Source: Candidatus Zixiibacteriota bacterium
GTDB lineage: Bacteria > Zixibacteria > MSB-5A5 > WJJR01
NCBI GenBank assembly: GCA_040752595.1
Contig: JBFMGX010000040.1
Location: forward strand, 1-64,000
Direction: 5' to 3'
DNA: 64,000 nt
The notes under the pieces were generated by a model. It was not told the DNA's origin and made no database searches. It saw nothing but the letters and a program-made list of their open reading frames with translations. The position numbers were made by a program, and so were the translations under genes. Below, piece by piece: positions 1-64,000 of this stretch (its first letter is position 1; each line of letters starts with the position of its first letter).

Positions 1-62
1 GCCACCAGCCGGACCGCCTCTGCCTTAAACTCCGCCGTGAACTTCCGACGCTTCCCGGTCAT
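1..62 (-). CDS. IS3-family transposase OrfA, N-terminus only (cut by window edge)
   Basis: The minus strand from ATG at 62 reads M-T-G-K-R-R-K-F-T-A-E-F-K-A-E-A-V-R-L-V. This is the typical start of the IS3-family OrfA helix-turn-helix protein (KRRxFTxEFKxEAVxL). A good ribosome site (AGGAGGTG) sits 4-5 bases upstream. OrfA binds the element ends and, fused to OrfB by programmed frameshifting, forms the active transposase. Only about 20 codons are visible, so whether the copy is intact is unknown. Confidence 0.8.
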   Translation of the reverse strand, partial: MTGKRRKFTAEFKAEAVRLV

Positions 63-127
63 CGAACACCTCCTGCGGTAGTATCCAACCGCGCTTATGA
101 GGTGTCAACCGAATCGGGGGAGGGTCA
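1..127 (-). mobile_element. IS3-family insertion sequence, terminal fragment
   Basis: The start of a transposase OrfA lies on the minus strand at 1-62. About 65 bp beyond it the minus strand reads TGACCCTCCCCCGATTCGG from position 127. This resembles an IS3-family terminal inverted repeat (TGA start, C-rich stretch, then GACACC further inside). The rest of the element lies outside the window, so the target duplication and the other end cannot be checked. The outer boundary at 127 is my reading. Confidence 0.6.
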
Positions 128-143
128 CTTCAAGCCAATCTAA

Positions 144-309
144 CAGGATGCTGAAAAAGGCCCATCCATGTCATTCTGAGCCCCGCCGCTCTTGGGCGGG
201 GCGGAGAATCTGCTGTTGGTGTCGTAGGGAGAAACAGCAGATCCTTCGCTTCGCAGGATGACAATGGTGGGACCGATCCACATTTTCTGCGTCTTTCAGC
301 AACCTGCTG
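144..309. repeat. Palindromic intergenic repeat, family A copy 1
   Basis: An inverted-repeat element fills the gap between the IS edge and the DUF4153 gene. Outer arms read GCTGAAA / TTTCAGC. Inner arms read TGTCATTCTGAG (169 on) and AGGATGACA (255-263), flanking GAATCTGCTGTT ... AACAGCAGATC. Related copies lie near 15139, 24070, 39062, 52437 and 54189. No coding potential is seen. Confidence 0.75.
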
Positions 310-342
310 AGTCAGAACAACCTCGATGGAACTGTGGCATGG

Positions 343-2160
343 CTATTGCCGGGTCCGCGAATAGAGGGTCAGGGCGTCATAGGCGATGGGCTTCAGATCG
401 TCACCGTCTCTGCGAACCTCTATGCTCAGGAGAACGACTCTCAGTTTCATCGCCGCCGTTGCTGCTTCGACGGACATTCGCTCAACCGGTATGTCGTCCC
501 TGCCGAGCGCGCCATACTCTCTCAGCAGTGAATCCACCAAGGGTCGCAGTCTGATTTGCACCGAATCGACGATGGCCCCGCCATCCACCAGTCTCGCGGT
601 GATCACCTCAAGACTTGAGTCAATGACGCAGGTGACACCTTCCTCCACATGGGTGGTATCAGGCGTCAGGGCGCCCAATCGCTGCACCACCATCAGGTGA
701 TCGTACTCCCCGATACTGAGCGCCTGCTTCATGTTCGCCCGCAGTCTGCGGGATCTGCCACCCCAGAAGATCGGGGCCTCCGAGTATTCGACGCCGAGAT
801 AAGCGACCACGTTCGCGGGCGGCTGGTCAATCAGTCCGATACCGGCCGAGTCCCGCTTCAGACTTTGACTGAACCACGGCTGGATCTGCGCGTATCCGTG
901 ATTCTGCTGCAAGTACCGGACAACCGAGCTGATCTGCGCCGCGTCGGCCTGGGCAATGGCCGTCTGTGCCTTCTGCACCTTCCCCTTGATCAGGAGATTA
1001 TTCTGCGTGAGCAACTTCTCAAGACGTCCAACTTGGCTTCGCTCAGAGATACGAAACACGCCCCAGGGACCGAAGCTCACAAGCAGCGCCAGGACACCGA
1101 TCGAGGCCGGGACGACCTTGATGCTCTTGGTCTTGGCGGCCAAGAAGTACACCACCATCGCCGCCAACCACCCGCCCAGGACGAGAGCGAAATACCGGTT
1201 CTCCGTGATCCCGTACTCCGACACCCGCCGCCAGATCGCCAGTTCGAGCACAACGATCATCGGGATCATGGCGATCCAGAACCACCGTGCGGCAACCGTG
1301 ATCCAACGGTTCTCCCTCTCATGGCGGATGGGATGGAGCAGCAGGTAGGCGACAATGCCGGTTGACGCAAAACCGAAGATGAGGCCGCTCACCATGCCTC
1401 TCGGCCAACTCCACTCGACAATGATCTTGACAATGTACGCATACAGGATGACGAGATAGACAACCAGCAGCGGTGAGAGAATGTACTGGCCGAAGACCTT
1501 GAGTACCCGAGGGTAGTCCGTCAGAGTCTCCAGAGCATCCAAGTCCTTGGACACCCCGACCAGAAAGAACCAAGTGGCGAAAACGCCGAGGATGACCAGT
1601 GCCAGCTCGCCATAGCGTCTTTCGGGAACATCAATCCCGAAAAGCTGATCGACCGCCGCCAACGCCAGCGCCAGACCCAAGTAGAGCGTGAGGGAAAACA
1701 GGCCGGCGAGGAGGATGCGCTGCACAAGGCACCTGTTGTATTGCCAGAACCCGTTCAACTGCTTCACTTGGGCGTACGGGGCGGTCGCCACCAGCAGGCA
1801 GAATGCCAGGAAGAGGATCAGAAGCCGTAGAAGATGGAGTTGCGGCGCGGTGGGGATGCTCGCGGGTACAGTCAGAGCATAGGCGGCCAGCAGGACCACA
1901 CAGATCACTGGAACTCCCCACGCCATGGACTTCGGCCATTCCCGCCTTTCCGCGACCAGAGCGGACGCGAGCAGCAGCGGGAATCCCAGGATTGACGCGA
2001 ACAGGATCTTGAAGAGGATACTGGTTGTCGGCGGCCCTTCGTAATCGACAATCATCAGCGCCGACACGGTTGCGGCAACCGCAGCGATGAGAACAAGAGG
2101 AAAGCGCCGGACCGCGACGATCGACTCTCGCGCAACCTGTTGAATGGAGGGTAGCTTCAT
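343..2160 (-). CDS. DUF4153 domain polytopic membrane protein
   Basis: A 605-residue protein with about eleven hydrophobic segments over roughly residues 20-385, followed by a soluble C-terminal part of about 200 residues that contains a YLGVEYSEAPIFWGG-type stretch. The membrane part and length fit the DUF4153 family, whose function is unknown. I chose ATG 2160 (MKLPSIQQVARES) over an upstream start at 2391. The extra upstream residues are rich in Arg, Cys and Trp, look non-coding and would come before the first membrane helix. The gene is alone, with tRNA genes upstream on the same strand. Confidence 0.75.
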   Translation of the reverse strand: MKLPSIQQVARESIVAVRRFPLVLIAAVAATVSALMIVDYEGPPTTSILFKILFASILGFPLLLASALVAERREWPKSMAWGVPVICVVLLAAYALTVPASIPTAPQLHLLRLLILFLAFCLLVATAPYAQVKQLNGFWQYNRCLVQRILLAGLFSLTLYLGLALALAAVDQLFGIDVPERRYGELALVILGVFATWFFLVGVSKDLDALETLTDYPRVLKVFGQYILSPLLVVYLVILYAYIVKIIVEWSWPRGMVSGLIFGFASTGIVAYLLLHPIRHERENRWITVAARWFWIAMIPMIVVLELAIWRRVSEYGITENRYFALVLGGWLAAMVVYFLAAKTKSIKVVPASIGVLALLVSFGPWGVFRISERSQVGRLEKLLTQNNLLIKGKVQKAQTAIAQADAAQISSVVRYLQQNHGYAQIQPWFSQSLKRDSAGIGLIDQPPANVVAYLGVEYSEAPIFWGGRSRRLRANMKQALSIGEYDHLMVVQRLGALTPDTTHVEEGVTCVIDSSLEVITARLVDGGAIVDSVQIRLRPLVDSLLREYGALGRDDIPVERMSVEAATAAMKLRVVLLSIEVRRDGDDLKPIAYDALTLYSRTRQ

Positions 2161-2441
2161 GGCTTCATGGCTCAATGGTGAACCTGAGTGACGATTGTTC
2201 GGCCAATCGTGACCAGTGCCGGCGCAGGTCAACTCGAACGGACACCAATGTACCGCTGCCCACCCCGTGCGACAACCCCGATTGCCCAGCGTCGCTCCCG
2301 GACGAGCGCCGTCCTCACGAGGACCATCCTCGAAGAACGGAAACGATTGGGCGTCGCGACGCGCGCACCAATAGCGCGCGTTCGGAGACACTGCGAGCGT
2401 CGCTGGCGATGTAAGGGGCTGTGCTGTAGCGGATTAAACGA

Positions 2442-2527
<86 letters not shown>

Positions 2528-2577
2528 GTACGAGAGACAAGGGTCCGATGCCCTTGCCCACCCAGTTCTAAGCGAGG

Positions 2578-2601
2578 ACAAGGGGCTTAAGCCCCCTGTT
2601 C
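2578..2601. repeat. Short palindrome, family D (AAGGGGCTTAAGCCCC)
   Basis: ACAAGGGGCTTAAGCCCC followed by CTGTT sits between tRNA-Thr and tRNA-Tyr. The same palindrome type recurs near 6600, 6719, 50896 and 61316, each time between genes. It could fold as a hairpin in the tRNA precursor. Confidence 0.6.
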
Positions 2602-2652
2602 ACCCAGACATGGAATCTACTCACACCACAAGCCCGTGGCAACCCAAACCCA

Positions 2653-2725
2653 AGCCGGCGAAGGGACTCGAACCCCCGACAGGCTGATTACAAATCAGCT
2701 ACTCTACCATCTGAGTTACGCCGGC
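2653..2725 (-). tRNA. tRNA-Thr (anticodon TGT)
   Basis: The minus strand from 2725 reads GCCGGCGTAACTCAGATGG. The anticodon stem-loop is CTGAT-TTGTAAT-CAG with anticodon TGT. The T-arm is GGGGGTTCGAGTCCC and the 3' acceptor CGCCGGC pairs fully with the 5' end. The discriminator is T and CCA is not encoded. It is the first gene after the promoter at 2810-2838. Confidence 0.97.
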
Positions 2726-2809
2726 GAAGAACCTGTTTCCCCATTCCGTCGGTACTACGTCGACAACAAGACCAACCGGCTTCAGCACCGCCGCCGATTC
2801 AAACGAAAT

Positions 2810-2838
2810 ATTTTAACCCGACTCGACATCGTTGTCAA
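2810..2838 (-). promoter_or_regulatory. Sigma-70-type promoter of the tRNA-Thr/tRNA-Tyr operon
   Basis: On the minus strand TTGACA (2838-2833) and TAAAAT (2815-2810) are separated by exactly 17 bases. The -35 hexamer is perfect and the -10 is 5/6. The tRNA-Thr 5' end lies about 80 bases downstream. This is the best promoter match I saw in the window, as expected for a stable RNA operon. Confidence 0.8.
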
Positions 2839-2978
2839 GCCACCGATGGGTGCATCGGCCCCGGAACGACGGTCCGCTTTGCCACCGGACAGAATAAAGA
2901 GAACAAAAGTCGCGTATCTGCGGTTGCATCGTCAGACGCCCATCTGGGGGCGTGGGAACCGACACATCCGGAGGAACG

Positions 2979-3632
2979 ATGAAGATCATGCGTCTGAGTC
3001 TCGCCGCGGCGGGGTTTCTTTTCTTTGCCATCCCGGCGTCGGCGACCGTCTGGGTCGTCAACGTGCAGGACTTCTCCTTCAGCCCCAAGAACCTCACCGT
3101 CATGCAGGGAGACACGGTCAGGTGGCAACGCGTCGGCGGAACTCACACAACGACCTCGGGATCGCCCTGCTCGCCCGACGGACTCTGGAGCCAGGTCATC
3201 GACGCCGGGCACACGACATACCAGCGCCAGTTCTCCCAAGTCGGGACCTTTCCCTACTACTGCATCCCCCACTGTGAATTCGGCATGACCGGCACGATCA
3301 CTGTGGACCGGGCAGCCGCCATCGGCGGTGGGGAGTCCGGGGACCCGTTGCCGCGGACAGCATCGCTGGAGCAGAACTACCCGAATCCCTTCAACGCAGC
3401 CACAGAAATCTACTTTGACCTAACAATCGACGCCACGGCCCAAGTAGCGGTTTTCGACATCCTGGGCCGGACCGTGCGCACCCTGGAGAGCGGCTATTTC
3501 TCGTCCGGTCGTCACCATGTCACTTGGGATGCCACCGATGCAGACGGCCGAAACGTTCCAACAGGCGTTTACTTCTTCCGTCTGGTCACCGACCGGGAGG
3601 CCGTGACGCGCAAGATGGTGCTATTGCGTTAG
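2979..3632 (+). CDS. Secreted cupredoxin (plastocyanin-like) with FlgD-like C-terminal domain
   Basis: A 217-residue protein. Residues 1-22 are a signal peptide ending IPASA. Residues 23-110 form a cupredoxin fold with type 1 copper ligands visible as His56, Cys95, His98 and Met103 (YYCIPHCEFGM). Residues 130-217 match the FlgD-Ig/sorting-type domain (NYPNPFN, VAVFDILGR, GVYFFRL, KMVLLR), common on secreted proteins of FCB bacteria. It probably carries electrons or binds copper at or outside the cell surface. Start ATG 2979 is backed by GGAGGA 4-5 bases upstream. It is a single gene. Confidence 0.85.
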   Translation: MKIMRLSLAAAGFLFFAIPASATVWVVNVQDFSFSPKNLTVMQGDTVRWQRVGGTHTTTSGSPCSPDGLWSQVIDAGHTTYQRQFSQVGTFPYYCIPHCEFGMTGTITVDRAAAIGGGESGDPLPRTASLEQNYPNPFNAATEIYFDLTIDATAQVAVFDILGRTVRTLESGYFSSGRHHVTWDATDADGRNVPTGVYFFRLVTDREAVTRKMVLLR

Positions 3633-3787
3633 CAGCGGGCACGCCGCTGCGGCCCTGGCCTCTGCATTTCAGTCAGATAGGGAACCTGCCGAATTGCCTC
3701 GGGCGAGACAGCGGCTCTCCCCGACGCAATCACACGCCCAAATGCAGGGCGCGGCATGCCGTGCCCCAGAAGCTCAACGGCGGGACG

Positions 3788-4483
3788 TCATCTCTCTTCC
3801 GCGGGCGACGATCCCGCGGGTGGGACTCTCTCGGGATCATGACGCCAGACGAAGTACGAGTACGGGGTCACGATCAGGACAAGTGCCGCCAGACTGACGA
3901 TGATGAGCCATATCCCCCAAGTCGGTTGCAGAATCCCCACCGCGGCGGTCAGCAGCCCGGAGGTAATCAGCAGCCACCCGGCCAAACGGTTGCTCTTGGA
4001 CCAGGACGTCTTGCTCGAGAGAGTCCAGGGAGTGCGCACGCCGAGAAACCAGTTGGGACGGATCTTGCCCAGGAGGTTGCCGATCACGATGAAGAAGCCG
4101 CCAACCAGAATCGGCACGACCGTCTGCACCGCGACTTCATGCCCCCTGATCCACAGGTGAATGACACCGTAGATCAGCGCCAGGAACACGACCATCGCCG
4201 TACGGATCACAAGATAGGCACCGCTGAAAAGCGGGTAGTTGGCACGACCGGGATCGATCCGCGGGAGGAGCAGCATCAAGAGATAGATACCAATGGCCAG
4301 AAGCGGGATGGCCAACAATCCCTCAAGCTTTCCACCATAGCGATCGATATGGCCCTGCAGATTCCAGTGCATCGGGATCCGTTCCGGAGCCCAAGACCAC
4401 GTGACCAGTGCCAGCGCGAACATCGCCGCCAAGACCAGCCACATGGGCAGTTCCGTCTGCCAATGCGTCTCCAGAGTCCTCAT
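3788..4483 (-). CDS. sdpI: SdpI-family membrane protein
   Basis: A 231-residue protein with about six membrane helices. It has an N-terminal DUF1648-type segment (WAPERIPMHWNLQGHIDRYG) and a C-terminal SdpI part (GNLLGKIRPNWFLGVRTPWTL), the classical SdpI signature. In Bacillus subtilis SdpI gives immunity to the SdpC killing factor and signals to the repressor SdpR; in other phyla the role is unknown. It overlaps the upstream ArsR-type gene by 4 nt, so the two are co-translated. No SdpC-like toxin is visible nearby, so immunity in the strict sense is not supported. Confidence 0.85.
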   Translation of the reverse strand: MRTLETHWQTELPMWLVLAAMFALALVTWSWAPERIPMHWNLQGHIDRYGGKLEGLLAIPLLAIGIYLLMLLLPRIDPGRANYPLFSGAYLVIRTAMVVFLALIYGVIHLWIRGHEVAVQTVVPILVGGFFIVIGNLLGKIRPNWFLGVRTPWTLSSKTSWSKSNRLAGWLLITSGLLTAAVGILQPTWGIWLIIVSLAALVLIVTPYSYFVWRHDPERVPPAGSSPAEER

Positions 4484-4812
4484 GATTCCATCTCCTCCGA
4501 CTTGGGCGCGAGGCGTTCGCCGACGCCGAACAGCTTCATAATCGCTGCCACGGCTTCATCGAATGCCGACGCGTTCAGACTGTAAACGACGGTCGTGCTT
4601 CTTTTCTCCGGCACGATGAGGCCTGCGTGTTTCAGGACATTGAAGTGACCCGACAACGTAGATTTCGCCAGCGGGAATCGCTCGGCGATCTCCCCGGCCG
4701 TCATGTCACCTTGGCGAAGCAGGCCCAGAATCCCTCGTCGTGTCGGGTCCCCCAGTGCTTTGAAGATATCATTAATCGACACGTCGGCGTCCTTCGGTAT
4801 TTCGCCAATCAC
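4480..4812 (-). CDS. sdpR: ArsR/SdpR-family winged-helix repressor
   Basis: A 110-residue winged-helix protein. It has FKALGDPTRRGILGLLRQGDMT followed by a recognition helix (KSTLSGHFNVLKHAGLI) and wing (STTVVYSLN), the autorepressor type paired with SdpI. It has no ArsR metal-box cysteines, as in SdpR. The start is GTG at 4812. It is divergent from the permease gene at 5016 across about 200 bases that hold possible operators. Confidence 0.87.
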   Translation of the reverse strand: MIGEIPKDADVSINDIFKALGDPTRRGILGLLRQGDMTAGEIAERFPLAKSTLSGHFNVLKHAGLIVPEKRSTTVVYSLNASAFDEAVAAIMKLFGVGERLAPKSEEMES

Positions 4813-4813
4813 C

Positions 4814-4918
4814 GCATAATGCTACGCAGGTCGTTTCCGACCGCTTGCAGATTTCTTTCTGCCACGCAAAAACGGCACAGGAAGACGTGATTAAGCCACT
4901 TGAACATAATGTGTTATG
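4814..4918. promoter_or_regulatory. Candidate ArsR-type operators in the sdpR/permease divergent region
   Basis: CATAATG occurs twice, at 4815-4821 (inside GCATAATGC, next to the sdpR start) and at 4905-4911. The second copy lies in an imperfect dyad AACATAATGTGTT (4903-4915, 10 of 13 positions symmetric). Such short AT-rich dyads near the start of an autoregulated ArsR-family gene are plausible binding sites. This is inference only. Confidence 0.3.
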
Positions 4919-5015
4919 ACGACTGACAGAGAACCACGGCGGCGACCGGAAGCTGCTGGGGTTATAGGTCAACGGTCACACGCAGCCGACGCGTATTGAC
5001 TTGAGTGCTGGTGCC

Positions 5016-6089
5016 ATGACCGACACCTGGTTCATCATCTTCCTGCGGGAGACTTCGCGCATCGCGCTGCAGATGGCGCCCTTCATCGTCTTGGGGCTTC
5101 TGGCGGCGATCGGTGTCCATGCTCTGTTTCCCAAAGGGCGTATCGAACGCATCCTCGGGCGGCGCGGCATCGGTTCCACCATCAAGGCCGCCTTGGCGGG
5201 AATTCCGCTTCCTCTCTGTTCATGCGCGGTCGTGCCAATGGCACTGTCGCTCAAGAAACGCGGCGCTTCGGATGGCGCCACGATCTCCTTCCTCGTTTCG
5301 ACGCCGGAGACCGGTCTGGATTCGATCGCGGTCACCTATGCGCTGATCAACCCGCTGATGACAATCCTGCGTCCGATCGCGGCGTTCATCTCCGCCGTTT
5401 GCACCGGCCTGCTGGTGGAACTGCTGCCGCGCCGCGCTGACAAGACGGTGTCGGCTGAAGTCGAATCGTGCGCCGTGTGCGGTGAGGACAACTGCGAGAC
5501 CGGTCACTCATGGTGGTCGCGTCTGGTCGGGTCATTCCGCTACGTGCTGCGGGATTTCTTCCCGGACATCGCCAACTGGCTGGTGTTGGGGATGGTCATT
5601 TCCGGTGCGCTGGCGACGGTGCTGCCGAATGACATCTTCGTCCGTTCAGGAACACTCGGTCAGATGGCCATGGTCATCGGGCTCGGTGTGCCCCTTTATA
5701 TCTGTGCCTCGGCATCCACACCGATCGCAGCCGTCTTATTGGCCAAGGGGATGACCCCCGGCGCAGCGCTCGTCTTTTTGCTGGTCGGCCCCGCTACGAA
5801 CATTGCTTCGTGGCTCGCCATTGCGCGCCTTTTGGGACGGCGCCAGACCGTCATCTATCTCGCCGTGCTTATCGTCACGAGTGTCGCGCTGGGGCTCATC
5901 GTCAATGCCGCCTTCGGTTCTATGGATTGGACGCCAAAGATCGCACACTTTGAATCTCCCGAGACCTTCACAGTCCTCCACTGGGTCGGCGCGGCGCTCT
6001 TGCTGGTGGCCTTGATCAGTATTTGGTCGCGCCAGTTGGGCCGCTGGCGCCGGCTTCGTACGGCAGCGGTGACCGCTTCAAACAACTAA
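5016..6089 (+). CDS. SO_0444-family Cu/Zn efflux permease (ArsP/DUF318-like)
   Basis: A protein of about 357 residues with around eight membrane helices in two permease halves. Each half carries a family motif: IPLPLCSCAVVPMALSL in the first and GVPLYICASASTPIAAVL in the second. The central loop has a Cys/His cluster (CAVCGEDNCETGH) that could bind metal. SO_0444-type proteins are annotated as Cu/Zn exporters and are related to organoarsenical permease ArsP. I prefer ATG 5016; an in-frame TTG at 5001 is the alternative, and neither has a clear ribosome site. It is divergent from sdpR. Confidence 0.8.
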   Translation: MTDTWFIIFLRETSRIALQMAPFIVLGLLAAIGVHALFPKGRIERILGRRGIGSTIKAALAGIPLPLCSCAVVPMALSLKKRGASDGATISFLVSTPETGLDSIAVTYALINPLMTILRPIAAFISAVCTGLLVELLPRRADKTVSAEVESCAVCGEDNCETGHSWWSRLVGSFRYVLRDFFPDIANWLVLGMVISGALATVLPNDIFVRSGTLGQMAMVIGLGVPLYICASASTPIAAVLLAKGMTPGAALVFLLVGPATNIASWLAIARLLGRRQTVIYLAVLIVTSVALGLIVNAAFGSMDWTPKIAHFESPETFTVLHWVGAALLLVALISIWSRQLGRWRRLRTAAVTASNN

Positions 6090-6120
6090 ATGAACGTCTG
6101 GGGCGCATGGTGGGACGCCC

Positions 6121-6591
6121 CTACTTGTGATAGGAATCGCCGCGCAGGATGGACAGGGCGCGGGCGATCTGTTCGGCTGCCACGATGAGCGCCACCTCGT
6201 GCGGCAGCGTGAGTGGCCCGAAGGACCAAACCCAATCGGCCCACTGGCGCACCTTCGCGTCCAATCCCCATGCACCGCCGACGACCACCACGGCCCGGCC
6301 CCTGCGCGTGTCGGTTGATTTCTGCCACAGGCGGGCAAAGGCGTCGGTCTCGAGTGCGTGTCCGGTGGAATCACACGCGACTTTGAAGCCATCGGCGTTG
6401 GCGACTACTTCCAAGATTCGCTCAGCCTCGATGCGGCGAATCTCAACCGCATTCGACGCGCTCGACGGCGCGGCGCGGACGAATCGCCATTCGCAGGTGG
6501 CGTACTTGGCAAGGAAACGCTGGTAGTGTTCGAGCGCGCCCTTGGCCCACTGGGCGCGAGGTGAACCGACGGCGACGAAGAGGATCTTCAT
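6121..6591 (-). CDS. rlmH: 23S rRNA (pseudouridine1915-N3)-methyltransferase RlmH
   Basis: A 156-residue SPOUT methyltransferase of the usual RlmH size. Seen are the N-terminal KILFVAVGSPRAQW, the SAM-binding knot (VVVVGGAWGLD, SFGPLTLPHEVA) and the typical C-terminal GDSYHK. It methylates pseudouridine 1915 in helix 69 of 23S rRNA. It lies downstream of ftsY, separated by two family D palindromes and one family C palindrome. Confidence 0.95.
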   Translation of the reverse strand: MKILFVAVGSPRAQWAKGALEHYQRFLAKYATCEWRFVRAAPSSASNAVEIRRIEAERILEVVANADGFKVACDSTGHALETDAFARLWQKSTDTRRGRAVVVVGGAWGLDAKVRQWADWVWSFGPLTLPHEVALIVAAEQIARALSILRGDSYHK

Positions 6592-6598
6592 GGTGCGT

Positions 6599-6745
6599 TG
6601 ACAGGGGGCTCAAAGCCCCCTGTCCTCAGCAAATGCGAGGTCTCGGGCACGGCAGGCCGTGCCCCTACAGAGGGAATCACGATTCCGTCGTCCTGGGCGT
6701 GGAGATCATATCCATGGTAAACAAGGGGCTTGACCCCTTGTCCGC
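6599..6745. repeat. Cluster of palindromes (two family D, one family C) between ftsY and rlmH
   Basis: ACAGGGGGCTCAAAGCCCCC at 6600-6621, GGGCACGGCAGGCCGTGCCC at 6645-6664 and AACAAGGGGCTTGACCCCTT at 6719-6740. Three hairpin-capable elements in about 150 bases could end or process the transcript. No gene is seen here. Confidence 0.65.
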
Positions 6746-6765
6746 GATCGGTGAGGGTCGTGCCA

Positions 6766-7722
6766 TCAGTCGAACAGCGCGGCGACGAACTCCTCCGGGT
6801 CGAAGGTCTCCAGATCATCGACCGTCTCGCCGACACCGATCCACAGAACGGGGATCTTCAGGTGGTGGGCAATGGCCAGCACAATGCCCCCTTTGGCGGT
6901 GCCGTCGAGTTTGGTGAGGACGATGCCGTCGACGCCGACCGCGCGGGTGAATTCGGCGGCCTGCGACAAGCCATTCTGCCCAGTGGTGGCATCCATCACC
7001 AAGAGAACGTGCGCCGGTGGGGCGGCATTGCCGCGTGCCTTGTCGACCGAGCGTTTCACCTTCGCCAGCTCGGCCATGAGATTGGCCTTGTTTTGCAGAC
7101 GCCCCGCCGTGTCGATGAGGACCTCATCCATTTGCCGCGCGGTGGCCGCGACGACCGCATCGTAGGCGACCGCTGCCGGATCGCCCCCGGGCGCCGACTT
7201 CACCAGTTGTGCCCCGGCACGCTGAGCCCAAATCTCCAACTGCTCGCCCGCTGCGGCACGGAACGTATCGGCGGCGGCGAACATGACGCGCCGTCCGGCC
7301 CGCGCATAATGGCACCCGATCTTGCCGATGGACGTCGTCTTCCCGGAACCATTGACGCCCACGAAGACCGTCACACGGGGACGGCCCATGGTCGACTCCG
7401 GCTTCCGTTCCACACGGCGTAGCACGTCCGCCATGACCGCTCTCAACCGGGCGGTGATGGCATCCGGATCGACCAGACGATCTTGCGCACACTGTTCCCT
7501 GACGGTCGCCGTCATCTCGGCCGCCAAATCAACGCCGCAGTCGGCCGCGATCAACGCCGATTCGAGGCCGGCAAACAGATCGTCATCCAGCTTGGGCGCC
7601 AGCCCGACCGCTTCCTTGATCCGTTCGGTCAGCCCCCGCTGGGTTTTGGATAGTCCTTGTTTGAGACGTTGGAAGAAACTACGCACTGATATGACTCGTG
7701 ATATTCGTGGCGCTGATTCCAC
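6766..7722 (-). CDS. ftsY: Signal recognition particle receptor FtsY
   Basis: About 318 residues forming the NG domain of FtsY, without the long acidic A domain of enterobacteria. GTPase motifs in order: G1 GVNGSGKTTSIGK, the DTAGR box (VLIDTAGRLQNK), TKLDGTAKGG and the C-terminal GVGETVDDLETFDPEEFV. It docks the SRP-ribosome complex at the membrane. The start is uncertain: GTG 7722 (longest) or GTG 7686 (VRSFFQRLKQGLSK), and the latter looks more like the family N-terminus. It follows smc by about 30 bases, a common smc-ftsY arrangement. Confidence 0.95.
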   Translation of the reverse strand: MESAPRISRVISVRSFFQRLKQGLSKTQRGLTERIKEAVGLAPKLDDDLFAGLESALIAADCGVDLAAEMTATVREQCAQDRLVDPDAITARLRAVMADVLRRVERKPESTMGRPRVTVFVGVNGSGKTTSIGKIGCHYARAGRRVMFAAADTFRAAAGEQLEIWAQRAGAQLVKSAPGGDPAAVAYDAVVAATARQMDEVLIDTAGRLQNKANLMAELAKVKRSVDKARGNAAPPAHVLLVMDATTGQNGLSQAAEFTRAVGVDGIVLTKLDGTAKGGIVLAIAHHLKIPVLWIGVGETVDDLETFDPEEFVAALFD

Positions 7723-7755
7723 CCTTCGGGTGTGGCACAGATGAATGATCCGGGG

Positions 7756-10700
7756 TCACTCCGGTCGCGTCGCTTCGACGGCAGAATCGACTTCTGTCGC
7801 CTCGGGATCATTGGCGGCGATGGCGAAGCGCGGCTCGGCCAATCCCGGCTCGCCGCCGTCCTCGCCGGCGCGGTCGAGACGCACCGAGACGATCTTCGAG
7901 ATGCCCGGCTCTTCCATTGTGATACCATAGAGGACATCAGCGGCTTCCATGGTCAGCTTGTTGTGGGTTACGATGATGAATTGTGTCCGGACCTTGAAGC
8001 GGTCAACCAGACGCAGGAAGCGACCGCAGTTGGCATCATCCAGAGGCGCGTCGACTTCATCAAGGATGCAGAAGGGACTCGGCTTGACCAGATAGAGACC
8101 GAAGAGCAACGCCAGCGCCGTCAGAGCGCGTTCCCCGCCCGAAAGTTGCCGGATACCGACGAATTTCTTGCCACGGGGACGCGCAAAGATCTCGATCGGT
8201 GATTCCAACGGTCGCTCCGGCTCCAACAGCCGCACATCGGCCTCGCCGCCCCGGAACAGTTCGGTGAATACCTCCTGGAAATGAGCCCGAGCCGTCGCGA
8301 AAGTCTCGGCGAACCTCTCCCCGGCCGTTCGATTCAACTCCGCAATCGTTTCGGTCAGCGACGCCTTCGCCTGCCGCAAGTCTCCCACTTGATGCTCGAA
8401 GAAGCTCCAGCGTTCCTTCTCGCGTTGATACTCCTCGAGCGCCAGCGGATTGACCGGCCCCAGTCGCTCGATCGATTGGGCCAGCGACTCGGACTTGCGT
8501 TGCAACTCCTCGTCTGATTCCGGTGGGTCATCGATGGCGGCGGCTTCCAAGTCGATCTGATGCGCCTCCAGGATACGACGGCGGCATTGCTCGGCGCCCA
8601 AGCGCAGACCGGAGAGCTCCAACTCCATCTGTGCCCGTTGCGACTCGAGTTGTTCGCGTTGATGCCGGAATTCCCGCAGTCTCTGCTCAAGGTGCGACAG
8701 TCTTTCCTTTTCTGTGGCAACAAGCGTGCGGGCGTCGAGGCGTTCCCTGTCGAGCCGTTCCCGCTCGGCTCCCAGCGATTGTTGCTCGGAGACCGCCTCG
8801 ACAATCCGGCGATCCAACGCCGCGATCTCCTCGGTCATCAGCCGATCGCGGTCGCGGGTCGATTCCTCCTCGGCTGTGAGCTCGGCTGCCATGTCGCGAT
8901 ATCGCCGGATTTCCGTGGCGGCGGCATCGCGGCGTGCCTGCGCCTCCACGGTCTCGACCCGGATGGCATTCAGGGATGCCGCGGCGGCATGGGCCCGTTG
9001 CTCGGCGTCTGCGGCTTTGTCCTCCGCATTCTGCCGCTCAGCCGCCAGGCGATCGACTTCCTCCTTGAGCTTGGTCAGGGAGTCATCATCCATCGTCGCA
9101 CTGTCGCCGGACTCCTGGGTGATCACCTTCAGTTCTCCGGCCAATTCCTCCGTTTGGCGTCGATTTTCGTCCAGACGCGTCCGCTCACGCTCGTAGGCCA
9201 GCAGCCGCGCCGAGAGTTCTTTTTCCAACTCGGACACCCGCGAACGGTGCCGCGCGCAGGTCTCGCGCTCCTGCGACAGACGCGCATCCAAGTCTGTGAT
9301 GCGAACTCGGGCTGCTCCAAGCGCTCGTTCCGCCGATGCGAGTTCAGCATCCAGATCGCGAAGCCGCTCCGCGCGGCCAACAATAGGCTCGGCGCTCTCC
9401 ATTCCGGCCGAGACACTCCCCGGCGGTGCGATCAGCACGCCGTCGCGCGTCACCACACTGTGCCGGCCCGACAACGCCGTGAACAACCGCCGGGCGCTCT
9501 CCAGTGAGTCGGCCAACGCCACACCGCCGAAGATCCCCTCAATCCACGGCCGGTCAGGATCGTCACACTCGATCTGGTCCACCAACCACCCGACGAAGCC
9601 GGGATCGGTCACCGGAGGATGCGCCGTGCCTTGCGGCGACAGCAGCGCGGAATCCAGGACCGTGGCGCGTCCGAAGGATCCTTGCGACAAATGAGCGACG
9701 AGCGAGCGCGCGACCTCGGGATCCTCGCACCACAGGGCACCAACCTTATCGGCGAGCACCGCCTCGACGGCATGTCGCCACTCCGCTGCGGGTCTCAGCC
9801 GATCGATCCAGCCGACGACACGGCCGCACCAGCGCTCCGCATCCGACAGGATCCACGCCGCTCCCCGCCCCAGTCCTTCACCCCGCGCGATCACCGCCCC
9901 CAGCATATCCCGCCCGGATTGCAGGTGGGCCACCCGCTCGCCATGGCGATGCATCTCTTCGACGCTCTGGGTCCGAGCCGTCTCTTGCTCGGCCAACGCC
10001 GCTTCGGCGGTTGTGACTTCAGCGCGGGCCGCATCCAACCGAACCCGCACGTCGGAGAGCTCGGACTCCAGTTGCACCAGCTCCGTCGCGGCCTGTGAAA
10101 TCGACGACGACGACTGGTCCAGGCGCTGCTCCAGAACCCGGCGGCGTTGTTCGGCTTCCGCCCGATGCTGACTGGCAGCGTCACGCTGGGACGTCAAACG
10201 AACATGTCTCTCCTGAGTGACCTGCCACTCGAGACGGCGCCGCTCCACGTCGTTGGCCGATCGCTGCGCTTCCTGTTGGATAGACCGAAATTGTTCTTCG
10301 GCGGCCACGGCCCGTCGGACGATATCGTCGTAGGCGGCGCCCGTGTCCGTGTGCCGTCTGGTGGCCTCGGTGACGCGCCCTTCCGCCTCGATGGCACGCG
10401 CGCGGATCACATTCTGTCGCTCGGCAAGACGCTCGCGTTCCTCCTGCAAATGCCGTTTGTGGTCTTCGCGACGCAGTTGCTCCGTTTCGTGCGTGTGCCA
10501 GCGCCCCGTGACCTCGGCCAGCCGATCATTGACGGCTTGGGCGATCCGTTCCGCCTCATCGACCGCGAGATGGAGTTTCTGTCCCTCCAGGTCGAGGGCA
10601 TCGCACTGCGCCGCCGCCGCCAGCGCCTTTTCGCGCGCCGACATGTGCTCCCGCTCGCGGTCGGTTGCCTGCGCGCGCAACAGACGATACTCGCGCGATG

Positions 10701-11388
10701 CCAGGATGACCTCAATCGTCCGCTGCGCCTCACGCAGCGTGCGGTGCCGCTCCGCCATTCCTTTTTGACGTGCCAGCGAGCGCACACGGGTCGCCACTTC
10801 GTTCTTCAGGTCGATCAGACGCACCAGGTCCCGCTCGGTGGCTTCCATCTTGCGCAACGCCGCCCGCTGACGCAGCTTGTACTTGGAGACGCCCGCCGCT
10901 TCCTCGAACAGAAATCGCCGCTCATCCGGATTCTCGGAGAGAATGGCATCGATCATCGCGGCTTGGATCACGGCATAGCCGTGCGATCCCATTCCGGTGT
11001 CGAGGAAGAGATCGGCAAAGTCCTTCAGCCGGCAGGGCGTCCCGTTCAGACGGTACTCGCTCTCGCCGGAGCGATCGATCCGCCGCGACACCGCCACTTC
11101 GGCAAACTCGGTCGGAAGACGACCGGAGTGGTTGTCAATGATCAACGTCACTTCCGCCGCGGACAATCCGGCCCGCTGCGGTGTGCCGCTGAAGATCACC
11201 TCTTCCATCTTCCCGCCGCGCAGAATCCGCGGCCGCTGCTCGCCGAGCACCCAGCGCACGGCGTCCATCAGGTTGGATTTCCCGCAGCCGTTGGGCCCGA
11301 CGACCGCGGTCACACCGGGGGAGAGGACAACCTCCATGTTGTCCGGAAAGGTCTTGAAGCCGGCCAGTTCAATCCGTTTCAAATACAT
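7756..11388 (-). CDS. smc: Chromosome segregation protein SMC
   Basis: A full-length 1210-residue SMC ATPase. Seen: N-terminal MYLKRIELAGFKTFPDN with Walker A GPNGCGKSNLMDAVRW, a coiled coil to about residue 500, a hinge at about 515-650 (VEAVLADKVGALWCEDPEVA), a second coiled coil, then the signature QLSGGERALTALALLFGLY and Walker B FCILDEVDAPLDDAN. It compacts and organises the chromosome with ScpA/ScpB, which are not in this window. It lies between a GT9-like gene (49 bp upstream) and ftsY. Confidence 0.97.
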   Translation of the reverse strand: MYLKRIELAGFKTFPDNMEVVLSPGVTAVVGPNGCGKSNLMDAVRWVLGEQRPRILRGGKMEEVIFSGTPQRAGLSAAEVTLIIDNHSGRLPTEFAEVAVSRRIDRSGESEYRLNGTPCRLKDFADLFLDTGMGSHGYAVIQAAMIDAILSENPDERRFLFEEAAGVSKYKLRQRAALRKMEATERDLVRLIDLKNEVATRVRSLARQKGMAERHRTLREAQRTIEVILASREYRLLRAQATDREREHMSAREKALAAAAQCDALDLEGQKLHLAVDEAERIAQAVNDRLAEVTGRWHTHETEQLRREDHKRHLQEERERLAERQNVIRARAIEAEGRVTEATRRHTDTGAAYDDIVRRAVAAEEQFRSIQQEAQRSANDVERRRLEWQVTQERHVRLTSQRDAASQHRAEAEQRRRVLEQRLDQSSSSISQAATELVQLESELSDVRVRLDAARAEVTTAEAALAEQETARTQSVEEMHRHGERVAHLQSGRDMLGAVIARGEGLGRGAAWILSDAERWCGRVVGWIDRLRPAAEWRHAVEAVLADKVGALWCEDPEVARSLVAHLSQGSFGRATVLDSALLSPQGTAHPPVTDPGFVGWLVDQIECDDPDRPWIEGIFGGVALADSLESARRLFTALSGRHSVVTRDGVLIAPPGSVSAGMESAEPIVGRAERLRDLDAELASAERALGAARVRITDLDARLSQERETCARHRSRVSELEKELSARLLAYERERTRLDENRRQTEELAGELKVITQESGDSATMDDDSLTKLKEEVDRLAAERQNAEDKAADAEQRAHAAAASLNAIRVETVEAQARRDAAATEIRRYRDMAAELTAEEESTRDRDRLMTEEIAALDRRIVEAVSEQQSLGAERERLDRERLDARTLVATEKERLSHLEQRLREFRHQREQLESQRAQMELELSGLRLGAEQCRRRILEAHQIDLEAAAIDDPPESDEELQRKSESLAQSIERLGPVNPLALEEYQREKERWSFFEHQVGDLRQAKASLTETIAELNRTAGERFAETFATARAHFQEVFTELFRGGEADVRLLEPERPLESPIEIFARPRGKKFVGIRQLSGGERALTALALLFGLYLVKPSPFCILDEVDAPLDDANCGRFLRLVDRFKVRTQFIIVTHNKLTMEAADVLYGITMEEPGISKIVSVRLDRAGEDGGEPGLAEPRFAIAANDPEATEVDSAVEATRPE

Positions 11389-11437
11389 GATGTCTGCCGA
11401 TCTGCGCGATGGACGAGCGCGATTGAATTCTCCGGTC

Positions 11438-11989
11438 TCAAACCGCCGTCGGTGATGGCGTGGCCGCGAGTTTTCGGATCATCTCCACGAACAGTATGAA
11501 CTCCGTCTTGACGTCGGCGGCCACCCGGCCATGGCGCAACTCGACGGTGACAAACGGATGGCCCATACCGTCGGGTAGGCCGATGCGGACCGGCGTCTGG
11601 GAGGCGACGGCCACCACCGCATGAAATACGGTGAGTTCTTTGTTGAGCGAGATGAGGACATCGTACGGCTCGTGGAACAATTCGTTGAGGAACGGGCGCC
11701 GGGGCATCCCCCACCAGCCGACGTGCGACGAAGTGGGAACGACGGCCGCGAATCCATAGGGATTGTAGAAGCGCGGCGCCAGGCTCTTCGGCGGATACAA
11801 CAAGGAAACCTTGGCCTTGGGAAACGCCTGCGGCAGGCGCGCCAGGAAGAACTCGGACTGGCGCATCGCTTCGATATCGGTCGGCATCATCACCAGGACC
11901 CGTCGGGCCTGTTGCAGGTCGCCCGGAAAGGTGAACTCCCGCGGACGATCGTGGCGTGCCCACCAACGGATGATCCATTGCTTGATCAT
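11438..11989 (-). CDS. Glycosyltransferase-family-9-like protein of unknown function
   Basis: A 183-residue protein. Visible are a Rossmann-like first strand (ARRVLVMMPTDIEAMRQSEFFLARL), an FPKAKVSLLYPP segment and DVLISLNKELTVFHAVVAVA...VRIGLP. These resemble the N-terminal half of heptosyltransferase (GT9) folds, but the C-terminal nucleotide-sugar half is missing. Start ATG 11989 (MIKQWIIRWWARHD) is backed by GGAGG about ten bases upstream; an upstream in-frame start would overlap rodZ. I do not recognise a precise family, and enzymatic activity is not assured. Confidence 0.55.
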   Translation of the reverse strand: MIKQWIIRWWARHDRPREFTFPGDLQQARRVLVMMPTDIEAMRQSEFFLARLPQAFPKAKVSLLYPPKSLAPRFYNPYGFAAVVPTSSHVGWWGMPRRPFLNELFHEPYDVLISLNKELTVFHAVVAVASQTPVRIGLPDGMGHPFVTVELRHGRVAADVKTEFILFVEMIRKLAATPSPTAV

Positions 11990-12029
11990 GTCGATATGCC
12001 CTCCGAGATCGCAGGGACGCTCACGTCGC

Positions 12030-12992
12030 TTAGGGGCCTCCGGAGCCGGTGGTCTCTTGTTCGGCCGGAACCAGTACGGTATCCGACCGGCCGACGGCTC
12101 CGTTCGGACCAAACCACGCAACCAACGAATCGGGCGTAATGACCAACCCGCCCGGAGCGGTGGCTCGTGCCACTACGGGCGTCACGGCCGCACCATTGAC
12201 GGCCGCCGCAACACCCACGGCATGGCCCAGGGACAACTCGAGGCGCACCTGCGCCGATGCTTCGATATGTTCGCCGACCCTCGCGATCCTGCTTTCAATC
12301 GTATCTCCATCCGCAACGACTCTCACCCACGTATCGCGAGACAGATCCAGAACAAGCCGCAGGGGTGGAACCACCGGCCGTGCCGGGACGGTCGGCTCGG
12401 TGACCGGGGCAGTGACAGTATCAGAGTGCACCGGTGCAGCGCCACGACCCTCCGGCGCCGGCTCTGTGTCACCGTGCCCGCGGGAGAAGAACCATGCGGA
12501 GAGGACGGCTACGACGATGACTATCGATCCGGCCACCCAGATCCATGTCGGAGTCACCCGTCCGCCGGTCGGCTCCTTCGGTTCTTTCGGGGGTGACGGG
12601 GCCGTTTCGGCCGCGGCCTTCACCTTCACCGGGCTTTCACAAAGATCATGCAACGCGTACACTTCCGCCACGTTCAATCCCAGCCGTTCCGCATACGCTT
12701 TGACGAACAGGCGCGCGTGTTGCGGGGTCGGCAGCCGGTGCAGTTCCTCCTGCTCGAGCGCGCGAATATACTCCTGGCGGACTTTGATATCCTCGGCGAT
12801 GTCTTCCACTCTGAGGCCGAGGGCCAAACGCCGGGCGCTGAGCGTCGCGCCGAGACGATCCTTGGCGATGTCGATTTCCGGCGGGGCGATGTCGATGCGC
12901 GTCCCGACTGGATGGACCGCTGAGGGTTCCGACGTGGCCCCATTGCGCGAACCGGCCGTGCGGCCGTTCTTCATGGGGCGACTGTTCACCAC
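12030..12992 (-). CDS. RodZ-like helix-turn-helix membrane protein
   Basis: A 320-residue protein. At about 45-110 it has a Xre-type HTH_25 domain (LGATLSARRLALGLRVEDIAEDIKVRQEYIRALEQEE, shown here only to mark the domain ends LGATL...EQEE). A single membrane helix follows at about 150-170 (WIWVAGSIVIVVAVLSAWFF). A Pro-rich linker leads to a C-terminal DUF4115-like beta domain (LRLVLDLSRDTWVRVVADG). This is the RodZ layout, which links MreB to the envelope. The start is GTG 12992, overlapping maf by 7 nt, or ATG 12974. Its job in this organism is inferred. Confidence 0.8.
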   Translation of the reverse strand: MVNSRPMKNGRTAGSRNGATSEPSAVHPVGTRIDIAPPEIDIAKDRLGATLSARRLALGLRVEDIAEDIKVRQEYIRALEQEELHRLPTPQHARLFVKAYAERLGLNVAEVYALHDLCESPVKVKAAAETAPSPPKEPKEPTGGRVTPTWIWVAGSIVIVVAVLSAWFFSRGHGDTEPAPEGRGAAPVHSDTVTAPVTEPTVPARPVVPPLRLVLDLSRDTWVRVVADGDTIESRIARVGEHIEASAQVRLELSLGHAVGVAAAVNGAAVTPVVARATAPGGLVITPDSLVAWFGPNGAVGRSDTVLVPAEQETTGSGGP

Positions 12993-13558
12993 GACAGACG
13001 CCCCGCAATCTGCACCAGTGTCCCAATTGGTAGGCCGATCACTCCATCCAGCGGGCCATCGATGCTCGTGACGAATGCCCGCGCGCCTCCCTGAATGGCG
13101 TAGGCCCCCGCCTTGTCAAGCGGCTCACCGGTGCGAACGTAATGCGCGATCTCATGATCGGCCAAGGGACGGAAACAAACCTGGGTGCACGATGAGCCGG
13201 CACCGGACTTCCCCGTGCCCGCATCCACGATGGCCACACCGGAATACACCCGATGGGTACGTCCGGACAAGCGACGGAGCATCGCCTGCGCTTCCGCTTT
13301 GTCTTTCGGTTTTCCCAACCCCTTGCCGCCGCTGACGACGATGGTGTCGGATCCGATCACCCAACCCCCGGCGATGGCACGCGCCGCATGCGCGGCCTTG
13401 CGACGGGCCCATGTGCGTACCCATGCGCGCCAATCCGGGCCATGCGGTGCCGGCTCATGCAGGGAATGCTCGATGGTGCCATGCCTGATGCCACAGGCGC
13501 GCAGGATCGCCCGGCGACGCGGCGAGGCCGAGGCCAGCCACACGGTTCGCCCCGCCAT
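12986..13558 (-). CDS. maf: Maf-family nucleoside triphosphate pyrophosphatase
   Basis: About 190 residues of Maf/YhdE/YceF type. It has the substrate motif WLASASPRRRAIL near the N-terminus, then GSDTIVV, LSGRTHRVYSGVAI and the C-terminal GAYAIQGGARAFVTSIDG...VIGLP. The family hydrolyses non-canonical or modified NTPs. I chose ATG 13558 (MAGRTVWLASASPRR) because Maf proteins start a few residues before this motif; ATG 13576 and ATG 13642 are in-frame alternatives. Confidence 0.9.
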   Translation of the reverse strand: MAGRTVWLASASPRRRAILRACGIRHGTIEHSLHEPAPHGPDWRAWVRTWARRKAAHAARAIAGGWVIGSDTIVVSGGKGLGKPKDKAEAQAMLRRLSGRTHRVYSGVAIVDAGTGKSGAGSSCTQVCFRPLADHEIAHYVRTGEPLDKAGAYAIQGGARAFVTSIDGPLDGVIGLPIGTLVQIAGRLSW

Positions 13559-13657
13559 CACGCGCCGCAAGCGCATACGATCCCCGGATCGAATAGCGCC
13601 ATGAATGCGCCCGCTCCCCCGTGGCTGAATCCCCTTGATCATCCAACGATTCGCTGA

Positions 13658-14095
13658 CTACGACTCCAGGATCAAAGTCACCGGGCCCCAATTGTGAATC
13701 TCCACCAGCATCTTGGCGCCGAATCGCCCGGCCGCCACTGGAATTTCCATACTCCGAAACGTCTCGACCATCTTCAAGTAGTATTTCTCCGCCAGCGAGG
13801 GCGCCAACGCGTCCGTGAAGGATGGGCGACGTCCCCTCTGAGTGTCGGCGTAGAGCGTGAACTGCGAAACAACGAGCACAGAGAATCCGAGATCAGTCAG
13901 CGACAGATTCATACGCCCTGCGTCATCTTCAAACACGCGCAGGTGCGCGATCCGCTGCGCCATCGGCGCAATGAGATTCTCTCCATCCCCAATCTTGAAG
14001 CCGACCAACACGCACAGGCCGGGGCCGATCTCGCCGACAGTCTCCTCGCCGACGGTCACCCGGGCCTGTCGGACTCTTTGTATACACGCTCGCAA
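13658..14095 (-). CDS. dtd: D-aminoacyl-tRNA deacylase Dtd
   Basis: 146 residues from a TTG start at 14095, giving MRACIQRVRQARVTV, the exact family N-terminus. Both active-site motifs are present: SQFTLYADTQRGRRPSF and the cross-subunit Gly-cisPro motif NWGPVT near the C-terminus. It removes D-amino acids (and glycine from tRNA-Ala) from mischarged tRNAs. Longer in-frame starts add residues not typical of the family. It is probably first in the dtd-maf-rodZ-smc-ftsY-rlmH run. Confidence 0.93.
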   Translation of the reverse strand: MRACIQRVRQARVTVGEETVGEIGPGLCVLVGFKIGDGENLIAPMAQRIAHLRVFEDDAGRMNLSLTDLGFSVLVVSQFTLYADTQRGRRPSFTDALAPSLAEKYYLKMVETFRSMEIPVAAGRFGAKMLVEIHNWGPVTLILES

Positions 14096-14386
14096 GCCGC
14101 ACCAAACCCCAAGGGGGGCAACGAGTACGAGTGTATGACTTCGCGTGATTCCTGTCAATAGAAAAGATCGGCATGATGGCCCTTATCCTCTTGGGGTGAA
14201 GTGGCTTGCGAGACCACCACCATGTCGACGGGCAGCGAGAAGAACCTGCCGATGAACGGGGTCCCGTATTGTCCTGTAGCCCAGCATGTTATAACGGCGC
14301 CGACCCGCGATGACGAACGGCGCTTGACACGGTCGTTCTCAGTGGATTTCATGAAGCGCCTGCCCGCCTCTATAGAGGAGCGAACG

Positions 14387-15067
14387 ATGACGGCACGTAC
14401 TTGGTCGAGAACACTCCCGATACTCGCATCCCTGACCACCGGAATCATGGCGGCGCCGGCTCAGGCGACCGCGTTTGGAGATCTGACGCTTGGGATTGGC
14501 GGCATGTGGCCACAGGGGTCGTTGACCCAGTACTCCGATCCCGGTCCGAACTTCCTGCTACGGGCCAACTACCAGATTCCACAACTGCGCACCGTCATGC
14601 TCTGGGGCGATGTCAATGCCACGCTCTTCTCCAGCGAGACCCAGCGCGCCTATATCGATGTTTATGGCGGGCGCGACATCCCGGTTGATCAGAACACCAG
14701 CCAATACGCCGTTTCATTCCACTTGGGCCTGCAGACCGGGAATCCGTCGCGGCTCGGCCTGTTCCGTCCCCGTGCGGCGATTGGCATAGGCATCTACGTC
14801 TTTGCGACGGACGTGAACTGGAAGGGAATGAACCAGGATGATCCCATTGCTGAGGAGACAACCGATTCACAGGGGCGCTTCGGCTGGCGTGGTCTACTCG
14901 GCTCCGACTTCTTCTTCTCGCCCAAGTGGGGCATCGCCGTTGATCTGCTCTACGATCAGGTCTGGCGGCTGAATCAAACCGAGGGAAAAGAGAGCGCGCA
15001 CCTGACCTCGCGCTTCCAGGGTTTTTCGATCGGCGTTGTGATCCCGTTTGAGACGATGCAGGATTGA
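14387..15067 (+). CDS. Secreted or outer-membrane beta-barrel-like protein
   Basis: 226 residues. The signal peptide ends ...MAAPAQATA. The rest alternates short beta-strand-like segments with Gly/Asn turns (LTLGIGGMWPQGSLTQYSD, RAAIGIGIYVFATDVNWKG, WGIAVDLLYDQVW, FSIGVVIPF), as in small outer-membrane beta-barrels. Start ATG 14387 has GAGGAG a few bases upstream. No specific family is recognised. Confidence 0.65.
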   Translation: MTARTWSRTLPILASLTTGIMAAPAQATAFGDLTLGIGGMWPQGSLTQYSDPGPNFLLRANYQIPQLRTVMLWGDVNATLFSSETQRAYIDVYGGRDIPVDQNTSQYAVSFHLGLQTGNPSRLGLFRPRAAIGIGIYVFATDVNWKGMNQDDPIAEETTDSQGRFGWRGLLGSDFFFSPKWGIAVDLLYDQVWRLNQTEGKESAHLTSRFQGFSIGVVIPFETMQD

Positions 15068-15092
15068 GGGTGGCGCACCCAGTACAGCAAAC

Positions 15093-15120
15093 GTAGGGGC
15101 GTATGGCAATACGCCCCTAC
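15093..15120. terminator. Perfect 12-bp hairpin after the barrel gene (family C palindrome)
   Basis: GTAGGGGCGTAT (15093-15104), loop GGCA, then ATACGCCCCTAC (15109-15120). It lies 25 bases after the stop of the barrel gene and belongs to the family C repeats. No T-run follows, so a role in termination is only possible. Confidence 0.5.
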
Positions 15121-15138
15121 CGCTCCCAGACAACACCC

Positions 15139-15250
15139 TGTCACCCTGAGCGAATCCCCGCCCGTCAGGACGGGGATGATGCGAAGGGTCTGCTGTTGAG
15201 CCTTTCAGAGAGCAACAGGAAATGCTTCACTTCGTTCGGTACGGCAGGGA
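15139..15250. repeat. Palindromic intergenic repeat, family A copy 2 (degenerate)
   Basis: TGTCACCCTGAGCGAATCC, an internal CCCCGCCCGTCAGGACGGGG hairpin, GGGTCTGCTGTTG and then a decayed right arm (GCTTCACTTCGTTCGG). It is the main content of the gene-free stretch 15068-15528. The remainder (about 15250-15528) holds nothing I recognise apart from a probable leader for the next gene. Confidence 0.6.
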
Positions 15251-15528
15251 TCTCGTGGGTTTTGTAGCCATGTCCCACCCCGCGGGCCAGAGCCCGACGG
15301 TCTTCCGTCAAGCAAAGTATCGCTTGTGACAGCTCGGCACACCCTGGCTAAAGCCTGAGCCACACTTACCTTAGTCCACTCTGCAAAAGATACTTCACGA
15401 ATTGTCCTTGACTTGCCCCCCCCCTGTCAGGGTTATGCTCTCACGGAGTCGCGGTTAGTCCACCGTAGTACTGTTGATCGACCTACAACGTACCGGCACA
15501 TGGCCTTCAAAGGCCAGGAGGAGGATGT

Positions 15529-16331
15529 ATGAGAATCGCGAGACTGCTGTCGCTTGCTGCGCTTGCCCTATCGCTGATTGCGACATTGGGCGGGACAGCT
15601 GCTTGGGGACAAGGCCTGTCCTGTGTGACGGATTCGATACGTATGCGACTGGGGCAGCTCCCGTTCCCCCGTGGTACGGCACGGGAAACACTGCCGGAAT
15701 TGGAGTCGATGACGGCGTGTTTCAGATCGGCGCGAAATCGTTGAAGCTGTATGGGCAGGTCGGAGGTTGTTGGGGTGCGTTAGTCAACCGCTCCTATTCT
15801 GGCCTGCCGCTGTTCGTCTCGATGGCCGTGCGCAACGGGTCGGAGGCACTGTCCGGCTGTCATCCGTATCGTGCCGCCATGGGTCTTCGAACGGGGTGTC
15901 AGGATTGGTGGTGTTGCCCCTGTCCGGAGCTATTCAGATTCCTTGCCAACGGAGACTTCCAGGTGTCCAATCCCGACGGTCCTACAACGTTCCCCGGCTA
16001 TGACCTCGAGGTTTGGCATGAAGTGAAATGCTACCTCCAGACTCCAGGTGATGCGAAACTCCATGTGATGTTCTGGCTCGACGGCCAGTATCTGGGAGAG
16101 TTTCTGTGGCCAGAGGAACCATGGATGGCAGCGCCGGCCTACTTCGATATCTCGGCCCAAGAAGGTTCTGTTTGGTACGATGACGTCTGTATCAACCCGC
16201 CGGCGGCATGCCCATTCACAGCAGCGGACCTGAACTGCGATGGTGTGGCCTCGGTACAGGACGTCGTCCTCTGCGTGAATGAAGCGTTTCGCGGAGCACC
16301 ACCGCGTCCTCCGTGCTGCGTACACCAGTAA
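15529..16331 (+). pseudogene. Secreted dockerin-like protein split by a 2-nt frameshift
   Basis: The signal peptide (MRIARLLSLAALALSLIAT...AAWGQGLS) is read from ATG 15529 and its frame ends at 15744. The mature part is in another frame: CDGFDTYATGAAPVPPWYG through to a C-terminal DLNCDGVASVQDVVLCVNEAFRG dockerin-like repeat ending at 16331. Removing one TG from TGTGTG (15622-15627) joins ...GLS to CDGFDTY and gives a continuous protein of about 266 residues. The middle part looks like a concanavalin-type beta-sandwich. Either the gene is broken, it is phase-variable at this short repeat, or the base call is wrong. Confidence 0.75.
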
Positions 16332-16357
16332 AGAAGTACCTGCATTGGGTGACGCCT

Positions 16358-16384
16358 GTAGGGGAGCATTGCGATACGCCCCTT
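16358..16384. repeat. Family C palindrome (imperfect)
   Basis: GTAGGGGAGCATTGCGATACGCCCC, an imperfect copy of the palindrome at 15093-15120, about 25 bases after the stop of the frameshifted gene. Confidence 0.55.
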
Positions 16385-16441
16385 CTTGCTCTCTTGCATC
16401 ATGTTCCTTAGGGCCTCTGACAAGATGAGCGGGCGAAAGAA

Positions 16442-16538
16442 CTCCCTCACCCGATCCGTCCTCCGGACGGATCGACCTCTCCCGGAGGGAGAGGTTAGAC
16501 TTCCCCTCTCCCCTCTGGGGAGAGGGCAGGGTGAGGGG
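16442..16538. repeat. Palindromic repeat, family B copy 1 (CTCACCC...GGGTGAGGG)
   Basis: CTCCCTCACCCGATCCGTCC, an inner palindrome TCCGGACGGATCGACCTCTC, GGAGAGGTTAG, CCTCTGGGGAGAGG and a closing GGGTGAGGG. A second copy lies at 57557-57673. It occupies most of the gap 16332-16688 together with the pilQ terminator. Confidence 0.7.
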
Positions 16539-16635
16539 CTGTTGCCGGTGCATGACACATGCCGAAGCCACATCGCCCGTTGAACCTCTCATTTTGCTAG
16601 ACGCTCTTACAGCATTGCCAACCGATGCAGGAATG

Positions 16636-16666
16636 CAAAAACGCCCCGGCCAAGGCCGGGGCGTTC
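16636..16666 (-). terminator. Rho-independent terminator of the pil operon
   Basis: The minus strand reads AACGCCCCGGCC-TT-GGCCGGGGCGTT followed by TTTG, a 12-bp perfect GC-rich stem with a T-run. It starts 23 bases after the pilQ stop. Confidence 0.8.
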
Positions 16667-16688
16667 CAATCTGCATGGACGTGGGATG

Positions 16689-18005
16689 TCACTTGCCCGG
16701 GAAGGACGGTGTGTCGGCGGCGCCCATCAGCGCCGACTCGACAATCGTCGGTGTCACGAAGATGACCAGATCGCGCGATTCGTTGCTCGTCTTCTTGTAG
16801 CGGAACAGGGCTCCCAGAAGCGGCACATCCTTCAGCACCGGGATCCCCGTTGTCGTCACGACTTCGTCCTGCGTCGTCAGGCCGCCGATGACCGCGGTCT
16901 GGCCGTTCTCGACCACCACGTTCGTCTCGGCGTTGTTCGTGTTGATGATCACGCCCGCCTCGGCAAAGAGGAAGTTTGAACGCTCCGGCTTCATGTAGAG
17001 GAGAATCCTGTTTTCGGACGTAATGTGCGGCGTGACGCGCAGGATCGTCCCCACTTCTTCGAACGTGATGACGACGTCGCCCGAGGCGGAAAATTGCTTG
17101 ATCGGCACTTTCTGGCCGACCTGAATCCTGGCTTCCTTGTTGTCGACCGTGGTGATCTCGGGATGGGCCACGACCTTCCCCTTGCCCGAAGAGACCAGGG
17201 CCGAGATCGTGGCATCGAGATTCCACCCATTGGGCATGAACGAGAATTTGTACTGCCCGTAGGGCGTCAACACGCGTTCGGCCCCGTCGGTCTTCAGCTC
17301 GTTGTGGTATTCGTACCCGCGCTTGTCCCGACCGTCACCTGTCCCACTCCAACTGATGCCCAGTTCGTCGACGAAATCGGAGGACACTTCCAGCAACTTG
17401 GCGGAAATCTTGACCTGGCGGGTCTCCCGATCCAGCTCGGCCACGAACTTCTCGATGCGCGTGAGGTTTCCCGGCTCATCGGAGACCAGAAGCGTGTTTG
17501 TGCGTTCATCGACGTCGACTTTGCCGCGTGTCGAGGTCAGCGACCTTAGCGGCTTGACCATGTCTTTGGCGTTCGCATTCTTGATGTTGAACAGTTGGGT
17601 CTCCAGGTCCACCAATTGCCGCTGCTCGGAATTGTGGCGCTCCAAATCCGCTTGATCCCTGAGGTAATCCGTGAGTTGCACGACGCGCAGGAACCCCTCC
17701 TCTTCCACAACCTTGAGATTGTAGGTACGGGCGAGGATCTCCAGCGCCTGGCGCCATTCGACGTTCTTCAGGTTGAGCGTGACTTGTCCCTGGACATTCG
17801 GGGCGGCAACCAGGTTGACGCCGCCGTATTCGGCCAGGAAGTTCAGCACCGAGCGCACGTCGGCATTCTGGAAATTGATGTTCTTGATCGGCTCGGAGCC
17901 CGGGGATGGGGTGGCGGTCACCAAGAGGCATACAAGACAGGCCAGCCACGCCGCCGTCCACGCCCCAAGTCTAAACCGGTGGTCTGTATCGAGTCGCATG
18001 CTCAT
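16689..18005 (-). CDS. pilQ: Type IV pilus secretin PilQ (short form)
   Basis: 438 residues. A signal peptide is followed by an STN domain (IKNINFQNADVRSVLNFLAEYGG, about 45-110), a secretin N1-type domain (LFNIKNANAKDMVKPLRSL) and the secretin pore domain at about 230-430 (VVAHPEITTVDNKEARIQVG; GIPVLKDVPLLGALFRYKK, the family signature). It forms the outer-membrane gate of the pilus. It lacks the N-terminal AMIN domains normally found in PilQ; one is in the upstream PilP-like gene instead. Start ATG 18005 follows a strong ribosome site (AGGAAGGGGAAGGG). It is last in the pilMNOPQ cluster. Confidence 0.93.
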   Translation of the reverse strand: MSMRLDTDHRFRLGAWTAAWLACLVCLLVTATPSPGSEPIKNINFQNADVRSVLNFLAEYGGVNLVAAPNVQGQVTLNLKNVEWRQALEILARTYNLKVVEEEGFLRVVQLTDYLRDQADLERHNSEQRQLVDLETQLFNIKNANAKDMVKPLRSLTSTRGKVDVDERTNTLLVSDEPGNLTRIEKFVAELDRETRQVKISAKLLEVSSDFVDELGISWSGTGDGRDKRGYEYHNELKTDGAERVLTPYGQYKFSFMPNGWNLDATISALVSSGKGKVVAHPEITTVDNKEARIQVGQKVPIKQFSASGDVVITFEEVGTILRVTPHITSENRILLYMKPERSNFLFAEAGVIINTNNAETNVVVENGQTAVIGGLTTQDEVVTTTGIPVLKDVPLLGALFRYKKTSNESRDLVIFVTPTIVESALMGAADTPSFPGK

Positions 18006-18021
18006 CCCTTCCCCTTCCTGT

Positions 18022-19686
18022 TCACTCCGGCAGTGTCGCCGGGACTGGCTCGGTGGTTTGCGTCGCCGCACCCAGAGACTTCGACGGATCGCTGCCGCGC
18101 GCGCTCAACTGCAACGCGACCGTGCGCGTGAATCCATACTCATCAACCGTAAAGAGGACGCGTTGATCGCCGACCGACAGCACGCGGCCATTGGCCACGG
18201 CATCGCCGGCCCGCATGATATAGCTGTGACCTTCCATGTCTTCCAGAAGCGCCATCGCCCCCTGTTCATCCCGCAGGACGCCGACCATCCGCAATGTCTC
18301 CACGCTGGGGAGATCGTCGGAGAGGAATCCCGAGCGCAGTCCCTTGAGAAGCGGCTCGAACGGGTCGCGGCGCCCCAAATCACTGTAGTAGATTTCCGCG
18401 CGTTCCGTACCGACCGCGGCAGAGACGACCGTCGTCGGGACGGCCGCTTGCTGACCGGCCAGCCGGATGCGCTCCAAGAGGGCCTCACGGTCGAGCGACC
18501 CGGCCGGCGTGGGCGGACCTTGTACCATTGGGTCGGTGGGAACGACGCCTTGCTCATCCGGCACGACATCTGCCGTCGTATAGGGACGCGGCGCTGGACC
18601 ATTCGAGAAGAACTTGGCTTTCAGACGATCCACCAATGACTCCGTGGCCGGCTGGCCGGCCTTGGGACCACCGGGCTCGGCGAGCGCTGGTTCTGTCGCG
18701 GGCCCTTCGACTGACGCCCAGACTTGGGGCTTGTCGTCTGTCTTCGGTGGATTCGTCTCCGGCACCGACGCGACCACACTTCCGGCCGCATCGGACTGGG
18801 CCGACATGGCCGGCGGTTCAGCCGAGATCGCGTCAAGATACTCCGGTGCCAAGACCAGCGGATGTGCAGGCAACTCGAACGGTGTGGTCTCTGTCGGAGC
18901 CATAGGAGCCGGCGGACCGTACACCAGAACGGCTCCCTCGCTGCTCGTAGACACCGGCGGGCTCGGTTGTACCGACACCTCTCCCGGGACGGGAATGAGG
19001 TAGGGATCCGCTACGTTCTCAGTGGTTGGTGGGGCCGTCGCAACGACGGTCGGTTCCGCGTCAACGGCGGGGGCCGGTGCCGGGACCGCTGCCCTTGTAC
19101 CGTCGCTCTCGGGGCGCATCGACCGCTCGCGTCGCGGCGAGGGCGGTGCCGTCTGCCTCTCGGTGGCGACGACCGAAGCAGCCATGGGCGCGGGTTCAGC
19201 GTGCTCGACCATCCGCGGGGCAGTCGTCGGGACCGCCTCCCACGATGCAAATGCAGATGCTCGAGGATCGGATATGACGACAGTCAGGGCATCGTCCCCG
19301 GTTCTCAGCGAGTAGGTGGCGGAACCGGCCAAATCGAGCACGACCCGGACGATCGGTTCCGGTTCCACAGCATATTGACTCGTGCGGATCTCCCGCACCA
19401 TGCACGCGGGCAATTGCCCGAAGTTCTTCTGTGGCAACGCGTGCTTGGCGCCACAGAAATTCAACACGATCCGGAACGGCCGGTCGGCTTCGGCGGGCTG
19501 GCTGAAATGGTCACACAGCATGCGCGCCGGCACGGGGACCGACAGTTCCGTGAAGTCACCGACGTGGCGCAAACTGAGGTTGCGCACGTCGGCGGCGTGA
19601 ACGGCACCCGTGGCGGCGAGCATGAGGACCGTGCAGGCCGTCGCGACCGCCGGGATCTTGCGAATCGGAGCATTCATGGCACTCAT
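18022..19686 (-). CDS. AMIN-domain and PilP-like fusion, type IV pilus assembly
   Basis: 554 residues. A signal peptide ends at about residue 32 (AVHAA). An AMIN domain follows at about 33-140 (VRNLSLRHVGDFTELSV, FRIVLNFCGAKHALP, VRVVLDLAG). The next 300 residues are Pro/Ala/Thr/Glu-rich and low in complexity. The end (about 445-535) is PilP-like: GRRDPFEPLLKG, LRMVGVLRDEQGAMALLEDM, YIMRAGDAVANGRVLSV. PilP links the PilNO inner-membrane complex to the secretin, and AMIN domains bind peptidoglycan. It overlaps pilO by 4 nt and is followed 16 bases later by pilQ. Confidence 0.85.
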   Translation of the reverse strand: MSAMNAPIRKIPAVATACTVLMLAATGAVHAADVRNLSLRHVGDFTELSVPVPARMLCDHFSQPAEADRPFRIVLNFCGAKHALPQKNFGQLPACMVREIRTSQYAVEPEPIVRVVLDLAGSATYSLRTGDDALTVVISDPRASAFASWEAVPTTAPRMVEHAEPAPMAASVVATERQTAPPSPRRERSMRPESDGTRAAVPAPAPAVDAEPTVVATAPPTTENVADPYLIPVPGEVSVQPSPPVSTSSEGAVLVYGPPAPMAPTETTPFELPAHPLVLAPEYLDAISAEPPAMSAQSDAAGSVVASVPETNPPKTDDKPQVWASVEGPATEPALAEPGGPKAGQPATESLVDRLKAKFFSNGPAPRPYTTADVVPDEQGVVPTDPMVQGPPTPAGSLDREALLERIRLAGQQAAVPTTVVSAAVGTERAEIYYSDLGRRDPFEPLLKGLRSGFLSDDLPSVETLRMVGVLRDEQGAMALLEDMEGHSYIMRAGDAVANGRVLSVGDQRVLFTVDEYGFTRTVALQLSARGSDPSKSLGAATQTTEPVPATLPE

Positions 19687-20309
19687 TCCTTTGTCGCTCC
19701 CTCGGTCGTCGGTTCATCCAGCAACACCAGGCGTTCCGATTCCTTGACGCGATAGGTGGAGATCAACATGGTCGCACTCACCGTGTATCCCCCCGTGGCC
19801 GCCTCCGGGTTGTCGCGGTCGGTCACCATCGACAGTTCCAACTCGCGTACGCCGACGATGAACGGCAAGTTGGAGATCCGAGAGACAAAATCCCCCAGAT
19901 CATGATAGGTCGAATGGACCAGGAGCTTGAAGCTCTGGCGATCGTAAAATCCCTCGGAGACGCCGGGAAGCGGTTCGATCGCGCCGACCCGGGATGACGT
20001 CTCCAAGGCGGCGGCGTGGATCTTGCTCAGCAGCGGTGATAGTTGATCATCCTCGGGAAGGAGCTGAGAGATCGTGCGATATCGCCGGGTCAAATCGGCG
20101 TATTCCGCCTTCAAGGTCTCGAGGGACCGGAACTTCATTTCCACATTCTTCAGCTCAGTTTCCAGCGCCTCCAACCGGGTGTAGCCGCCATCGATCTTCT
20201 CCTGATAGCCGCTGTAGACCTTGGCGTACCAGAAGTAGGCCACCACGAACCCGGCGAGAGCCGCCAAGAGCCATTTTTGTGTCTGAGGATTCCTCAGGTC
20301 CATAGCCAT
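19683..20309 (-). CDS. pilO: Type IV pilus inner-membrane protein PilO
   Basis: 208 residues. There is one membrane helix at about 13-30 (WLLAALAGFVVAYFWYAKVY), a coiled coil to about residue 85 (ELKNVEMKFRSLETLKAEYADL) and then a ferredoxin-like domain (FKLLVHSTYHDLGDFVSRISNLPFIV is the region at about 125-150). This is the PilO layout. It partners PilN under PilM and overlaps the next gene by 4 nt. The start is set by GTG/ATG at 20309, 27 bases after pilN. Confidence 0.92.
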   Translation of the reverse strand: MAMDLRNPQTQKWLLAALAGFVVAYFWYAKVYSGYQEKIDGGYTRLEALETELKNVEMKFRSLETLKAEYADLTRRYRTISQLLPEDDQLSPLLSKIHAAALETSSRVGAIEPLPGVSEGFYDRQSFKLLVHSTYHDLGDFVSRISNLPFIVGVRELELSMVTDRDNPEAATGGYTVSATMLISTYRVKESERLVLLDEPTTEGATKE

Positions 20310-20336
20310 CCATCCATCGGCGCCCAGAAACGCCGT

Positions 20337-21080
20337 CTACGGGGCGACCTCCCCGGTGTGCTCTTCGTCACGATTCGAGATCGGCTCACTCACGTCTTCT
20401 GCGGGCAACTCGCTCAGCTTCGTCGGCGTTCCCTGATCACCGACTCCTTCCGGTGAATGATCCACCGGCTCCAGGCTGCAGACGGCGGCGAACTGATACA
20501 CCCGTCGCCCCTGCACATCAGTGAATTGGGCGCGCCGCAATCCCACGTGACTGAAGCGCGGCGAGTCCTGCATGTTCAGGATCATATTCGCCAGACTGCT
20601 GATCGAGTAGCAGTACCCTTCCAGCACGTAGTCGTTGCGGACCGGCGCGGCCGACGAGTCCACCGCCGCGCCCTTGCCCTTGGTATCCGGTTTGGCCTTC
20701 ATCTCATCGCGGCGGAAGGAGGTGAGCCACAGATAGTCGGGGATGACGGCGGCAACGTCCTCGAGGTTGCGCACCCAGTCCCCCCGGTCGCGGTCGAGCA
20801 GCTCGATCGCTTCGAGCCGCCTCATAATACTGGACTTGACCGTCGTCAGGCGGTCGACCACGGCGATGTCGTCGCGCATGCCATCGGCGCGTTCCCTGGC
20901 ACGTTCAATCGCGGCATTCACGCGGGCATATCGCCAGGTCTGCATCAACGTCAGACCGATCAGCGCCCCCCCGAAAATCGCCGCCACGCCCACGCCGATC
21001 AGCGCCGCGCGCGGCAGCGCCAGGGCGCCGGTTCTACGCCGCATCTCCCGCGGCAACAGGTTGATCTCGATCATTGCCAT
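20337..21080 (-). CDS. pilN: Type IV pilus assembly protein PilN
   Basis: 247 residues. It begins MAMIEINLLPREMRRR, the conserved INLLP motif by which the PilN tail binds PilM. A membrane helix lies at about 28-48 and a coiled coil follows (VNAAIERARERADGMRDDI). The periplasmic domain contains LTSFRRDE and the extra segment KAKPDTKGKGAAVDSSAAP, which is probably disordered. The C-terminal 35 residues are acidic. It lies 6 bases after pilM. Confidence 0.92.
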   Translation of the reverse strand: MAMIEINLLPREMRRRTGALALPRAALIGVGVAAIFGGALIGLTLMQTWRYARVNAAIERARERADGMRDDIAVVDRLTTVKSSIMRRLEAIELLDRDRGDWVRNLEDVAAVIPDYLWLTSFRRDEMKAKPDTKGKGAAVDSSAAPVRNDYVLEGYCYSISSLANMILNMQDSPRFSHVGLRRAQFTDVQGRRVYQFAAVCSLEPVDHSPEGVGDQGTPTKLSELPAEDVSEPISNRDEEHTGEVAP

Positions 21081-21086
21081 AGTCTG

Positions 21087-22142
21087 TCAGACCTCACGCG
21101 ACGCCAGCCCCACGCCCACGGCCAACAGCGGCGCGATCTTCTCCGGATCAATGCCGCCGAATAACTCCGGATCGTATTCGATGTTCCGTAGAGGATTGGC
21201 GATTTCAATCGGCACGTTCAGCTTCGACTGCACGCACTCGGGCAGAAACGGGATCAGCGCCCCGCCGCCGGAGAGGACAATCCAATCGACGGAGTCGGTC
21301 TTGGCCAGTGTGCGGAAGTACGAGAACGCCACTTCCAGACCCGTGAGCAGTTCCGCCGCCGCCGAACGGACGGTCGCCCGCAGCATGTCCTGATCGACCG
21401 ACGTTTCCAGTTCCCCTTTGAGGACCTTCAACGCCAGTTCCTGATTGAGGCGGAACTCGCGCTGGATGACCTCGTAGAGCATGCGCCCGCCGGCGGACAC
21501 GTCGCGGGTGGAGTGATACGCCCCGTCCTTCAGGAAGATCACGTTGGTCGTGTCGAAGCCGATGTTCACCAACGCGGTGACGCGCTCCGGATCGATATCG
21601 TAGTTGATGACATAGGAATTCAGGACGGCGAACGCGTCGGTGTCGACCAGACTCACCTTCAATCCGGCGTCCTCGACCAGGTGGAGGTACTCCGAGAGGA
21701 ACTCCCGTCGCGCGGCGACCAGGAGGACTTCCATCTTGCCCCGGTCGGGATCGGTGCGGAGGATGTGATAGTCCATCGACACGTCGTCGACATCGAACGG
21801 GCTGCGCTGATCGGCTTCGAGCAGAATCGTCTCCTCGGCCTCGCTGCCGGTCCGGTGATCGACCTCGAACTTGTCGGTGATCACGCCATGCCCGGCGATG
21901 GAGACCGCCACGTCGGTCGTGCGGGGATCACACTGGTCGATGAGGCCCTGGATGTTGAGGATGATGGCGTCACGATCCTTGATCTCGTGAGACACCATGG
22001 CCTCCGTGGGCATCTCGCGGATTCCCGCCGCCGACAGCGAATAGCCGTCGGCGTGTCGGTCGAGCCGCACGAATTTGAGCGCGTTGGCGCCAATGTCGAG
22101 GGCCGCCACCGACTTGGCACGGCGCCGGAATGGCAGTTGCAT
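21087..22142 (-). CDS. pilM: Type IV pilus ATPase-fold protein PilM
   Basis: 351 residues of actin/FtsA fold. Phosphate 1 motif: VAALDIGANALKFVRLD. Second phosphate-binding segment: ALVNIGFDTTNVIFLKDG. Adenosine motif: WIVLSGGGALIPFLPECV. PilM is a cytoplasmic ring protein that binds the PilN N-terminus. It is probably the first gene of the pilMNO-P-Q transcript; a 236-base gap separates it from the response regulator. Confidence 0.95.
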   Translation of the reverse strand: MQLPFRRRAKSVAALDIGANALKFVRLDRHADGYSLSAAGIREMPTEAMVSHEIKDRDAIILNIQGLIDQCDPRTTDVAVSIAGHGVITDKFEVDHRTGSEAEETILLEADQRSPFDVDDVSMDYHILRTDPDRGKMEVLLVAARREFLSEYLHLVEDAGLKVSLVDTDAFAVLNSYVINYDIDPERVTALVNIGFDTTNVIFLKDGAYHSTRDVSAGGRMLYEVIQREFRLNQELALKVLKGELETSVDQDMLRATVRSAAAELLTGLEVAFSYFRTLAKTDSVDWIVLSGGGALIPFLPECVQSKLNVPIEIANPLRNIEYDPELFGGIDPEKIAPLLAVGVGLASREV

Positions 22143-22378
22143 CAGAGTTCCGCCTCCATAGAAACCGCGGCCAGCGGCCGCTTCGCGTCATGATCCGTTC
22201 ATCGGTGCGAGTCGGCGGGCGCTGTCGCCAACGCTTGCCCTTTCCCGCCAAGTCCGCGACTGTCTCTAACTGCATCGGCTGTGTGCCGTGTGTGTTTTAG
22301 GGGTTTTTTTGCCCACCCAGCCCAGTGCGGGATCTGTCCCACACTCATGTCATCTTACGGCACAATCGAACCAGGCGG

Positions 22379-23851
22379 TCAGACATCATCGGGGCGCAAC
22401 GCGCCGACCTGCCGACCCGTCAATTCCAAGGCGCGCTTCATGCGCTCCCGCAAGGTGTTGCGCGAGATCCCCAGAAGTTGCGCGGCGCGCACCTGATTCT
22501 GGTCGGTTGCTTTCAGCGCGGTTTCGACCAACACCTCCTCCAGCGCCGCTGTCATCCCCGCATAGACCTGCCCCGGTGCGGCCGCCGCCACTTGCGCGAA
22601 GACCGGGTCCACGACACGCGCGAAAAGATCGCGGTACTCCCGATGCGCCTCCGACATGTCCAGCGTGGCGCACACCGGCACATCGTCCAAGCTGGGAAAG
22701 TCATCACCCATGAGCTCCGATTCGCGCGACAGGACGACCGCCATGTGAATGGTGTTCTCCAACTCACGGACGTTTCCGGGCCAATGGTGGTGCAGGAGTT
22801 TCTCATAGGCCGCCGCCGACAGGGGCCTGGGGTCGCGATGCTCCAGGTGGGAGTACTTCCTGATGAAGTAGTCGCTCAGAAGCCGGACGTCCGCTTTGCG
22901 TTCGCGCAGCGGCGGCAAAAACAGAGATACGACTTTCAACTTGTAGAAGAGGTCCACGCGGAAGCGCCCCTCCTTCATCGCATCCACCAGACTGCGACTC
23001 GAGGCGGCGATGATACGAACATCGAGGGCGATGAAGCCGCCGCCGCCCGGCTGTTCGCAGCGTCCCTCCTCCAAGACACGGAAGAGGCGGCTCTGGACCA
23101 AAGGCGACAGATCGGCGACCTCATCCAAGAAGACCGTGCCCCCGTCGGCCAACTCCAGCTTGCCGCGGCCCGTGGCCGGGGAGCGCACGCTGTTGTCGAG
23201 CGGCTCGCCGAACAACTCGTACTCGAGGTGCGAGGGCGACGTGGCGTTGCAGCTCACGGAGAAGAAGGGACCATCGGCACGGGACGAGTTCCGGTGAATG
23301 GCGCGTGCCACCAGTTCCTTGCCGGTCCCCGTCTCCCCCAGAAGCAGAACCGGGGCATCACTCTCTGCGATCTGACCAATCAGCTTCGCCACAGCCACGA
23401 TTTCGGGGGACTTTCCGAGAATCTGATCCTTGGCCAACGGCACGTCGTCATCCGCCCTCGGAGAAACAGGACTGGTGTTGCCGATGGCCCGGTTGAGGAT
23501 CTGCTCCAAGTGGGCCAGGCGGAACGGCTTGGCCAGGTATTCGAATGCCTTTTCCTTCATCGCCTCGATCGCGTTGTCGGTGGACACGTACCCCGACACG
23601 ATGATCACCGGAGTATCGGGCCGGTCGGCCTTGATCTGTCGCAGCAGCTCCAAGCCGGACATTGAGGGGAGATGGACGTCCAGGATGATGGCATCGGGAC
23701 GGGAGGCACGAACCGCTGGCATGACATCGGCACCGTCGCCGACAACGTCGATCTGATAGCGTTCCGGAGACAGATAGTTGCTAACTGCCTGTGCGATTTC
23801 GGGATCATCGTCCACCAGGACGATCTTGAGACGACGTTCGCTCACGCGCAT
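22379..23851 (-). CDS. NtrC-like response regulator with degenerate GAFTGA loop
   Basis: 490 residues. The receiver domain (about 8-120) has the acidic pocket DDD, phospho-acceptor Asp in DAIILDVHLP and the K of LAKPF. The AAA+ domain (about 145-370) has Walker A GETGTGKE and Walker B VFLDEV. A C-terminal Fis-type HTH is intact (QVRAAQLLGISRNTLRERMK). In the sigma-54 contact loop, where family members read ELFGHEKGAFTGA, this protein reads ELFGEPLDNSVRSPATGRG. The loop has the same length but lacks GAFTGA. It lies upstream of pilM, so pilus control is likely, but perhaps not through sigma-54. Confidence 0.88.
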   Translation of the reverse strand: MRVSERRLKIVLVDDDPEIAQAVSNYLSPERYQIDVVGDGADVMPAVRASRPDAIILDVHLPSMSGLELLRQIKADRPDTPVIIVSGYVSTDNAIEAMKEKAFEYLAKPFRLAHLEQILNRAIGNTSPVSPRADDDVPLAKDQILGKSPEIVAVAKLIGQIAESDAPVLLLGETGTGKELVARAIHRNSSRADGPFFSVSCNATSPSHLEYELFGEPLDNSVRSPATGRGKLELADGGTVFLDEVADLSPLVQSRLFRVLEEGRCEQPGGGGFIALDVRIIAASSRSLVDAMKEGRFRVDLFYKLKVVSLFLPPLRERKADVRLLSDYFIRKYSHLEHRDPRPLSAAAYEKLLHHHWPGNVRELENTIHMAVVLSRESELMGDDFPSLDDVPVCATLDMSEAHREYRDLFARVVDPVFAQVAAAAPGQVYAGMTAALEEVLVETALKATDQNQVRAAQLLGISRNTLRERMKRALELTGRQVGALRPDDV

Positions 23852-24001
23852 CCTCCGTTGACCATAAGACCGACCCGTATAATCGGGTTATCGGACGATG
23901 GGGCGTGAAGTTGACGCGGGAAGGCGACCCTCGTCCGCGATCCTGCACCAAATGTCGCCGGACTACCGTCGGTGAGTCCCGGTCGGCTCCACAATTGGCG
24001 G

Positions 24002-24103
24002 GCTAGGGGCTGAAGCCCGTGTTTACCGGATCATCATGGAGATGCTGTGGCGGACTCATTCGGGCGGGAAAAGCAGATCCCTCGCTTCGCTCGGGATGAC
24101 AAA
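24002..24103. repeat. Family D remnant and family A half-copy
   Basis: GCTAGGGGCTGAAGCCCG (24002-24019) and the right half of family A, AAAGCAGATCCCTCGCTTCG...GGGATGACAA (24070-24102). They lie in the 390-base gene-free gap 23852-24242, which otherwise holds the hairpin at 24168-24198 and nothing else I recognise. Confidence 0.55.
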
Positions 24104-24167
24104 TGGAGGGTACGAAGCATTCCGCGCGTCTCCCCCGACACGCGCCCGAGTGTCTGCAGGACACGCA

Positions 24168-24198
24168 CAAGCCCCCGGAGCGTCGCTCCGAGGGCTTG
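24168..24198. terminator. Strong hairpin downstream of the subtilase gene
   Basis: CAAGCCCCCGGAGC - GTC - GCTCCGAGGGCTTG forms a stem of about 14 bp with one mismatch, about 45 bases beyond the minus-strand stop of the protease. There is no clear T-run on either side, so it is a possible terminator or RNA-stabilising hairpin. Confidence 0.5.
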
Positions 24199-24242
24199 CG
24201 CGTGCCACCCGAGGAGATCGTGGTCGACTCCTCAATGATTGC

Positions 24243-27200
24243 TCAGGACGGACCGCAGGGGCGGGCGCCGCCACGAAACACATGGTCGACCAGGCGCACG
24301 AGGTCCTGGATGTCCGACGGCGGCTGGCAGTTGGTTTCGGCCCGGCCGGGAGGCACGGGCGTCGATCCGCCGCGGAAGACGAATTCGACCAACGCTACCA
24401 CATCGAGGATGTCGTAGATGCAATCGAAATGCACGTCACCCGGCCGGTAGAGCTCATAATGGAAGACGGGGGACGACGGTGACGTGTTGCCGGCGGCGTC
24501 GCGTGCCAGTACGCGCCAATAGACGGTCGTGCTGCAGGTCGGCAGCGCCGCCTCGGGCGGGACTTGGTAACTGGTGGCGTCTGTCCAGATCGAATCCACC
24601 GCGCCGCCAAACCCGGCATCCGTTGAGCCCTGCCAACGGTAGGCAATGGCAGTCTGTCCCGATTTCGTGTCGGTAACCGGCGCCCAAGTGAACAGCGGTG
24701 TTGAGTCGGCATCGGCGGTGTCGTCCGCCGGCGACAGGAGGACGGGTGCATCGGGAGCCTTTGTATCGATCTCCAGGGACCGAGGCGCGGTGAAACCGCT
24801 GGAGTCGCCCACGGCATTCAGTGTCAGAACGCGCCAGTAATGGACACCGTCGGTCAGTGAATCTGTGACCGTCAAGGTCGTCTCCGCCACGGGGCCGTAG
24901 CGGTACCGGCCCAGCGCGAATGCGGAATCATCGGCGGTCTCCACGACGTGCGAAAACACATCGAATCCCGGCGGCGGCGGCGAATACGGAACATGACTCC
25001 ACAGCAGTGCCGGCCGCGGATTGTTGGTCAGCGCCCCATCAGCGGGAGACACCAACACGGACAGCGGCGGGAAGTTGATGACGCTGATCAACGCCGTGTC
25101 GGCGTCGGTGGCCTCAATGTCGCCGAGCGTGACGCCGTTGACGATCAGTCGGTTGCTCGTCCCGGGGACGGCTCCCCCCGAGATCGTCGCCGAAACCAGC
25201 AGGGCCGTATCTCGACCCGCTGCCACCCAGACCGTGCCCGTCGCCGGAACCACCGCCCATCCGGCCTGATTGGTCACCGACCAATCGATGCTGTCATCCA
25301 CCACTCCCGTGTTGGACAGGTGTACCGGCTGGGCAATTTGGTGACCCGGGACTCCCATTGTGTCCCGTCCTGCGTCCACGCTGACGGCGCGGCCCGATAG
25401 CACCATCACGCGCATCGTGTCGCGATCCGACACGCTCCCGTTGCCCTGCGATACAGCGACACCAATGATCGTGTCCAGCGTGCCCAGCGGTGCCGACGGA
25501 GGGATCGTCAAAGTGAACGTCAGGTTTGAATCGGCCAACGAGGGAAGCGCAACGATCACGGGGTTGGGCGTGATCGACCAGCCCCGTTTGCTGGTCAGTG
25601 TGAGATCATACGCATCACTCTGCGAACCGACGTTTCTCAGGTGAAACCGGGCCGGCATGGCACCGGGAACAACGCTCGTGTCGACCGCAGCGGTCAGCAT
25701 CACGGCGTATGGGCTCCCGCCGAGAAGCACGATATTCGGCGAGTAGGCCAACGAGAACGGCTGTGGACCTTGCGGCACGCTGGTGCCGTTCACCTCGACC
25801 GTCCAGGTCCCTGCCTCCAACGGAGCATTGATGCGAACTTGCTCCAGGTTGTCGCGGTTGTTGACGCCATGCGTCGCATTGGCGCCCGGACTGGCAGGGT
25901 TCAGCACCCAGGGATATTGCACCGGCGTTCCCGACGGGGGACGCAGGACAATATCGAGATTGTTGATCAACGTCACCGACGCACCGCCGGCGGCGCCGGG
26001 GTCATCCCATGCCAGTGTGAAGGAGATCTGCGACAGCGAGCCGTCGTTGATAAACTGCCAGGAGCGGGTTCCCCCATTTGACACCTGGTCTTCGAGCAAA
26101 GTGCCGGCGTTGAGCAGGTCGACGGCGCTGGTTACATCGACCCGTCCGTACCCCCAGTCATACTCGGGTCCCGCATCGCCGAGGTCATCCGCGGACTCGA
26201 CGAAGGCCGCCTTGACCGTGGAAGCCAGTGGCGTCTGACCACCATGAAGCGTGTGGTATCGTTCAAGCCAGAGCGAAACGCAGCCGGTGACCGTCGGTGC
26301 CGACATCGAGGTGCCGCACATGACCGTGTAGCCGCTGGTCAGCTTCGTCGAGGTGACGCCGAAATCCGGTCCCCCCGCCTGACATCCGGGGGCGACGACT
26401 TCCGGTTTGAGTCGCCCATCGTCGGTCGGGCCCCAACTGGAAAAACTGGTCATCGTCGAGTTGTCGGAGTTGATGGCGCCGACGGTGATGACGTTCTTCG
26501 ACGTACCGTAGGGAGTCACCGTGCCCCACGTGAAGCCGACGGAACCACAGTAGTCGGACTGGGTGGAGCGCTGGTTCCCGGCCGACCAACTGACCACGAC
26601 GGTCTTTCCCGCCCCCCCGCGAATGAGATTGTCGAGCGTACCGCATTCCGAGTAGTAGTTGCCAAGAAACGCCTGGCAGTTGGACTGCGACGGCGGGGTG
26701 ATCCCCACACTCCATGAATTGGTGGTAATGTCCATCTCATAGTCGTTGATGGCATTCTGGTACTCGCTCTGCAATTCCGCCGAGGAGGTCCACCACAACT
26801 GGGACACGATCACGGCCGATGGCGCCATGCCCCGATAAGTCCCGCCCGACCCGACCCCGGAGCCGAGAACAGTGCCGGCCACGTGCGTGGCATGCGTCGC
26901 GATCGCGGCACCATCACCTGCCAGGACGCGGCCGCCGAAATCCGGGTGGCTGGGATCGGCTCGCCCACCATCCCATTCGCCGATCATGACGCCGGCACCG
27001 GTGAGCGAGTAGGGCGGCGCTTGGGCCACATCGGCGCGGACGTTGGTGCGATTTGAGTTGTTGTCCTCCCGACGCGGCAAGAACGGCTCGACCCAAAGCA
27101 CCCGCTCGTCGCGAACGACGTCCAACCAGTTCTCTGCCGGAAGCCCGACCTCCACGGAGTGCGCCAATGAGGAAGCCGCCAGCACGCGAGCACCGTATTC

Positions 27201-27701
27201 GTCGGTCAGCCATCCAGAGGCATCATCCAAGTCTATGTGAGGAAAGACCAAGACGGTGAACCGTGCCAGTCCGCTGGAATCGCGCGACCAATTCGGAGCA
27301 CCGGTCATGCCCACGAGAACCTCCGCCGTCTTGTCCTCGGGGCGGAGCAAGCCCACCCAGCGGGCGCCTGTCGCGCGCAAGTCGGACCAACTGGCCGTCG
27401 TCGGAATCGCAGCGAGGAAGGCACGATCGGGGATGTACGTGTACAGCGAGACTCCCAGACGATTCAGCGTCTCACGCTGCGCATCCGTGGGGAGTGACTC
27501 GAACTGCAAAAGCGCCCCGCGCCGCGGCACCGTAGACATTTTCGAAGCCGTAAAGAACGCCTCGATCTCCTTCGTCTCCGGCACCCGCTCCCCGCCGACG
27601 AGGTAGAGCCGGAGGGCATTATCCGCCGCATGGCCCGGCAGGGGACCCTGCGACACAACCGCTGTCAAAACCAAGCCGATTAGCAAGGCACGCACACGCA
27701 C
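24243..27701 (-). CDS. Large secreted subtilisin-like serine protease (S8) with dockerin-like C-terminus
   Basis: 1152 residues. The signal peptide (VRVRALLIGLVLTAVVSQG) is read from GTG 27701, which has GAGGAG five bases upstream. An inhibitor-like pro-region precedes the peptidase domain. The triad is visible as Asp in GEWDGG, His in THATHVAGT and Ser in GTSMSAP; the oxyanion Asn is in SWSAGN. A jelly-roll domain (PYSLTF type), CARDB/Ig-like and fibronectin-like domains follow (WRVLTLNAVGDSSGF, WRVLARDAAGNTSP). The end has two dockerin-like repeats (DILDVVALVEFVFRGG, DIQDLVRLVDHVFRGG). Likely an extracellular protein-degrading enzyme. Confidence 0.93.
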   Translation of the reverse strand: MRVRALLIGLVLTAVVSQGPLPGHAADNALRLYLVGGERVPETKEIEAFFTASKMSTVPRRGALLQFESLPTDAQRETLNRLGVSLYTYIPDRAFLAAIPTTASWSDLRATGARWVGLLRPEDKTAEVLVGMTGAPNWSRDSSGLARFTVLVFPHIDLDDASGWLTDEYGARVLAASSLAHSVEVGLPAENWLDVVRDERVLWVEPFLPRREDNNSNRTNVRADVAQAPPYSLTGAGVMIGEWDGGRADPSHPDFGGRVLAGDGAAIATHATHVAGTVLGSGVGSGGTYRGMAPSAVIVSQLWWTSSAELQSEYQNAINDYEMDITTNSWSVGITPPSQSNCQAFLGNYYSECGTLDNLIRGGAGKTVVVSWSAGNQRSTQSDYCGSVGFTWGTVTPYGTSKNVITVGAINSDNSTMTSFSSWGPTDDGRLKPEVVAPGCQAGGPDFGVTSTKLTSGYTVMCGTSMSAPTVTGCVSLWLERYHTLHGGQTPLASTVKAAFVESADDLGDAGPEYDWGYGRVDVTSAVDLLNAGTLLEDQVSNGGTRSWQFINDGSLSQISFTLAWDDPGAAGGASVTLINNLDIVLRPPSGTPVQYPWVLNPASPGANATHGVNNRDNLEQVRINAPLEAGTWTVEVNGTSVPQGPQPFSLAYSPNIVLLGGSPYAVMLTAAVDTSVVPGAMPARFHLRNVGSQSDAYDLTLTSKRGWSITPNPVIVALPSLADSNLTFTLTIPPSAPLGTLDTIIGVAVSQGNGSVSDRDTMRVMVLSGRAVSVDAGRDTMGVPGHQIAQPVHLSNTGVVDDSIDWSVTNQAGWAVVPATGTVWVAAGRDTALLVSATISGGAVPGTSNRLIVNGVTLGDIEATDADTALISVINFPPLSVLVSPADGALTNNPRPALLWSHVPYSPPPPGFDVFSHVVETADDSAFALGRYRYGPVAETTLTVTDSLTDGVHYWRVLTLNAVGDSSGFTAPRSLEIDTKAPDAPVLLSPADDTADADSTPLFTWAPVTDTKSGQTAIAYRWQGSTDAGFGGAVDSIWTDATSYQVPPEAALPTCSTTVYWRVLARDAAGNTSPSSPVFHYELYRPGDVHFDCIYDILDVVALVEFVFRGGSTPVPPGRAETNCQPPSDIQDLVRLVDHVFRGGARPCGPS

Positions 27702-27807
27702 AGACGCTCCTCTTCTGATCCCACCGGGAATCCCCGACCCGCTTGTACTGTCACTACCTGCTTGCGCCCAACGGAACGGCATGAAACCAGATGTACTACC
27801 CCCCAGC

Positions 27808-27837
27808 CTAATAAAGCGGCTTCTCTCCAATTGTCAA
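27808..27837 (-). promoter_or_regulatory. Candidate sigma-70-type promoter of the subtilase gene
   Basis: On the minus strand TTGACA (27837-27832) and TATTAG (27813-27808) are 18 bases apart, about 107 bases upstream of the GTG start. The -35 is perfect and the -10 is 4/6. Confidence 0.5.
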
Positions 27838-27981
27838 CCGCTAAACCCAATGGACAGCGCACCTTGCGCCCCCCGCTGAGGGGACCGCCCCCTCAGCGAT
27901 CGTGTCGTTGTTCGCCCGTCGTGCGCAGTCGTCGGAATCTCAACGTGACGGTGCGACAAGCCGATATCTACAACGAACACT

Positions 27982-29397
27982 ATGAAGACGGCGAACGGTA
28001 CCAGACCCACGGCCCAGCGCATCCTGGTCGTCGACGACGAGCACTCGTTGTGTGAGATGATGCGGATCATGCTCACCAAGGAGGGGTACGACGTCGATAC
28101 CGAGCTGAGCGGCCGAAAGGCGATCGAACGCCTGTCCGGAAGACACTACGACCTGGTCATTGCCGATCTGAAGATGCCCGAGATGTCAGGACTGGAGTTG
28201 TTGGACCGCGCCCGCGAGAAGGAGAATGACCTCCCGGTGATCGTCATGACCGCCTTCGCCTCGGTCGACACGGCCATCGAGGCCCTCAAAAAGGGCGCCT
28301 CCGATTACATCACGAAGCCGTTCAAGATCGACGAAATCAAGCTGGCGATCCGTCAGACGCTCGAAACATCAGACCTCAAGCGAGAGAATCAGGCACTCAA
28401 GGCCCGTCTGGAGGAGTCGCTGTCCTTTGAGCGGCTTCTCGGGACTGACCCCCGTATCGATGAGGTCAAGAGAGTCGCCGCCCAAGCGGCGGTCTCCGAC
28501 ACCACGATCCTGATCCGGGGTGAAAGCGGCACCGGCAAGGATCTGCTCTCCCAAGCCATTCACCAGCATTCGCCCCGGCATGACCGCCCCTACATCACCG
28601 TCAACTGTGCCGCTCTGCCGGAAACGCTCCTGGAAAGTGAGTTGTTCGGCCACATCAAGGGATCATTCACCGGCGCGATCCGCGACCACGAGGGTCTGTT
28701 CCGCGCCGCCGAAGGGGGCACGCTCTTCCTGGACGAAATCGCCGAGATCACGCCGGCGATCCAAGTGAAGCTGTTGCGCGTGCTCGAAGACAAGAAGGTC
28801 ACGCCGATCGGCGCCACCTCGGGGCGCACCGTCGATGTGCGGCTGATTGCCGCCACCAATGCCGACCTCGAAGCGGCGGTCGCCACGCGCCGGTTTCGTG
28901 CCGACCTGTACTACCGGCTCAATGTCATCCAGATTCACCTCCCCCCGCTCCGGGAGCGGGCCGATGACATTGAAATCCTGAGCCGTCATTTCATCGAGGC
29001 AAGCTGCACGCGGGCCGGTTGTGCGGCGAAGCACTTAAGCCGCGCCGCGCTGGAGCTACTGAAGAAGTACCCCTGGCCGGGAAACGTGCGCGAGTTGCAG
29101 AATGTCATTGAACGCGCCGTCGTGTTGTCCGATGATGCCACGCTCGATGTCGGTGACTTCCCGGCCCGGCTGGCACAGCCGTTGGATGTCGCCTCAGTCG
29201 GTGAGACAACACACGCCTCGCCGACGCTTGAGTCGATCGAGAAGGCATATATCTATTGGGTGTTGAACCAAACGGAATGGCAGAAGGCCCGCGCGGCGCA
29301 GATTCTCGGCATCGATTCGTCGACTCTCTACCGCAAGATCAACAAGTACAAGTTCACGGTTCCCCGCCCGAATGGGCCGGGCGAGGGGTCGGCGTAG
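27982..29397 (+). CDS. Sigma-54-dependent response regulator, PilR/NtrC type
   Basis: 471 residues. The receiver has DDE, phospho-acceptor in DLVIADLKMPEMSG and ITKPF. The AAA+ domain has Walker A GESGTGKD, a nearly canonical sigma-54 loop (GHIKGSFTGA), Walker B LFLDEIAEI and the sensor region LPPLRERADDI. A Fis-type HTH (KARAAQILGIDSSTLYRKINKYKF) closes it. Unlike the regulator at 22379-23851 it should activate sigma-54 promoters. No histidine kinase is adjacent. It is divergent from the subtilase, and its last 44 bases overlap the end of the convergent MFS gene. Confidence 0.93.
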   Translation: MKTANGTRPTAQRILVVDDEHSLCEMMRIMLTKEGYDVDTELSGRKAIERLSGRHYDLVIADLKMPEMSGLELLDRAREKENDLPVIVMTAFASVDTAIEALKKGASDYITKPFKIDEIKLAIRQTLETSDLKRENQALKARLEESLSFERLLGTDPRIDEVKRVAAQAAVSDTTILIRGESGTGKDLLSQAIHQHSPRHDRPYITVNCAALPETLLESELFGHIKGSFTGAIRDHEGLFRAAEGGTLFLDEIAEITPAIQVKLLRVLEDKKVTPIGATSGRTVDVRLIAATNADLEAAVATRRFRADLYYRLNVIQIHLPPLRERADDIEILSRHFIEASCTRAGCAAKHLSRAALELLKKYPWPGNVRELQNVIERAVVLSDDATLDVGDFPARLAQPLDVASVGETTHASPTLESIEKAYIYWVLNQTEWQKARAAQILGIDSSTLYRKINKYKFTVPRPNGPGEGSA

Positions 29398-30622
29398 TCG
29401 TCCTGCCCCCGGCTTTGACCCCCAACAGCACGGCCCCGCCGGCCACGAACAACACCAGGACGGAGAGCGCCGCCAAGCGCAGGTTTCCTCCCGTTGCCGC
29501 AGCAATCTCGCCGAACACCAGCGGACCCAGGACGGCCGCACTCTTGCCGCAGAGAGAGTAGAATCCGAAGTACTCTCCCTCGTGTCCCTTGGGGATCAAC
29601 GTGGCCATGAAGGCGCGACTGGCGGCCTGGATCGCGCCCAGACCGGTGCCGGCCAGCGCCGCCACGAGGAAGAACTGTCCCCGCGTCCGGACGAAGTACA
29701 CCAGCGCCACCACAACGATCCACTGGACGATGGTCGTCATGACGACGAACTTCGGCCCCTTGGTGTCGGTCGGGCGCGCCCACAGAGCCGCACCGATGAG
29801 CGCCGACAGTTGCACGCACATGTACACGAGGATCAGATCGGTCATGGCGAAGCCGAGCGCTTCGCGGGCGAAGATCGATGAGAAGGCGATCACCGTGTTG
29901 ACGCCGTCGTCATAGAGGAGGAACGCGAGAAGGAAGCGTCGCAGCTCCGGCGTGCTGCGAATCTCCCGCAGCGTCCGCATTGTCCCTCGCCAGCCAAGAC
30001 GTCCTGCCTTCCAGAGACTCTCGCGGGCTGTTGCATCTCGCGGCAACCACAGCAACGCCGGCAGGGCGAAGAGCAAGAAGAGAGCCGCGACGACGGCAAA
30101 CGCTTCCGGGTAACGTTGCGTGCGCACCAGCGGTAGTGCCGCAACCAGACCGACAAAGGACCCGGCATAGCCGACCGCAAAGCCCATCCCAGACAGCCGT
30201 CCCTGCTTGTCCGGCGGGACCAACCCGGGCAGGAAGGCGTTGTAGAACACCATGGCGCCCTCGAATCCGATCCCGGCCACGACGCTGACGGCAAACCCAT
30301 AGACAACCATGCCCGGGGCCACCGTCGCCAACAGTGCCGTGGCGCCGATCGACACCAGCGTGTAGATGATTAAGAGACGCTTGCGCCAGCCCGCCAGATC
30401 CGCCATCGCCCCGGTCAATGGGGAAGTGACGGCAACGAACACCATCGTGGCCGAGACGGCGCGTCCCCACCAGCGCGCCCCCTCACCGGCGCTGCCGACA
30501 ATGACACCGGCGTAGTACGCGGACCAGACCGTCGCCGGAATGACGGCGGCATAGACCGAATTGGCCAAATCGTACAGGCACCACGAAACGATGGTGCGGC
30601 TTCTGGCCCAGCGGGGAATCAT
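29354..30622 (-). CDS. UMF1-family MFS transporter
   Basis: About 422 residues with twelve predicted membrane helices. Family features are WCLYDLANSVYAAVIPATVW at the N-terminus, an early ADLAGWRKR loop and EGEYFGFYSLCGKSAAVLGPL in the second half, typical of the Atg22-like UMF1 group. The substrate is unknown; yeast Atg22 exports amino acids, and the operon context (aromatic and branched-chain amino-acid enzymes) would fit an amino-acid or metabolite exporter. Start ATG 30622 lies 4 bases after the ilvE stop. Confidence 0.85.
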   Translation of the reverse strand: MIPRWARSRTIVSWCLYDLANSVYAAVIPATVWSAYYAGVIVGSAGEGARWWGRAVSATMVFVAVTSPLTGAMADLAGWRKRLLIIYTLVSIGATALLATVAPGMVVYGFAVSVVAGIGFEGAMVFYNAFLPGLVPPDKQGRLSGMGFAVGYAGSFVGLVAALPLVRTQRYPEAFAVVAALFLLFALPALLWLPRDATARESLWKAGRLGWRGTMRTLREIRSTPELRRFLLAFLLYDDGVNTVIAFSSIFAREALGFAMTDLILVYMCVQLSALIGAALWARPTDTKGPKFVVMTTIVQWIVVVALVYFVRTRGQFFLVAALAGTGLGAIQAASRAFMATLIPKGHEGEYFGFYSLCGKSAAVLGPLVFGEIAAATGGNLRLAALSVLVLFVAGGAVLLGVKAGGRTTTPTPRPAHSGGEP

Positions 30623-30626
30623 GGGT

Positions 30627-31550
30627 TCAGGGGATTGCGGATCGCTCGCCGGGGGCCACGGAAATGCGCCATCCGTCCGGGGCGGCAATCTGCCCAGTCA
30701 CCAGCTCACGGTACCATTGCGAGACTGCCCGGGTGATCGGGCCGGGTTGACCATCGCCGATTACGCGATCCTCAATCCGCCCCACGGGAACGATCTCCAT
30801 GCCGGTGCCGCAGAAAAACACTTCATCTGCCTTGAGCAACTGCTCCGGTGCCAATGTCTCGGAGCGCACGGCGTGACCGAGCTGCGCCCAATGATCAAGT
30901 AGCGTCTGACGTGTGATCCCCGGGAGGATGTCCGCTTCCGGAGGAGGTGTGACGATCTTACGTCCAAAAACCGCGAAGATGTTTGCCCCAAACCCTTCCG
31001 CCACATCGCCGCCGGTTGTGAGCAGGATCGGCTGGTCGTACCCGCGCGCCAGAGCATCGGCTCGCGCCAGAGACGAGTTGATATACAGCCCGGTCATCTT
31101 CGCCCCGGCCGGGCAGGACGCAGCGGGGAAGCGCCGCCATCGGGACCAGGTCGCACTCACGGGCTTGGGAGGCACCGGACCCCGTTCCATGGGCACCGCG
31201 ATGATTGCCAGCGTCTCCCCCGGCGGCAGTCCGGCGCCGATCTGGGCGGACGATTTGAACAAGAGCGGGCGAATGTACGTGTCACCGAAGGCACCGTTGC
31301 AGCGCAACAACTCGATCGTCAGAGACACCAGTACGGCGTCGGTCGGCTCCAAACACATATCCAACAGGGCGGCATTCCGTCGGAAGCGCGCGAAATGCTC
31401 ACCCGGTCGAAAGATCCACGCCCGCTCTCCGTCACCGTACGAGCGAATTCCCTCGAAGACGCCGGTGCCATAATGTAGCGCATGCGTCATGAGGGGAATC
31501 CGCGCGACGGACTCATCGACGAAATCGCCATCGAAGTACACGTAAGCCAT
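30627..31550 (-). CDS. ilvE: Branched-chain-amino-acid aminotransferase (fold-type IV PLP)
   Basis: 307 residues. It opens MAYVYFDGDFVDESVARI, followed by HALHYGTGVFEGIRSY (family motif), the region with the PLP lysine AKMTGLYINSSLARADA, and EGFGANIFAVFGRKIVTPP...ILPGITRQTLL. It interconverts branched-chain amino acids and their 2-oxo acids with glutamate. Next to chorismate mutase and prephenate dehydrogenase it might also act on aromatic keto acids; that is inference. ATG 31550 is chosen because it gives the standard N-terminus, and it lies 4 bases after the tyrA stop. Confidence 0.93.
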   Translation of the reverse strand: MAYVYFDGDFVDESVARIPLMTHALHYGTGVFEGIRSYGDGERAWIFRPGEHFARFRRNAALLDMCLEPTDAVLVSLTIELLRCNGAFGDTYIRPLLFKSSAQIGAGLPPGETLAIIAVPMERGPVPPKPVSATWSRWRRFPAASCPAGAKMTGLYINSSLARADALARGYDQPILLTTGGDVAEGFGANIFAVFGRKIVTPPPEADILPGITRQTLLDHWAQLGHAVRSETLAPEQLLKADEVFFCGTGMEIVPVGRIEDRVIGDGQPGPITRAVSQWYRELVTGQIAAPDGWRISVAPGERSAIP

Positions 31551-31554
31551 CAGT

Positions 31555-32457
31555 TCAATCCCTGTGGGTCGCACGATGCGTGTGTTTGCTCGTGGCTGTC
31601 CATCGTCGCAACACACTCTCAACGTCTGCCGGTGACCGCGCCAGGGCTTCATCCATCGTACGCGCCCGCCTGAGTAGACGGGCCAGGACAGCCCGTTGCA
31701 TCCCGGCATTGTACGCCAGAAACCCGGCCACCATGGCCGGATCGGACGCTGCCACCCGTGTCAGCGAACTCCAGGAACCACCGCGCAGCGGATTCGACTT
31801 ACGACCGGACAATGCGAGCCCGCCGGCGGCGTATGCCAGAATGTGCGGCAGACCGATGGTCGTGGCAACCAGACGATCGTGAGTGGCCGCGTCCATTCGC
31901 ACAGGCCGGCCACCGAGTAGGCCAATCAACTCGCGTGCTCGCGCCGTTGCCCGAGCTGAACGGCAGGGACAATAGACGATCGGGCGGCCAAGGAACAGGC
32001 CGGCGTCACTGGCGGCCCAGCGCCGCCTTTCAGTCCCAGCCAGCGGATGCATACCGACGAAATCGAACACGTGCGCCTGGCGCTGCGCGGCTCGCATGAT
32101 CGCCGCTTTCACTGTGCCGGTGTCAACCACAAGCAACCGGCGACGACGACTGCGCCTGGCCGCCAACAGGGTCAATTGCGGCAGAAGCCGCAGAATCTCC
32201 GGGACCGGAACCGACAGCACAACGAGATCGCTCTGTTCCACAAGGCGCGCGAGTGATCCGCGCCAAGCGCAGAATCGTGACGCCGACCGCGCCACCGCAT
32301 GACGCGTGTCCGTCCCATAGAGTATCAGCGACGGCCGGAAGCGCGACAGCCGCCGCGCCATCGAGCCGCCGATCTGCCCCAGGCCGACGATCCCGACGCA
32401 ACATCCGGCCAGGACTCGCGGCCGCGGTGTGACCCTGTGTGTCGGCGCCGGATTCAT
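31555..32457 (-). CDS. tyrA: Prephenate dehydrogenase
   Basis: 300 residues. The NAD-binding motif is VGIVGLGQIGGSMARRL, then LVVLSVPVPEILRLLPQL, the Asp/Thr/Lys segment VVDTGTVKAAI, FVGMHPLAGTERRRW and the helical domain with ATTIGLPHILAYA. It oxidatively decarboxylates prephenate to 4-hydroxyphenylpyruvate for tyrosine. Start ATG 32457 overlaps the aroH stop by 4 nt; the long upstream extension lies inside aroH in another frame. The sequence is unusually Arg-rich in places. Confidence 0.93.
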   Translation of the reverse strand: MNPAPTHRVTPRPRVLAGCCVGIVGLGQIGGSMARRLSRFRPSLILYGTDTRHAVARSASRFCAWRGSLARLVEQSDLVVLSVPVPEILRLLPQLTLLAARRSRRRRLLVVDTGTVKAAIMRAAQRQAHVFDFVGMHPLAGTERRRWAASDAGLFLGRPIVYCPCRSARATARARELIGLLGGRPVRMDAATHDRLVATTIGLPHILAYAAGGLALSGRKSNPLRGGSWSSLTRVAASDPAMVAGFLAYNAGMQRAVLARLLRRARTMDEALARSPADVESVLRRWTATSKHTHRATHRD

Positions 32458-32819
32458 CGACCTTTGATGTCGACCCGAAGTCGCGCTGCCGCCCCCAGGT
32501 AGGCATGCTGAATGTCCGCGCGGCTGCGTTCGCTCTCCACATGCATGAGCACCCGGATCACACGCGGCATCCCACCCTCCACTTCGATCTCCTGCGCATC
32601 GAGAAGTGGAATGTCGGTCCATCCCATCGCCCGGGCGGCCGCCGCCGGATAATCGGCGTTGAGATCTACAGTGACAGTGAAGAAGATTGAGATGATGTCC
32701 GCAAGCGACAGCTCATTGGCCGCAACGATGGCCTGCAGCAGTTCCTGCGTCGCGGCAGCGATCGCCGCCGCCGTGTTCTCCGGCACCTGTATCGCCCCGC
32801 GGATTCCTCTGACTGCCAT
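32454..32819 (-). CDS. aroH: Chorismate mutase, AroH class
   Basis: 121 residues, the usual size of the trimeric AroH enzyme. MAVRGIRGAIQVPENTA, then ELLQAIVAANELSLADIIS, FFTVTVDLNADYPAAAAR and a C-terminal RVLMHVESER...IQHAYLGAAARLR, matching the family order with the Arg and Glu active-site positions. It converts chorismate to prephenate, which the overlapping tyrA product uses. It follows the barrel gene by 11 bases. Confidence 0.94.
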   Translation of the reverse strand: MAVRGIRGAIQVPENTAAAIAAATQELLQAIVAANELSLADIISIFFTVTVDLNADYPAAAARAMGWTDIPLLDAQEIEVEGGMPRVIRVLMHVESERSRADIQHAYLGAAARLRVDIKGR

Positions 32820-32830
32820 GTACCAGTCTC

Positions 32831-34849
32831 CTAATCCAGAAAACGCCAGTCAATCCCGAAGCGCAGCGTCCGCCCGGTGAACGGGTAGCCCGCCTGCGTC
32901 CGATAGGGGAATCCGGCCACGTTCTGCATCTGGGCAATCAACGTGAAATCCTTGATCGTCGCCGTCCCCGCCAGATCGAAGCGAAAGGCATGCGGGGACG
33001 AGTATCCGGTCGGATCGATGCGCCGATCGCCATACCACCATATGCCGGTGGCATCGATGCGCACGTCCGCGCCATATCCCAGTTGCGGCGCCACCCAGGA
33101 GAGCATGGCCACTCCCTTGTGCGGATAGTACCCCGTCAGCCGCGCATGCTCCAGAGTCTCCGCGTACTTGGCCGCGTAACTGATCGCACCGACGAAGCGA
33201 CCCAACCGTGGCCCATCAATCCCGATGGCCATCCCGACCGTGCGTGCATCAGTAGACGTCGGGCGATACGACTGGCGTGTGATCGGCTCGCCGAGGACCG
33301 TGTCGACAGTCTCCTGCCCATCCCAACGGAAGTAGTGCTCGACATAGGCACAGCGCAGTTCCGCTGTGAAACGAACCTGGTCTCCAGCACAGGCATGTTC
33401 CGTACCCCAGTGAAGCAGGGCGACGTTGGTCCATTGCGCCGGCAGGCCGGGATCCCCCTGCTCGGCATACAAGACACCCGACTGCCCGGCCGTGAGAAAG
33501 GCGTATTCCACTGGGGGACGGTAGCGGTCCAGGAGCGACGGAATCGCTCGTTCCCGAGCCAATCGGACGACGGGGAGCAAAGGCATCCGCGCGGAATCGG
33601 GAGCCAGCACCAGCGTGCCGCCGACCGCCGGGGCATCATGGTCCGCGTCGGATACGGTCGCCTGCGCGGTGAATCGGGCCAAATCGCGGAGTGACCATTG
33701 TCGGCCTGCGGCCAACGCAAGATTCCAGCGCGACGGTTCGACCCCGGCGATCAACAGCTCTTCCCACGAGGCACTCCCATCCAAGAACCAGCCGCGTCGT
33801 GATCCGTTTCCCCATAGTGTCCAGAGACGATCGCGGCTCTTCAGTCTGTATCCCTGCGTGCCGTCGGTCAGCTTCTGCTTCCCCGATTGCACAGACGCAC
33901 CGGCGATCCAACCCGCGCTGCTGACGGCGGGACGATACACGGTCGCTTCCATCTGCCAGAGCAGGTCATCCCGTAACGGGTGCACGACATCGAACGGTGC
34001 GGGGGTGAGGACGGTCGTTTTGTCGCGGAATTGCGTGTAGCGCCAATTCCAGAAGTAGTTCTGATGGAGATGCCCGCCCAACCGCAGATCAATGTGGCGG
34101 AGATCGCGCTGATCGGAGGCGAACCGCCCATCGCCGCCGAAGAAGGCGAAGGTGAAATCGAATCCCATCCGGTTGCGGATCGTCTGGCGAAATTCCGCTT
34201 GGGAGTATGTCTCCGCAAAGTCCCCCTGACGGGCGAAGTACGAGGATTGCGGTCGCACGCCCCAGAGCGTGTCGCGCTCCAACCGCACACGCTCTGCCAC
34301 GCGGTAGTCCGAGAATGCGAACGACGGGAGGGTGCCGACATCGAATCCCGGCCGTTGCGGGAAGGTCAATCGCTGCCAGACCATCGGTCGGTTGTCGACA
34401 CACCAACGGCCGGAGGGCGGCACCAATCCCCAGTGAGTCAAAAGGCGGGTTTGCCCGGCGCCGGGGGCATCATCGACATCGCACCGGGGATCAAGGAGCA
34501 TCCAATCGGCCAGATCCGCCGCCGCTGCGACTTTGACCGGCGGCATCGGCCAGGTCGGACCATCCAGTGTCCGATCGTACGCCCGTCGCGACGTGCTCCA
34601 GGCACGGTGAACGGGCACATAGAGGCGCTCGGGGATCGAGTCGACCCGGCCACCGACAGGGTGCGTCGAGTCGATGGGCAAAGGCTTCTGACCGGTCGTG
34701 TCAAATGCCGTATCGGCATCGGAGACTCGCAGCTCACCTGAATCTGTCGCTGCGGCTCGGCAGTCAGAACGATCACGGCCTACAGCGTACGCCGCCGAAA
34801 GCGCGAAAACGATTGCCATGACGGGCCGCAGACGAAGAGCGGCGATCAC
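32831..34849 (-). CDS. Outer-membrane beta-barrel protein (TonB-receptor-like, plug not recognised)
   Basis: 672 residues. The N-terminus (VIAALRLRPVMAIVFALSAAYAVG) looks like a signal peptide. From about residue 170 on, amphipathic strands alternate with loops (FDFTFAFFGGDG, HLHQNYFWNWRYTQF, WFLDGSASWEELLIAG, DVRIDATGIWWYGDRR). The last residues RTLRFGIDWRFLD resemble the C-terminal strand of TonB-dependent receptors. I see no TonB box or plug domain. GTG 34849 overlaps the stop of the ECF gene (GTGA), so the genes are coupled. It probably imports or exports the substrate of the adjacent S-component; inference. Confidence 0.7.
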   Translation of the reverse strand: MIAALRLRPVMAIVFALSAAYAVGRDRSDCRAAATDSGELRVSDADTAFDTTGQKPLPIDSTHPVGGRVDSIPERLYVPVHRAWSTSRRAYDRTLDGPTWPMPPVKVAAAADLADWMLLDPRCDVDDAPGAGQTRLLTHWGLVPPSGRWCVDNRPMVWQRLTFPQRPGFDVGTLPSFAFSDYRVAERVRLERDTLWGVRPQSSYFARQGDFAETYSQAEFRQTIRNRMGFDFTFAFFGGDGRFASDQRDLRHIDLRLGGHLHQNYFWNWRYTQFRDKTTVLTPAPFDVVHPLRDDLLWQMEATVYRPAVSSAGWIAGASVQSGKQKLTDGTQGYRLKSRDRLWTLWGNGSRRGWFLDGSASWEELLIAGVEPSRWNLALAAGRQWSLRDLARFTAQATVSDADHDAPAVGGTLVLAPDSARMPLLPVVRLARERAIPSLLDRYRPPVEYAFLTAGQSGVLYAEQGDPGLPAQWTNVALLHWGTEHACAGDQVRFTAELRCAYVEHYFRWDGQETVDTVLGEPITRQSYRPTSTDARTVGMAIGIDGPRLGRFVGAISYAAKYAETLEHARLTGYYPHKGVAMLSWVAPQLGYGADVRIDATGIWWYGDRRIDPTGYSSPHAFRFDLAGTATIKDFTLIAQMQNVAGFPYRTQAGYPFTGRTLRFGIDWRFLD

Positions 34850-35418
34850 GAGGGTGCAGCGACCGAAGCGGCGGGCCTCGTCAACCATCGCCCCAGAATC
34901 GGGAAGATCGCGCCGAACAGCAATGCATTTGATAGGACATGTAGCGCGCTGAAGGGAATCGCGGCGATCATTACCGGCACAAAGGGTCCGATGGCGAACG
35001 CAAAGGCGAGATTGGTGAGCACGTCGTACACCAAGGTCACAGCCACTCCCACGGCGACGGCACTGGCACGACCCGGAGTCCCCATCCGGCCCAGCAATGG
35101 ACGGGCGAGGCCGCCGACCAGTCCGGCCAGTCCCATCCCCACGATCTGGGCGCCCCAGACCGGGGGAATCGCTGCACCCCATGGATTAAAGGTGGCGTAA
35201 ACCGCCATGCTCAGGGTGCCGACCATGGCGCCCCAGACCGAGCCGTACGCATATCCAACCAGAACAAAGGCCAGCGTCAGCGGCTCGACATTGGGCACAG
35301 CAAAGAGCGGCAGCTTGAGGGCGAATGCCGCCGCCACGATGCCGCCGCTGCGCGCCAAGCGTCGCAGTGCGACCACAACGTGGGGCGACGAGTTTCCGAT
35401 TCCGTTGGCCGGCGTCAT
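34846..35418 (-). CDS. ECF-transporter S-component-like membrane protein
   Basis: 190 residues with five to six membrane helices. Pattern: GGIVAAAFALKLPLFAVPNVEPLTLAFVLVGYAYG (ends GGIVA...GYAYG), WGAMVGTLSMAVYATFNPWG, PPVWGAQIVGMGLAGLVGGL and ALHVLSNALLFGAI. This fits substrate-binding S-components of energy-coupling-factor vitamin transporters. No EcfA ATPase or EcfT is in the window, so it would share a common module or work alone. ATG 35418 overlaps the metalloprotease stop (ATGA), and its own stop overlaps the barrel start. The substrate cannot be told. Confidence 0.75.
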   Translation of the reverse strand: MTPANGIGNSSPHVVVALRRLARSGGIVAAAFALKLPLFAVPNVEPLTLAFVLVGYAYGSVWGAMVGTLSMAVYATFNPWGAAIPPVWGAQIVGMGLAGLVGGLARPLLGRMGTPGRASAVAVGVAVTLVYDVLTNLAFAFAIGPFVPVMIAAIPFSALHVLSNALLFGAIFPILGRWLTRPAASVAAPS

Positions 35419-37304
35419 GGGCCGTAGTTCTTCACGGCGACCTTGACGACTTCTCTCTTGTCGCCGTACTGAATCAACGCCAGATAGACACCGCTGGCCA
35501 CCCGGCGCGACTGCCGGTTGGTCCCATCCCATGACAGCGTCACGGCGGTCCGGCCGGGCGAGCGGTACATATCGTCCTCGGCGCCCCCGCGGATCACCTG
35601 CCCCGCCAGCGTGAAGATGTGCATTGACACCGGGACCGACTCGGCCCGGAGCACCTGCACGCGGAATGCGTCCCCACCACCCTCATCCGCCAGAACCAGA
35701 GGATTGGAGTAAACCTTGTGGATCGAGGTCACGCGGTTGTCGACCAACGTGTCCTGCACGGCGAAGCTGAAGCGCAGGCGACGATCGAGCCTGTCCTGCG
35801 TGGGATCAAGTTTGAAGGGCGAGACGATGACCAGCAACTCCTCGTACGCATCCCAATGCTCGACGCGGATCGGGTCGAAGACACTACGCGTGAAGTTGAT
35901 CGTTGGCTGGGCAGTACCATTTATTCCCGCCGTGACGACCATCCATTCTTCGATCCCCTCGGGGAATAGCTGCAAGGTGAACGTGGTCACCGTATCGGAG
36001 TAGACCGGCACGAACCGGAGATACGAGGCTGCCTCCTCGTCAGGGCTGCGTGGCCAATGCAGAATCGAGCTGGTGTCCCCGGCCGGGTACTCACTGTACA
36101 CGACTGAATCGAGCCCCGCCAACTCCGGATAGTCTCGACCTTCCTCATAGGACCAAGGTGCCCAATTCCGTCCGGTGAAGTAGTTCCAAACCAGAAATGC
36201 CGCCCATTCCACGTCCAGCGACGAGTTGTAAGGGGAACGCTCCAGCGCGGTGCGAAACGCCTCGAAGGTGTTGAAGCCAGACTTCTGGCCGCATTCCTCC
36301 CAAATCTCCCGCAAAATCACCGGATCATGACGTTGCGCCAGAAACAGCGCCCAGATCCCGGACGCGTATGGGTGCAGTCCCTCAGGACCGCTGTTGTTGG
36401 CGTAAGCCCGCAGTGACATCCACGGGTTATTGAAGAACGCCGGCAGATAGGCAACATAGTCATTGACGTTGTCAAAGACGATGTCCTCCATCGCGACCGC
36501 CGTCACTTCCAACCACCATGGATAGAGCGTTGGCAAGTCATCGGAGCCGGAGCGCCGCGCCTCGGCTTCAAGCGCGTCGTACGACCACTGACAGGCGTGA
36601 TTCAACTCGTGGGCGATGGTCACGGCCATGGCATCGAAGGGCCGGGTGGCGTATCCGTACAGACTGGAATACTCGCTCCGTAACGCGATCCAACTGGACG
36701 CCACATAGGTCCCGCTCGTCGTGTTGAAGTACACAGTGTCCGGCTCGCTCAGCCCGTAGTAGTCGGCCATGTAGCCGGAGAACTTGAAGAAATAGATGTC
36801 GTAGCGAGGATCCTCGCCCGACCGCCCGATGGCATCGGAAATCGGGAACCGGAAACCGAGCGTATCAATCTCCTCCGCGACAGTTCGCTGGAGAAGACTG
36901 TCGCACTTGAGAATGTACACCGGCACGTTCCCCGGCCCCACGCCGTAGACCATGTCGATCGAATCCGGGCCAGTGCGATTGAAATGCAGCCGGAAGCGTC
37001 CGTCTTGGGTGTCATAGTACTCACTCAACTGTGGGCGTGTTGTTTGAACTTGCACGGAGATCGCCTGCCGGGCCGACTCGGACAACTCCGGCCAGGCGAT
37101 CCTGACCTCCAAGAGTAGTGGCGAACCGCAGCGCCGATGGGGTCCGGGCTCCGGCACAGGCTCGGGGCGTATGCCGGCCCCAAACGCCATCGTAACCCGG
37201 TTGATCAGGTCCTGTTCATAGGCAGGGTTGCCGGCAAACGCCGGCGCCGTCCCGATCAGGACCGACGCCGCGAGACACAGGAGGACTACCGAATGGGAAC
37301 GCAA
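35415..37304 (-). CDS. Secreted metalloprotease, MXAN_6640-like, with C-terminal sorting-type domain
   Basis: 629 residues. The signal peptide (LRSHSVVLLCLAASVLIGT...AFAG) is read from TTG 37304, with AGAGAG upstream. The central domain carries a zincin motif IAHELNHACQW (HExxH) with YPWWLEVTAVAMEDIVFD downstream, which can supply the third ligand Glu; this is typical of the MXAN_6640 putative metalloprotease group. The last 90 residues are a FlgD-like beta domain (VSMHIFTLAGQVIRGG, LSWDGTNRQSRRVASGVYLALIQYG, shown only as its ends VSMHI...LIQYG). It sits 22 bases after FTCD and overlaps the ECF-like gene by 4 nt. Confidence 0.85.
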   Translation of the reverse strand: MRSHSVVLLCLAASVLIGTAPAFAGNPAYEQDLINRVTMAFGAGIRPEPVPEPGPHRRCGSPLLLEVRIAWPELSESARQAISVQVQTTRPQLSEYYDTQDGRFRLHFNRTGPDSIDMVYGVGPGNVPVYILKCDSLLQRTVAEEIDTLGFRFPISDAIGRSGEDPRYDIYFFKFSGYMADYYGLSEPDTVYFNTTSGTYVASSWIALRSEYSSLYGYATRPFDAMAVTIAHELNHACQWSYDALEAEARRSGSDDLPTLYPWWLEVTAVAMEDIVFDNVNDYVAYLPAFFNNPWMSLRAYANNSGPEGLHPYASGIWALFLAQRHDPVILREIWEECGQKSGFNTFEAFRTALERSPYNSSLDVEWAAFLVWNYFTGRNWAPWSYEEGRDYPELAGLDSVVYSEYPAGDTSSILHWPRSPDEEAASYLRFVPVYSDTVTTFTLQLFPEGIEEWMVVTAGINGTAQPTINFTRSVFDPIRVEHWDAYEELLVIVSPFKLDPTQDRLDRRLRFSFAVQDTLVDNRVTSIHKVYSNPLVLADEGGGDAFRVQVLRAESVPVSMHIFTLAGQVIRGGAEDDMYRSPGRTAVTLSWDGTNRQSRRVASGVYLALIQYGDKREVVKVAVKNYGP

Positions 37305-37326
37305 GGGGTTCTCTCTTTTGCTGGGT

Positions 37327-38880
37327 TCAGACTGGGGTGTCGGGATTGTCGATGCGCAGGTTGACAATCCGCATGATCTCTTCCGTTAAACGCTCGGAGT
37401 CGGTCTCCAGTTCCCGCACGCGATTGAGCATCTCATCGCGGAAAGCCGTGTCGGCGAATCCCGCCATGTTGATCTTGACGTTCAACCCGGCACCGATGAT
37501 CGCCGTCCGGGCCATCTGGCCGCCGACACCGGCATCGGAAACGGCATTCACATTGCCATTTTCGGCACACAATCTGGCCAACTCCATGACCTCGGAGGCG
37601 GCCTGCATGACCGCCAAGGGCACCTGGGCCGCCTCGCGGGTGGCCTGGTCGACGGCCGCATCGCGGGCGGCCACCTGCGATTCGGTGTCCTTTGGGAGCT
37701 TGCGCGCCGCCATCAGCTTGTCAAAGGCGACCGTGTCGGCCTCAGAGAGCGACATCAGGCGTCGACGAAGCTCCTCGGTCTTCTCCAGCGCCGCTTCCAT
37801 CTGCGGCTGAACAGCCAGGTACTTCTTCTTCCCGATCGTCAGCCGGCAGACCATACCGCTCAATGCCGCCGCCAAGGTCCCCGCCACCGCTGATACGGCA
37901 CCGCCACCCGGAGCCGGTGCTGCGGAGGCGACTTGGTCCACAAAAAGCCCCCATCCCGACCTCTCGGCCTGTTTGGCCATGGCGGACCGCAGCTTCTCTT
38001 CCAGCACCTGTTCCGGCGAGAACCGCTCCAGTTGCAGAAAGTGCTCTGCCGTGTCATACAGCGACTTCGCCGGCGTCAGACCGACGATTTCGGTGGACGT
38101 TACCCGCACACCCCAGCGTTCCGCCTCGGAGCGAATCATCTGCAAGACGCGAAAGATCGGTGTCTTTTCATAATTGACCAGATTCATCGAGACCTGCACA
38201 CAGCCACGGTCTTTGATCTCAAAACCGAGGGCCTTGCAGTAGCGCAATCCCCCGGATGCGAACCGGATGGCATTGGCAATCGACCGCGCCACCGACAGAC
38301 GGTCGGTGCTGAGGTAGGCATTGAACGCCACCAGCGGCATCCGGGCCCCGACCGCGGTGGCACCCGCCTTGAGATTCATGCTCGCCGGTCCGAAATCCGG
38401 GCGACGCGAGGGGTCTGTCTCGATCGTGTCGCGGATACCCTCGTACTCACCCCGGCGCACGTCGGCGAGGTTCTCGCGATCGGGTCGGGTCGCCGCCGCC
38501 TCATAGAGGTAGACCGGGATGGCCAACTCGCCGCCGATCCTCTGCCCCAGTCGGCGGGCCAGCGTGGCGCATTCGGCCAATGTGATCCCCGCAATCGGCA
38601 CGAACGGCACGACATCGGTCGCACCCATGCGCGGGTGCTCGCCTTTGTGCGTGCGCATATCGATCAACTCGGCGGCCTTTTGCACCGCGCGGAATGCCGC
38701 CTCGCTGGTCGCCTCCGGGCCACCGACCAGTGTGACCACCGAGCGATTGTGGTCGGCATCCATCTCCCTGTCGAGCAGGGTGACGCCGTCCACGGTCAGC
38801 GCCGAGGCGACGATCGCATCGACGATCTCCGGCCGACAGCCTTCCGAGAAATTGGGTACACATTCGACGATTGCGGCCAT
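37327..38880 (-). CDS. Bifunctional glutamate formimidoyltransferase / formimidoyl-THF cyclodeaminase
   Basis: 517 residues. The N-terminal formiminotransferase half (about 1-300) has IVECVPNFSEGC, DADHNRSVVTLVG, HKGEHPRMGATDVVPFVP and VQVSMNLVNYEKTPI. The C-terminal cyclodeaminase half (about 310-517) has SAAPAPGGGAVSAVAGTLAAAL, LMSLSEADTVAFDKLMAA and AVSDAGVGGQMARTAIIGA. This is the fused form known from vertebrates and many anaerobes. It moves the formimino group of N-formimino-glutamate (histidine breakdown) to tetrahydrofolate and forms methenyl-THF. ATG 38880 gives the family N-terminus. It heads the long operon running to 29354. Confidence 0.95.
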   Translation of the reverse strand: MAAIVECVPNFSEGCRPEIVDAIVASALTVDGVTLLDREMDADHNRSVVTLVGGPEATSEAAFRAVQKAAELIDMRTHKGEHPRMGATDVVPFVPIAGITLAECATLARRLGQRIGGELAIPVYLYEAAATRPDRENLADVRRGEYEGIRDTIETDPSRRPDFGPASMNLKAGATAVGARMPLVAFNAYLSTDRLSVARSIANAIRFASGGLRYCKALGFEIKDRGCVQVSMNLVNYEKTPIFRVLQMIRSEAERWGVRVTSTEIVGLTPAKSLYDTAEHFLQLERFSPEQVLEEKLRSAMAKQAERSGWGLFVDQVASAAPAPGGGAVSAVAGTLAAALSGMVCRLTIGKKKYLAVQPQMEAALEKTEELRRRLMSLSEADTVAFDKLMAARKLPKDTESQVAARDAAVDQATREAAQVPLAVMQAASEVMELARLCAENGNVNAVSDAGVGGQMARTAIIGAGLNVKINMAGFADTAFRDEMLNRVRELETDSERLTEEIMRIVNLRIDNPDTPV

Positions 38881-39061
38881 TACCAAGGTCCTCTCTCATT
38901 CTCTTTGGAAACGCCGGAGGATACGGATTTCCCGGCGTCGGCACAACGGGGCGTGGAGAAACAGTGACAGGACAGCGTTTCCCACGGACTCCGTCCGCAG
39001 GGGTGCGGAGACCACGGCCCTACGCAGCGAAGGCCTGAGGATAGGTCTGAGACCGCCCCTC

Positions 39062-39178
39062 CTGTCATCCCGAACGAAGTGAGGGATCTGCTGTACTCCG
39101 TGATCATGCCCAAAGCAGACCCTTCGCTCCGCTCAGGGTGACAGATCATGATGCATTGGGGCACGGCGTGCCGTGCCC
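39062..39178. repeat. Family A copy 4 followed by a family C palindrome
   Basis: CTGTCATCCCGAACGAAGTG...GGATCTGCTGT and AAGCAGACCCTTCG...CAGGGTGACAG (39062-39143), then GGGGCACGGCGTGCCGTGCCC (39158-39178). They fill most of the 313-base gap 38887-39199. I see no gene in the remainder. Confidence 0.7.
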
Positions 39179-39199
39179 TCAAGGGGACAGCGCGCAACG

Positions 39200-40171
39200 T
39201 CAGATTCCCAGCCGCGCCTTGATCGACCATGCCAACAGGGGGAGCATCAACTCATGATGCCCGGTGAAGGAATACCCCTTGCCGGAATGCAGTGTGGGAC
39301 GCAAAACGACATTGGTATTCGGACGATAGTGCTGGATCATGTCGAAATTGGCGGTGACAAACCGTTCGACACGTTGACGATTGCGTGCCACCGAGAGCGC
39401 CTTCAGGAAGACCTCAGGCAGGATCACCGCCGAGCCGAAATGCAGAACAACCCCTCCCGCATGCAGTCGGCGGCACTGGTTGGCCAGTATGCGAAAGTCG
39501 AGATGCCCTGCGGCACCGACCGCCGCCCCATCGAATTCCGGATGCTGCGCGACGATCTCCGCTCCGATCGCGGGAAAGACCAGCACCGGGATGCCGGCCT
39601 CAGTCCCCGACGCCAACAGCGAAAACTCTCGGTGCGGCGCGCGTTGACGGTTGATGTAGCGACCGATTCCCTCACCCAGGCCGAGCCGCGACCGCTGTGC
39701 GGTCCGCACGCCGCCGGCGAACCATTTCGACGTGTCGGCGGACATCCCGAAGCGGCCATTGCGCAGCCCGGCGGCAACGTCCTCGGACGTCCTGCCCATA
39801 AACGCCGTCTCAAGATCGTGGATCGCACCGGCACCATTGAACGCCAACAGGTCGACCAGGCCGTGGTTCATCAGGTCGACGATGAGCGGCGACAGCCCGC
39901 ATTTGAGCACGTGCGCGCCCAGAAACCAGAAGATCGGCTTCCTGGCCGCATGCGCGGCGGCAATTGCCTCAATCAGAGCACGCCAGTCGGTGGCCTTGAG
40001 AACACCGGGGAGTTTGTCGAGGAACCGCACGATGTCATCGTCGCGCGACGGCGGCTTCGCGAAGCACCTCATATCGACCAGAGAATGCCGTGATGCTGCC
40101 CGCACCCGTCGCAACGTCCGCAAGTCCGCCGGCTGGTGGCGTCTGTCACTCGTCTTATGATGGACTCTCAT
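39200..40171 (-). CDS. Deoxyhypusine-synthase-like protein of unknown function
   Basis: 323 residues. Visible are KPIFWFLGAHVLKCGLSPLI, VDLLAFNGAGAIHDLETAFMG, RTSEDVAAGLRNGRFGMSAD, GIPVLVFPAIGAEIV and a C-terminal FTGHHELMLPLLAWSI. The NGAGAIHD and TSEDV stretches recall a bacterial group distantly related to deoxyhypusine synthase (Rossmann-like, NAD-binding). No eIF5A partner is expected in bacteria, so the reaction is unknown. The start is uncertain: ATG 40171 keeps the RHSLVDM segment, which I think is conserved; ATG 40072 is shorter. Confidence 0.55.
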   Translation of the reverse strand: MRVHHKTSDRRHQPADLRTLRRVRAASRHSLVDMRCFAKPPSRDDDIVRFLDKLPGVLKATDWRALIEAIAAAHAARKPIFWFLGAHVLKCGLSPLIVDLMNHGLVDLLAFNGAGAIHDLETAFMGRTSEDVAAGLRNGRFGMSADTSKWFAGGVRTAQRSRLGLGEGIGRYINRQRAPHREFSLLASGTEAGIPVLVFPAIGAEIVAQHPEFDGAAVGAAGHLDFRILANQCRRLHAGGVVLHFGSAVILPEVFLKALSVARNRQRVERFVTANFDMIQHYRPNTNVVLRPTLHSGKGYSFTGHHELMLPLLAWSIKARLGI

Positions 40172-40190
40172 TCATGACTCACTTGCAACG

Positions 40191-40210
40191 GGGGCTTCGC
40201 GAAGCGCCCC
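40191..40210. repeat. Family C-type palindrome
   Basis: GGGGCTTCGCGAAGCGCCCC, a 20-base near-perfect palindrome between the DUF3108 gene and the deoxyhypusine-synthase-like gene. Confidence 0.6.
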
Positions 40211-40248
40211 TACAGGCATTCCTCAGATTCGAAACAATGAACTGGCAC

Positions 40249-41166
40249 TCAGTACTGCCTGATCTGCCCCAGTCGGTACTCCTCCAGCTCCGCGATGATC
40301 GAGCCGACCACGACCTTGCTCTTCATCAGCACCGGCAGGTGCAGACGATCGTCAGTCAGCCAGACTGTGACCTTGCCCTCGTGCTTGAACAATCCGGCCG
40401 CCTGGAGCAGTGGCTCGACAACGATCGTGCTGAATGTCCCGGCCGCCACTGCGATTCTCTCCCTGCGGATCACCCGGACGGTCAGGCGGTAGAGTTTCTT
40501 ACCGGAATAGATGTCCAATTCGATATCCCGACCGGGCGTCATGGCCAGCGTGCGGACATAGTAGAGCAGGGAGAGATCGTCGAGTACATACGGGGGCACG
40601 GCAAATGTGTCCGCGGACGTCAGCGCCACACCCAACTCGGGGTCGAACTCGACTCTGCGGTTCTGGCGATAGCGCCCCTCCGACAGGTGCTTTTCAAACC
40701 GAAGCGGGAACAGCTCCCGGGCATCCATCAATGTGCTGACGCGATCATCGACCTTGTAGAACGCCGAGAAGAAAGGCGTGGAGCGCACGGTTGACAGAAC
40801 GGGGTAGCACAGACGCCCCAACGTGTCCACCACGTTGCCGACGATCATCTCGCCCCGTCCGGCGACGATCTTCTCCCAGCCGATCGAGTAGGACAGTGAT
40901 TCTCCCACCCCGAACGCCCAATTGGTGATCGGTCGCGGCGCCCATGGGCCTGTCGGCCGCAAAGTGCTGTCCCGCTCATCCGCACCGAAGTCGCTGGAGT
41001 CGCGGGGTGTGATCGCCGCCAGCGGGTCTGTTGCCCCGGATGCGTCGTCAGGCGCTGTCTGCCCCAGGGAAAGGACGGCGCTCCCAAGGAGACATCCCAG
41101 CCACAACACGCCCAGATAGCGCGGGAATGTCAGATCGAAACGTGATCGAAACGGCAGCAGCGGCAT
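40249..41166 (-). CDS. DUF3108 domain secreted protein
   Basis: 305 residues. The N-terminal signal (RYLGVLWLGCLLGSAVLSLG) is followed by an acidic linker and a DUF3108 beta domain at about 90-305: FGVGESLSYSIGWEKIVAGRG, KVDDRVSTLMDA, RFEKHLSEGRYRQNRRVEFD, GTFSTIVVEPLLQ and VWLTDDRLHLPVLMKSKVVVGS. The family is periplasmic and of unknown function. ATG 41166 gives MPLLPFRSRFDLTFPRYLG. Confidence 0.85.
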   Translation of the reverse strand: MPLLPFRSRFDLTFPRYLGVLWLGCLLGSAVLSLGQTAPDDASGATDPLAAITPRDSSDFGADERDSTLRPTGPWAPRPITNWAFGVGESLSYSIGWEKIVAGRGEMIVGNVVDTLGRLCYPVLSTVRSTPFFSAFYKVDDRVSTLMDARELFPLRFEKHLSEGRYRQNRRVEFDPELGVALTSADTFAVPPYVLDDLSLLYYVRTLAMTPGRDIELDIYSGKKLYRLTVRVIRRERIAVAAGTFSTIVVEPLLQAAGLFKHEGKVTVWLTDDRLHLPVLMKSKVVVGSIIAELEEYRLGQIRQY

Positions 41167-41254
41167 CGCCCCCCCTGATTCCGTTTCATTATCGGAGCAC
41201 AACAATCATGGGCACAAGAGCTTCTCCGCCAGACACCCGTCAACGGACGCCGCG

Positions 41255-41815
41255 TCAATCCGACCTCCGGTGCCGTATCCCGGCCCGATGCGAGATTGCC
41301 GGAAAGATCCGGCGGACCGCCTCGTCGATGTCGAAAAACACCTGCTCATACCTGCGCCGATCCCCTCCGATCGGGTCCGGGATCGAGTGCGCGCGCAAGT
41401 CGGAGGGTCGCTGGGGAAACGCGCGCAACAGATACAGTTGCTCTCCCGGTTTCCCCCAGTTCTGGCAAATCTCGTAATGCTCCGCGGCCAGTGCCAGCAC
41501 CAGATCGGCCCGCGACAACAACGGCCGCGTGAGCGCCTGAGAGCGATGCAGACGCAAATCGACCCCGTAGGCGCCTGCCACTTCGATTGCCAGTTCGGTC
41601 GCAGGCATTCCCGCCAGACCCATCGTCCCAGCCGAAATCGCCTCCATCGGCGATCCCGCGGGGAGATCGCCGATCAGCTTTCGGAACACCCCTTCCGCCA
41701 TCGGGCTGCGACACGTGTTGCCCGTACAAACGAACAGGACGTGATACGGTCTCCCTGCCTCGGATGAGGAATTGCGGTCCGCGTAGGTTCCGCTATCGTC
41801 GATCGGTACGCTCAT
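41255..41815 (-). CDS. Low-molecular-weight protein tyrosine phosphatase
   Basis: 186 residues. The P-loop CTGNTCRSPMAEG (C-x4-C-R-S) follows the strand VLFVCTGN. A DPIGG segment (SIPDPIGGDRRRYEQVFFDI) supplies the general-acid Asp, where many family members have DPY/DPF. Such phosphatases often reverse tyrosine autophosphorylation of capsule kinases; manC and a SPOR protein in the same tight gene group fit an envelope or polysaccharide role, as inference. The first 20 residues are probably disordered. Confidence 0.9.
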   Translation of the reverse strand: MSVPIDDSGTYADRNSSSEAGRPYHVLFVCTGNTCRSPMAEGVFRKLIGDLPAGSPMEAISAGTMGLAGMPATELAIEVAGAYGVDLRLHRSQALTRPLLSRADLVLALAAEHYEICQNWGKPGEQLYLLRAFPQRPSDLRAHSIPDPIGGDRRRYEQVFFDIDEAVRRIFPAISHRAGIRHRRSD

Positions 41816-41821
41816 CTCCGG

Positions 41822-42541
41822 TCACTCACCTCGATTTCCACGACCAGCGGCCATCATCCACTGCTCCGGTGATATCGGCCCGGCGCGGAGCTGACGTGCC
41901 CCGGCCGCCGCACAGTCCACGACGGTCGAGGCATCCCTCCGGACGTACCGGCGCGGGCGTGCCCATATGACACCCCATCGTGCGACCAACCCGGACAGCC
42001 AGCGATTCTCCTCCCTGCAGGAGAGTATCCGGCCGGACGGGTTGGCGCTGGTCGCGATCAGAGGACGCCCCATCAGCGCCAGCAATCTCTTCACGATCGG
42101 TTCAGGCGTGACCCGTATGCCAATCGTTCCCCGACGGCCACCAGGAAGTGCAAAGCGAAAGTCTCGCACCGGCAGGATCAACGTCATCGGTCCCGGCCAG
42201 AACTCTCCGGCCAAATGACGCGCCACGGTGTTGAGCCGCATGCCCCACGCGTGGCACCACGATACGTCCAGTACAAACACCGAGAACGGCAGCATTCGGG
42301 ACCGCCCTTTGATCTCCCGGACGGCCTGGACGGCGGGCGCTGAAGTGGCATCGGCCAGCAGGGCGTAACGGGTCTCCGTGGGCGCTATGACGATCCCCCC
42401 GTGCAACAGACGATCGCCCAGCCGCGCCACGAGACCGGGCGACGGACGGCGGCGATTGAACGATACGATCTCACCCGCCCATTTTCCACGGAGGCATGTC
42501 TTCGCGTGCAAACTGCGCCACCCATATGATCTGCTTGCCAT
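41822..42541 (-). CDS. Sua5/YciO/YrdC-family (TsaC-like) protein
   Basis: 239 residues. A YrdC fold with GGIVIAPTETRYALLADAT, REIKGRSRMLPFSVFVLDV, FWPGPMTLILPV, GTIGIRVTPEPIV and PLIATSANPSG. TsaC makes threonylcarbamoyl-AMP for the t6A modification of tRNA. The substrate motif departs from the usual KxRP...PL, so it may be a YciO-type paralogue. It lies 6 bases before the phosphatase and 27 bases after the SPOR gene. Confidence 0.85.
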   Translation of the reverse strand: MASRSYGWRSLHAKTCLRGKWAGEIVSFNRRRPSPGLVARLGDRLLHGGIVIAPTETRYALLADATSAPAVQAVREIKGRSRMLPFSVFVLDVSWCHAWGMRLNTVARHLAGEFWPGPMTLILPVRDFRFALPGGRRGTIGIRVTPEPIVKRLLALMGRPLIATSANPSGRILSCREENRWLSGLVARWGVIWARPRRYVRRDASTVVDCAAAGARQLRAGPISPEQWMMAAGRGNRGE

Positions 42542-42568
42542 CGAAGAACGAGGTTGCCCGGTTCCCGG

Positions 42569-43051
42569 TCAGTCGTCAGGCCGTCGCACAATCCACGCCG
42601 ATTCATATCCCATGGCGCGCAGTCGGATCATGAGTGCCTCTGCCTCTCCCCGATCGGCAAAATGGCCGGCCCGGACCTTGTAATACGGTGTCTCGAACTC
42701 CATCGTCACTGTGTCGGCCAACCCGGCGGCCGCGCGCTCACGCAGGTCGTTCGCCTCGCTCCAATCCGTCGTCGCGAAGAACTGCACTTGCCAGATGGCC
42801 GCTGGAACCGAGTCCTCGGCCGCCATCAGACCCCTGGTTTGCGGCGGCACGACCGCTGTCGGTTTTGAAGCGGCGATCCGATTGGTGATAACGGAGTCAT
42901 CACCCGGAAAGCCCAGCGGGTCGAAGTGACTGCCCGGTCGTCGATCGCGCCGCCCGGCCACCGCCACGTCGCCGATGGCCGCAACGGCCAGCGCCACCGA
43001 AACGATGACACATACCAGGCATCGCTCAGAGGTAACTCTGCCACCGTTCAT
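42569..43051 (-). CDS. SPOR-domain secreted protein
   Basis: 160 residues. A signal peptide (CLVCVIVSVALAVAAIGDVAVAG) and a linker precede a C-terminal SPOR domain (WQVQFFATTDWSEANDLRER, YYKVRAGHFADRGEAEALMIRL, shown by its start and end). SPOR domains bind denuded peptidoglycan at division sites. ATG 43051 overlaps the manC 3' end by 26 nt; GTG 43036 is an alternative. Confidence 0.82.
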   Translation of the reverse strand: MNGGRVTSERCLVCVIVSVALAVAAIGDVAVAGRRDRRPGSHFDPLGFPGDDSVITNRIAASKPTAVVPPQTRGLMAAEDSVPAAIWQVQFFATTDWSEANDLRERAAAGLADTVTMEFETPYYKVRAGHFADRGEAEALMIRLRAMGYESAWIVRRPDD

Positions 43052-44105
43052 CAGACTTCAGCTTCTCCATCAACATCTTCATATCATCAATGCGGCTCCG
43101 GTGTACGACCAGCAGGGCCTGTTCGGTCCGCACCAGGACCAGGTCCGACACGCCGAACGCACAGACCAGCTCCTGTGTATCGTTGTACACGGTCGAGTCG
43201 TACGTGTCGAGCGTGACGACGGGACCGGTGAGAAGATTGTTGTCGGCGTCGGCCTTCTCCAGACGCCCCAAAGCGAGCCAACTACCGACGTCGTCCCAGG
43301 ATAGGTCGGCTTTGATGACGATGACATTGTCGGCCCGCTCGAGGACACCGACGTCGATCGAGACACAGTCGGCCGTCGCGTACAATTGTGCCAGTGCCGT
43401 CGACGCACGCTCCGATCCGATGGTCCGGGCGTAAGCGCGCAGCGGCACGGCGACAGTGGGCGCGTGCTGATCCAGGGCGGCCAGGATCGTCCGCGCGGTC
43501 CAGACAAAGATGCCGGCATTCCACAGGTGACGACGGTCGAAGTAGTAGTCCTGGGCCGTCGAGCGGTCGGGCTTCTCGCGAAACTTCTCGACCTGGTAGG
43601 AATTGATCCCATCGGACGTGGCGAAATTCGCCCCCAGCTCGATGTATCCGTAGCCGGTTTCAGCGCGCGTCGGCGTGATCCCGATCGTAATCAACACGTC
43701 ATCGTTCTTGGCGAGGCGCACACCCTCGCGCAGCACGCGTCGCAGCATCGTGTCCGGTTCGATCGCATGATCGGCTGACAGCACGACCATCGCGGCCTCG
43801 GCGTCACGCGCCGCCAGTTCGACGGCCGCCCAACCAACGGCCAGGCAGGTGTTGTTCCCCTTCGGCTCCACCAGGATGTTCTGCGCGGGTATCGACGTGA
43901 CTTTGCTGCGTACCGCCTCGGCGATTTCCGTTCCGGTCACGATCCAGATCCGCTCCGGGGGAAAGTCGGGACGGATGCGCGCAATCGTCGCCTCCAAGAG
44001 CGACTGCGATCCCAGGATGGGCAGAAGCTGTTTGGGACGCCGACGCCGCGACAGGGGCCAGAAGCGCTCTCCGTGACCGCCAGCGAGAATGACCGCATGT
44101 TCCAT
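43026..44105 (-). CDS. manC: Mannose-1-phosphate guanylyltransferase
   Basis: 359 residues, a single-domain form without the C-terminal isomerase part. HAVILAGGHGERFWPLSRRRRPKQLL is the nucleotidyl-transfer signature (ends HAVIL...PKQLL). PKGNNTCLAVGWAAV, VVLSADHAI, TGYGYIELG, VEKFREKPD and WNAGIFVW follow in family order. It makes GDP-mannose for cell-surface polysaccharides or glycoproteins. It overlaps the SPOR gene. Confidence 0.94.
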   Translation of the reverse strand: MEHAVILAGGHGERFWPLSRRRRPKQLLPILGSQSLLEATIARIRPDFPPERIWIVTGTEIAEAVRSKVTSIPAQNILVEPKGNNTCLAVGWAAVELAARDAEAAMVVLSADHAIEPDTMLRRVLREGVRLAKNDDVLITIGITPTRAETGYGYIELGANFATSDGINSYQVEKFREKPDRSTAQDYYFDRRHLWNAGIFVWTARTILAALDQHAPTVAVPLRAYARTIGSERASTALAQLYATADCVSIDVGVLERADNVIVIKADLSWDDVGSWLALGRLEKADADNNLLTGPVVTLDTYDSTVYNDTQELVCAFGVSDLVLVRTEQALLVVHRSRIDDMKMLMEKLKSDERWQSYL

Positions 44106-44190
44106 CAGAATCCTCTACGCGCAGAATGTTGCCGGGCGTCGACCACTGTCCCACGATATGAAGAAGCTTCTGCCGTGCCCACGTTGGCCG

Positions 44191-44868
44191 TCAGAAGCGC
44201 GAAGGCCGCCCTTTGGCACGATCATAGTCCCGACGCAGGAGTTTCAAGTCCTCCCAAGCATCCCGCTTCCATTCCGGGTTGCGCAAGAGCGCCGCGGGAT
44301 GAAATGTCACCAGCAGACGCGCCGCCCCGAAGTCATAGAACCGCCCGCGCAGTTTCGAGATCGGCGTCTTTGTGTCGAGAAGGATCTGGGCGGCGATGCG
44401 GCCGAGGGCGACGATGTACATCGGGGCCAAAAGCCGGATTTGCTCGGCCAGGTGCGGCAGGCACGCCCCCGACTCTTCGGGCTGCGGATCGCGGTTTTCC
44501 GGCGGCCGGCACTTGAGAATGTTGGCGATGTAGACATCGTCCCGGGTGAGATCGATGGCGGCCAGCATCTTGTCCAGCAATTGCCCGGCGCGACCGACAA
44601 ACGGCTCGCCCTTCAGGTCCTCTTCGCGCCCCGGTGCCTCGCCAATGAAGAGGATCTCAGCGCGCGGATTCCCCACGCCAAAGACGAACTTCGTGCGCGT
44701 GAACCCAAGCGGACAGCGCGTGCAGGTGTGGATCCTGTCATGCAACTCGTCGAGCGTCCGTGCGCCCGGCGGCCGCGTCGAACCGAACAACTCCAATGAC
44801 GGCTCGGTCACCAGGAGTTGACGCAAGGCACGGCTGATTGATACGGTGGCTTCATCCATGGGTGCCAT
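44191..44868 (-). CDS. Uracil-DNA glycosylase, family 4 (4Fe-4S type)
   Basis: 225 residues. Motif A is GEAPGREEDLKGEPFVGRAGQLLD and motif B is VTFHPAALLRN. The four iron-sulfur cysteines are visible as C-x2-C in CTRCPL, one in ILKCRPPENR and one in GACLPHL. It removes uracil from DNA. It lies 18 bases after coaBC. Confidence 0.95.
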   Translation of the reverse strand: MAPMDEATVSISRALRQLLVTEPSLELFGSTRPPGARTLDELHDRIHTCTRCPLGFTRTKFVFGVGNPRAEILFIGEAPGREEDLKGEPFVGRAGQLLDKMLAAIDLTRDDVYIANILKCRPPENRDPQPEESGACLPHLAEQIRLLAPMYIVALGRIAAQILLDTKTPISKLRGRFYDFGAARLLVTFHPAALLRNPEWKRDAWEDLKLLRRDYDRAKGRPSRF

Positions 44869-44886
44869 TGTGATCCGCGATGCCGA

Positions 44887-46116
44887 TCAGCGCTCAGCCG
44901 ACGCACGTCCTTGTGTCTGTCGCCACTGCACGATCCGATCAAGTATCCGATGCGCCAGGGTCTCCTTCGTGAGCAGCCCAAGAGGAGTGACCTCCCCGGC
45001 GCGAGTGATCAGGGTCGCCTCATTCGTGTCGCCGCCGAACTCAGAGCCCGGCGCGGTGGGATTGTTGGCAACCAGCAGGTCGAGGTTCTTCTGGTCCAGT
45101 TTGCGTGGCGATGTCAACCGCTCCGAATCGGTCTCCAGTGAAAACCCCACCAGATACTGATCGGGCCTCTTTGCACGACCAAGCGTCGCCAGGACATCCG
45201 GTGCCGGCTCCAGCACGAGTTGGGGCGGGCCGGATTCCTTGCTGAGCTTCTGCCGTGCCGGTGCGGCAACGCGCCAGTCGCTGACCGCGGCGGCCGCGAT
45301 GGTGACATCGCTGTCGGCAAAACGTGTCTGCGTTGCCTGGAGCATCTCCTCGGCCGTTTCGATCGTGACGAGCTCCACGTGGACCGGCGGCGGCAAGGCC
45401 GTCGGGCCGGAGATCAATGTCACAATGGCGCCGCGAGACACCGCGGCACGGGCCAGGGCGTATCCCATCTTCCCCGATGACCGATTGGTGAACACGCGCA
45501 CCGGATCGATCGGCTCCACCGTCGGTCCTGCCGTGACCAGCACGCGGACGCCCTGCAAGTCGCGCGACGCCGCAAAGAACCGCTCGATGGCGGCGACGAT
45601 CTCGTGCGGCTCGGCCATGCGTCCGACACCGTATGTATGGCAGGCCAACTCGCCGACGCCGGGAGCAATGATGATAACACCGCGCCGTTGCAGGGTCGCC
45701 AGATTCTCCTGCACGGCGGCGTGGCGGAACATCTCCGTATTCATCGCCGGCGCGAGCATGACCGGCGCGGGCGTGGAGATCAGAAGCGTCGTCAGCAGTT
45801 CGTCGGCGAGCCCGGCGGCGTATTTCCCGATCAAGTCGGCCGTCGCCGGAGCCACAACGACCAACTCCGTCCACGTCGCGATGTCGATATGGCGCGTGCC
45901 CACGTACCGCTGCTCCGGGAACATATCGATGAGGACCTCGCGCTCGGAGAGCGTCTCCATCGTCAACGGCGTGATGAAGCGGGCCCCATTGCGCGTCATC
46001 GACACCCAGACATCGGCACCGGCTTCCTTCAGACGACGGCACAGGAAGGCCGACTTGTAGGCGGCGATCCCGCCTGAGATGCCGAGAAGGATGTGTTTGC
46101 CCTCGAGTGAACTCAT
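44887..46116 (-). CDS. coaBC: Bifunctional phosphopantothenoylcysteine decarboxylase / synthetase
   Basis: 409 residues. The CoaC half (about 1-180) has LLGISGGIAAYKSAFLCRRL, the active-site His in GTRHIDIATW and PAMNTEMFRH. The CoaB half (about 190-409) has VLVTAGPTVEPIDPVR, FTNRSSGKMGYALARAA, AAAVSDWR and LVANNPTAPGSEFGGDTN. It catalyses two steps from 4'-phosphopantothenate to phosphopantetheine in CoA synthesis. Start ATG 46116 (MSSLEGKHILLG), 10 bases after purH; the longer in-frame start would overlap purH. Confidence 0.96.
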   Translation of the reverse strand: MSSLEGKHILLGISGGIAAYKSAFLCRRLKEAGADVWVSMTRNGARFITPLTMETLSEREVLIDMFPEQRYVGTRHIDIATWTELVVVAPATADLIGKYAAGLADELLTTLLISTPAPVMLAPAMNTEMFRHAAVQENLATLQRRGVIIIAPGVGELACHTYGVGRMAEPHEIVAAIERFFAASRDLQGVRVLVTAGPTVEPIDPVRVFTNRSSGKMGYALARAAVSRGAIVTLISGPTALPPPVHVELVTIETAEEMLQATQTRFADSDVTIAAAAVSDWRVAAPARQKLSKESGPPQLVLEPAPDVLATLGRAKRPDQYLVGFSLETDSERLTSPRKLDQKNLDLLVANNPTAPGSEFGGDTNEATLITRAGEVTPLGLLTKETLAHRILDRIVQWRQTQGRASAER

Positions 46117-46126
46117 CAGATGCCCT

Positions 46127-47761
46127 TCAATGCCGGAAATTGCGCAGACCCGAAAACACCATCGCGATCCCGAAGGCATCGGCGGCCGCAATCACCTCGG
46201 CGTCGCGCTTTGATCCGCCGGGCTGAATGACCGCCGAGATGCCGGCGCGTGCGGCGACCTCCAGGCCATCCGCCATCGGAAAGAACGCATCGGAGGCCAG
46301 CACCGCCCCGGCGGCGCGATCACCCGCCCTCTCCACGGCCTGACGCACGGCATCGACACGCGACGTCTGCCCGGCGCCGATTCCGACGGCCGCTGTCCCT
46401 TGTATTAATACGATGGCATTCGATTTGGCGTGCTTGACCACTTTGCGACCGAACAGGAGCGAAGCGATTTGGTCGGCCGTCGGCTGCGACTTTGTCACCA
46501 CGCGCAGATCAGAAGGGGTCAACTCGGCATAGTCTTCATCCTGGATTAGCAGACCACCGACAATCTCGCGACAACGGGTCTTCGCTGCGGCCTTCAAGTC
46601 CATCGTTGGGACGCGAAGATACCGGCGTGCCTTCTTTCGCAGCAGCAATTCCAGAGCGTCACCGTCGTATCTCGGCGCCAGGACGCACTCGATGAACGGC
46701 GTCTCGTCCAAAGCGCGCGCGCAATCGAGATCCACGGTGCGATTGAGGCCAATGATCGACCCATAGGCCGAGACCGGGTCGGTCGCATACGCCGCCAGAT
46801 AGGCATCGCGGAGATTGCCGGCGGCGGCAGCCCCACAAGGGCTGGCATGCTTGAAGACCGCCGCAAACGGCTCTGTGAAATCGGCCGCCATACGCCAGGC
46901 GGCATCGAGATCGCCGTAGTTGTTGTAGGAGAGTTCCTTGCCGCCGAGGACCTCCGCGCGCGCCAGCGAGACGGCCGCGCCATCGGCCGCATACAACCCT
47001 GCCTGCTGATGAGGGTTCTCGCCATAGCGCAGCATGGATATCCGGGCGAATCTCTGGATTAGAATCTCCGGGAAGTCACCTTGGCCACGCGCCGACGTCT
47101 GCCCCGCCAGGTAGGTGGCGATCCGGGCATCGTAGGCCGCTGTGACGGCGAAGGCCCTGGCCGCCAGTCTCGCCCGTAGCGCGAGCGTCGTGCTGCCGCT
47201 GTGTTCGCTCAGTTCATGAAGCAGCGGGTCGTAGTCGTCGGGATCGCAGACGACCGCGACCGAGTCATGGTTCTTCGCCGCAGCGCGGATCATGGTCGGA
47301 CCGCCGACGTCGATCAACTCGATGGCCTCGTCCCAGGTGGCATGCGGATCATCCGCCGCTTTCACAAAAGGGTACAGGTTGACGACGACGAGCTCGAACG
47401 GTGCGATCCCGGCCTGCTCCAACTCACGGCGGTCCTCCTCCCGTGCCGTGCGGGCCAGGATGCCGCCCATGAGATTCGGATGGAGCGTCTTGACCCGCCC
47501 GCCCAGCATCGAGCCGAATCCCGTGAGCGACTCGACCGCGGTGACTGGAATCCCCGCCTCGCGCAGTACGGCCAGCGTCCCCCCGGTGGAGACGATTTCG
47601 ATTTCGTAACGGTGCAGCGCCTGCGCCAACGGAACCAGTCCGCTCTTGTCGTAGGCCGAGAGAACCGACCGACGCACGCGGACCCGGCCATCGGCATCGG
47701 TGGTGCCGCCGTGGGACACCGCGTGGCTTGTCTCAGTATTGGGAATCACACTCACCCTCAC
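46127..47761 (-). CDS. purH: Bifunctional AICAR transformylase / IMP cyclohydrolase
   Basis: 544 residues. The N-terminal cyclohydrolase domain has SAYDKSGLVPLAQALHRY, STGGTLAVLREAGI, GRVKTLHPNLMGGILA and DVGGPTMIRAAAKNH. The transformylase domain has LRYGENPHQQAGLY, KELSYNNYGDLDAAWRM, KHASPCGAAAAGN, RVDAVRQAVERAG and the C-terminal AFGIAMVFSGLRNFRH. It performs the last two steps of IMP synthesis. It lies 19 bases after purC. Confidence 0.97.
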   Translation of the reverse strand: MRVSVIPNTETSHAVSHGGTTDADGRVRVRRSVLSAYDKSGLVPLAQALHRYEIEIVSTGGTLAVLREAGIPVTAVESLTGFGSMLGGRVKTLHPNLMGGILARTAREEDRRELEQAGIAPFELVVVNLYPFVKAADDPHATWDEAIELIDVGGPTMIRAAAKNHDSVAVVCDPDDYDPLLHELSEHSGSTTLALRARLAARAFAVTAAYDARIATYLAGQTSARGQGDFPEILIQRFARISMLRYGENPHQQAGLYAADGAAVSLARAEVLGGKELSYNNYGDLDAAWRMAADFTEPFAAVFKHASPCGAAAAGNLRDAYLAAYATDPVSAYGSIIGLNRTVDLDCARALDETPFIECVLAPRYDGDALELLLRKKARRYLRVPTMDLKAAAKTRCREIVGGLLIQDEDYAELTPSDLRVVTKSQPTADQIASLLFGRKVVKHAKSNAIVLIQGTAAVGIGAGQTSRVDAVRQAVERAGDRAAGAVLASDAFFPMADGLEVAARAGISAVIQPGGSKRDAEVIAAADAFGIAMVFSGLRNFRH

Positions 47762-47780
47762 ACGCCGTTGCGATCAACCG

Positions 47781-48707
47781 TCACTCGCCCACGAGTCGAC
47801 GCTGCACTTCCCGGTACTTGGCCGCCGTGTTACGCACGACCTCATCGGGGAGCTTTGGACCCGGCGGTCGTTTGTCCCAATGGATTGACAGCAGGTAGTC
47901 CCGGACGTATTGCTTGTCGAAGCTCGGCTGTACACGGCCCGGGTGATACCCATCGACCGGCCAGAACCGCGACGAATCCGGCGAGCAGATTTCGTCGATC
48001 AAGGTCAGCATGTCGCCATCAAACCCAAACTCGAACTTCGTGTCGGCAATGATGATCCCGCGCGCGCGGGCATAGTCGGCGCAGGATTGGTACAGTGCCA
48101 GTGAGACATCCCGCAAGCGCCCCGCCAGATCCGACCCCAGGTCATCGGCCACGCGTTTAAGAGAGACGTTCTCATCGTGGCCAACGTCGCTTTTGGTCGC
48201 CGGGGTGAAAATCGGCTCGTGGAGCTTCTGTGCCTCGACGAGATTGTCTGGGAAGTCAAAGCCGTGGAGATGCACACCCCCGCTCCTGGCTGATGCACGC
48301 ATTTCGTTGTATTCTTTCATCAGAGAGCCGGTGATGTAGCCGCGCACGACGCACTCATAGTCGATACGCCGACACTTCTTCACGCGCATCGACCGCCCCT
48401 CCAATTGGGAGCGGTAGCGAGGCAATGGGTCGGGATACGCCGACACGTCGGTCCCGATCAGGTGGTTGGGCACGATGGGGCGCGTGTGTTCGAACCAGAA
48501 CTGCGACATCCGGGTCAGGACCCGCCCCTTGCCGGGGATCGGCGTGGGCAGAACCACGTCGAAGGCCGACAACCGGTCGGTGGCGACAATCAGAAGCTCG
48601 GTCCCCAGATCGTAGACGTCGCGGACCTTGCCGCGCGCATAGACCGGCACCGTCCCGAGATCGGTCTTGGTCAGGGCATCCATGGGGTCGGCAGCCACAG
48701 GGTTCAT
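47781..48707 (-). CDS. purC: SAICAR synthetase
   Basis: 308 residues, the long form of PurC. GKVRDVYDLGTELLIVATDRLSAFD (ends GKVRD...LSAFD), PNHLIGTDV, ECVVRGYITGSLMKEY, FTPATKSDVGHDENVS and IDEICSPDSSRFWP are all family signatures in order. It joins CAIR and aspartate in purine synthesis. It lies upstream of purH; purN lies 66 bases further upstream. Confidence 0.97.
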   Translation of the reverse strand: MNPVAADPMDALTKTDLGTVPVYARGKVRDVYDLGTELLIVATDRLSAFDVVLPTPIPGKGRVLTRMSQFWFEHTRPIVPNHLIGTDVSAYPDPLPRYRSQLEGRSMRVKKCRRIDYECVVRGYITGSLMKEYNEMRASARSGGVHLHGFDFPDNLVEAQKLHEPIFTPATKSDVGHDENVSLKRVADDLGSDLAGRLRDVSLALYQSCADYARARGIIIADTKFEFGFDGDMLTLIDEICSPDSSRFWPVDGYHPGRVQPSFDKQYVRDYLLSIHWDKRPPGPKLPDEVVRNTAAKYREVQRRLVGE

Positions 48708-48773
48708 GACACCTCCGAGCCGGCAAGATACGAGTGGCGCTCGGTTTACGACAAGGGCAACATCCGGCCGCGA

Positions 48774-49400
48774 TCAGCGTTGCCGGCGGCGCTGCTGCGC
48801 GAACGCCTCGATCGCGTCGGGCAGCAACTCATGCTCAACGGCCAAGACCCGGTCGCGCAATTGCTCGGGCGTATCGCCGGGGTGAACCGGGACGCGGCGC
48901 TGCAAGAAGATCTCCCCATGATCGTAGATCGGATCCACGAAATGCACGGTGGCGCCGCTCTCGGTTTCCCCGGCGGCGATGACCGCCTCGTGCACCCGCA
49001 TCCCGTAGAATCCGGGTCCACCGAACTTCGGCAGGAGCGCCGGATGGATGTTGATGATCCGGCCCGCATACTCCTCCACGACCGGACGTGGCACCAGCTT
49101 CATGTACCCGGCGAGAACCAGCAACTGCACGCGGGCGGAGGCGAGCAAGTCGAGCAACCCGGAGACAAATGCTTCCGGCGATCCGGCCTTCTTCTCGGAC
49201 CAGTGCACCGCTTCCACCCCGGCCTGACGGGCGCGTTCGAGCGCGTACGCATCGCGGTTGTTCGAAATCACGATCGTGACGATAGCGTCAAGGCTGCCGG
49301 CTGCGATCCGGTCCAAGATCACCTGGAGATTGGTCCCGCTTCCCGAGACCATCACGCCGACCCGCAGGGGACCGGCATCGCGATCGGTGCCGTCGCTCAT
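48774..49400 (-). CDS. purN: Phosphoribosylglycinamide formyltransferase PurN
   Basis: 208 residues. VGVMVSGSGTNLQVILD (phosphate loop), AGYMKLVPRPVVEEYAG, the catalytic Asn-His pair in INIHPALLPKFGGPGFYGM, and VHFVDPIYDHGEIFLQR with the catalytic Asp. It transfers formyl from 10-formyl-THF to GAR. The C-terminal tail (QQRRRQR) is basic. It follows gatB by 6 bases. Confidence 0.96.
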   Translation of the reverse strand: MSDGTDRDAGPLRVGVMVSGSGTNLQVILDRIAAGSLDAIVTIVISNNRDAYALERARQAGVEAVHWSEKKAGSPEAFVSGLLDLLASARVQLLVLAGYMKLVPRPVVEEYAGRIINIHPALLPKFGGPGFYGMRVHEAVIAAGETESGATVHFVDPIYDHGEIFLQRRVPVHPGDTPEQLRDRVLAVEHELLPDAIEAFAQQRRRQR

Positions 49401-49406
49401 TCTTTC

Positions 49407-50867
49407 TCAGCCACCCGGGGCACCCAGCCGCTCCCGAAGCAGTTCATTCACCCGCTGCGGATTGGCGCGTCCCTGCGTGCGTTTCATCGTTTCACCGACA
49501 AAGAAACCGAGGAGCTGTGCCCTGCCCGCCTTGTATTTCGCCAGTTGCCCCGGGTTGTCGGCAATGACAGCATCGATGACCGCAATCAGAACGCCATCGT
49601 CCGAGAGTTGCTCAAGTCCTTCGCTCTTGACGATCTCGGAGGCCCGTTGCCCCGAAGCGACCATCCGCTCAAAGATATCCTTGGCCATCTTGCCGGAAAT
49701 CGTGCCCGCCTCGACCATTCCGAGCAATTCGGCCAGTGCCTCCGGCTTGACCGGGAAGTCACCGATGCCGATTCCACGTTCCTTGATGACCCGCAGCACC
49801 TCAGTCATGATCCAATTCGCCGCCTTCTTGCCGTCGGCGAAGTGCCGCACGGTCGCTTCGTAGTACTCCGCCAGCGCCCTGGTGTCCGTCAGAACCGAGG
49901 CATCGTAGGTGGTGATCCCGTACTGTTGCACCAGCCGTCGTGCCCGCGCCTCCGGCATCTCCGGCAAGGACGCGCGGACCGACTCAATCCATTCCGGCGC
50001 GATCCGCAACGGCAACAAATCAGGCTCCGGGAAATAGCGATAGTCGGAAGACTCTTCCTTGCTGCGCATGGGATGTGCCGTCTGCGCCTTCTCATCCCAA
50101 AGGAGCGTTTCCTGAACCACCGTGCCGCCGGACTGCAGCAACCGCGTCTGCCGTTCGATCTCGAATGCCAGCGCCCGCTCCACGCCGCGGATCGAGTTCA
50201 TGTTCTTGACTTCCGTGCGCGTGCCGAAGGCGCTCTCGCCCACCGGCCGCACCGAGACGTTGGCGTCGCAACGCAGCGCCCCTTCCTCCATGTTCCCGCT
50301 GCACACTTCGAGGTATTCGAGTATCTGACGGAGCCGGGTCAGATACAGCCCGGCCTGACGCGGGGACCGGATGTCGGGGCGGCTCACGATCTCGATCAAC
50401 GGCACGCCGCAGCGGTTCATGTCAACCAGAGTAGTATCTTCATCCCCGGCGTTCTCGGGATGAAATGACTTGCCGGCGTCTTCCTCGACATGGATGCGGA
50501 TGAGTCCGATCGAAATCCCGTTGCCATCCTCAGTGATGGCAATCGTGCCGCCTGCACCCAGTGGACGATCATATTGTGAGATTTGGTATCCCTTGGGCAG
50601 ATCGGGATAGAAGTAGTTCTTCCGCGCGAAGATCGATAGTGGATTCACTCGACCGCCGACCGCCAGAATCGTGCGCGTGGCGTATTCGACTGCCCGGCGA
50701 TTGAGCACTGGGAGCGCTCCCGGCAGTCCGAGGCAAACGGGGCAGGTTTGCGCATTGGCCACGCCGCCATAGGCGGAACGACACCCGCAGAAGATCTTCG
50801 AATCGGTCAGAAGCTGAGCGTGCACCTCCAACCCAATGACCGGTTCGTATCGCTGTTTGGAAGTCAT
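49407..50867 (-). CDS. gatB: Aspartyl/glutamyl-tRNA amidotransferase subunit B
   Basis: 486 residues. YEPVIGLEVHAQLLTDSKIFCGC (start of the amidotransferase domain with its Zn-type cysteines), CPVCLGLPGALPVLN, FARKNYFYPDLPKGYQISQY (three conserved blocks), and the YqeY-like tail at about 400-486. With GatA and GatC it amidates Glu-tRNA-Gln and/or Asp-tRNA-Asn. ATG 50867 (MTSKQRYEP) is preferred over 50876. It is upstream of purN and 38 bases after gatA. Confidence 0.97.
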   Translation of the reverse strand: MTSKQRYEPVIGLEVHAQLLTDSKIFCGCRSAYGGVANAQTCPVCLGLPGALPVLNRRAVEYATRTILAVGGRVNPLSIFARKNYFYPDLPKGYQISQYDRPLGAGGTIAITEDGNGISIGLIRIHVEEDAGKSFHPENAGDEDTTLVDMNRCGVPLIEIVSRPDIRSPRQAGLYLTRLRQILEYLEVCSGNMEEGALRCDANVSVRPVGESAFGTRTEVKNMNSIRGVERALAFEIERQTRLLQSGGTVVQETLLWDEKAQTAHPMRSKEESSDYRYFPEPDLLPLRIAPEWIESVRASLPEMPEARARRLVQQYGITTYDASVLTDTRALAEYYEATVRHFADGKKAANWIMTEVLRVIKERGIGIGDFPVKPEALAELLGMVEAGTISGKMAKDIFERMVASGQRASEIVKSEGLEQLSDDGVLIAVIDAVIADNPGQLAKYKAGRAQLLGFFVGETMKRTQGRANPQRVNELLRERLGAPGG

Positions 50868-50895
50868 GCCCGCCACATGCCGACGTTGTCACGCG

Positions 50896-50920
50896 GACAA
50901 GGGGTTTAAGCCCCTTGTTT
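50896..50920. repeat. Family D palindrome between gatA and gatB
   Basis: ACAAGGGGTTTAAGCCCCTTGT, a 22-base near-perfect palindrome that overlaps the gatA stop region and fills the 38-base gap to gatB. Confidence 0.65.
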
Positions 50921-52348
50921 ACCCACCAGACTCGTTGTCCGCTCGATCACTTCCGCTGTTGCCAGGATTATGTGCTCCTCGAACGGGCGGCCGATGATCT
51001 GTGCACCGATCGGCAATCCTGCCGATGACGTCCCGCATGGGACCGACACTCCGGGCAAACCGGCCAGGTTGATCGATGTCGTATAGATGTCCGACAGATA
51101 CATCGCCAGCGGATCATCGACCTTCTCCCCCAGACGGAACGCCACCGTGGGCGATGTCGGCGTCAACAGACAGTCAACCGTTTCGAACGCGCGGGCAAAG
51201 TCGCCAGCGATTCTGGCGCGCACCTTCTGCGCCGTGCCATAATATGCCTCATAGTACCCCGCCGAAAGCACATAAGTCCCAAGGAGAATGCGCCGCTTGA
51301 CCTCGGCGCCGAAACCCTCCGCCCGGGTGCGGCGGTACATCGAAAACAGGTCATCGACGGTGTCGGTGCGATGGCCGTACTTGACGCCGTCATAGCGCGC
51401 CAGGTTGGACGAGGCCTCGGCGGTACAAATGATGTAGTAGGCCGCGATCGTGTACTGCGAATGCGGGAGAGAAACCTCGACGATGCTGTGACCGGCCTGC
51501 CTCAGCGCATCGGCGGCCCCTTTTACGGCCGTCCGCACATCCGCATCCAATCCATCCCCAAAACACTCCCTCGGCATTCCGACGGTCAGGCGCTCCGGGA
51601 TCGGACGTTCAGGTGGCAAAAGCATCGAGGTCGAATCATGTGGGTCGTGGCCGCGAATGACATCAAAGACCGACTTGGTATCGGCGACGGTGCGGCCGAA
51701 GACACCGATCTGATCCAGCGATGACGCGAACGCGACCAATCCCCACCGCGACACGGCACCATACGTCGGCTTAAGCCCGACGATGCCGCAGTGTCCGGCC
51801 GGTTGACGTACCGAACCGCCTGTGTCGGAGCCCAAAGCTGCCATCGACTGGAAGTCGGCCACCGCCACCGCCGATCCGCCCGAAGACCCACCGGGGATTC
51901 GTGTGGGATCGTGGGGATTCCGCGAGGGACCATACGCGGAGTTTTCGGTCGACGAGCCCATGGCGAATTCATCGCAGTTCGCCTTCCCGACGATCACCGC
52001 GCCTGCCCGCCGGAGCCGCTCGGTCACGGTCGCCTCGTACGGCGGCATCCAGCCGCGCAGAATCCGCGACCCGCAGGTGCAGGGCACCCCCGAGACAAGG
52101 ATGTTGTCCTTGATGGCGATCGGCACACCGGCCAGTGGACCGAGGGACTCGCCACCGGCCCGCGCGGCATCGATGGATGCCGCGGTCGTGCGGGCCTCAT
52201 CGGGCGTAGTGCTGATGAACGCGTTCAGGTGCTGGCGGGATTCGATCCGCGCCAGATGCGCCTCGGTGACCTCAAGGGCAGAAACGACCCCCCGGCGAAT
52301 CCGGTCAACCGTCTGCGCGACGGACCAATGGGTCGGCGGACCGATCAT
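50906..52348 (-). CDS. gatA: Aspartyl/glutamyl-tRNA amidotransferase subunit A
   Basis: 480 residues of amidase-signature fold. The Ser-cisSer-Lys triad is visible as Lys in VPIAIKDNIL, cis-Ser in IPGGSSGGSAVAV and the nucleophile in LGSDTGGSVRQPA. It has RVDGVKYGHR-type and PVIPxxA-like helical segments, with TSINLAGLPGVSVPCG near the end. It generates ammonia from glutamine for GatB. ATG 52348 gives the family N-terminus. No gatC fits in the gap to glnA, so it must lie elsewhere. Confidence 0.97.
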   Translation of the reverse strand: MIGPPTHWSVAQTVDRIRRGVVSALEVTEAHLARIESRQHLNAFISTTPDEARTTAASIDAARAGGESLGPLAGVPIAIKDNILVSGVPCTCGSRILRGWMPPYEATVTERLRRAGAVIVGKANCDEFAMGSSTENSAYGPSRNPHDPTRIPGGSSGGSAVAVADFQSMAALGSDTGGSVRQPAGHCGIVGLKPTYGAVSRWGLVAFASSLDQIGVFGRTVADTKSVFDVIRGHDPHDSTSMLLPPERPIPERLTVGMPRECFGDGLDADVRTAVKGAADALRQAGHSIVEVSLPHSQYTIAAYYIICTAEASSNLARYDGVKYGHRTDTVDDLFSMYRRTRAEGFGAEVKRRILLGTYVLSAGYYEAYYGTAQKVRARIAGDFARAFETVDCLLTPTSPTVAFRLGEKVDDPLAMYLSDIYTTSINLAGLPGVSVPCGTSSAGLPIGAQIIGRPFEEHIILATAEVIERTTSLVGKQGA

Positions 52349-52436
52349 CCTCCATGATAGCACGCAATGCCGCCAAAGACAAACGTGCATGTGCTCCGGC
52401 GGCGGCTGGGTTTGGATTCGCAGCAAAGCTCAGCCA

Positions 52437-52542
52437 TGTCATCCTGAACGAGTCCGTGCCCGAAGGGCAGGGACGAAGTGAAGGATCTGCTGTTCACTCT
52501 ACCTGCCACACAGCAGATCCCTCGCTTCACTCGGGATGACAA
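52437..52542. repeat. Palindromic intergenic repeat, family A copy 5
   Basis: TGTCATCCTGAACGAGTCC, an inner GTGCCCGAAGGGCAGGG hairpin, GAAGGATCTGCTGTTC and CAGCAGATCCCTCGCTTC...GGGATGACA. It fills the gap between glnA and gatA. Confidence 0.75.
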
Positions 52543-52583
52543 ATCCGTGCGCACGGTCAGTCCCGTGCAAAGCTCAACGGCTG

Positions 52584-53909
52584 TTACAACAGCGGCAGGT
52601 ACTCGCGAACCTCGAAATCGGTGACCGCCATGCGGTAGCGGTCCCACTCCAGCCGCTTGTTGGCCAGAAGCGTGCGAAAGATGTGTTCGCCCAGGACCTC
52701 CCGCAGCAGACTCGACTGCTCGGCAATATCGCACGCCTCGGCCAGCGAGGACGGCAGCGATGCGATCCGACGCCGGGCGCGTTCCTCGTCGCCCATGTGA
52801 AAGATGTTCTCTTCCACAGCGTCGGGGAGAGTGTACCCCTTGTCGATGCCCGCCAACCCGGAGGTCAGCATGCAGGCAAATGCCAGGTAGGGGTTGCAGG
52901 CCGGATCGGGAGAGCGCAGCTCGATCCGGGTGGCCTTCTCCTTGCCGACCCGGTACATCGGGACGCGCACAAGCGAAGAACGATTGCGTCGTCCCCAAGA
53001 GATATACACCGGCGCCTCGTACCCCACGACCAGCCGCTTGTAGGAATTGACCCACTGATTGAGCACCAGTGTGATCTCGCGGATGTGCGTGAGAATCCCG
53101 GCAATGTACCCGCGCGCCAGCTTGGACAGATGGTAGGGGTCGGCGGCGTCAAAGAACAGATTGCGCCCACCGGCGAACAGCGACTGGTGGGTGTGCATCC
53201 CGGAGCCATTCTGCCCGAAGATCGGCTTGGGCATGAACGAGGCGTAGGCCCCGGAGGCCAGCGCCAGCTCCTTGATCAGGAAGCGGTAAAGCATCGCGAA
53301 ATCGGCCATGACCAGCGCCTCCTGGTAGCGCAGGTCAATCTCGTGCTGTGACGGCGCGACTTCGTGATGGGAGCATTCGACCGGAACTCCCAGTTGTTCG
53401 AGGGAAACCACCGCCTTCTTGCGCAGCTTGGTTCCTTCATCGACCGTGGAGTAGTCGAAGTACCCATTGCTGTCGAGCAACTCGGTGCCGCGGGGTCCAC
53501 GGAAGTAGAAGTACTCGATTTCCGGTCCACAGTAGAAGGTGTATCCCTTCTCCGACGCCTTGGCGAGGGCGCGCTTCAGCACATGGCGCGGGTCACCCTC
53601 GAACGGGGTGCCATCGGGATTCTGGATGTCGCAGAACATGCAGGCGACCCGTTCGCCGGCGACTTCCCAAGGGATGATCCGGAACGAACGCAGATCGGGA
53701 ATCGCCATCAGGTCCGATTCCTCGATGCGGACATACCCCTCGACCGAGGAGCCGTCGAATCCCTGCCCTTCATCAAGCACCGCCTCGATTTCGCTGCGGG
53801 TGATCGACATCCCCTTCATCTGCCCGAGGACGTCGGTGAACAGCAGGCGAATGTATCCGACTTTGTTGGCATCCAAGGTGGCGAGAATGTCGTCTCTGGT
53901 CTTCACCAT
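52584..53909 (-). CDS. glnA: Glutamine synthetase, type I
   Basis: 441 residues, GSI-alpha length. DGSSVEGYVRIEESDL, the metal ligands in CGPEIEYFYF, PSQHEIDLRY, GSGMHTHQSLF (ATP/ammonium region), RLVVGYEAPVYISWGRRNRS and the Arg of RIELRSPDPACNPYLAF. At the position where adenylylated enzymes have the modified Tyr (NLYDLPPEE) it reads NIFHMGDEE, so covalent control by adenylylation is unlikely. It makes glutamine, used by the GatAB proteins encoded just downstream. GGGAG lies just upstream of the start. Confidence 0.97.
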   Translation of the reverse strand: MVKTRDDILATLDANKVGYIRLLFTDVLGQMKGMSITRSEIEAVLDEGQGFDGSSVEGYVRIEESDLMAIPDLRSFRIIPWEVAGERVACMFCDIQNPDGTPFEGDPRHVLKRALAKASEKGYTFYCGPEIEYFYFRGPRGTELLDSNGYFDYSTVDEGTKLRKKAVVSLEQLGVPVECSHHEVAPSQHEIDLRYQEALVMADFAMLYRFLIKELALASGAYASFMPKPIFGQNGSGMHTHQSLFAGGRNLFFDAADPYHLSKLARGYIAGILTHIREITLVLNQWVNSYKRLVVGYEAPVYISWGRRNRSSLVRVPMYRVGKEKATRIELRSPDPACNPYLAFACMLTSGLAGIDKGYTLPDAVEENIFHMGDEERARRRIASLPSSLAEACDIAEQSSLLREVLGEHIFRTLLANKRLEWDRYRMAVTDFEVREYLPLL

Positions 53910-54188
53910 CTCCCGGCTCCCTTATGGTTGATCGTGGCTTCCCGCCCCCCGGAAAAGGCCGCAATCAAGGGGCAGCGCCCCACAAGTCAACGGCAATTTT
54001 CGACCGAAAGAGGAATCTTTGTAAGGGGCGATGGGCTAAGGAGTTGTGAATGTCACATCGGCCAACCATATGCGCGTCCGAGTCTGACACGGCCTGATGT
54101 ATCTCAACTCATTGCCTCACATGAACTCGGCGTCCGGAGTCCCAGTTCACTCGGACGTGGCGTAACAATACGCGGCATGGGAGTGAAT

Positions 54189-54280
54189 AGCAGACCCCTC
54201 ACTTCGTTCGGGGTGACAAACCCCGCCCCATTGCACTCTCATGAGTCATTCCGAACGAAGTGAGGAATCTGCTGTTGCTG
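54189..54280. repeat. Family A copy 6 (arms in outward order)
   Basis: AGCAGACCCCTCACTTCG...GGGGTGACAA and GAGTCATTCCGAACGAAGTG...GGAATCTGCTGTTG, with the two halves in the reverse order of the other copies. It lies in the gene-free stretch 53910-54291. In the rest (53910-54188) I see only a probable glnA leader. Confidence 0.65.
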
Positions 54281-54291
54281 TACCAGGGATT

Positions 54292-54660
54292 TCAAAACGC
54301 CCCGTTCTCATTCGGGGAATCCTTCGGCACTTCTGAAGCGGCCTCCCACTCTTCGATGATGAGGTCGCCGGCAAAACGGAAGATGTGAATCAGGACATAA
54401 TCGGAGCCGCCGGGGGTGAGCCGGACCTTCCCGTGCACGATCACGAAATCCCCATCTTCAAATGCGCGGATCGGCTCGAAGACTTTGTCGGGGCATTGCC
54501 GCGCATTCTCTTCCATCGCGACCAGCAGCGATTCTCCATCGCCGCGAAAGTAGACGTTGTGGTGCCGAAAATCGGGATGGACGTATTTCTCGTATGCCCC
54601 ACGCGCCTTTCCGGAAGCCGCGAGGCGCAGGAATGATACCGCAGCGTCTTTCTTGTTCAC
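54292..54660 (-). CDS. SnoaL-like (NTF2 fold) protein
   Basis: 122 residues from GTG 54660, which follows GGAG. VNKKDAAVSFLRLAASGKAR, YVHPDFRHHNVYFRGD, IRAFEDGDFVIVHGKVRL and HIFRFAGDLIIEEWEA are the usual strands and helices of SnoaL-like polyketide-cyclase/isomerase-type folds. The catalytic role is unknown. A longer in-frame start would include a repeat sequence and is rejected. Confidence 0.75.
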   Translation of the reverse strand: MNKKDAAVSFLRLAASGKARGAYEKYVHPDFRHHNVYFRGDGESLLVAMEENARQCPDKVFEPIRAFEDGDFVIVHGKVRLTPGGSDYVLIHIFRFAGDLIIEEWEAASEVPKDSPNENGAF

Positions 54661-54683
54661 CGTGTTCTCCGTATTCTGTCCTG

Positions 54684-54822
54684 CGTGCCCGCGATCTCCG
54701 ATCGCGGTCTCGTGGCCCTGACCTTGGTCAGCCCGTAGGGTGCGTTCTCCAAACGCACGGTCTTTCTCTGCGCAGTGGTGCGTGCAAAGCACGCACCCTA
54801 CGAGACCGACCACAGACGAACG
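54684..54822. repeat. Palindrome cluster, family E (CGCGATCnnnGATCGCG and related)
   Basis: CCCGCGATCTCCGATCGCGG, then CCTGACCTTGGTCAG and GTAGGGTGCGTTCTCC...GGTGCGTGCAAAGCACGC ACCCTAC type arms. Related units occur at 55266-55345, 56170-56194 and 61222-61284. Confidence 0.6.
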
Positions 54823-54835
54823 TCAGTGGCACGGG

Positions 54836-55246
54836 CTACATCTGCGCGTTGTCTGCTTCGATTGTTTTGAGTCCTTCCGACCAGTCCGCGTAGACCTGCC
54901 AATGCCTGATCTTCCCGTTCGCCACGATGGCCTTCCAGGCAGCGGGCATAACGACCCGGTTCGCCAGGACCAAACCGCGCTTCCCATTGTACGTCCCGAC
55001 TGCGCGCCCGAAGACCGCGACCATGTCCCCATGCTCAAAGATGGTCTCGACTTCGATCCTGTAGTCGGGAAACATGCCGAAGTACGTCGCCCACCCGGCG
55101 GTCATCTTGTCGCGCCGGGTCTCCACATGGCCCAGCGAATCGACGAACGTGTGGTCGTCGGCCATTAAACGGGAGAGTCCGTTCACATCGCCCTCATTGA
55201 TCGCGGCGATGAAGGCGTGGACGACGGCGATTGGAGCTGAGTCCAT
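54836..55246 (-). CDS. SnoaL-like (NTF2 fold) nuclear-transport-factor-type protein
   Basis: 136 residues. VVHAFIAAINEGDVNGLSRL, MADDHTFVDSLGHV, MFPDYRIEVETIFEHGDMVAVFGRAVGTY (shown by its start and end) and GKIRHWQVYADW are SnoaL_2-type. Start ATG 55246 follows GGAGATAG. The nearby SnoaL-like gene at 54292 is a distinct family member, not a close duplicate. The substrate is unknown. Confidence 0.8.
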   Translation of the reverse strand: MDSAPIAVVHAFIAAINEGDVNGLSRLMADDHTFVDSLGHVETRRDKMTAGWATYFGMFPDYRIEVETIFEHGDMVAVFGRAVGTYNGKRGLVLANRVVMPAAWKAIVANGKIRHWQVYADWSEGLKTIEADNAQM

Positions 55247-55265
55247 GGTGCTATCTCCGTGTGGC

Positions 55266-55345
55266 ACTGACCTTGGTCAGTGATTTCACACCCTGACGAA
55301 CGTCAGGGCCACGCCGGCCGCCCGCGATCACAGATCGCGGGCACA
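55266..55345. repeat. Family E palindromes
   Basis: CACTGACCTTGGTCAGTG, CCTGACGAACGTCAGG and CCCGCGATCACAGATCGCGGG, three short palindromes in tandem between the slipin gene and the SnoaL-like gene. Confidence 0.65.
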
Positions 55346-55348
55346 CTC

Positions 55349-56131
55349 CTATGCATCAACTCGCGACGGGTTCGTCCGCTCCATCGCGCGCACGAACGGC
55401 GTCAAGAGGTCGATCGGCACCGGGAAGATCGTGGTCGAGTTCTTCTCGGTGGCGACCTCAGTCAAGGTCTGCAGATAGCGCAGTTGGATGGCGGCCGGGT
55501 TCTTGCCGATGATCTCCGCCGCTTGGGCCAGCTTTTCGGAGGCCTGGAATTCGCCTTCGGCGTGGATGACCTTGGCGCGGCGTTCGCGTTCGGCCTCGGC
55601 CTGACGGGCGATGGCGCGCTGCATCTCGACCGGGAGATCGACGTTCTTGACCTCGACCACGGAGACCTTGATCCCCCACGGCTCGGTCTGCTCGTCGATG
55701 ATGTGCTGCAGCTTCTGGTTGATGTGCTCTCGATTGGACAAGAGGTCATCCAGCTCGAACTGGCCGAGGATCGAGCGCAAGGTCGTCTGCGCAATCTGCG
55801 AGGTCGCCATCATGTAGTTGGCGACATTGACGATCGCCATGTTGGGATCGATGACACGGAAGTAGACGACGGCGTTGACCTTGATGGTGACGTTGTCGCG
55901 CGTGATCACATCCTGCGGCGGCACATCGAAGGTGACGGTGCGCAGATCGACGCGCTGCATCTTGTCGATGATCGGGATGAGCAGGATCAGGCCCGGCCCC
56001 TTGGCGCCGATCAGGCGCCCCAGACGAAAGATGACGCCGCGTTCATACTCTTTGAGAATGCGAATCGCGTTGGCCAGAATGATCAGGACAACGATGACAA
56101 CGGTCAGTGTTCCCAGACCAGGCACTTGCAT
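55349..56131 (-). CDS. Slipin / SPFH (band 7) membrane protein
   Basis: 260 residues. One N-terminal hydrophobic segment ([19 protein letters not shown]), then the SPFH domain: [57 protein letters not shown], followed by the [20 protein letters not shown] coiled coil. Slipins form membrane microdomain scaffolds and pair with NfeD proteases, as here. Start ATG 56131 has a perfect AGGAGG just upstream. Confidence 0.94.
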
Positions 56132-56169
56132 ATCCCCTCCTATGAGACCGGTTTGGCCAGCGGGTTTTG

Positions 56170-56194
56170 TCAGGTGCACAGGGCACCTGACCTA
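56170..56194. repeat. Family E palindrome (CAGGTGCACAGGGCACCTG)
   Basis: TCAGGTGCACAGGGCACCTGACCTACA between the NfeD and slipin genes (palindrome CAGGTGC-ACAG-GGCACCTG). The same unit recurs as TCAGGAGCACAGGGCTCCTGA at 61222-61242. Confidence 0.6.
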
Positions 56195-56204
56195 CATCAA
56201 CATC

Positions 56205-57512
56205 CTATAAGACCGGTTTGACCAGCAGCAGCATTCCTTCCTTGCCTGTCACTTGTATTCGTCCTCCGGCAGCCACGGGAGCGGATGTGCGGGCGCTCCA
56301 GTACTCACCCAGCAGATAGACCATCCCCTCCGTCTCGAACGCCTCCCGCGCCGTGCCGAACTGCCCGATCAGCCCCTCCACACCGGTGGTGGGCTTACGC
56401 AGACGCGCCTTGACGGCCAGCGCCAATGCAAAAACGAAAAAGGCCACGGTCGTGCCGACCACCGCAAGGATGACGGTGAATGAGATGCGCGCCGCCGGAT
56501 CCGGCGAATCAATCAGCATTAGCGAGCCGATGATCATGGCGATGGCCCCTCCGACGGTCAGAAGCCCGTGGCTGACGATCTTGAGTTCGAGGATGAAGAG
56601 AATGATCGCCAGGACGATCAGTGACAGACCGGCGTAATTGATCGGCAACGTTTGCAGCGAGTAGAAACCCAGAATCAGCGAGATCGCCCCGATCACGCCG
56701 GGGAAGATCGAGCCGGGATTGTACAGTTCCATGAGAATCCCGATCCAGCCGATCGACATCAGGATGTACGCGATATTGGGGTTCGTCAGCACAGTCAGGA
56801 TCTTCTCCCGCCAGGTCGGCAGGATGCGGTTGATATGTGCCCCCTTGGTCGCCAGCGTGACTTCGCCGCGCGGGAGCGCCACCTTGCGGCCATCGAGCGA
56901 GTCAAGCAGATCGGAGATGTTGGCGGCGATGAAGTCGACAACGTTGGAGTCGACGGCGTCATCGGCGGTGATCGACTCGGATTTCCGCACCGCCCGATCG
57001 GCCCAGTTGGCGTTGCGGCCCCGCCGGTGCGCGATGGCCCGGATGTTGGCGGCGGCGTCATTGCCCGCCTTCTCCGACATCGTCGAGTCCATCTTCCCTT
57101 CCAACGTGACCGGATGCGCCGCGCCGGCATTGGTCCCCGGCGCCATCACGGCAAAGTGCCCCGACACGAGGATGAAGACGCCCGCCGAGGTCGCGCTGGC
57201 CCCCGACGGCGACACATAGACGACGACCGGCACATTGGCGTTGAGGATCTCCTGCGTGATGTCATGCGTGGTCGCCATCAACCCGCCCGGTGTGTCCAAC
57301 TCCACGATGAGGACCTCGGCCCCCGACTCCTCCGCGTCTTCGACGGCGTTCTCGACCGCCGTCGCGGCCACCGGGCCGATCGGCCCATCAATCCGCATGA
57401 CGTCGACAACGACCGCGTCCGCGGAAGAGACCATCAGAGCGACCCATAGGACGGCGAGCATCGCGCCCATCTCCAGCCATCGCCGGCCAGCGATTCGTGT
57501 TGTCATAATCAT
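56205..57512 (-). CDS. nfeD: NfeD long form: ClpP-like membrane-bound serine protease with NfeD domain
   Basis: 435 residues. A signal or anchor segment is followed by a ClpP-like protease domain at about 40-215, with GAEVLIVELDTPGGLMATTH, YVSPSGASATSAGVFI (Ser nucleophile) and a downstream Lys in the KAGNDAAANIRAIAHRRGRN region. Four to five membrane helices follow at about 240-370, and a C-terminal OB-fold NfeD domain ends the protein (GLIGQFGTAREAF...VTGKEGMLLLVKP). It cleaves stomatin/slipin-type partners; the slipin gene is directly downstream. Starts before 57512 would read through the family B repeat. Confidence 0.93.
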   Translation of the reverse strand: MIMTTRIAGRRWLEMGAMLAVLWVALMVSSADAVVVDVMRIDGPIGPVAATAVENAVEDAEESGAEVLIVELDTPGGLMATTHDITQEILNANVPVVVYVSPSGASATSAGVFILVSGHFAVMAPGTNAGAAHPVTLEGKMDSTMSEKAGNDAAANIRAIAHRRGRNANWADRAVRKSESITADDAVDSNVVDFIAANISDLLDSLDGRKVALPRGEVTLATKGAHINRILPTWREKILTVLTNPNIAYILMSIGWIGILMELYNPGSIFPGVIGAISLILGFYSLQTLPINYAGLSLIVLAIILFILELKIVSHGLLTVGGAIAMIIGSLMLIDSPDPAARISFTVILAVVGTTVAFFVFALALAVKARLRKPTTGVEGLIGQFGTAREAFETEGMVYLLGEYWSARTSAPVAAGGRIQVTGKEGMLLLVKPVL

Positions 57513-57556
57513 ACGTACGCGAAACCGTCGAACTCCGTCAATGGAAAACGGGGGCG

Positions 57557-57673
57557 CTCCCTCACCCGATCCGGCCGCCGGCCGGATCGACCTCTCCCAA
57601 GGGGAGAGGTTAGTCACTACCCTCTCCCTCCGGGAGAGGGTGTTTCGGCCTTCAGGCCGAAACGGGTGAGGGA
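57557..57673. repeat. Palindromic repeat, family B copy 2
   Basis: CTCCCTCACCCGATCCGGCC, GGCCGGATCGACCTCTCCCA, GGGGAGAGGTTAG, CCCTCTCCCTCCGGGAGAGGG, a TTTCGGCCTTCAGGCCGAAA palindrome and GGGTGAGGGA. It matches the copy at 16442-16538 and extends in frame into an NfeD ORF. Confidence 0.75.
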
Positions 57674-57693
57674 AGACCTTGATGTGATGTCGC

Positions 57694-57713
57694 GGGCACG
57701 GCACGCCGTGCCC
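57694..57713. repeat. Family C palindrome
   Basis: GGGCACGGCACGCCGTGCCC, a palindrome directly before the amidohydrolase stop at 57714. It may serve as transcript end for the sel operon. Confidence 0.6.
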
Positions 57714-59306
57714 CTACGCGGACCGTTCATACACGCAGTCACCATCGACCACCGTCATCATCACCTGCGCCGCGAAGACATCCGACGGATGTATGGCGAA
57801 GATGTTGCGATCCAAGACGACCAAATCAGCCAGCATCCCGGGGGCGATGCGGCCACGTTGATCACCGTCGCCCGCAGCGATGGCAGCGCCGACTGAAAAG
57901 CCCCAGACCGCCTCCCAGACCGAGAGCCGCTGACGCGGATACCATGATCCCCGGCGGTCCTTTGGGCACGCGCGATGCACGGCGGCTCCTATTCCATCGA
58001 TTGGGCACAGCCGCTCGATCGGCGCATCCGAACCAAACGCCATCACGGTCCCCTGATCCCACAGCGAACGAAAGACAAAGGCGTCCTTCACGCGTCTGCC
58101 CCAATGACGGTCGACATAGTCGCGGTCGGTGAGCAGATGGGACGGCTGCATTGAGGCAATGATGCGGGACCCCGCGAGCCGCTTGAGGCCCTTGGGATCG
58201 ATCAACTGCAGATGCTCGATCCGGGGCGGTTGGCGGCGCGGGAATCGCGCCTCGTGCCTGCGCAGCACGTCCACCGCCTGTCCCACGGCGGCATCGCCGA
58301 TGGCATGCACACAAACAGAAAGCCCATGCGCCGCGGCACGTCGAACGACGTCGGCGAATTCCGCCTTCTCCATCCGGCAGATACCCCGATGGGAGCGATC
58401 GCCCGTGTATGGACGATACATCCACGCTGTGCGCGAACCCAGGGCCCCATCGAGGAAGATTTTGACCGCCCCGATCTTGATCCAACGATCCCCCAATCCC
58501 GATCTCAGGCCGAGTGTGACGGCCTCATCGAGATGATCAAGTCCAATGGACTTCCAGAGACGCAACCGCAGTCGACCCTTCTCGCGCAAGCCGTGGAACG
58601 CCGCCAGCGTAAGAGCATGGCCCATGTCGTGGATGGCTGCAACGCCGACGGCATGGGCTTCACTCTGCGTCTGTGCGATCAGTCGTTCCGCTTCCGAGAG
58701 CGTCGGTTCGGGTACCTTGCCCCACACCAGGTTGCAGGCCGTCTCGTACAGAATCCCCGTCGGCTGGCCGGACGAATCGCGTTCGATTCTGCCCCCCGGA
58801 GGATCGGGAGTTTCGCGATCGATTCCGGCGCGGCGCAGAGCGATCGTGTTCACCCAGAGTGAATGTTCATCATGGCTGAAGATCGCTATCGGCCGTTGCA
58901 GCTCCAGATCGTCCAGCCCCTTCCGGCTGGGACGGGCCCCAAGCCACAGGTTGGGATCGAATCCATGGCCGATGATCCAGCCGCCTCCGACCCCGGTTGC
59001 CTGTCGGTGTCTTCGCAGGCATTCTCGTAGGGCAACGGATGTGTGGACGCGTCGCAAATCGAGATCGGACAGCGCGCGCGCCAGCATCAAGAAATGCGTG
59101 TGTGCATCGGAGAACGCCGGCAGCAGCAACCGACCCTTCAAATCGACCGGACGGGCGCGGCGATATTCGGTCGGGGCCGATCCGCGTCGTCCCACCCAGA
59201 CGATGCGATGGCCAGAGGTGACGACCTCGCCGGCAACCGGATCGTCGGCGTCCATCGTGACGATCGGACCGTTGAAGAAGCGCAGCATCGACGGTGACGA
59301 TTTCAC
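57714..59306 (-). CDS. YtcJ-like metal-dependent amidohydrolase
   Basis: 530 residues. AFSDAHTHFLMLARALSDLD carries the metal His pair. IIGHGFDPNLW, KIFLDGALGSRTAWMYRPY, HAIGDAAVGQAVDVLRR, RIEHLQLIDP, ASMQPSHLLTD and AFGSDAPIE follow in the order typical of YtcJ/exoenzyme regulatory AepA-like hydrolases. The substrate is unknown. It overlaps selB by 4 nt, so it is translated from the sel transcript; a functional link with selenium is not evident. Confidence 0.92.
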   Translation of the reverse strand: MKSSPSMLRFFNGPIVTMDADDPVAGEVVTSGHRIVWVGRRGSAPTEYRRARPVDLKGRLLLPAFSDAHTHFLMLARALSDLDLRRVHTSVALRECLRRHRQATGVGGGWIIGHGFDPNLWLGARPSRKGLDDLELQRPIAIFSHDEHSLWVNTIALRRAGIDRETPDPPGGRIERDSSGQPTGILYETACNLVWGKVPEPTLSEAERLIAQTQSEAHAVGVAAIHDMGHALTLAAFHGLREKGRLRLRLWKSIGLDHLDEAVTLGLRSGLGDRWIKIGAVKIFLDGALGSRTAWMYRPYTGDRSHRGICRMEKAEFADVVRRAAAHGLSVCVHAIGDAAVGQAVDVLRRHEARFPRRQPPRIEHLQLIDPKGLKRLAGSRIIASMQPSHLLTDRDYVDRHWGRRVKDAFVFRSLWDQGTVMAFGSDAPIERLCPIDGIGAAVHRACPKDRRGSWYPRQRLSVWEAVWGFSVGAAIAAGDGDQRGRIAPGMLADLVVLDRNIFAIHPSDVFAAQVMMTVVDGDCVYERSA

Positions 59307-61195
59307 GTCTCCCGCAAACCCTCCTCCGCCAACACGCGCACATCACCGACGCGGCGGGTGATGCCCTCGCGATCGAGCGCCTCGCCGATCGGCACCGCAT
59401 ACCGCCGTGTCGTGCCGAGCAAGTCGCGCAGTTGCCCCGCCGTCAACGACGGTTGGGTGCGCAGGGCCTCACGCACCTTCTCACGGACAGCAGCATAGAG
59501 CTCGGTCGTCAGAATCACACCATCGCCCAGTGCCAACACTCGTCCGGTCGAGATCCAGAAGCCGAGGATCGCCCTGGCATGCTCGGTGCGTGATTCCAGA
59601 TCTTCGCGCGTCGGCGGCAACATCCCCCCATCGATCAGCGTCTTCCAGAGGCGCTCCGCCTCCCCATTCCAATCGGCCGGCAACGCCGCCTGATGTCCGG
59701 GAAGGTGATACGCGTCACCGGTCCGCGCCACCTCACCCGAACTTGAGAGCCAGTCGGCGAGAGCCGGCATCGGTTCGGCAGGGATTCGGGCGCGCGCCTG
59801 CCATGCTGCCAGATTGAGGCCAGACAGATAGGGCTGTTCGTGATGAATCAACGCGAGTATCCCGACCAACTGCCGCCGACTGTCCGCCAGCCAGGCCGCA
59901 TCGAAAAGCCAGCCCCGCGACTCTGCAACATCCCCTCTCTGCAAGGCCTGGTCCAAATCGGCGGCAATCTCCGATGCTGTGAACGGCCCCTCGTCCAGGA
60001 AACCGGCACGCGATGCGAAACCACGTTTCCCCAGTTCGGTCCGGCGATACGAGGCAATCGTTCCATCACGACGCAGCTGCAACCGCCGCAGCAGATCGGG
60101 GTCGCGGTGCGCGCGACGGTCGCCGCCCAAATCCAGGATGATTCCGCCGCCAATTGTCACCCCCGGAGTCGGCCAGCGGAGGACGAAGCGGTCCTGAAGA
60201 CGCGCCTTGATCGGCTGACGAAGATGGAACTCACAAAATCCCTCTTGGCCGGGTTCGATGTGCGCTTCGCTGACTGGTCGGGCGATGCCATCCGGCTCAA
60301 CCGTCCCCAACATGACCAGAACCTGCCGTTGCCGCTCCAGGGGATGCGTCGCGTCAGGGAGGATGCGAACCTGACCCCACAGTCGATCGCTGGTCGCGGC
60401 GTCCGTTGGCATCACGAGGCATTGCCCGCGCTTCACATTGTCACTGTCCGCGCCCGCCAGATTGACCGCGACCCGCTGTCCCGGCAACGCCGTCGTCACA
60501 CCACGCTTGTGCACCTGCAACTCACGAACACGGGCATTGCCGGCGCCGGGAACGAGAACCACGCTCTGCCCAACCGACAGCGCGCCATCGATCAGTGTCC
60601 CTGTGACCACAACGCCGCGCCCGGCAACCGCAAAGACCCGGTCGATGTACAAGCGCGGCTTGCCGATGTCGCGCCGCGGCGACAGCGTGCGCGTCATCGC
60701 ATCGATGGCATCACGCAGATCATCCAGCCCCTCTCCCGTCACCGAATCGACAGGAACGATGGCCGGCGGTTCGGAATCGGGAAAGGCACCGGCCACATGG
60801 TCACGCACGTCGGCCTTCACCAACTCCAGCCAGTCACGCTCCACGAGGCCGATCTTGGTGATGACCACGATTCCCCGACGCACACCCAGGAAGCGCAGGA
60901 TGGCGAGATGTTCGGCCGACTGCGGCATCCAGCCATCATCGGCGGCGATCACCAGAAGGACGAAGTCGATGGCGCCGACGCCGGCAATCATGTTCTTCAC
61001 GAACCGCTCATGCCCCGGAACGTCGACAATACCGATCGTCTCGCCGGATTTCGTGGTCACCCAGGCGAAGCCGAGATCAATGGTCATCCCGCGCGCCTTC
61101 TCCTCCGGGAGACGGTCGGGATCGATGCCGGAGAGCGCCATGACCAACGTGGACTTTCCGTGGTCGACGTGCCCGGCGGTGCCCATCACGTACAT
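59303..61195 (-). CDS. selB: Selenocysteine-specific elongation factor SelB
   Basis: 630 residues, full length. GTP motifs: G1 GTAGHVDHGKSTLV, the switch RGMTIDLGFAWV, G3 IVDVPGHERFVKNM and G4-like ITKIGLVE. Domains II and III (VFAVAGRGVVVTGTL, FVLRWPTPGVTIGGGIILD) and four winged helices to the C-terminus follow, with TSRYAVPIGEALDREGI-type WHD4. It delivers Sec-tRNA to UGA codons bearing a SECIS. It lies downstream of selA after a gap of about 130 bases holding palindromes. Confidence 0.97.
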   Translation of the reverse strand: MYVMGTAGHVDHGKSTLVMALSGIDPDRLPEEKARGMTIDLGFAWVTTKSGETIGIVDVPGHERFVKNMIAGVGAIDFVLLVIAADDGWMPQSAEHLAILRFLGVRRGIVVITKIGLVERDWLELVKADVRDHVAGAFPDSEPPAIVPVDSVTGEGLDDLRDAIDAMTRTLSPRRDIGKPRLYIDRVFAVAGRGVVVTGTLIDGALSVGQSVVLVPGAGNARVRELQVHKRGVTTALPGQRVAVNLAGADSDNVKRGQCLVMPTDAATSDRLWGQVRILPDATHPLERQRQVLVMLGTVEPDGIARPVSEAHIEPGQEGFCEFHLRQPIKARLQDRFVLRWPTPGVTIGGGIILDLGGDRRAHRDPDLLRRLQLRRDGTIASYRRTELGKRGFASRAGFLDEGPFTASEIAADLDQALQRGDVAESRGWLFDAAWLADSRRQLVGILALIHHEQPYLSGLNLAAWQARARIPAEPMPALADWLSSSGEVARTGDAYHLPGHQAALPADWNGEAERLWKTLIDGGMLPPTREDLESRTEHARAILGFWISTGRVLALGDGVILTTELYAAVREKVREALRTQPSLTAGQLRDLLGTTRRYAVPIGEALDREGITRRVGDVRVLAEEGLRET

Positions 61196-61221
61196 ATTCG
61201 GAGATCCAGATTCAGACTGAT

Positions 61222-61341
61222 GTCAGGAGCACAGGGCTCCTGACCTACAACTTTGCGGGACCGCGATCAGAGATCGCGGCCACACATGCCTCAAGACACA
61301 GAATCCCAATCCACGGACAAGGGGCTTCAGCCCCTTGCAGC
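61222..61341. repeat. Palindromes of families E and D between selA and selB
   Basis: TCAGGAGCACAGGGCTCCTGA (61222-61242), CCGCGATCAGAGATCGCGG (61261-61279) and ACAAGGGGCTTCAGCCCCTT (61318-61337). The last overlaps the selA stop. Confidence 0.65.
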
Positions 61342-62721
61342 GCTCTTCAGGAACCGCGCGACGTCATCATCATCGGCGGCGAACATCGTCCGCAGTGACA
61401 ACACGAATCGCCCATCCACGATCGTGCCGATGATCGGAGGCGTGAATGCCCGCGCCGCGTCTGCCATCGCCCCGGCATCAGGGGGAGGGGACAGACTCAG
61501 GCCCCAACCGGGGATGGTCTTCCCTGGAGCAGCACCGCCACCAAACGTATCTGCGGTCGCAGTTGTCTCCGCTTGCCATCCTGCCGCTTTGGCCGCAGTG
61601 GTCAGGGAGGACGCACGTCGATGCAACTCGTCGACAGGAACCGCGAGGAGCCGGTACAGTGGAATGGCGGTCTCCGCGCGACCGGCCCGATGCGCCGCGA
61701 CTGTTTCCTCCATGGCCAGCAGTGTGTTCTTCCCCGGACGGAGGGCTCGGTAGAAAGGGTCCTTGCGCAGTCGGTTGATCAGTTCCGTGCGCCCCAAGAT
61801 GATCCCCGCCTGCGGACCGCCCAAGAGTTTGTCGCCCGAAGCAGTCACCAAGTCGGCACCGCATCCGACGGCCGCCCGCAATGTCGGCTCGCCTGAGTAC
61901 GCGCAAATCGCGCCGGGGCCGACTGCACCGGAGCCCAGATCCCAGACGACCGGAATGCCGCGATGGCGTCCGAAAGATGCCAGGTCCCTCGGCTCAACTT
62001 CCGAGACAAACCCGGTCTGCACGAAGTTCGAACGGTGGACTTTGAGGATCAGCGCCGTCTGCGGACCACAGGCCTTCTCGTAATCCGCCAAGACGGTCTG
62101 ATTGGTCGTGCCGACTTCACGGAGTACCGCGCCGCTGCGGGCGAGGATTTCCGGTATGCGGAATCCGCCGCCGATTTGAACCAGTTCACCACGCGAGATG
62201 ACGACCTCTCTGCCCCAGGCCAACGTCGTCAACACGAGGTAGACGGCAGCCGCGTTGTTGTTCACGATCAACCCCGCTTCCGCCTCTGCCAGTGACGCCA
62301 ACTCCGCCTCGACGGCCGCACCGCGTCGGCCGCGCGTGCCGCACTCCAGATCGAATTCGAGGGACACATACGACGTCAACTGCGGCAGCACGTGCTCCAC
62401 GAGCTGCCGGTCCCACGGAGCCCGTCCCAAATTGGTGTGCAGCAGCACGCCGGTCGCATTGATGACCCTCTGAGGGAACCGACGCCTTCGGGTCGCCGCG
62501 CGAGCGATGACATCGGCTATGATCTCATCCACTCCGGGCCACGGATCTCCGACATTGATGGAATCACGATATCTTCCGACGACCGCACGGATGTCCTCGG
62601 TGATCGCAGGCCGGCCATCGCGGGCAATCAGAGCGGCCAGCGAAGCATGCTCAAGGAGGACCTCGACCGACGGGGGACGAGTCGGCGGCGATGGTTCCGA
62701 ACGGGACTGACGCTTGTTCAT
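61327..62721 (-). CDS. selA: L-seryl-tRNA(Sec) selenium transferase SelA
   Basis: 464 residues. VINATGVLLHTNLGRAPW, the PLP region IVNNNAAAVYLVLTTLAWGR, VWDLGSGAVG, the PLP lysine in TASGDKLLGGPQAGIILG, and FYRALRPGKNTLLAMEET are standard SelA signatures. It converts Ser-tRNA-Sec to Sec-tRNA-Sec with selenophosphate. It starts 16 bases after the 3' end of tRNA-Sec, so it is probably cotranscribed with it. SelD is not in the window. Confidence 0.97.
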   Translation of the reverse strand: MNKRQSRSEPSPPTRPPSVEVLLEHASLAALIARDGRPAITEDIRAVVGRYRDSINVGDPWPGVDEIIADVIARAATRRRRFPQRVINATGVLLHTNLGRAPWDRQLVEHVLPQLTSYVSLEFDLECGTRGRRGAAVEAELASLAEAEAGLIVNNNAAAVYLVLTTLAWGREVVISRGELVQIGGGFRIPEILARSGAVLREVGTTNQTVLADYEKACGPQTALILKVHRSNFVQTGFVSEVEPRDLASFGRHRGIPVVWDLGSGAVGPGAICAYSGEPTLRAAVGCGADLVTASGDKLLGGPQAGIILGRTELINRLRKDPFYRALRPGKNTLLAMEETVAAHRAGRAETAIPLYRLLAVPVDELHRRASSLTTAAKAAGWQAETTATADTFGGGAAPGKTIPGWGLSLSPPPDAGAMADAARAFTPPIIGTIVDGRFVLSLRTMFAADDDDVARFLKSAARG

Positions 62722-62736
62722 GATCGAGAAAACAAG

Positions 62737-62831
62737 CGGAAGGGGTGGGAATCGAACCCACCGCGGCCGACCCGAGGCCGACCGCCTACGGATTTGAAGT
62801 CCGCGCCGGCCACCAGACCGAATCCTCTTCC
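62737..62831 (-). tRNA. selC: tRNA-Sec (selenocysteine, anticodon TCA)
   Basis: A 95-nt tRNA, the typical tRNA-Sec length. The minus strand begins GGAAGAGGATTCGGTCTGG. The anticodon stem-loop is CGGA-CTTCAAA-TCCG with anticodon TCA. The variable arm is very long, about 10 bp (GCGGTCGGCC / GGTCGGCCGC). The T-arm is GTGGGTTCGATTCCCAC and the discriminator is G; CCA is not encoded. The extended acceptor pairs GGAAGAGG with CCCCTTCC except for one A-C mismatch. selA follows immediately. Confidence 0.96.
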
Positions 62832-62898
62832 GGCCCTAAAATAACTGTTCGTAAACCGTCGCGCTGCTGCATTTCAAGGGTCATTCCTTGTTGCACGC

Positions 62899-62926
62899 GT
62901 AGGGGCGCACGGCCGTGCGCCCCTAC
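62899..62926. repeat. Perfect 28-bp palindrome, family C
   Basis: GTAGGGGCGCACGG followed directly by its reverse complement CCGTGCGCCCCTAC. It lies 20 bases after the bshB1 stop on the minus strand and may form the end of that transcript, with tRNA-Sec starting 67 bases further on. Confidence 0.75.
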
Positions 62927-62945
62927 CAATGCCCCGCTAGAGCGC

Positions 62946-63668
62946 CTAAATCGACGGCACCGTCATCTTGAGCGGATCGTCGATCTCAACCGCCTCCTTG
63001 ATCGCGTACGCCTCCGCATGACGCCTGCGGATCATCCGTCCCAACTGCCGTGCGTCCACGTCCATCAACTCGAAGATGTCGACGCCGGGCTCATAAATCG
63101 ACCGTGCCGCCTCCGCTGTCCCGAACTGCGATGCATAGGCCCGGACCGCGGCGAGCTTGCGCTCGAACTGCGCCGAGACGTCGACCAGGAAGGAATACGG
63201 CGGCTGCCTGAGAAAGGCGGTGTAGAGAATCTTGCGCGGCCGATGCGGCTGCCCTTTCAGATCGAGCTTCTTCAGACCAGCCAGGAAGCAGGCATCGTAC
63301 GCCATCTCACCGGCGACCCGGTGATCGGGATGGCGCTGCCGCCAATGCGGAAGGATGACCAGGGCGGGTCGCAAGCGTCGGATGATCGCCGCAACCGCCA
63401 GGCGGTTCTCCAGTGTGTTCTCAAGTCTGGCATCGGGGAGATTCAGGTTCTCCCGATGCGTCAGATTCATGATCTTCGCGGCGGCGTATGCTTCGGCCTC
63501 ACGTTCGGCAGCACTGCCGCGCGTGCCCATCTCTCCGGCGGTGAAATCGACAATCCCTGTCTTGTAGCCGAGATCGGCAAACTTGATGAGCAGTCCGCCG
63601 CACGTGATCTCGACGTCATCACGATGCGCAGCCAGCGCCAGAGCATCCACCGTCGTTGTCTCGTTCAT
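62946..63668 (-). CDS. bshB1: Bacillithiol biosynthesis deacetylase BshB1
   Basis: 240 residues of PIG-L/LmbE fold. The Zn motif AHRDDVEITCGG (H-x-x-D/E type) and the later HPDH (RQRHPDHRVAGEM) are both visible; FTAGEMGTRGSA and LNLPDARLENT are BshB1-type. It deacetylates GlcNAc-malate in bacillithiol synthesis. bshA lies just upstream (69 bases), which strongly supports the pathway. Confidence 0.93.
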   Translation of the reverse strand: MNETTTVDALALAAHRDDVEITCGGLLIKFADLGYKTGIVDFTAGEMGTRGSAAEREAEAYAAAKIMNLTHRENLNLPDARLENTLENRLAVAAIIRRLRPALVILPHWRQRHPDHRVAGEMAYDACFLAGLKKLDLKGQPHRPRKILYTAFLRQPPYSFLVDVSAQFERKLAAVRAYASQFGTAEAARSIYEPGVDIFELMDVDARQLGRMIRRRHAEAYAIKEAVEIDDPLKMTVPSI

Positions 63669-63680
63669 CGAACTCCGATG

Positions 63681-63743
63681 TGTAGGGCGGACCTTGCCCG
63701 CCGTTCCCGACGCATATAGAGGTGGGCGGAGCCCACCCTACAA
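63681..63743. repeat. Tandem inverted units between bshA and bshB1
   Basis: TGTAGGGCGGACCTTGCCCG and GGTGGGCGGAGCCCACCCTACA, palindromic units related to family C (GTAGGG outer arms), filling the short gap between the two bsh genes. Confidence 0.55.
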
Positions 63744-64000
63744 ACCCAATACCCGCCTGTAGAAATCCTCATACAAAGGGACAACCGCTTCCGCTGTAAA
63801 CTTCTCCCGGACCGCCGCCAATCCCGCCTCGCGCAAACGTGCCGCCAGCGGTGGATCGGTCAGGATCTGATACAACCGCTCTCCGCCTTCGTCGTACTCA
63901 TCCGGTCCCACCAGAAGCCCGTTGACACCCTCCTCCACCAACTCGGGAACTCCCCCGACGCGCGAGGCCACCACGGGCACGCCGCAGGCCATCGCTTCCA
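63738..64000 (-). CDS. bshA: N-acetyl-alpha-D-glucosaminyl L-malate synthase BshA, C-terminus only
   Basis: About 87 codons of a GT4 glycosyltransferase, open at the window end. EAMACGVPVVASRVGGVPELV is the GT4 donor-binding end (residues E-A-M-A-C-G-V-P), and NGLLVGPDEYDEG follows. The end ...AVVPLYEDFYRRVLGL matches BshA. It joins UDP-GlcNAc and malate. The identity rests on the adjacent bshB1 as well as the motif. Confidence 0.88.
   Translation of the reverse strand, partial: EAMACGVPVVASRVGGVPELVEEGVNGLLVGPDEYDEGGERLYQILTDPPLAARLREAGLAAVREKFTAEAVVPLYEDFYRRVLGL

Follow-up and report, generated by a model that had tools for sequence, protein, structure and literature searches.

The response regulator gene that lies next to the pilus genes in this stretch raises a simple question: can an NtrC-type protein that has lost GAFTGA, its sigma-54 contact, still work as a sigma-54 activator, and if not, what does it do? 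The window, i.e. the whole stretch of 64,000 nucleotides that was analyzed, belongs to a Candidatus Zixiibacteriota genome of 2.94 Mb in 50 contigs (G000). The gene product combines a receiver domain (REC), a Sigma54_activat AAA+ domain, an AAA lid and a Fis-type helix-turn-helix (HTH), all scoring over the Pfam cut-offs, and by these domains and its fold it is an NtrC-type response regulator. Annotation pipelines would label it a sigma-54 regulator, a label that is probably wrong. The segment following ELFG, which forms the L1 loop, reads EPLDNSVRSPATGRG; the GAFTGA of sigma-54 activators is absent, placing the protein among the NtrC relatives in which this motif is lost or defective. A preliminary description made from the sequence had already stated that the NtrC fold is kept without GAFTGA, with Walker A (GETGTGKE), Walker B (VFLDEV), the phospho-acceptor Asp and the HTH intact. 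All these elements were found again, the Asp being D58, as were the open reading frame, its strand, its coordinates and its domains.

Coordinates of the regulator, its mapped residues and the neighbouring features in the window
Feature	Positions	Strand	Basis
NtrC-type response regulator without GAFTGA, 490 aa	22379..23851	(-)	sequence, Pfam, ortholog set, tree
Phospho-acceptor Asp58 codon, conserved	23678..23680	(-)	residue mapping
Walker A GETGTGKE, conserved	23315..23338	(-)	residue mapping
Ser200, at the PspF switch Asn N64 position	23252..23254	(-)	residue mapping
Degenerate L1 loop, residues 216-230, EPLDNSVRSPATGRG (HEKGAFTGA... in relatives)	23162..23206	(-)	sequence, alignment, pLDDT
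Walker B LDEV (within VFLDEV), conserved	23117..23128	(-)	residue mapping
Ser284-Ser285, at the sensor-I Thr-Asn position	22997..23002	(-)	residue mapping
Lys304, at the PspF R168 position, RxDxxxR trans motif	22940..22942	(-)	residue mapping
Fis-type HTH, conserved	22433..22543	(-)	Pfam, alignment, constraint
Palindrome TGGGACAGATCCCGC, candidate operator (putative role)	22327..22341	(-)	conserved in G000, G001, G002, G004
Sigma-28-type promoter-like element CTAAA-N16-GCCGAT before pilM	22274..22300	(-)	motif; 7/7 f1 genomes
pilM	21087..22142	(-)	Pfam PilM_2
pilN	20337..21080	(-)	Pfam
pilO	19683..20309	(-)	Pfam
AMIN domain / PilP-like, PilP match under cut-off	18022..19686	(-)	Pfam
pilQ secretin	16689..18071	(-)	Pfam
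Second NtrC-type regulator, GSFTGA (comparison only, outside the system)	27982..29397	(+)	sequence, Pfam

None of the NCBIfam equivalogs NtrC, AtoC, NtrX and PEP_resp_reg scored over its curated cut-off (the best was ntrC, 372.3 vs 558.6), and the nearest named relative was a protein from a Candidatus Zixiibacteriota MAG (70% identity). The AlphaFold model was confident for the AAA+ core and gave pLDDT values below 50 for residues 220-226. Its fold matches were NtrX, NtrC1, NtrC4, LuxO, FleQ and VpsR (7v2b), with whole-chain TM scores that are low because domain placement is uncertain in the model. The AAA+ domain itself superimposed on the NtrC1/NtrC4, ZraR and PspF structures with an rmsd of about 2-3 Å. 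Fold and motif order are shared with these last proteins, all of which have GAFTGA and a full catalytic set.

Among 133 genomes of the class, 99 contained a match to the regulator at E <= 1e-110, and 81 orthologs were aligned. None of the seven members of the family to which the window belongs (f1, G000 to G006) has GAFTGA in this regulator; the two genomes representing the sister family (f2, G007 and G008) do. The f1 loops are unlike from genus to genus: besides the window sequence, they read QSGQPVAGAPRSKRG in G002, HGPGGAGSGQGARVG in G003, GIGGSERGRPGRAG in G004, TFADGRTVRG in G001 and HERG[AV]IPSQPRKTG in G005 and G006. The 74 orthologs outside f1 have GAFTGA (67), GSFTGA (4), GAFTNA (2) or GASASA (1), so that one of the first three motifs is found in 73/74 (71/72 without f2). 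In the maximum-likelihood tree, f1 formed one clade (support 100/100) on a stem branch of 0.57, with f2 as its sister (100/99). Since f1 is a single clade with f2 beside it, one loss of GAFTGA on the f1 stem would be the simplest history. The change had been described as a gapless substitution, which is true of the window copy; its relatives have indels, the G001 loop being five residues shorter than that of G000. Likewise, orthologs with a normal GAFTGA do exist outside f1, as had been envisaged, but the window copy is not the only one to lack it. Several deviations were seen in other families. The GASASA of G023 is an independent departure from GAFTGA, in a protein that retains R168 and the switch Asn, and family f5 (G026, G011) has GAFTNA in the same regulator. 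Two orthologs (G107:C65:5566-7020 and G062:C153:24852-26282) each contain one in-frame TAA, due to assembly error or marking a pseudogene.

Selection on the gene was estimated from Nei-Gojobori counts. In the close pair G005/G006, omega was 0.012 for the receiver and 0.018 for the AAA+ domain without L1. Between diverged f1 members, where dS exceeds 1 and omega is therefore rough, REC and AAA+ gave 0.11-0.24. Nonsynonymous differences per site in L1, which spans just 11-16 codons, reached 0.49-0.70 in diverged f1 pairs vs 0.14 in the f2 pair. An open reading frame was found in all seven f1 genomes. These sequence comparisons indicate that the L1 loop is changing at a nearly neutral rate, with the receiver, the AAA+ core and the HTH under strong purifying selection. 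A loop conserved in a DNSVRS-like form, which the preliminary description had proposed to look for, was not found among the orthologs: L1 varies between genera and is the fastest-evolving part. Because the gene is maintained while its loop drifts, neither decay nor a new conserved partner of the loop is favoured. The earlier view that the protein underwent functional change rather than decay agrees with omega values of 0.01-0.24 in REC and AAA+.

Residues of the ATPase were mapped onto PspF positions across the orthologs; within f1 we distinguish a crown group (G000, G001, G002 and G004) from basal members (G003, G005 and G006). All of f1 has conserved the two Walker motifs (A and B), R162, D164, sensor II, the HTH and, in the receiver, Asp/Ser/Lys (the G003 contig is without the start of the receiver), and the basal members also retain the R168, sensor-I and switch Asn equivalents. 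In the crown, taken in the order above, the residue at the R168 position is K, M, K and K, and the sensor-I Thr-Asn pair has become S-S, S-N, S-S and T-S. The switch Asn (N64) is replaced by Ser in three of the four (G000, G001 and G004) and kept in G002 and the basal members. Outside f1, R and N occupy the R168 and N64 positions in 74/74 orthologs, and sensor I has T in 73/74 and N in 72/74. The R122 equivalent was lost in G003 and G002. The catalytic set of G000 is therefore incomplete: Walker A/B, R162, D164 and sensor II are present, the N64, sensor-I and R168 equivalents are not, and the loss extends beyond the loop noted earlier to S200, S284-S285 and K304. In PspF, the ATPase activity of 39.5 per min falls with N64Q to 1.5 per min and with R168K to 0.12 per min, and R168K gives no productive remodelling of sigma-54 (PMC3419264). 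By analogy with these PspF variants, little or no ATPase activity is predicted for the crown proteins.

Sigma-54 itself is present in G000, and rpoN is retained in 9/9 genomes of the order. Ten other G000 regulators with a readable loop carry GAFTGA or near variants, and the second regulator of the window has GSFTGA at the same place, as stated previously. The claim that the loss is specific to the pilus-linked gene is supported by this retention of rpoN and of other GAFTGA-type regulators in the genome. Two other G000 regulators, on contigs C4 and C5, read GSFTSA and GAFTSA in L1.

In the window, the regulator is directly followed on the same strand by the pilM, pilN, pilO, AMIN/PilP-like and secretin genes. 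The order regulator, pilMNO, secretin, on one strand and with a gap of 209-360 bp, recurs in G000-G005 and in 2/2 f2 genomes; the G006 contig ends before the pilM position. Whether the gene always lies next to pilM had been proposed as a check; it does in the six f1 genomes with enough contig and in f2, but not elsewhere in the class, where pilM was not found beside the regulator outside the order of f1 and f2. Upstream of the regulator, G000, G001, G002 and G005 have an S8-peptidase-type gene (by Pfam in G000, by likeness in the others). In f2, the upstream genes encode a membrane protein, a PrsK-like kinase (TIGR02916, 288.6, just below the cut-off of 300) and PrsR (TIGR02915, 528.5 vs a cut-off of 502.6). 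The kinase and PrsR form a possible cognate pair, missing upstream of the regulator in G000. The protein does not qualify as a PilR, which would have GAFTGA and a paired PilS-type kinase: GAFTGA is lacking and the immediate upstream neighbour is the S8 peptidase, although a kinase encoded elsewhere in the genome may exist.

The sigma-28-like element found before pilM throughout f1 lies 144-164 bp upstream of this gene where measured. A weaker version precedes pilM in f2, and related elements occur before pilM in some families without an adjacent regulator. As f2 has an intact GAFTGA, the element was not created by loop loss. Sigma-28-like elements were detected in 18/28 pilM upstream regions of the class (4.9 expected from shuffles), and flagellin genes of the same genomes have CTAAAG-N15/16-G[CT]CGAT-like elements (17/25 vs 5.3 expected). 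Genome-wide, TAAA-N15-17-GCCGAT has four matches in G000, one of them in the pilM gap, and the reversed control has none. A strict sigma-28 pattern was not enriched over seven genomes (17 matches vs 24 for the reversed control) and was rejected as a regulon marker; the case for sigma-28 is thus made by the conserved placement of the element ahead of pilM. With TIGR02479 scores over the cut-off, FliA is encoded in 29/29 genomes, eight of them without detected flagellin, including G001 and G004. In flagellin-less G004, around 9714-10557, fliA lies near a csrA-like gene and, by eye, no flagellar gene was recognised nearby. Judged by its motif, the promoter of pilM resembles the sigma-28 type and not that of housekeeping sigma-70, and in this class the flagellar sigma factor may have a role in type IV pili. 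The earlier idea of a sigma-70-acting regulator pointed in the right direction but not to the sigma factor suggested here.

In the regulator-pilM gap of f1 and f2, the search for a -24/-12 element yielded just GG-N10-GC matches of low quality, which were not conserved. When the surroundings of all 81 orthologs were scanned with a strict -24/-12 pattern, no match was found, in GAFTGA-bearing lineages as well, and so the scan does not separate the groups. A TGGGAC-N3-YCCC palindrome is located 34-50 bp upstream of TAAA in the four crown genomes and is absent from basal G003 and G005. It is rare (2-8 matches per genome, many in coding sequence); compared with single-genome shuffles, it is marginal in G001/G002 and not significant in G000/G004. 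As no clear regulon emerged, it was rejected as a genome-wide regulon marker.

Altogether, we consider it reasonably likely that the protein is a former sigma-54 activator that has become a sigma-54-independent, phosphorylation-controlled DNA-binding response regulator, probably acting on the pil operon. Its ancestor would have been an ordinary sigma-54 activator whose contact with sigma-54 disappeared a single time, on the f1 stem; key ATPase residues would then have gone in the crown lineage, with purifying selection on the regulator persisting. Most likely, the protein would bind DNA in dimeric or oligomeric form and, independently of sigma-54 in the cell, aid or hinder an RNA polymerase that carries another sigma factor, much like the GAFTGA-less NtrC proteins of Rhodobacter capsulatus and Caulobacter or VpsR. 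The prime candidate for its target would be the adjacent pilMNOPQ operon, a link drawn from adjacency, with its sigma-28 (FliA)-type promoter and the palindrome as candidate site. As hypotheses, pilM as target is better supported than a FliA-type holoenzyme, and the latter better than activation. The full scenario, in which a sigma-54 activator was rewired within f1 into a phosphorylation-controlled regulator of a FliA-type pil promoter, losing the loop first and having its ATPase dismantled later, is proposed tentatively.

A sigma-54-independent repressor of pil or other genes, similar to TyrR, is the rather unlikely but credible counterpart of an activator. The DNA-binding oligomer left after loss of remodelling would suffice to repress; repression is known for TyrR and, at some sigma-70 promoters, for Caulobacter NtrC (PMC3162934, PMC10274813). 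However, the palindrome, a putative site, does not overlap the promoter: it lies further upstream, about 65 bp before the inferred start and, in G001, about 80 bp before it. The preliminary description had also suggested that the regulator could remodel some other partner belonging to the pil operon; the AAA+ ring would do this through a new loop. Walker A/B are conserved in all f1 and the basal members keep a nearly full catalytic set, but a loop that evolves faster than the rest and varies by genus behaves contrary to a new contact surface, and the crown is without R168 and sensor I and, in most members, without the switch Asn. We regard such repurposing as improbable.

Activation of sigma-54 promoters through the altered loop appears still less probable, despite the conserved Walker A/B, R162, D164 and sensor II and the presence of rpoN. 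The loop shows no conservation, has become shorter in G001 and was modelled with low confidence, the central residues of GAFTGA are essential (PMC3162934), and PspF with the R168K change found in the crown cannot remodel sigma-54 productively (PMC3419264). Decay towards a pseudogene could be read into the lost catalytic positions and the long stem branch, but it is hardly credible given the open reading frame throughout f1, the very low G005/G006 omega in REC and AAA+ and the conserved REC and HTH.

NtrC relatives without GAFTGA have so far been known mainly as single, isolated proteins, and the seven genomes studied here order the events: the loop was lost and the regulator kept, then the switch Asn, sensor I and R168 were lost, with sigma-54 still present. 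With the f1 series and the intact f2, one can test which AAA+ ring parts still matter once the sigma-54 contact is gone. If pilM does have a FliA-type promoter, the flagellar sigma factor would be connected with pilus assembly in this class, genomes without detected flagellin included. A literature search on Zixibacteria and type IV pili found nothing relevant.

PilR is the NtrC-type response regulator of type IV pili and activates the pilin gene through sigma-54. In the present protein, by contrast, the sigma-54 contact is lost, and its gene sits at pilM with no kinase gene adjoining. Among regulators with a defective motif, TyrR and DhaR are not response regulators, and neither these two nor HupR is known to be pilus-linked, unlike the regulator described here. 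All three are sigma-70-dependent homologues, and GAFTGA loss as such is already documented in around 110 deviants (PMC3162934). The NtrC proteins of Rhodobacter capsulatus and Caulobacter, together with VpsR of Vibrio cholerae, have been reported at sigma-70 promoters (PMC10274813). Both NtrC proteins resemble the f1 regulator in their REC-AAA+-Fis HTH architecture, lost L1 loop and conserved phospho-Asp (PMC10274813). However, their loop is deleted and they control nitrogen genes, whereas here the loop is replaced and drifting and the gene is pilus-linked. Moreover, Caulobacter NtrC needs its Walker A and B residues, whereas the crown members are without R168 and sensor I. VpsR, whose structure matches our model, is likewise bEBP-like without GAFTGA and reportedly does not need ATP (PMC10274813). 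VpsR binds c-di-GMP (PDB title), controls polysaccharide production and does not require phosphorylation. As far as our searches show, what is new in f1 is a family-wide series with an intact sister and stepwise ATPase erosion, a link to pili and a sigma-28-like promoter.

Follow-up and report, generated by a model that had tools for sequence, protein, structure and literature searches.

A phylum-wide operon of Candidatus Zixiibacteriota joins a metalloprotease, an ECF-type S-component and a TonB-dependent receptor in a probable route of corrinoid uptake

The question raised by this locus is what substrate, if any, unites three overlapping genes that encode a surface protease, an S-component of the ECF transporters and an outer-membrane barrel. 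The genes lie in a window of 64,000 nucleotides, the whole stretch of DNA analysed here, which lies on contig 40 of a 2.94 Mb genome of Candidatus Zixiibacteriota (G000). The initial annotation had described them as a trio whose members overlap by 4 nt, and reading of the sequence confirmed the three open reading frames, all on the minus strand, together with the ATGA and GTGA overlaps (Table 1). The upstream gene for formiminotransferase-cyclodeaminase (FTCD) is probably transcribed together with the trio, and no uptake function is assigned to it. Scans for promoters and terminators gave signals no better than the shuffled level.

Table 1. Features of the locus and its upstream neighbour, with positions counted along the window
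Feature	Position	Strand	Remarks
Metalloprotease, predicted to be exported	35415..37304	-	629 aa, TTG start
ECF-type S-component, CbrT-like, predicted corrinoid specificity	34846..35418	-	190 aa
TonB-dependent outer-membrane receptor	32831..34849	-	672 aa, GTG start
ATGA overlap, protease stop / S-component start	35415..35418	-	read in sequence
GTGA overlap, S-component stop / receptor start	34846..34849	-	read in sequence
FTCD (formiminotransferase-cyclodeaminase), upstream neighbour	37327..38886	-	22 nt before protease start

The three genes travel together throughout the phylum. The S-component gene was found in 114 of 133 genomes, as a single copy in nearly all genomes with a match, and the gene order was read in 81 loci (80 from relatives plus the window). 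The protease gene lies directly upstream of the S-component gene in 80 of these loci, the exception being G080, whose upstream gene is broken by masked sequence. Directly downstream lies the receptor gene in 75 of them, and in both cases the strand is always the same. A start codon that produces the 4-nt overlap is available at the junction between protease and S-component in 58 of the 81 loci and at the junction between S-component and receptor in 31 of the 75. The conserved co-occurrence of the three families, proposed as a check in the initial annotation, was borne out: nearly all relatives have the genes side by side. The trio occurs across the whole of Candidatus Zixiibacteriota, with a conservation far beyond chance. 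Adjacency alone is nevertheless weaker evidence than it looks, because the trio is embedded in a wider conserved synteny, with FTCD upstream in 69 loci, a gene for a PHP-domain protein in 61 and, on the downstream side, an MFS gene in 53; HD and other genes also belong to the block.

Searches with single sequences were uninformative for both the S-component and the barrel, and family profiles were needed. Against Pfam, the S-component of the window matched PF07155 (E 0.0018) and PF12822 (E 0.05), in both cases below the cut-off; some of its relatives score above the cut-offs of these two families, and PF12822 was matched by 33 of 38 relatives. Its AF2 model (pLDDT 91) displays the six-helix S-component fold, and Foldseek aligned it with a probability of 1.0 to PanT, RibU, ThiT and HmpT, at E-values of only 0.003 or weaker. 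The proposed identity as an ECF S-component, weak in the Pfam matches of the window copy, is secured by the relatives and the fold, and the protein did not turn out to score against a different membrane family. The fold search, which is led by PanT, RibU and ThiT, singles out no ligand by itself. Comparison of the S family profile with solved structures retrieved 6FNP at E 1.4e-10, with the next S-component at E 0.49, and an independent alignment led to the same structure at 4e-8; with the S family profiles, no solved S-component other than CbrT scored better than E 0.07. Structure 6FNP is ECF-CbrT, the vitamin B12 transporter of Lactobacillus delbrueckii (PMC5997447). From these profile matches and the genomic contexts described below, it is very likely that the protein of the trio is a corrinoid S-component.

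Analysis of the barrel followed a similar course. The protein had been annotated as lacking a recognisable plug, which holds for single-sequence searches only: the window copy alone gave no match to the Pfam Plug domain, whereas 8 of 29 receptor relatives did, and the match of the family profile covers the plug region of BtuB. In that profile search BtuB was the best hit (E 3.5e-12), above BtuB1, OprC and siderophore receptors. The structural model (pLDDT 80), in which a plug-like domain spans roughly residues 80-195 and the barrel has some 22 strands, could be aligned from end to end with Cir, BtuB and ChuA. Profile and model together identify the barrel as a TonB-dependent receptor with a very divergent plug. 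No TonB box was recognised in the receptor, whose residues 24-74 are disordered and variable. In the Foldseek search Cir (1.9e-19) and ChuA ranked beside BtuB (2.2e-19), and the fold search alone again singles out no ligand. The receptor is probably the corrinoid partner of the S-component.

Further evidence on the substrate came from other phyla. Of 27 genomes outside the phylum with a member of the protease family, four carry the S family. On a Gemmatimonadota chromosome (L299) a cobalamin riboswitch is directly followed by the S-component, then by BtuB and a BtuG-like propeller. On a KSB1 contig (L302) the S-component again comes first after a cobalamin riboswitch, and behind it lie a homologue of the trio receptor, BtuB and the propeller; in Caldithrix (L300) and in another KSB1 locus (L301) the S-component is followed by a receptor homologue. 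The KSB1 contig L302 is the only place where a homologue of the trio receptor was met under cobalamin-riboswitch control. In the S tree, the four outside homologues group with the window copy at 99/98, inside the clade of the trio S-components. This riboswitch context is the strongest single argument for corrinoid handling by the S-component and, probably, by the receptor too. Because the S profile leads to CbrT, the barrel profile leads to BtuB and the S-component stands behind a cobalamin riboswitch outside the phylum, the substrate class of the uptake route is very probably the corrinoids. A second ECF S family of the phylum (PF12822), encoded beside a methyltransferase in many genomes, was considered as the true B12 importer and was rejected because it is not universal (it has no match in G000, for example), its profile comes nearest to RibU at only E 0.017, and the S tree separates it from the trio clade at 100/100.

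The need for such a substrate is general in Candidatus Zixiibacteriota. The B12-dependent methylmalonyl-CoA mutase is encoded in 131 of the 133 genomes and CbiC, which marks de novo synthesis of the corrin ring, in none of them (0/133); the phylum needs B12 and is devoid of the de novo marker tested. Cobalamin riboswitches are present in 115 of the 133 genomes. Within the phylum they precede a different BtuB with a BtuG-like propeller and not the trio, and a riboswitch before the operon, for which the initial annotation had suggested looking, is missing: a search of the window for RF00174 found none. In G000 the riboswitch is followed by a TonB receptor other than that of the trio and by a dockerin-bearing YncE/BtuG-like propeller, and no inner-membrane importer was found beside this pair.

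The S-component had also been described as lone, with no EcfA or EcfT nearby. None is indeed encoded nearby, but G000 has an EcfT gene (PF02361) at another place, and the S-component is therefore not lone in a functional sense. EcfT is present in 112 of the 133 genomes and in 72 of the 79 high-quality ones, and among the latter its co-occurrence with the S-component has a Fisher p of 5e-5, a value that ignores kinship. EcfA was not adjacent to EcfT in the loci read. A fused double ATPase scores above the TIGR04520 (EcfA) cut-off in G111, and double ATPases of 500-590 aa occur in other genomes that bear the S-component; G000 has only general ABC matches. The arrangement is probably that of the shared-module type of ECF transporters.

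Genomes that have no S-component were equally informative. Five high-quality genomes (G008, G009, G010, G075 and G076) carry neither the S-component nor EcfT. A proper FecCD permease was found only in G074, G075 and G076, the first of which is less complete, and in G075 its neighbours are an ATPase, a BtuF-like periplasmic binding protein and a B12-dependent ribonucleotide reductase of class II. The small membrane protein DUF6580 was restricted to G008-G010, G100 and G060; in G008-G010 it shares the cobalamin-riboswitch operon of BtuB and the propeller, and G060 carries it in addition to the S-component. Except for G060, all genomes with the proper FecCD permease or DUF6580 have neither the S-component nor EcfT. 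DUF6580 gave no sequence match to BtuM or to any solved structure. Genomes without the S-component mostly carry another candidate B12 importer, either BtuFCD-like or DUF6580 (Fisher p 1.4e-5 for S-component versus alternative importer, kinship ignored), and the FTCD tree requires at least two independent changes to account for these lineages. Weak FecCD matches in many genomes (E 1e-12 to 1e-4) were not counted; they start near profile position 80 and appear to be cross-matches of a related permease family. In G011, G036, G122 and G130, which have EcfT and no S match when checked, the absence of the S-component is probably an assembly gap because the protease gene runs off the contig end. In all seven readable genomes without the S-component (7/7), protease and receptor still adjoin each other, the S-component that would separate them being absent; the six with enough flank also retain FTCD and MFS as neighbours. 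The persistence of protease and barrel where the S-component is gone indicates that they do not depend on it.

The protease is the member whose role in the route is the least certain. It scores 155.9 bits against a curated cut-off of 140 for NCBIfam NF045524, the "MXAN_6640 family putative metalloprotease", and it was annotated as a secreted HELNH metalloprotease with a sorting-type domain, a description that stands: there is a signal peptide at the N-terminus, the HELNH motif occupies residues 232-236 (H232/E233/H236), and the C-terminal domain resembles the FlgD_ig/T9SS type A sorting type. The matches to this last domain are weak, and the T9SS type A test gave scores below the cut-offs (13.5 against 23 bits for TIGR04183 and 14.4 against 27 for PF13585). 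C-terminal domains of this kind recur tens of times per genome. Residues H232, E233, H236, E266 and E273 are invariant among 25 homologues. As judged from the sequence and its conserved motif, the enzyme is probably gluzincin-like, exported, active and acting at the surface. The link between protease and receptor was seen only inside the phylum, within the block of general conserved synteny, and operons of S-component and receptor outside the phylum occur without the protease. Of the release-and-uptake route that had been envisaged, the uptake part is upheld by the pairing of S-component and receptor and by the cobalamin-riboswitch control of homologues; the release part, a corrinoid-releasing role of the protease suggested only by gene position, is a tentative proposal.

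Taken together, the trio operon probably constitutes a corrinoid uptake route across both membranes of a diderm bacterium. The receptor, whose fold is that of TonB-dependent transporters, would drive the import of corrinoids (vitamin B12 or cobinamide) into the periplasm, where the S-component would capture them with high affinity in the inner membrane. The S-component would in turn be driven by the shared EcfT/EcfA module encoded elsewhere, a coupling suggested by their co-occurrence. Outside the cell the protease may free protein-bound corrinoid, or it may clear or mature surface proteins near the receptor. The more ambitious version of the model, a protease-coupled scavenging in which corrinoids are released from dead cells or binding proteins and then imported by the TonB receptor and the ECF S-component, is possible and, on balance, doubtful.

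Other readings of the locus have to be weighed against this corrinoid route. The most serious one assigns corrinoid transport to the S-component only, which would take B12 delivered by the riboswitch-controlled BtuB/BtuG-like pair, while protease and barrel would be a separate, older pair (for scavenging of peptides or another ligand, for example) that shares the transcript. The protease-barrel adjacency in all seven testable genomes without the S-component fits this arrangement, as do the riboswitch-controlled BtuB that each genome already has and the conserved synteny of the whole block. Contrary to this, pairs of S-component and barrel exist in KSB1 and Caldithrix outside the synteny of the block, once in a cobalamin-riboswitch operon, and BtuB is the nearest match of the barrel profile, which makes this reading rather unlikely.

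It is much less probable still that the trio takes up heme, another tetrapyrrole or a metal chelate, with the protease digesting hemoproteins, the receptor importing heme and the S-component acting like LhaS. The combination of protease and receptor follows a known heme-scavenging logic, the ECF heme transporter LhaSTA exists (PMC7299338), the heme receptors ChuA/ShuA rank high in the receptor fold search, and the BtuF-like protein of G075 also scores against IsdE, a heme binding protein. These points are outweighed by the S homologues behind cobalamin riboswitches, by CbrT as the closest solved S-component and by the position of the replacement importer of G075 next to a B12-dependent ribonucleotide reductase. 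Equally improbable is that the three genes are functionally unrelated and held together by slow gene shuffling in the phylum, as the long syntenic block conserved around the trio (FTCD, PHP, HD, MFS and others) could suggest: the frequent 4-nt overlaps, the gain and loss of the S-component in step with EcfT and other B12 importers, and the adjacency of S-component and barrel in other phyla all speak against it.

Parts of the corrinoid route have precedents, since B12 S-components, TonB receptors for B12 and B12 importers co-located with btuB were already known (PMC5997447, PMC6072759, PMC10404256). The S-component of the trio shares with ECF-CbrT, its nearest solved relative by profile (6FNP, PMC5997447), the predicted use of an ECF module encoded elsewhere, but CbrT comes from a monoderm and works without an outer-membrane receptor or protease, and the ligand of the trio protein is a prediction. 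The receptor resembles BtuB, which acts with BtuG in Bacteroides (PMC10404256), in being best matched by it among solved structures and in its predicted plug and barrel fold; it differs in the absence of a riboswitch, in its very divergent plug and in its pairing with an S-component and a protease instead of BtuFCD/BtuG. BtuB occurs without BtuCDF in many Gram-negative bacteria that depend on B12, and what imports the vitamin through their inner membrane is unknown (PMC6072759). BtuM, a solitary S-like B12 transporter of a diderm that works without an ECF module (PMC6072759), is comparable in its S-type fold and its use where BtuCDF is missing though BtuB is present. Unlike BtuM, the S-component of the trio co-occurs with EcfT, is lost where EcfT is lost, has no sequence match to BtuM and has no invariant Cys, the BtuM hallmark, in alignments A1 and A5. 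The protease is above the curated cut-off of the MXAN_6640 family (NCBIfam NF045524) and conserves HExxH and the downstream Glu, but this family has no described function, whereas the trio member has a constant place next to a TonB receptor throughout a phylum.

In the open-access literature no paper was found on MXAN_6640 proteases or on B12 uptake in Zixibacteria, and no description of a phylum-wide operon of ECF S-component, TonB receptor and metalloprotease or of its replacement by other importers. The corrinoid route would provide a concrete inner-membrane answer for a whole uncultured phylum, in the form of an ECF S-component that is paired with a TonB receptor. In other lineages of the phylum, BtuFCD-like systems and DUF6580 stand out as candidate importers that replace the S-component, and DUF6580 is marked as a candidate corrinoid importer. 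An uncharacterised family of metalloproteases also gains a function-bearing context. If the tentative release step were true, protease-coupled scavenging would do for B12 what protease-assisted scavenging does for heme, as a fixed trait of an entire bacterial phylum.

In the genome to which the window belongs, a BtuB-type receptor and a propeller lie under a cobalamin riboswitch. This propeller ends in a dockerin domain, whereas its counterpart on the KSB1 contig (L302) differs from plain BtuG in carrying a terminal FlgD_ig/Por secretion-type sorting domain. Elsewhere, DUF6580 (PF20221), a small membrane protein, shares cobalamin-riboswitch operons with BtuB at three loci, two of which also contain a BtuG-like propeller. 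It occupies there the operon slot that is held by the S-component in Gemmatimonadota and KSB1, and is a candidate corrinoid importer. In genome G080, the trio receptor and a riboswitch-controlled BtuB are arranged tail to tail, and the region upstream of the S-component is broken by masked sequence.

Coordinates of the features discussed
Feature	Location	Strand
BtuB-type receptor and propeller (window's own genome)	L191:3853-7897	
DUF6580	L210:2705-3211	
DUF6580	L209:8369-8896	
DUF6580	L264:8089-8613	
Trio receptor and BtuB (G080)	L204:2194-6899	
EcfT-TruA, contig end (window's own genome)	L211:7450-8391	
EcfT-TruA, contig end (window's own genome)	L212:2-535	
tRNA-Sec gene	window 62738-62831	-

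Members of the protease family occur widely among Latescibacterota, Gemmatimonadota and KSB1 (L132, L139, L143, L161 and others), and no S-component or trio-family receptor adjoins them at these loci. In single genomes, the protease or receptor reading frame is broken into two (L100, L140, L152), reflecting either sequencing error or decay. Many Zixibacteria carry a second ECF S-component family (L275-L294) beside a class I methyltransferase; this family has an invariant PMH motif, and RibU is its closest, albeit weak, solved relative.

In the window's genome, EcfT-TruA lies at the ends of two contigs in copies that differ slightly, the result either of a recent duplication or of an assembly that mixes strains. 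Finally, because the window carries a tRNA-Sec gene, selenoprotein synthesis is possible in this organism.
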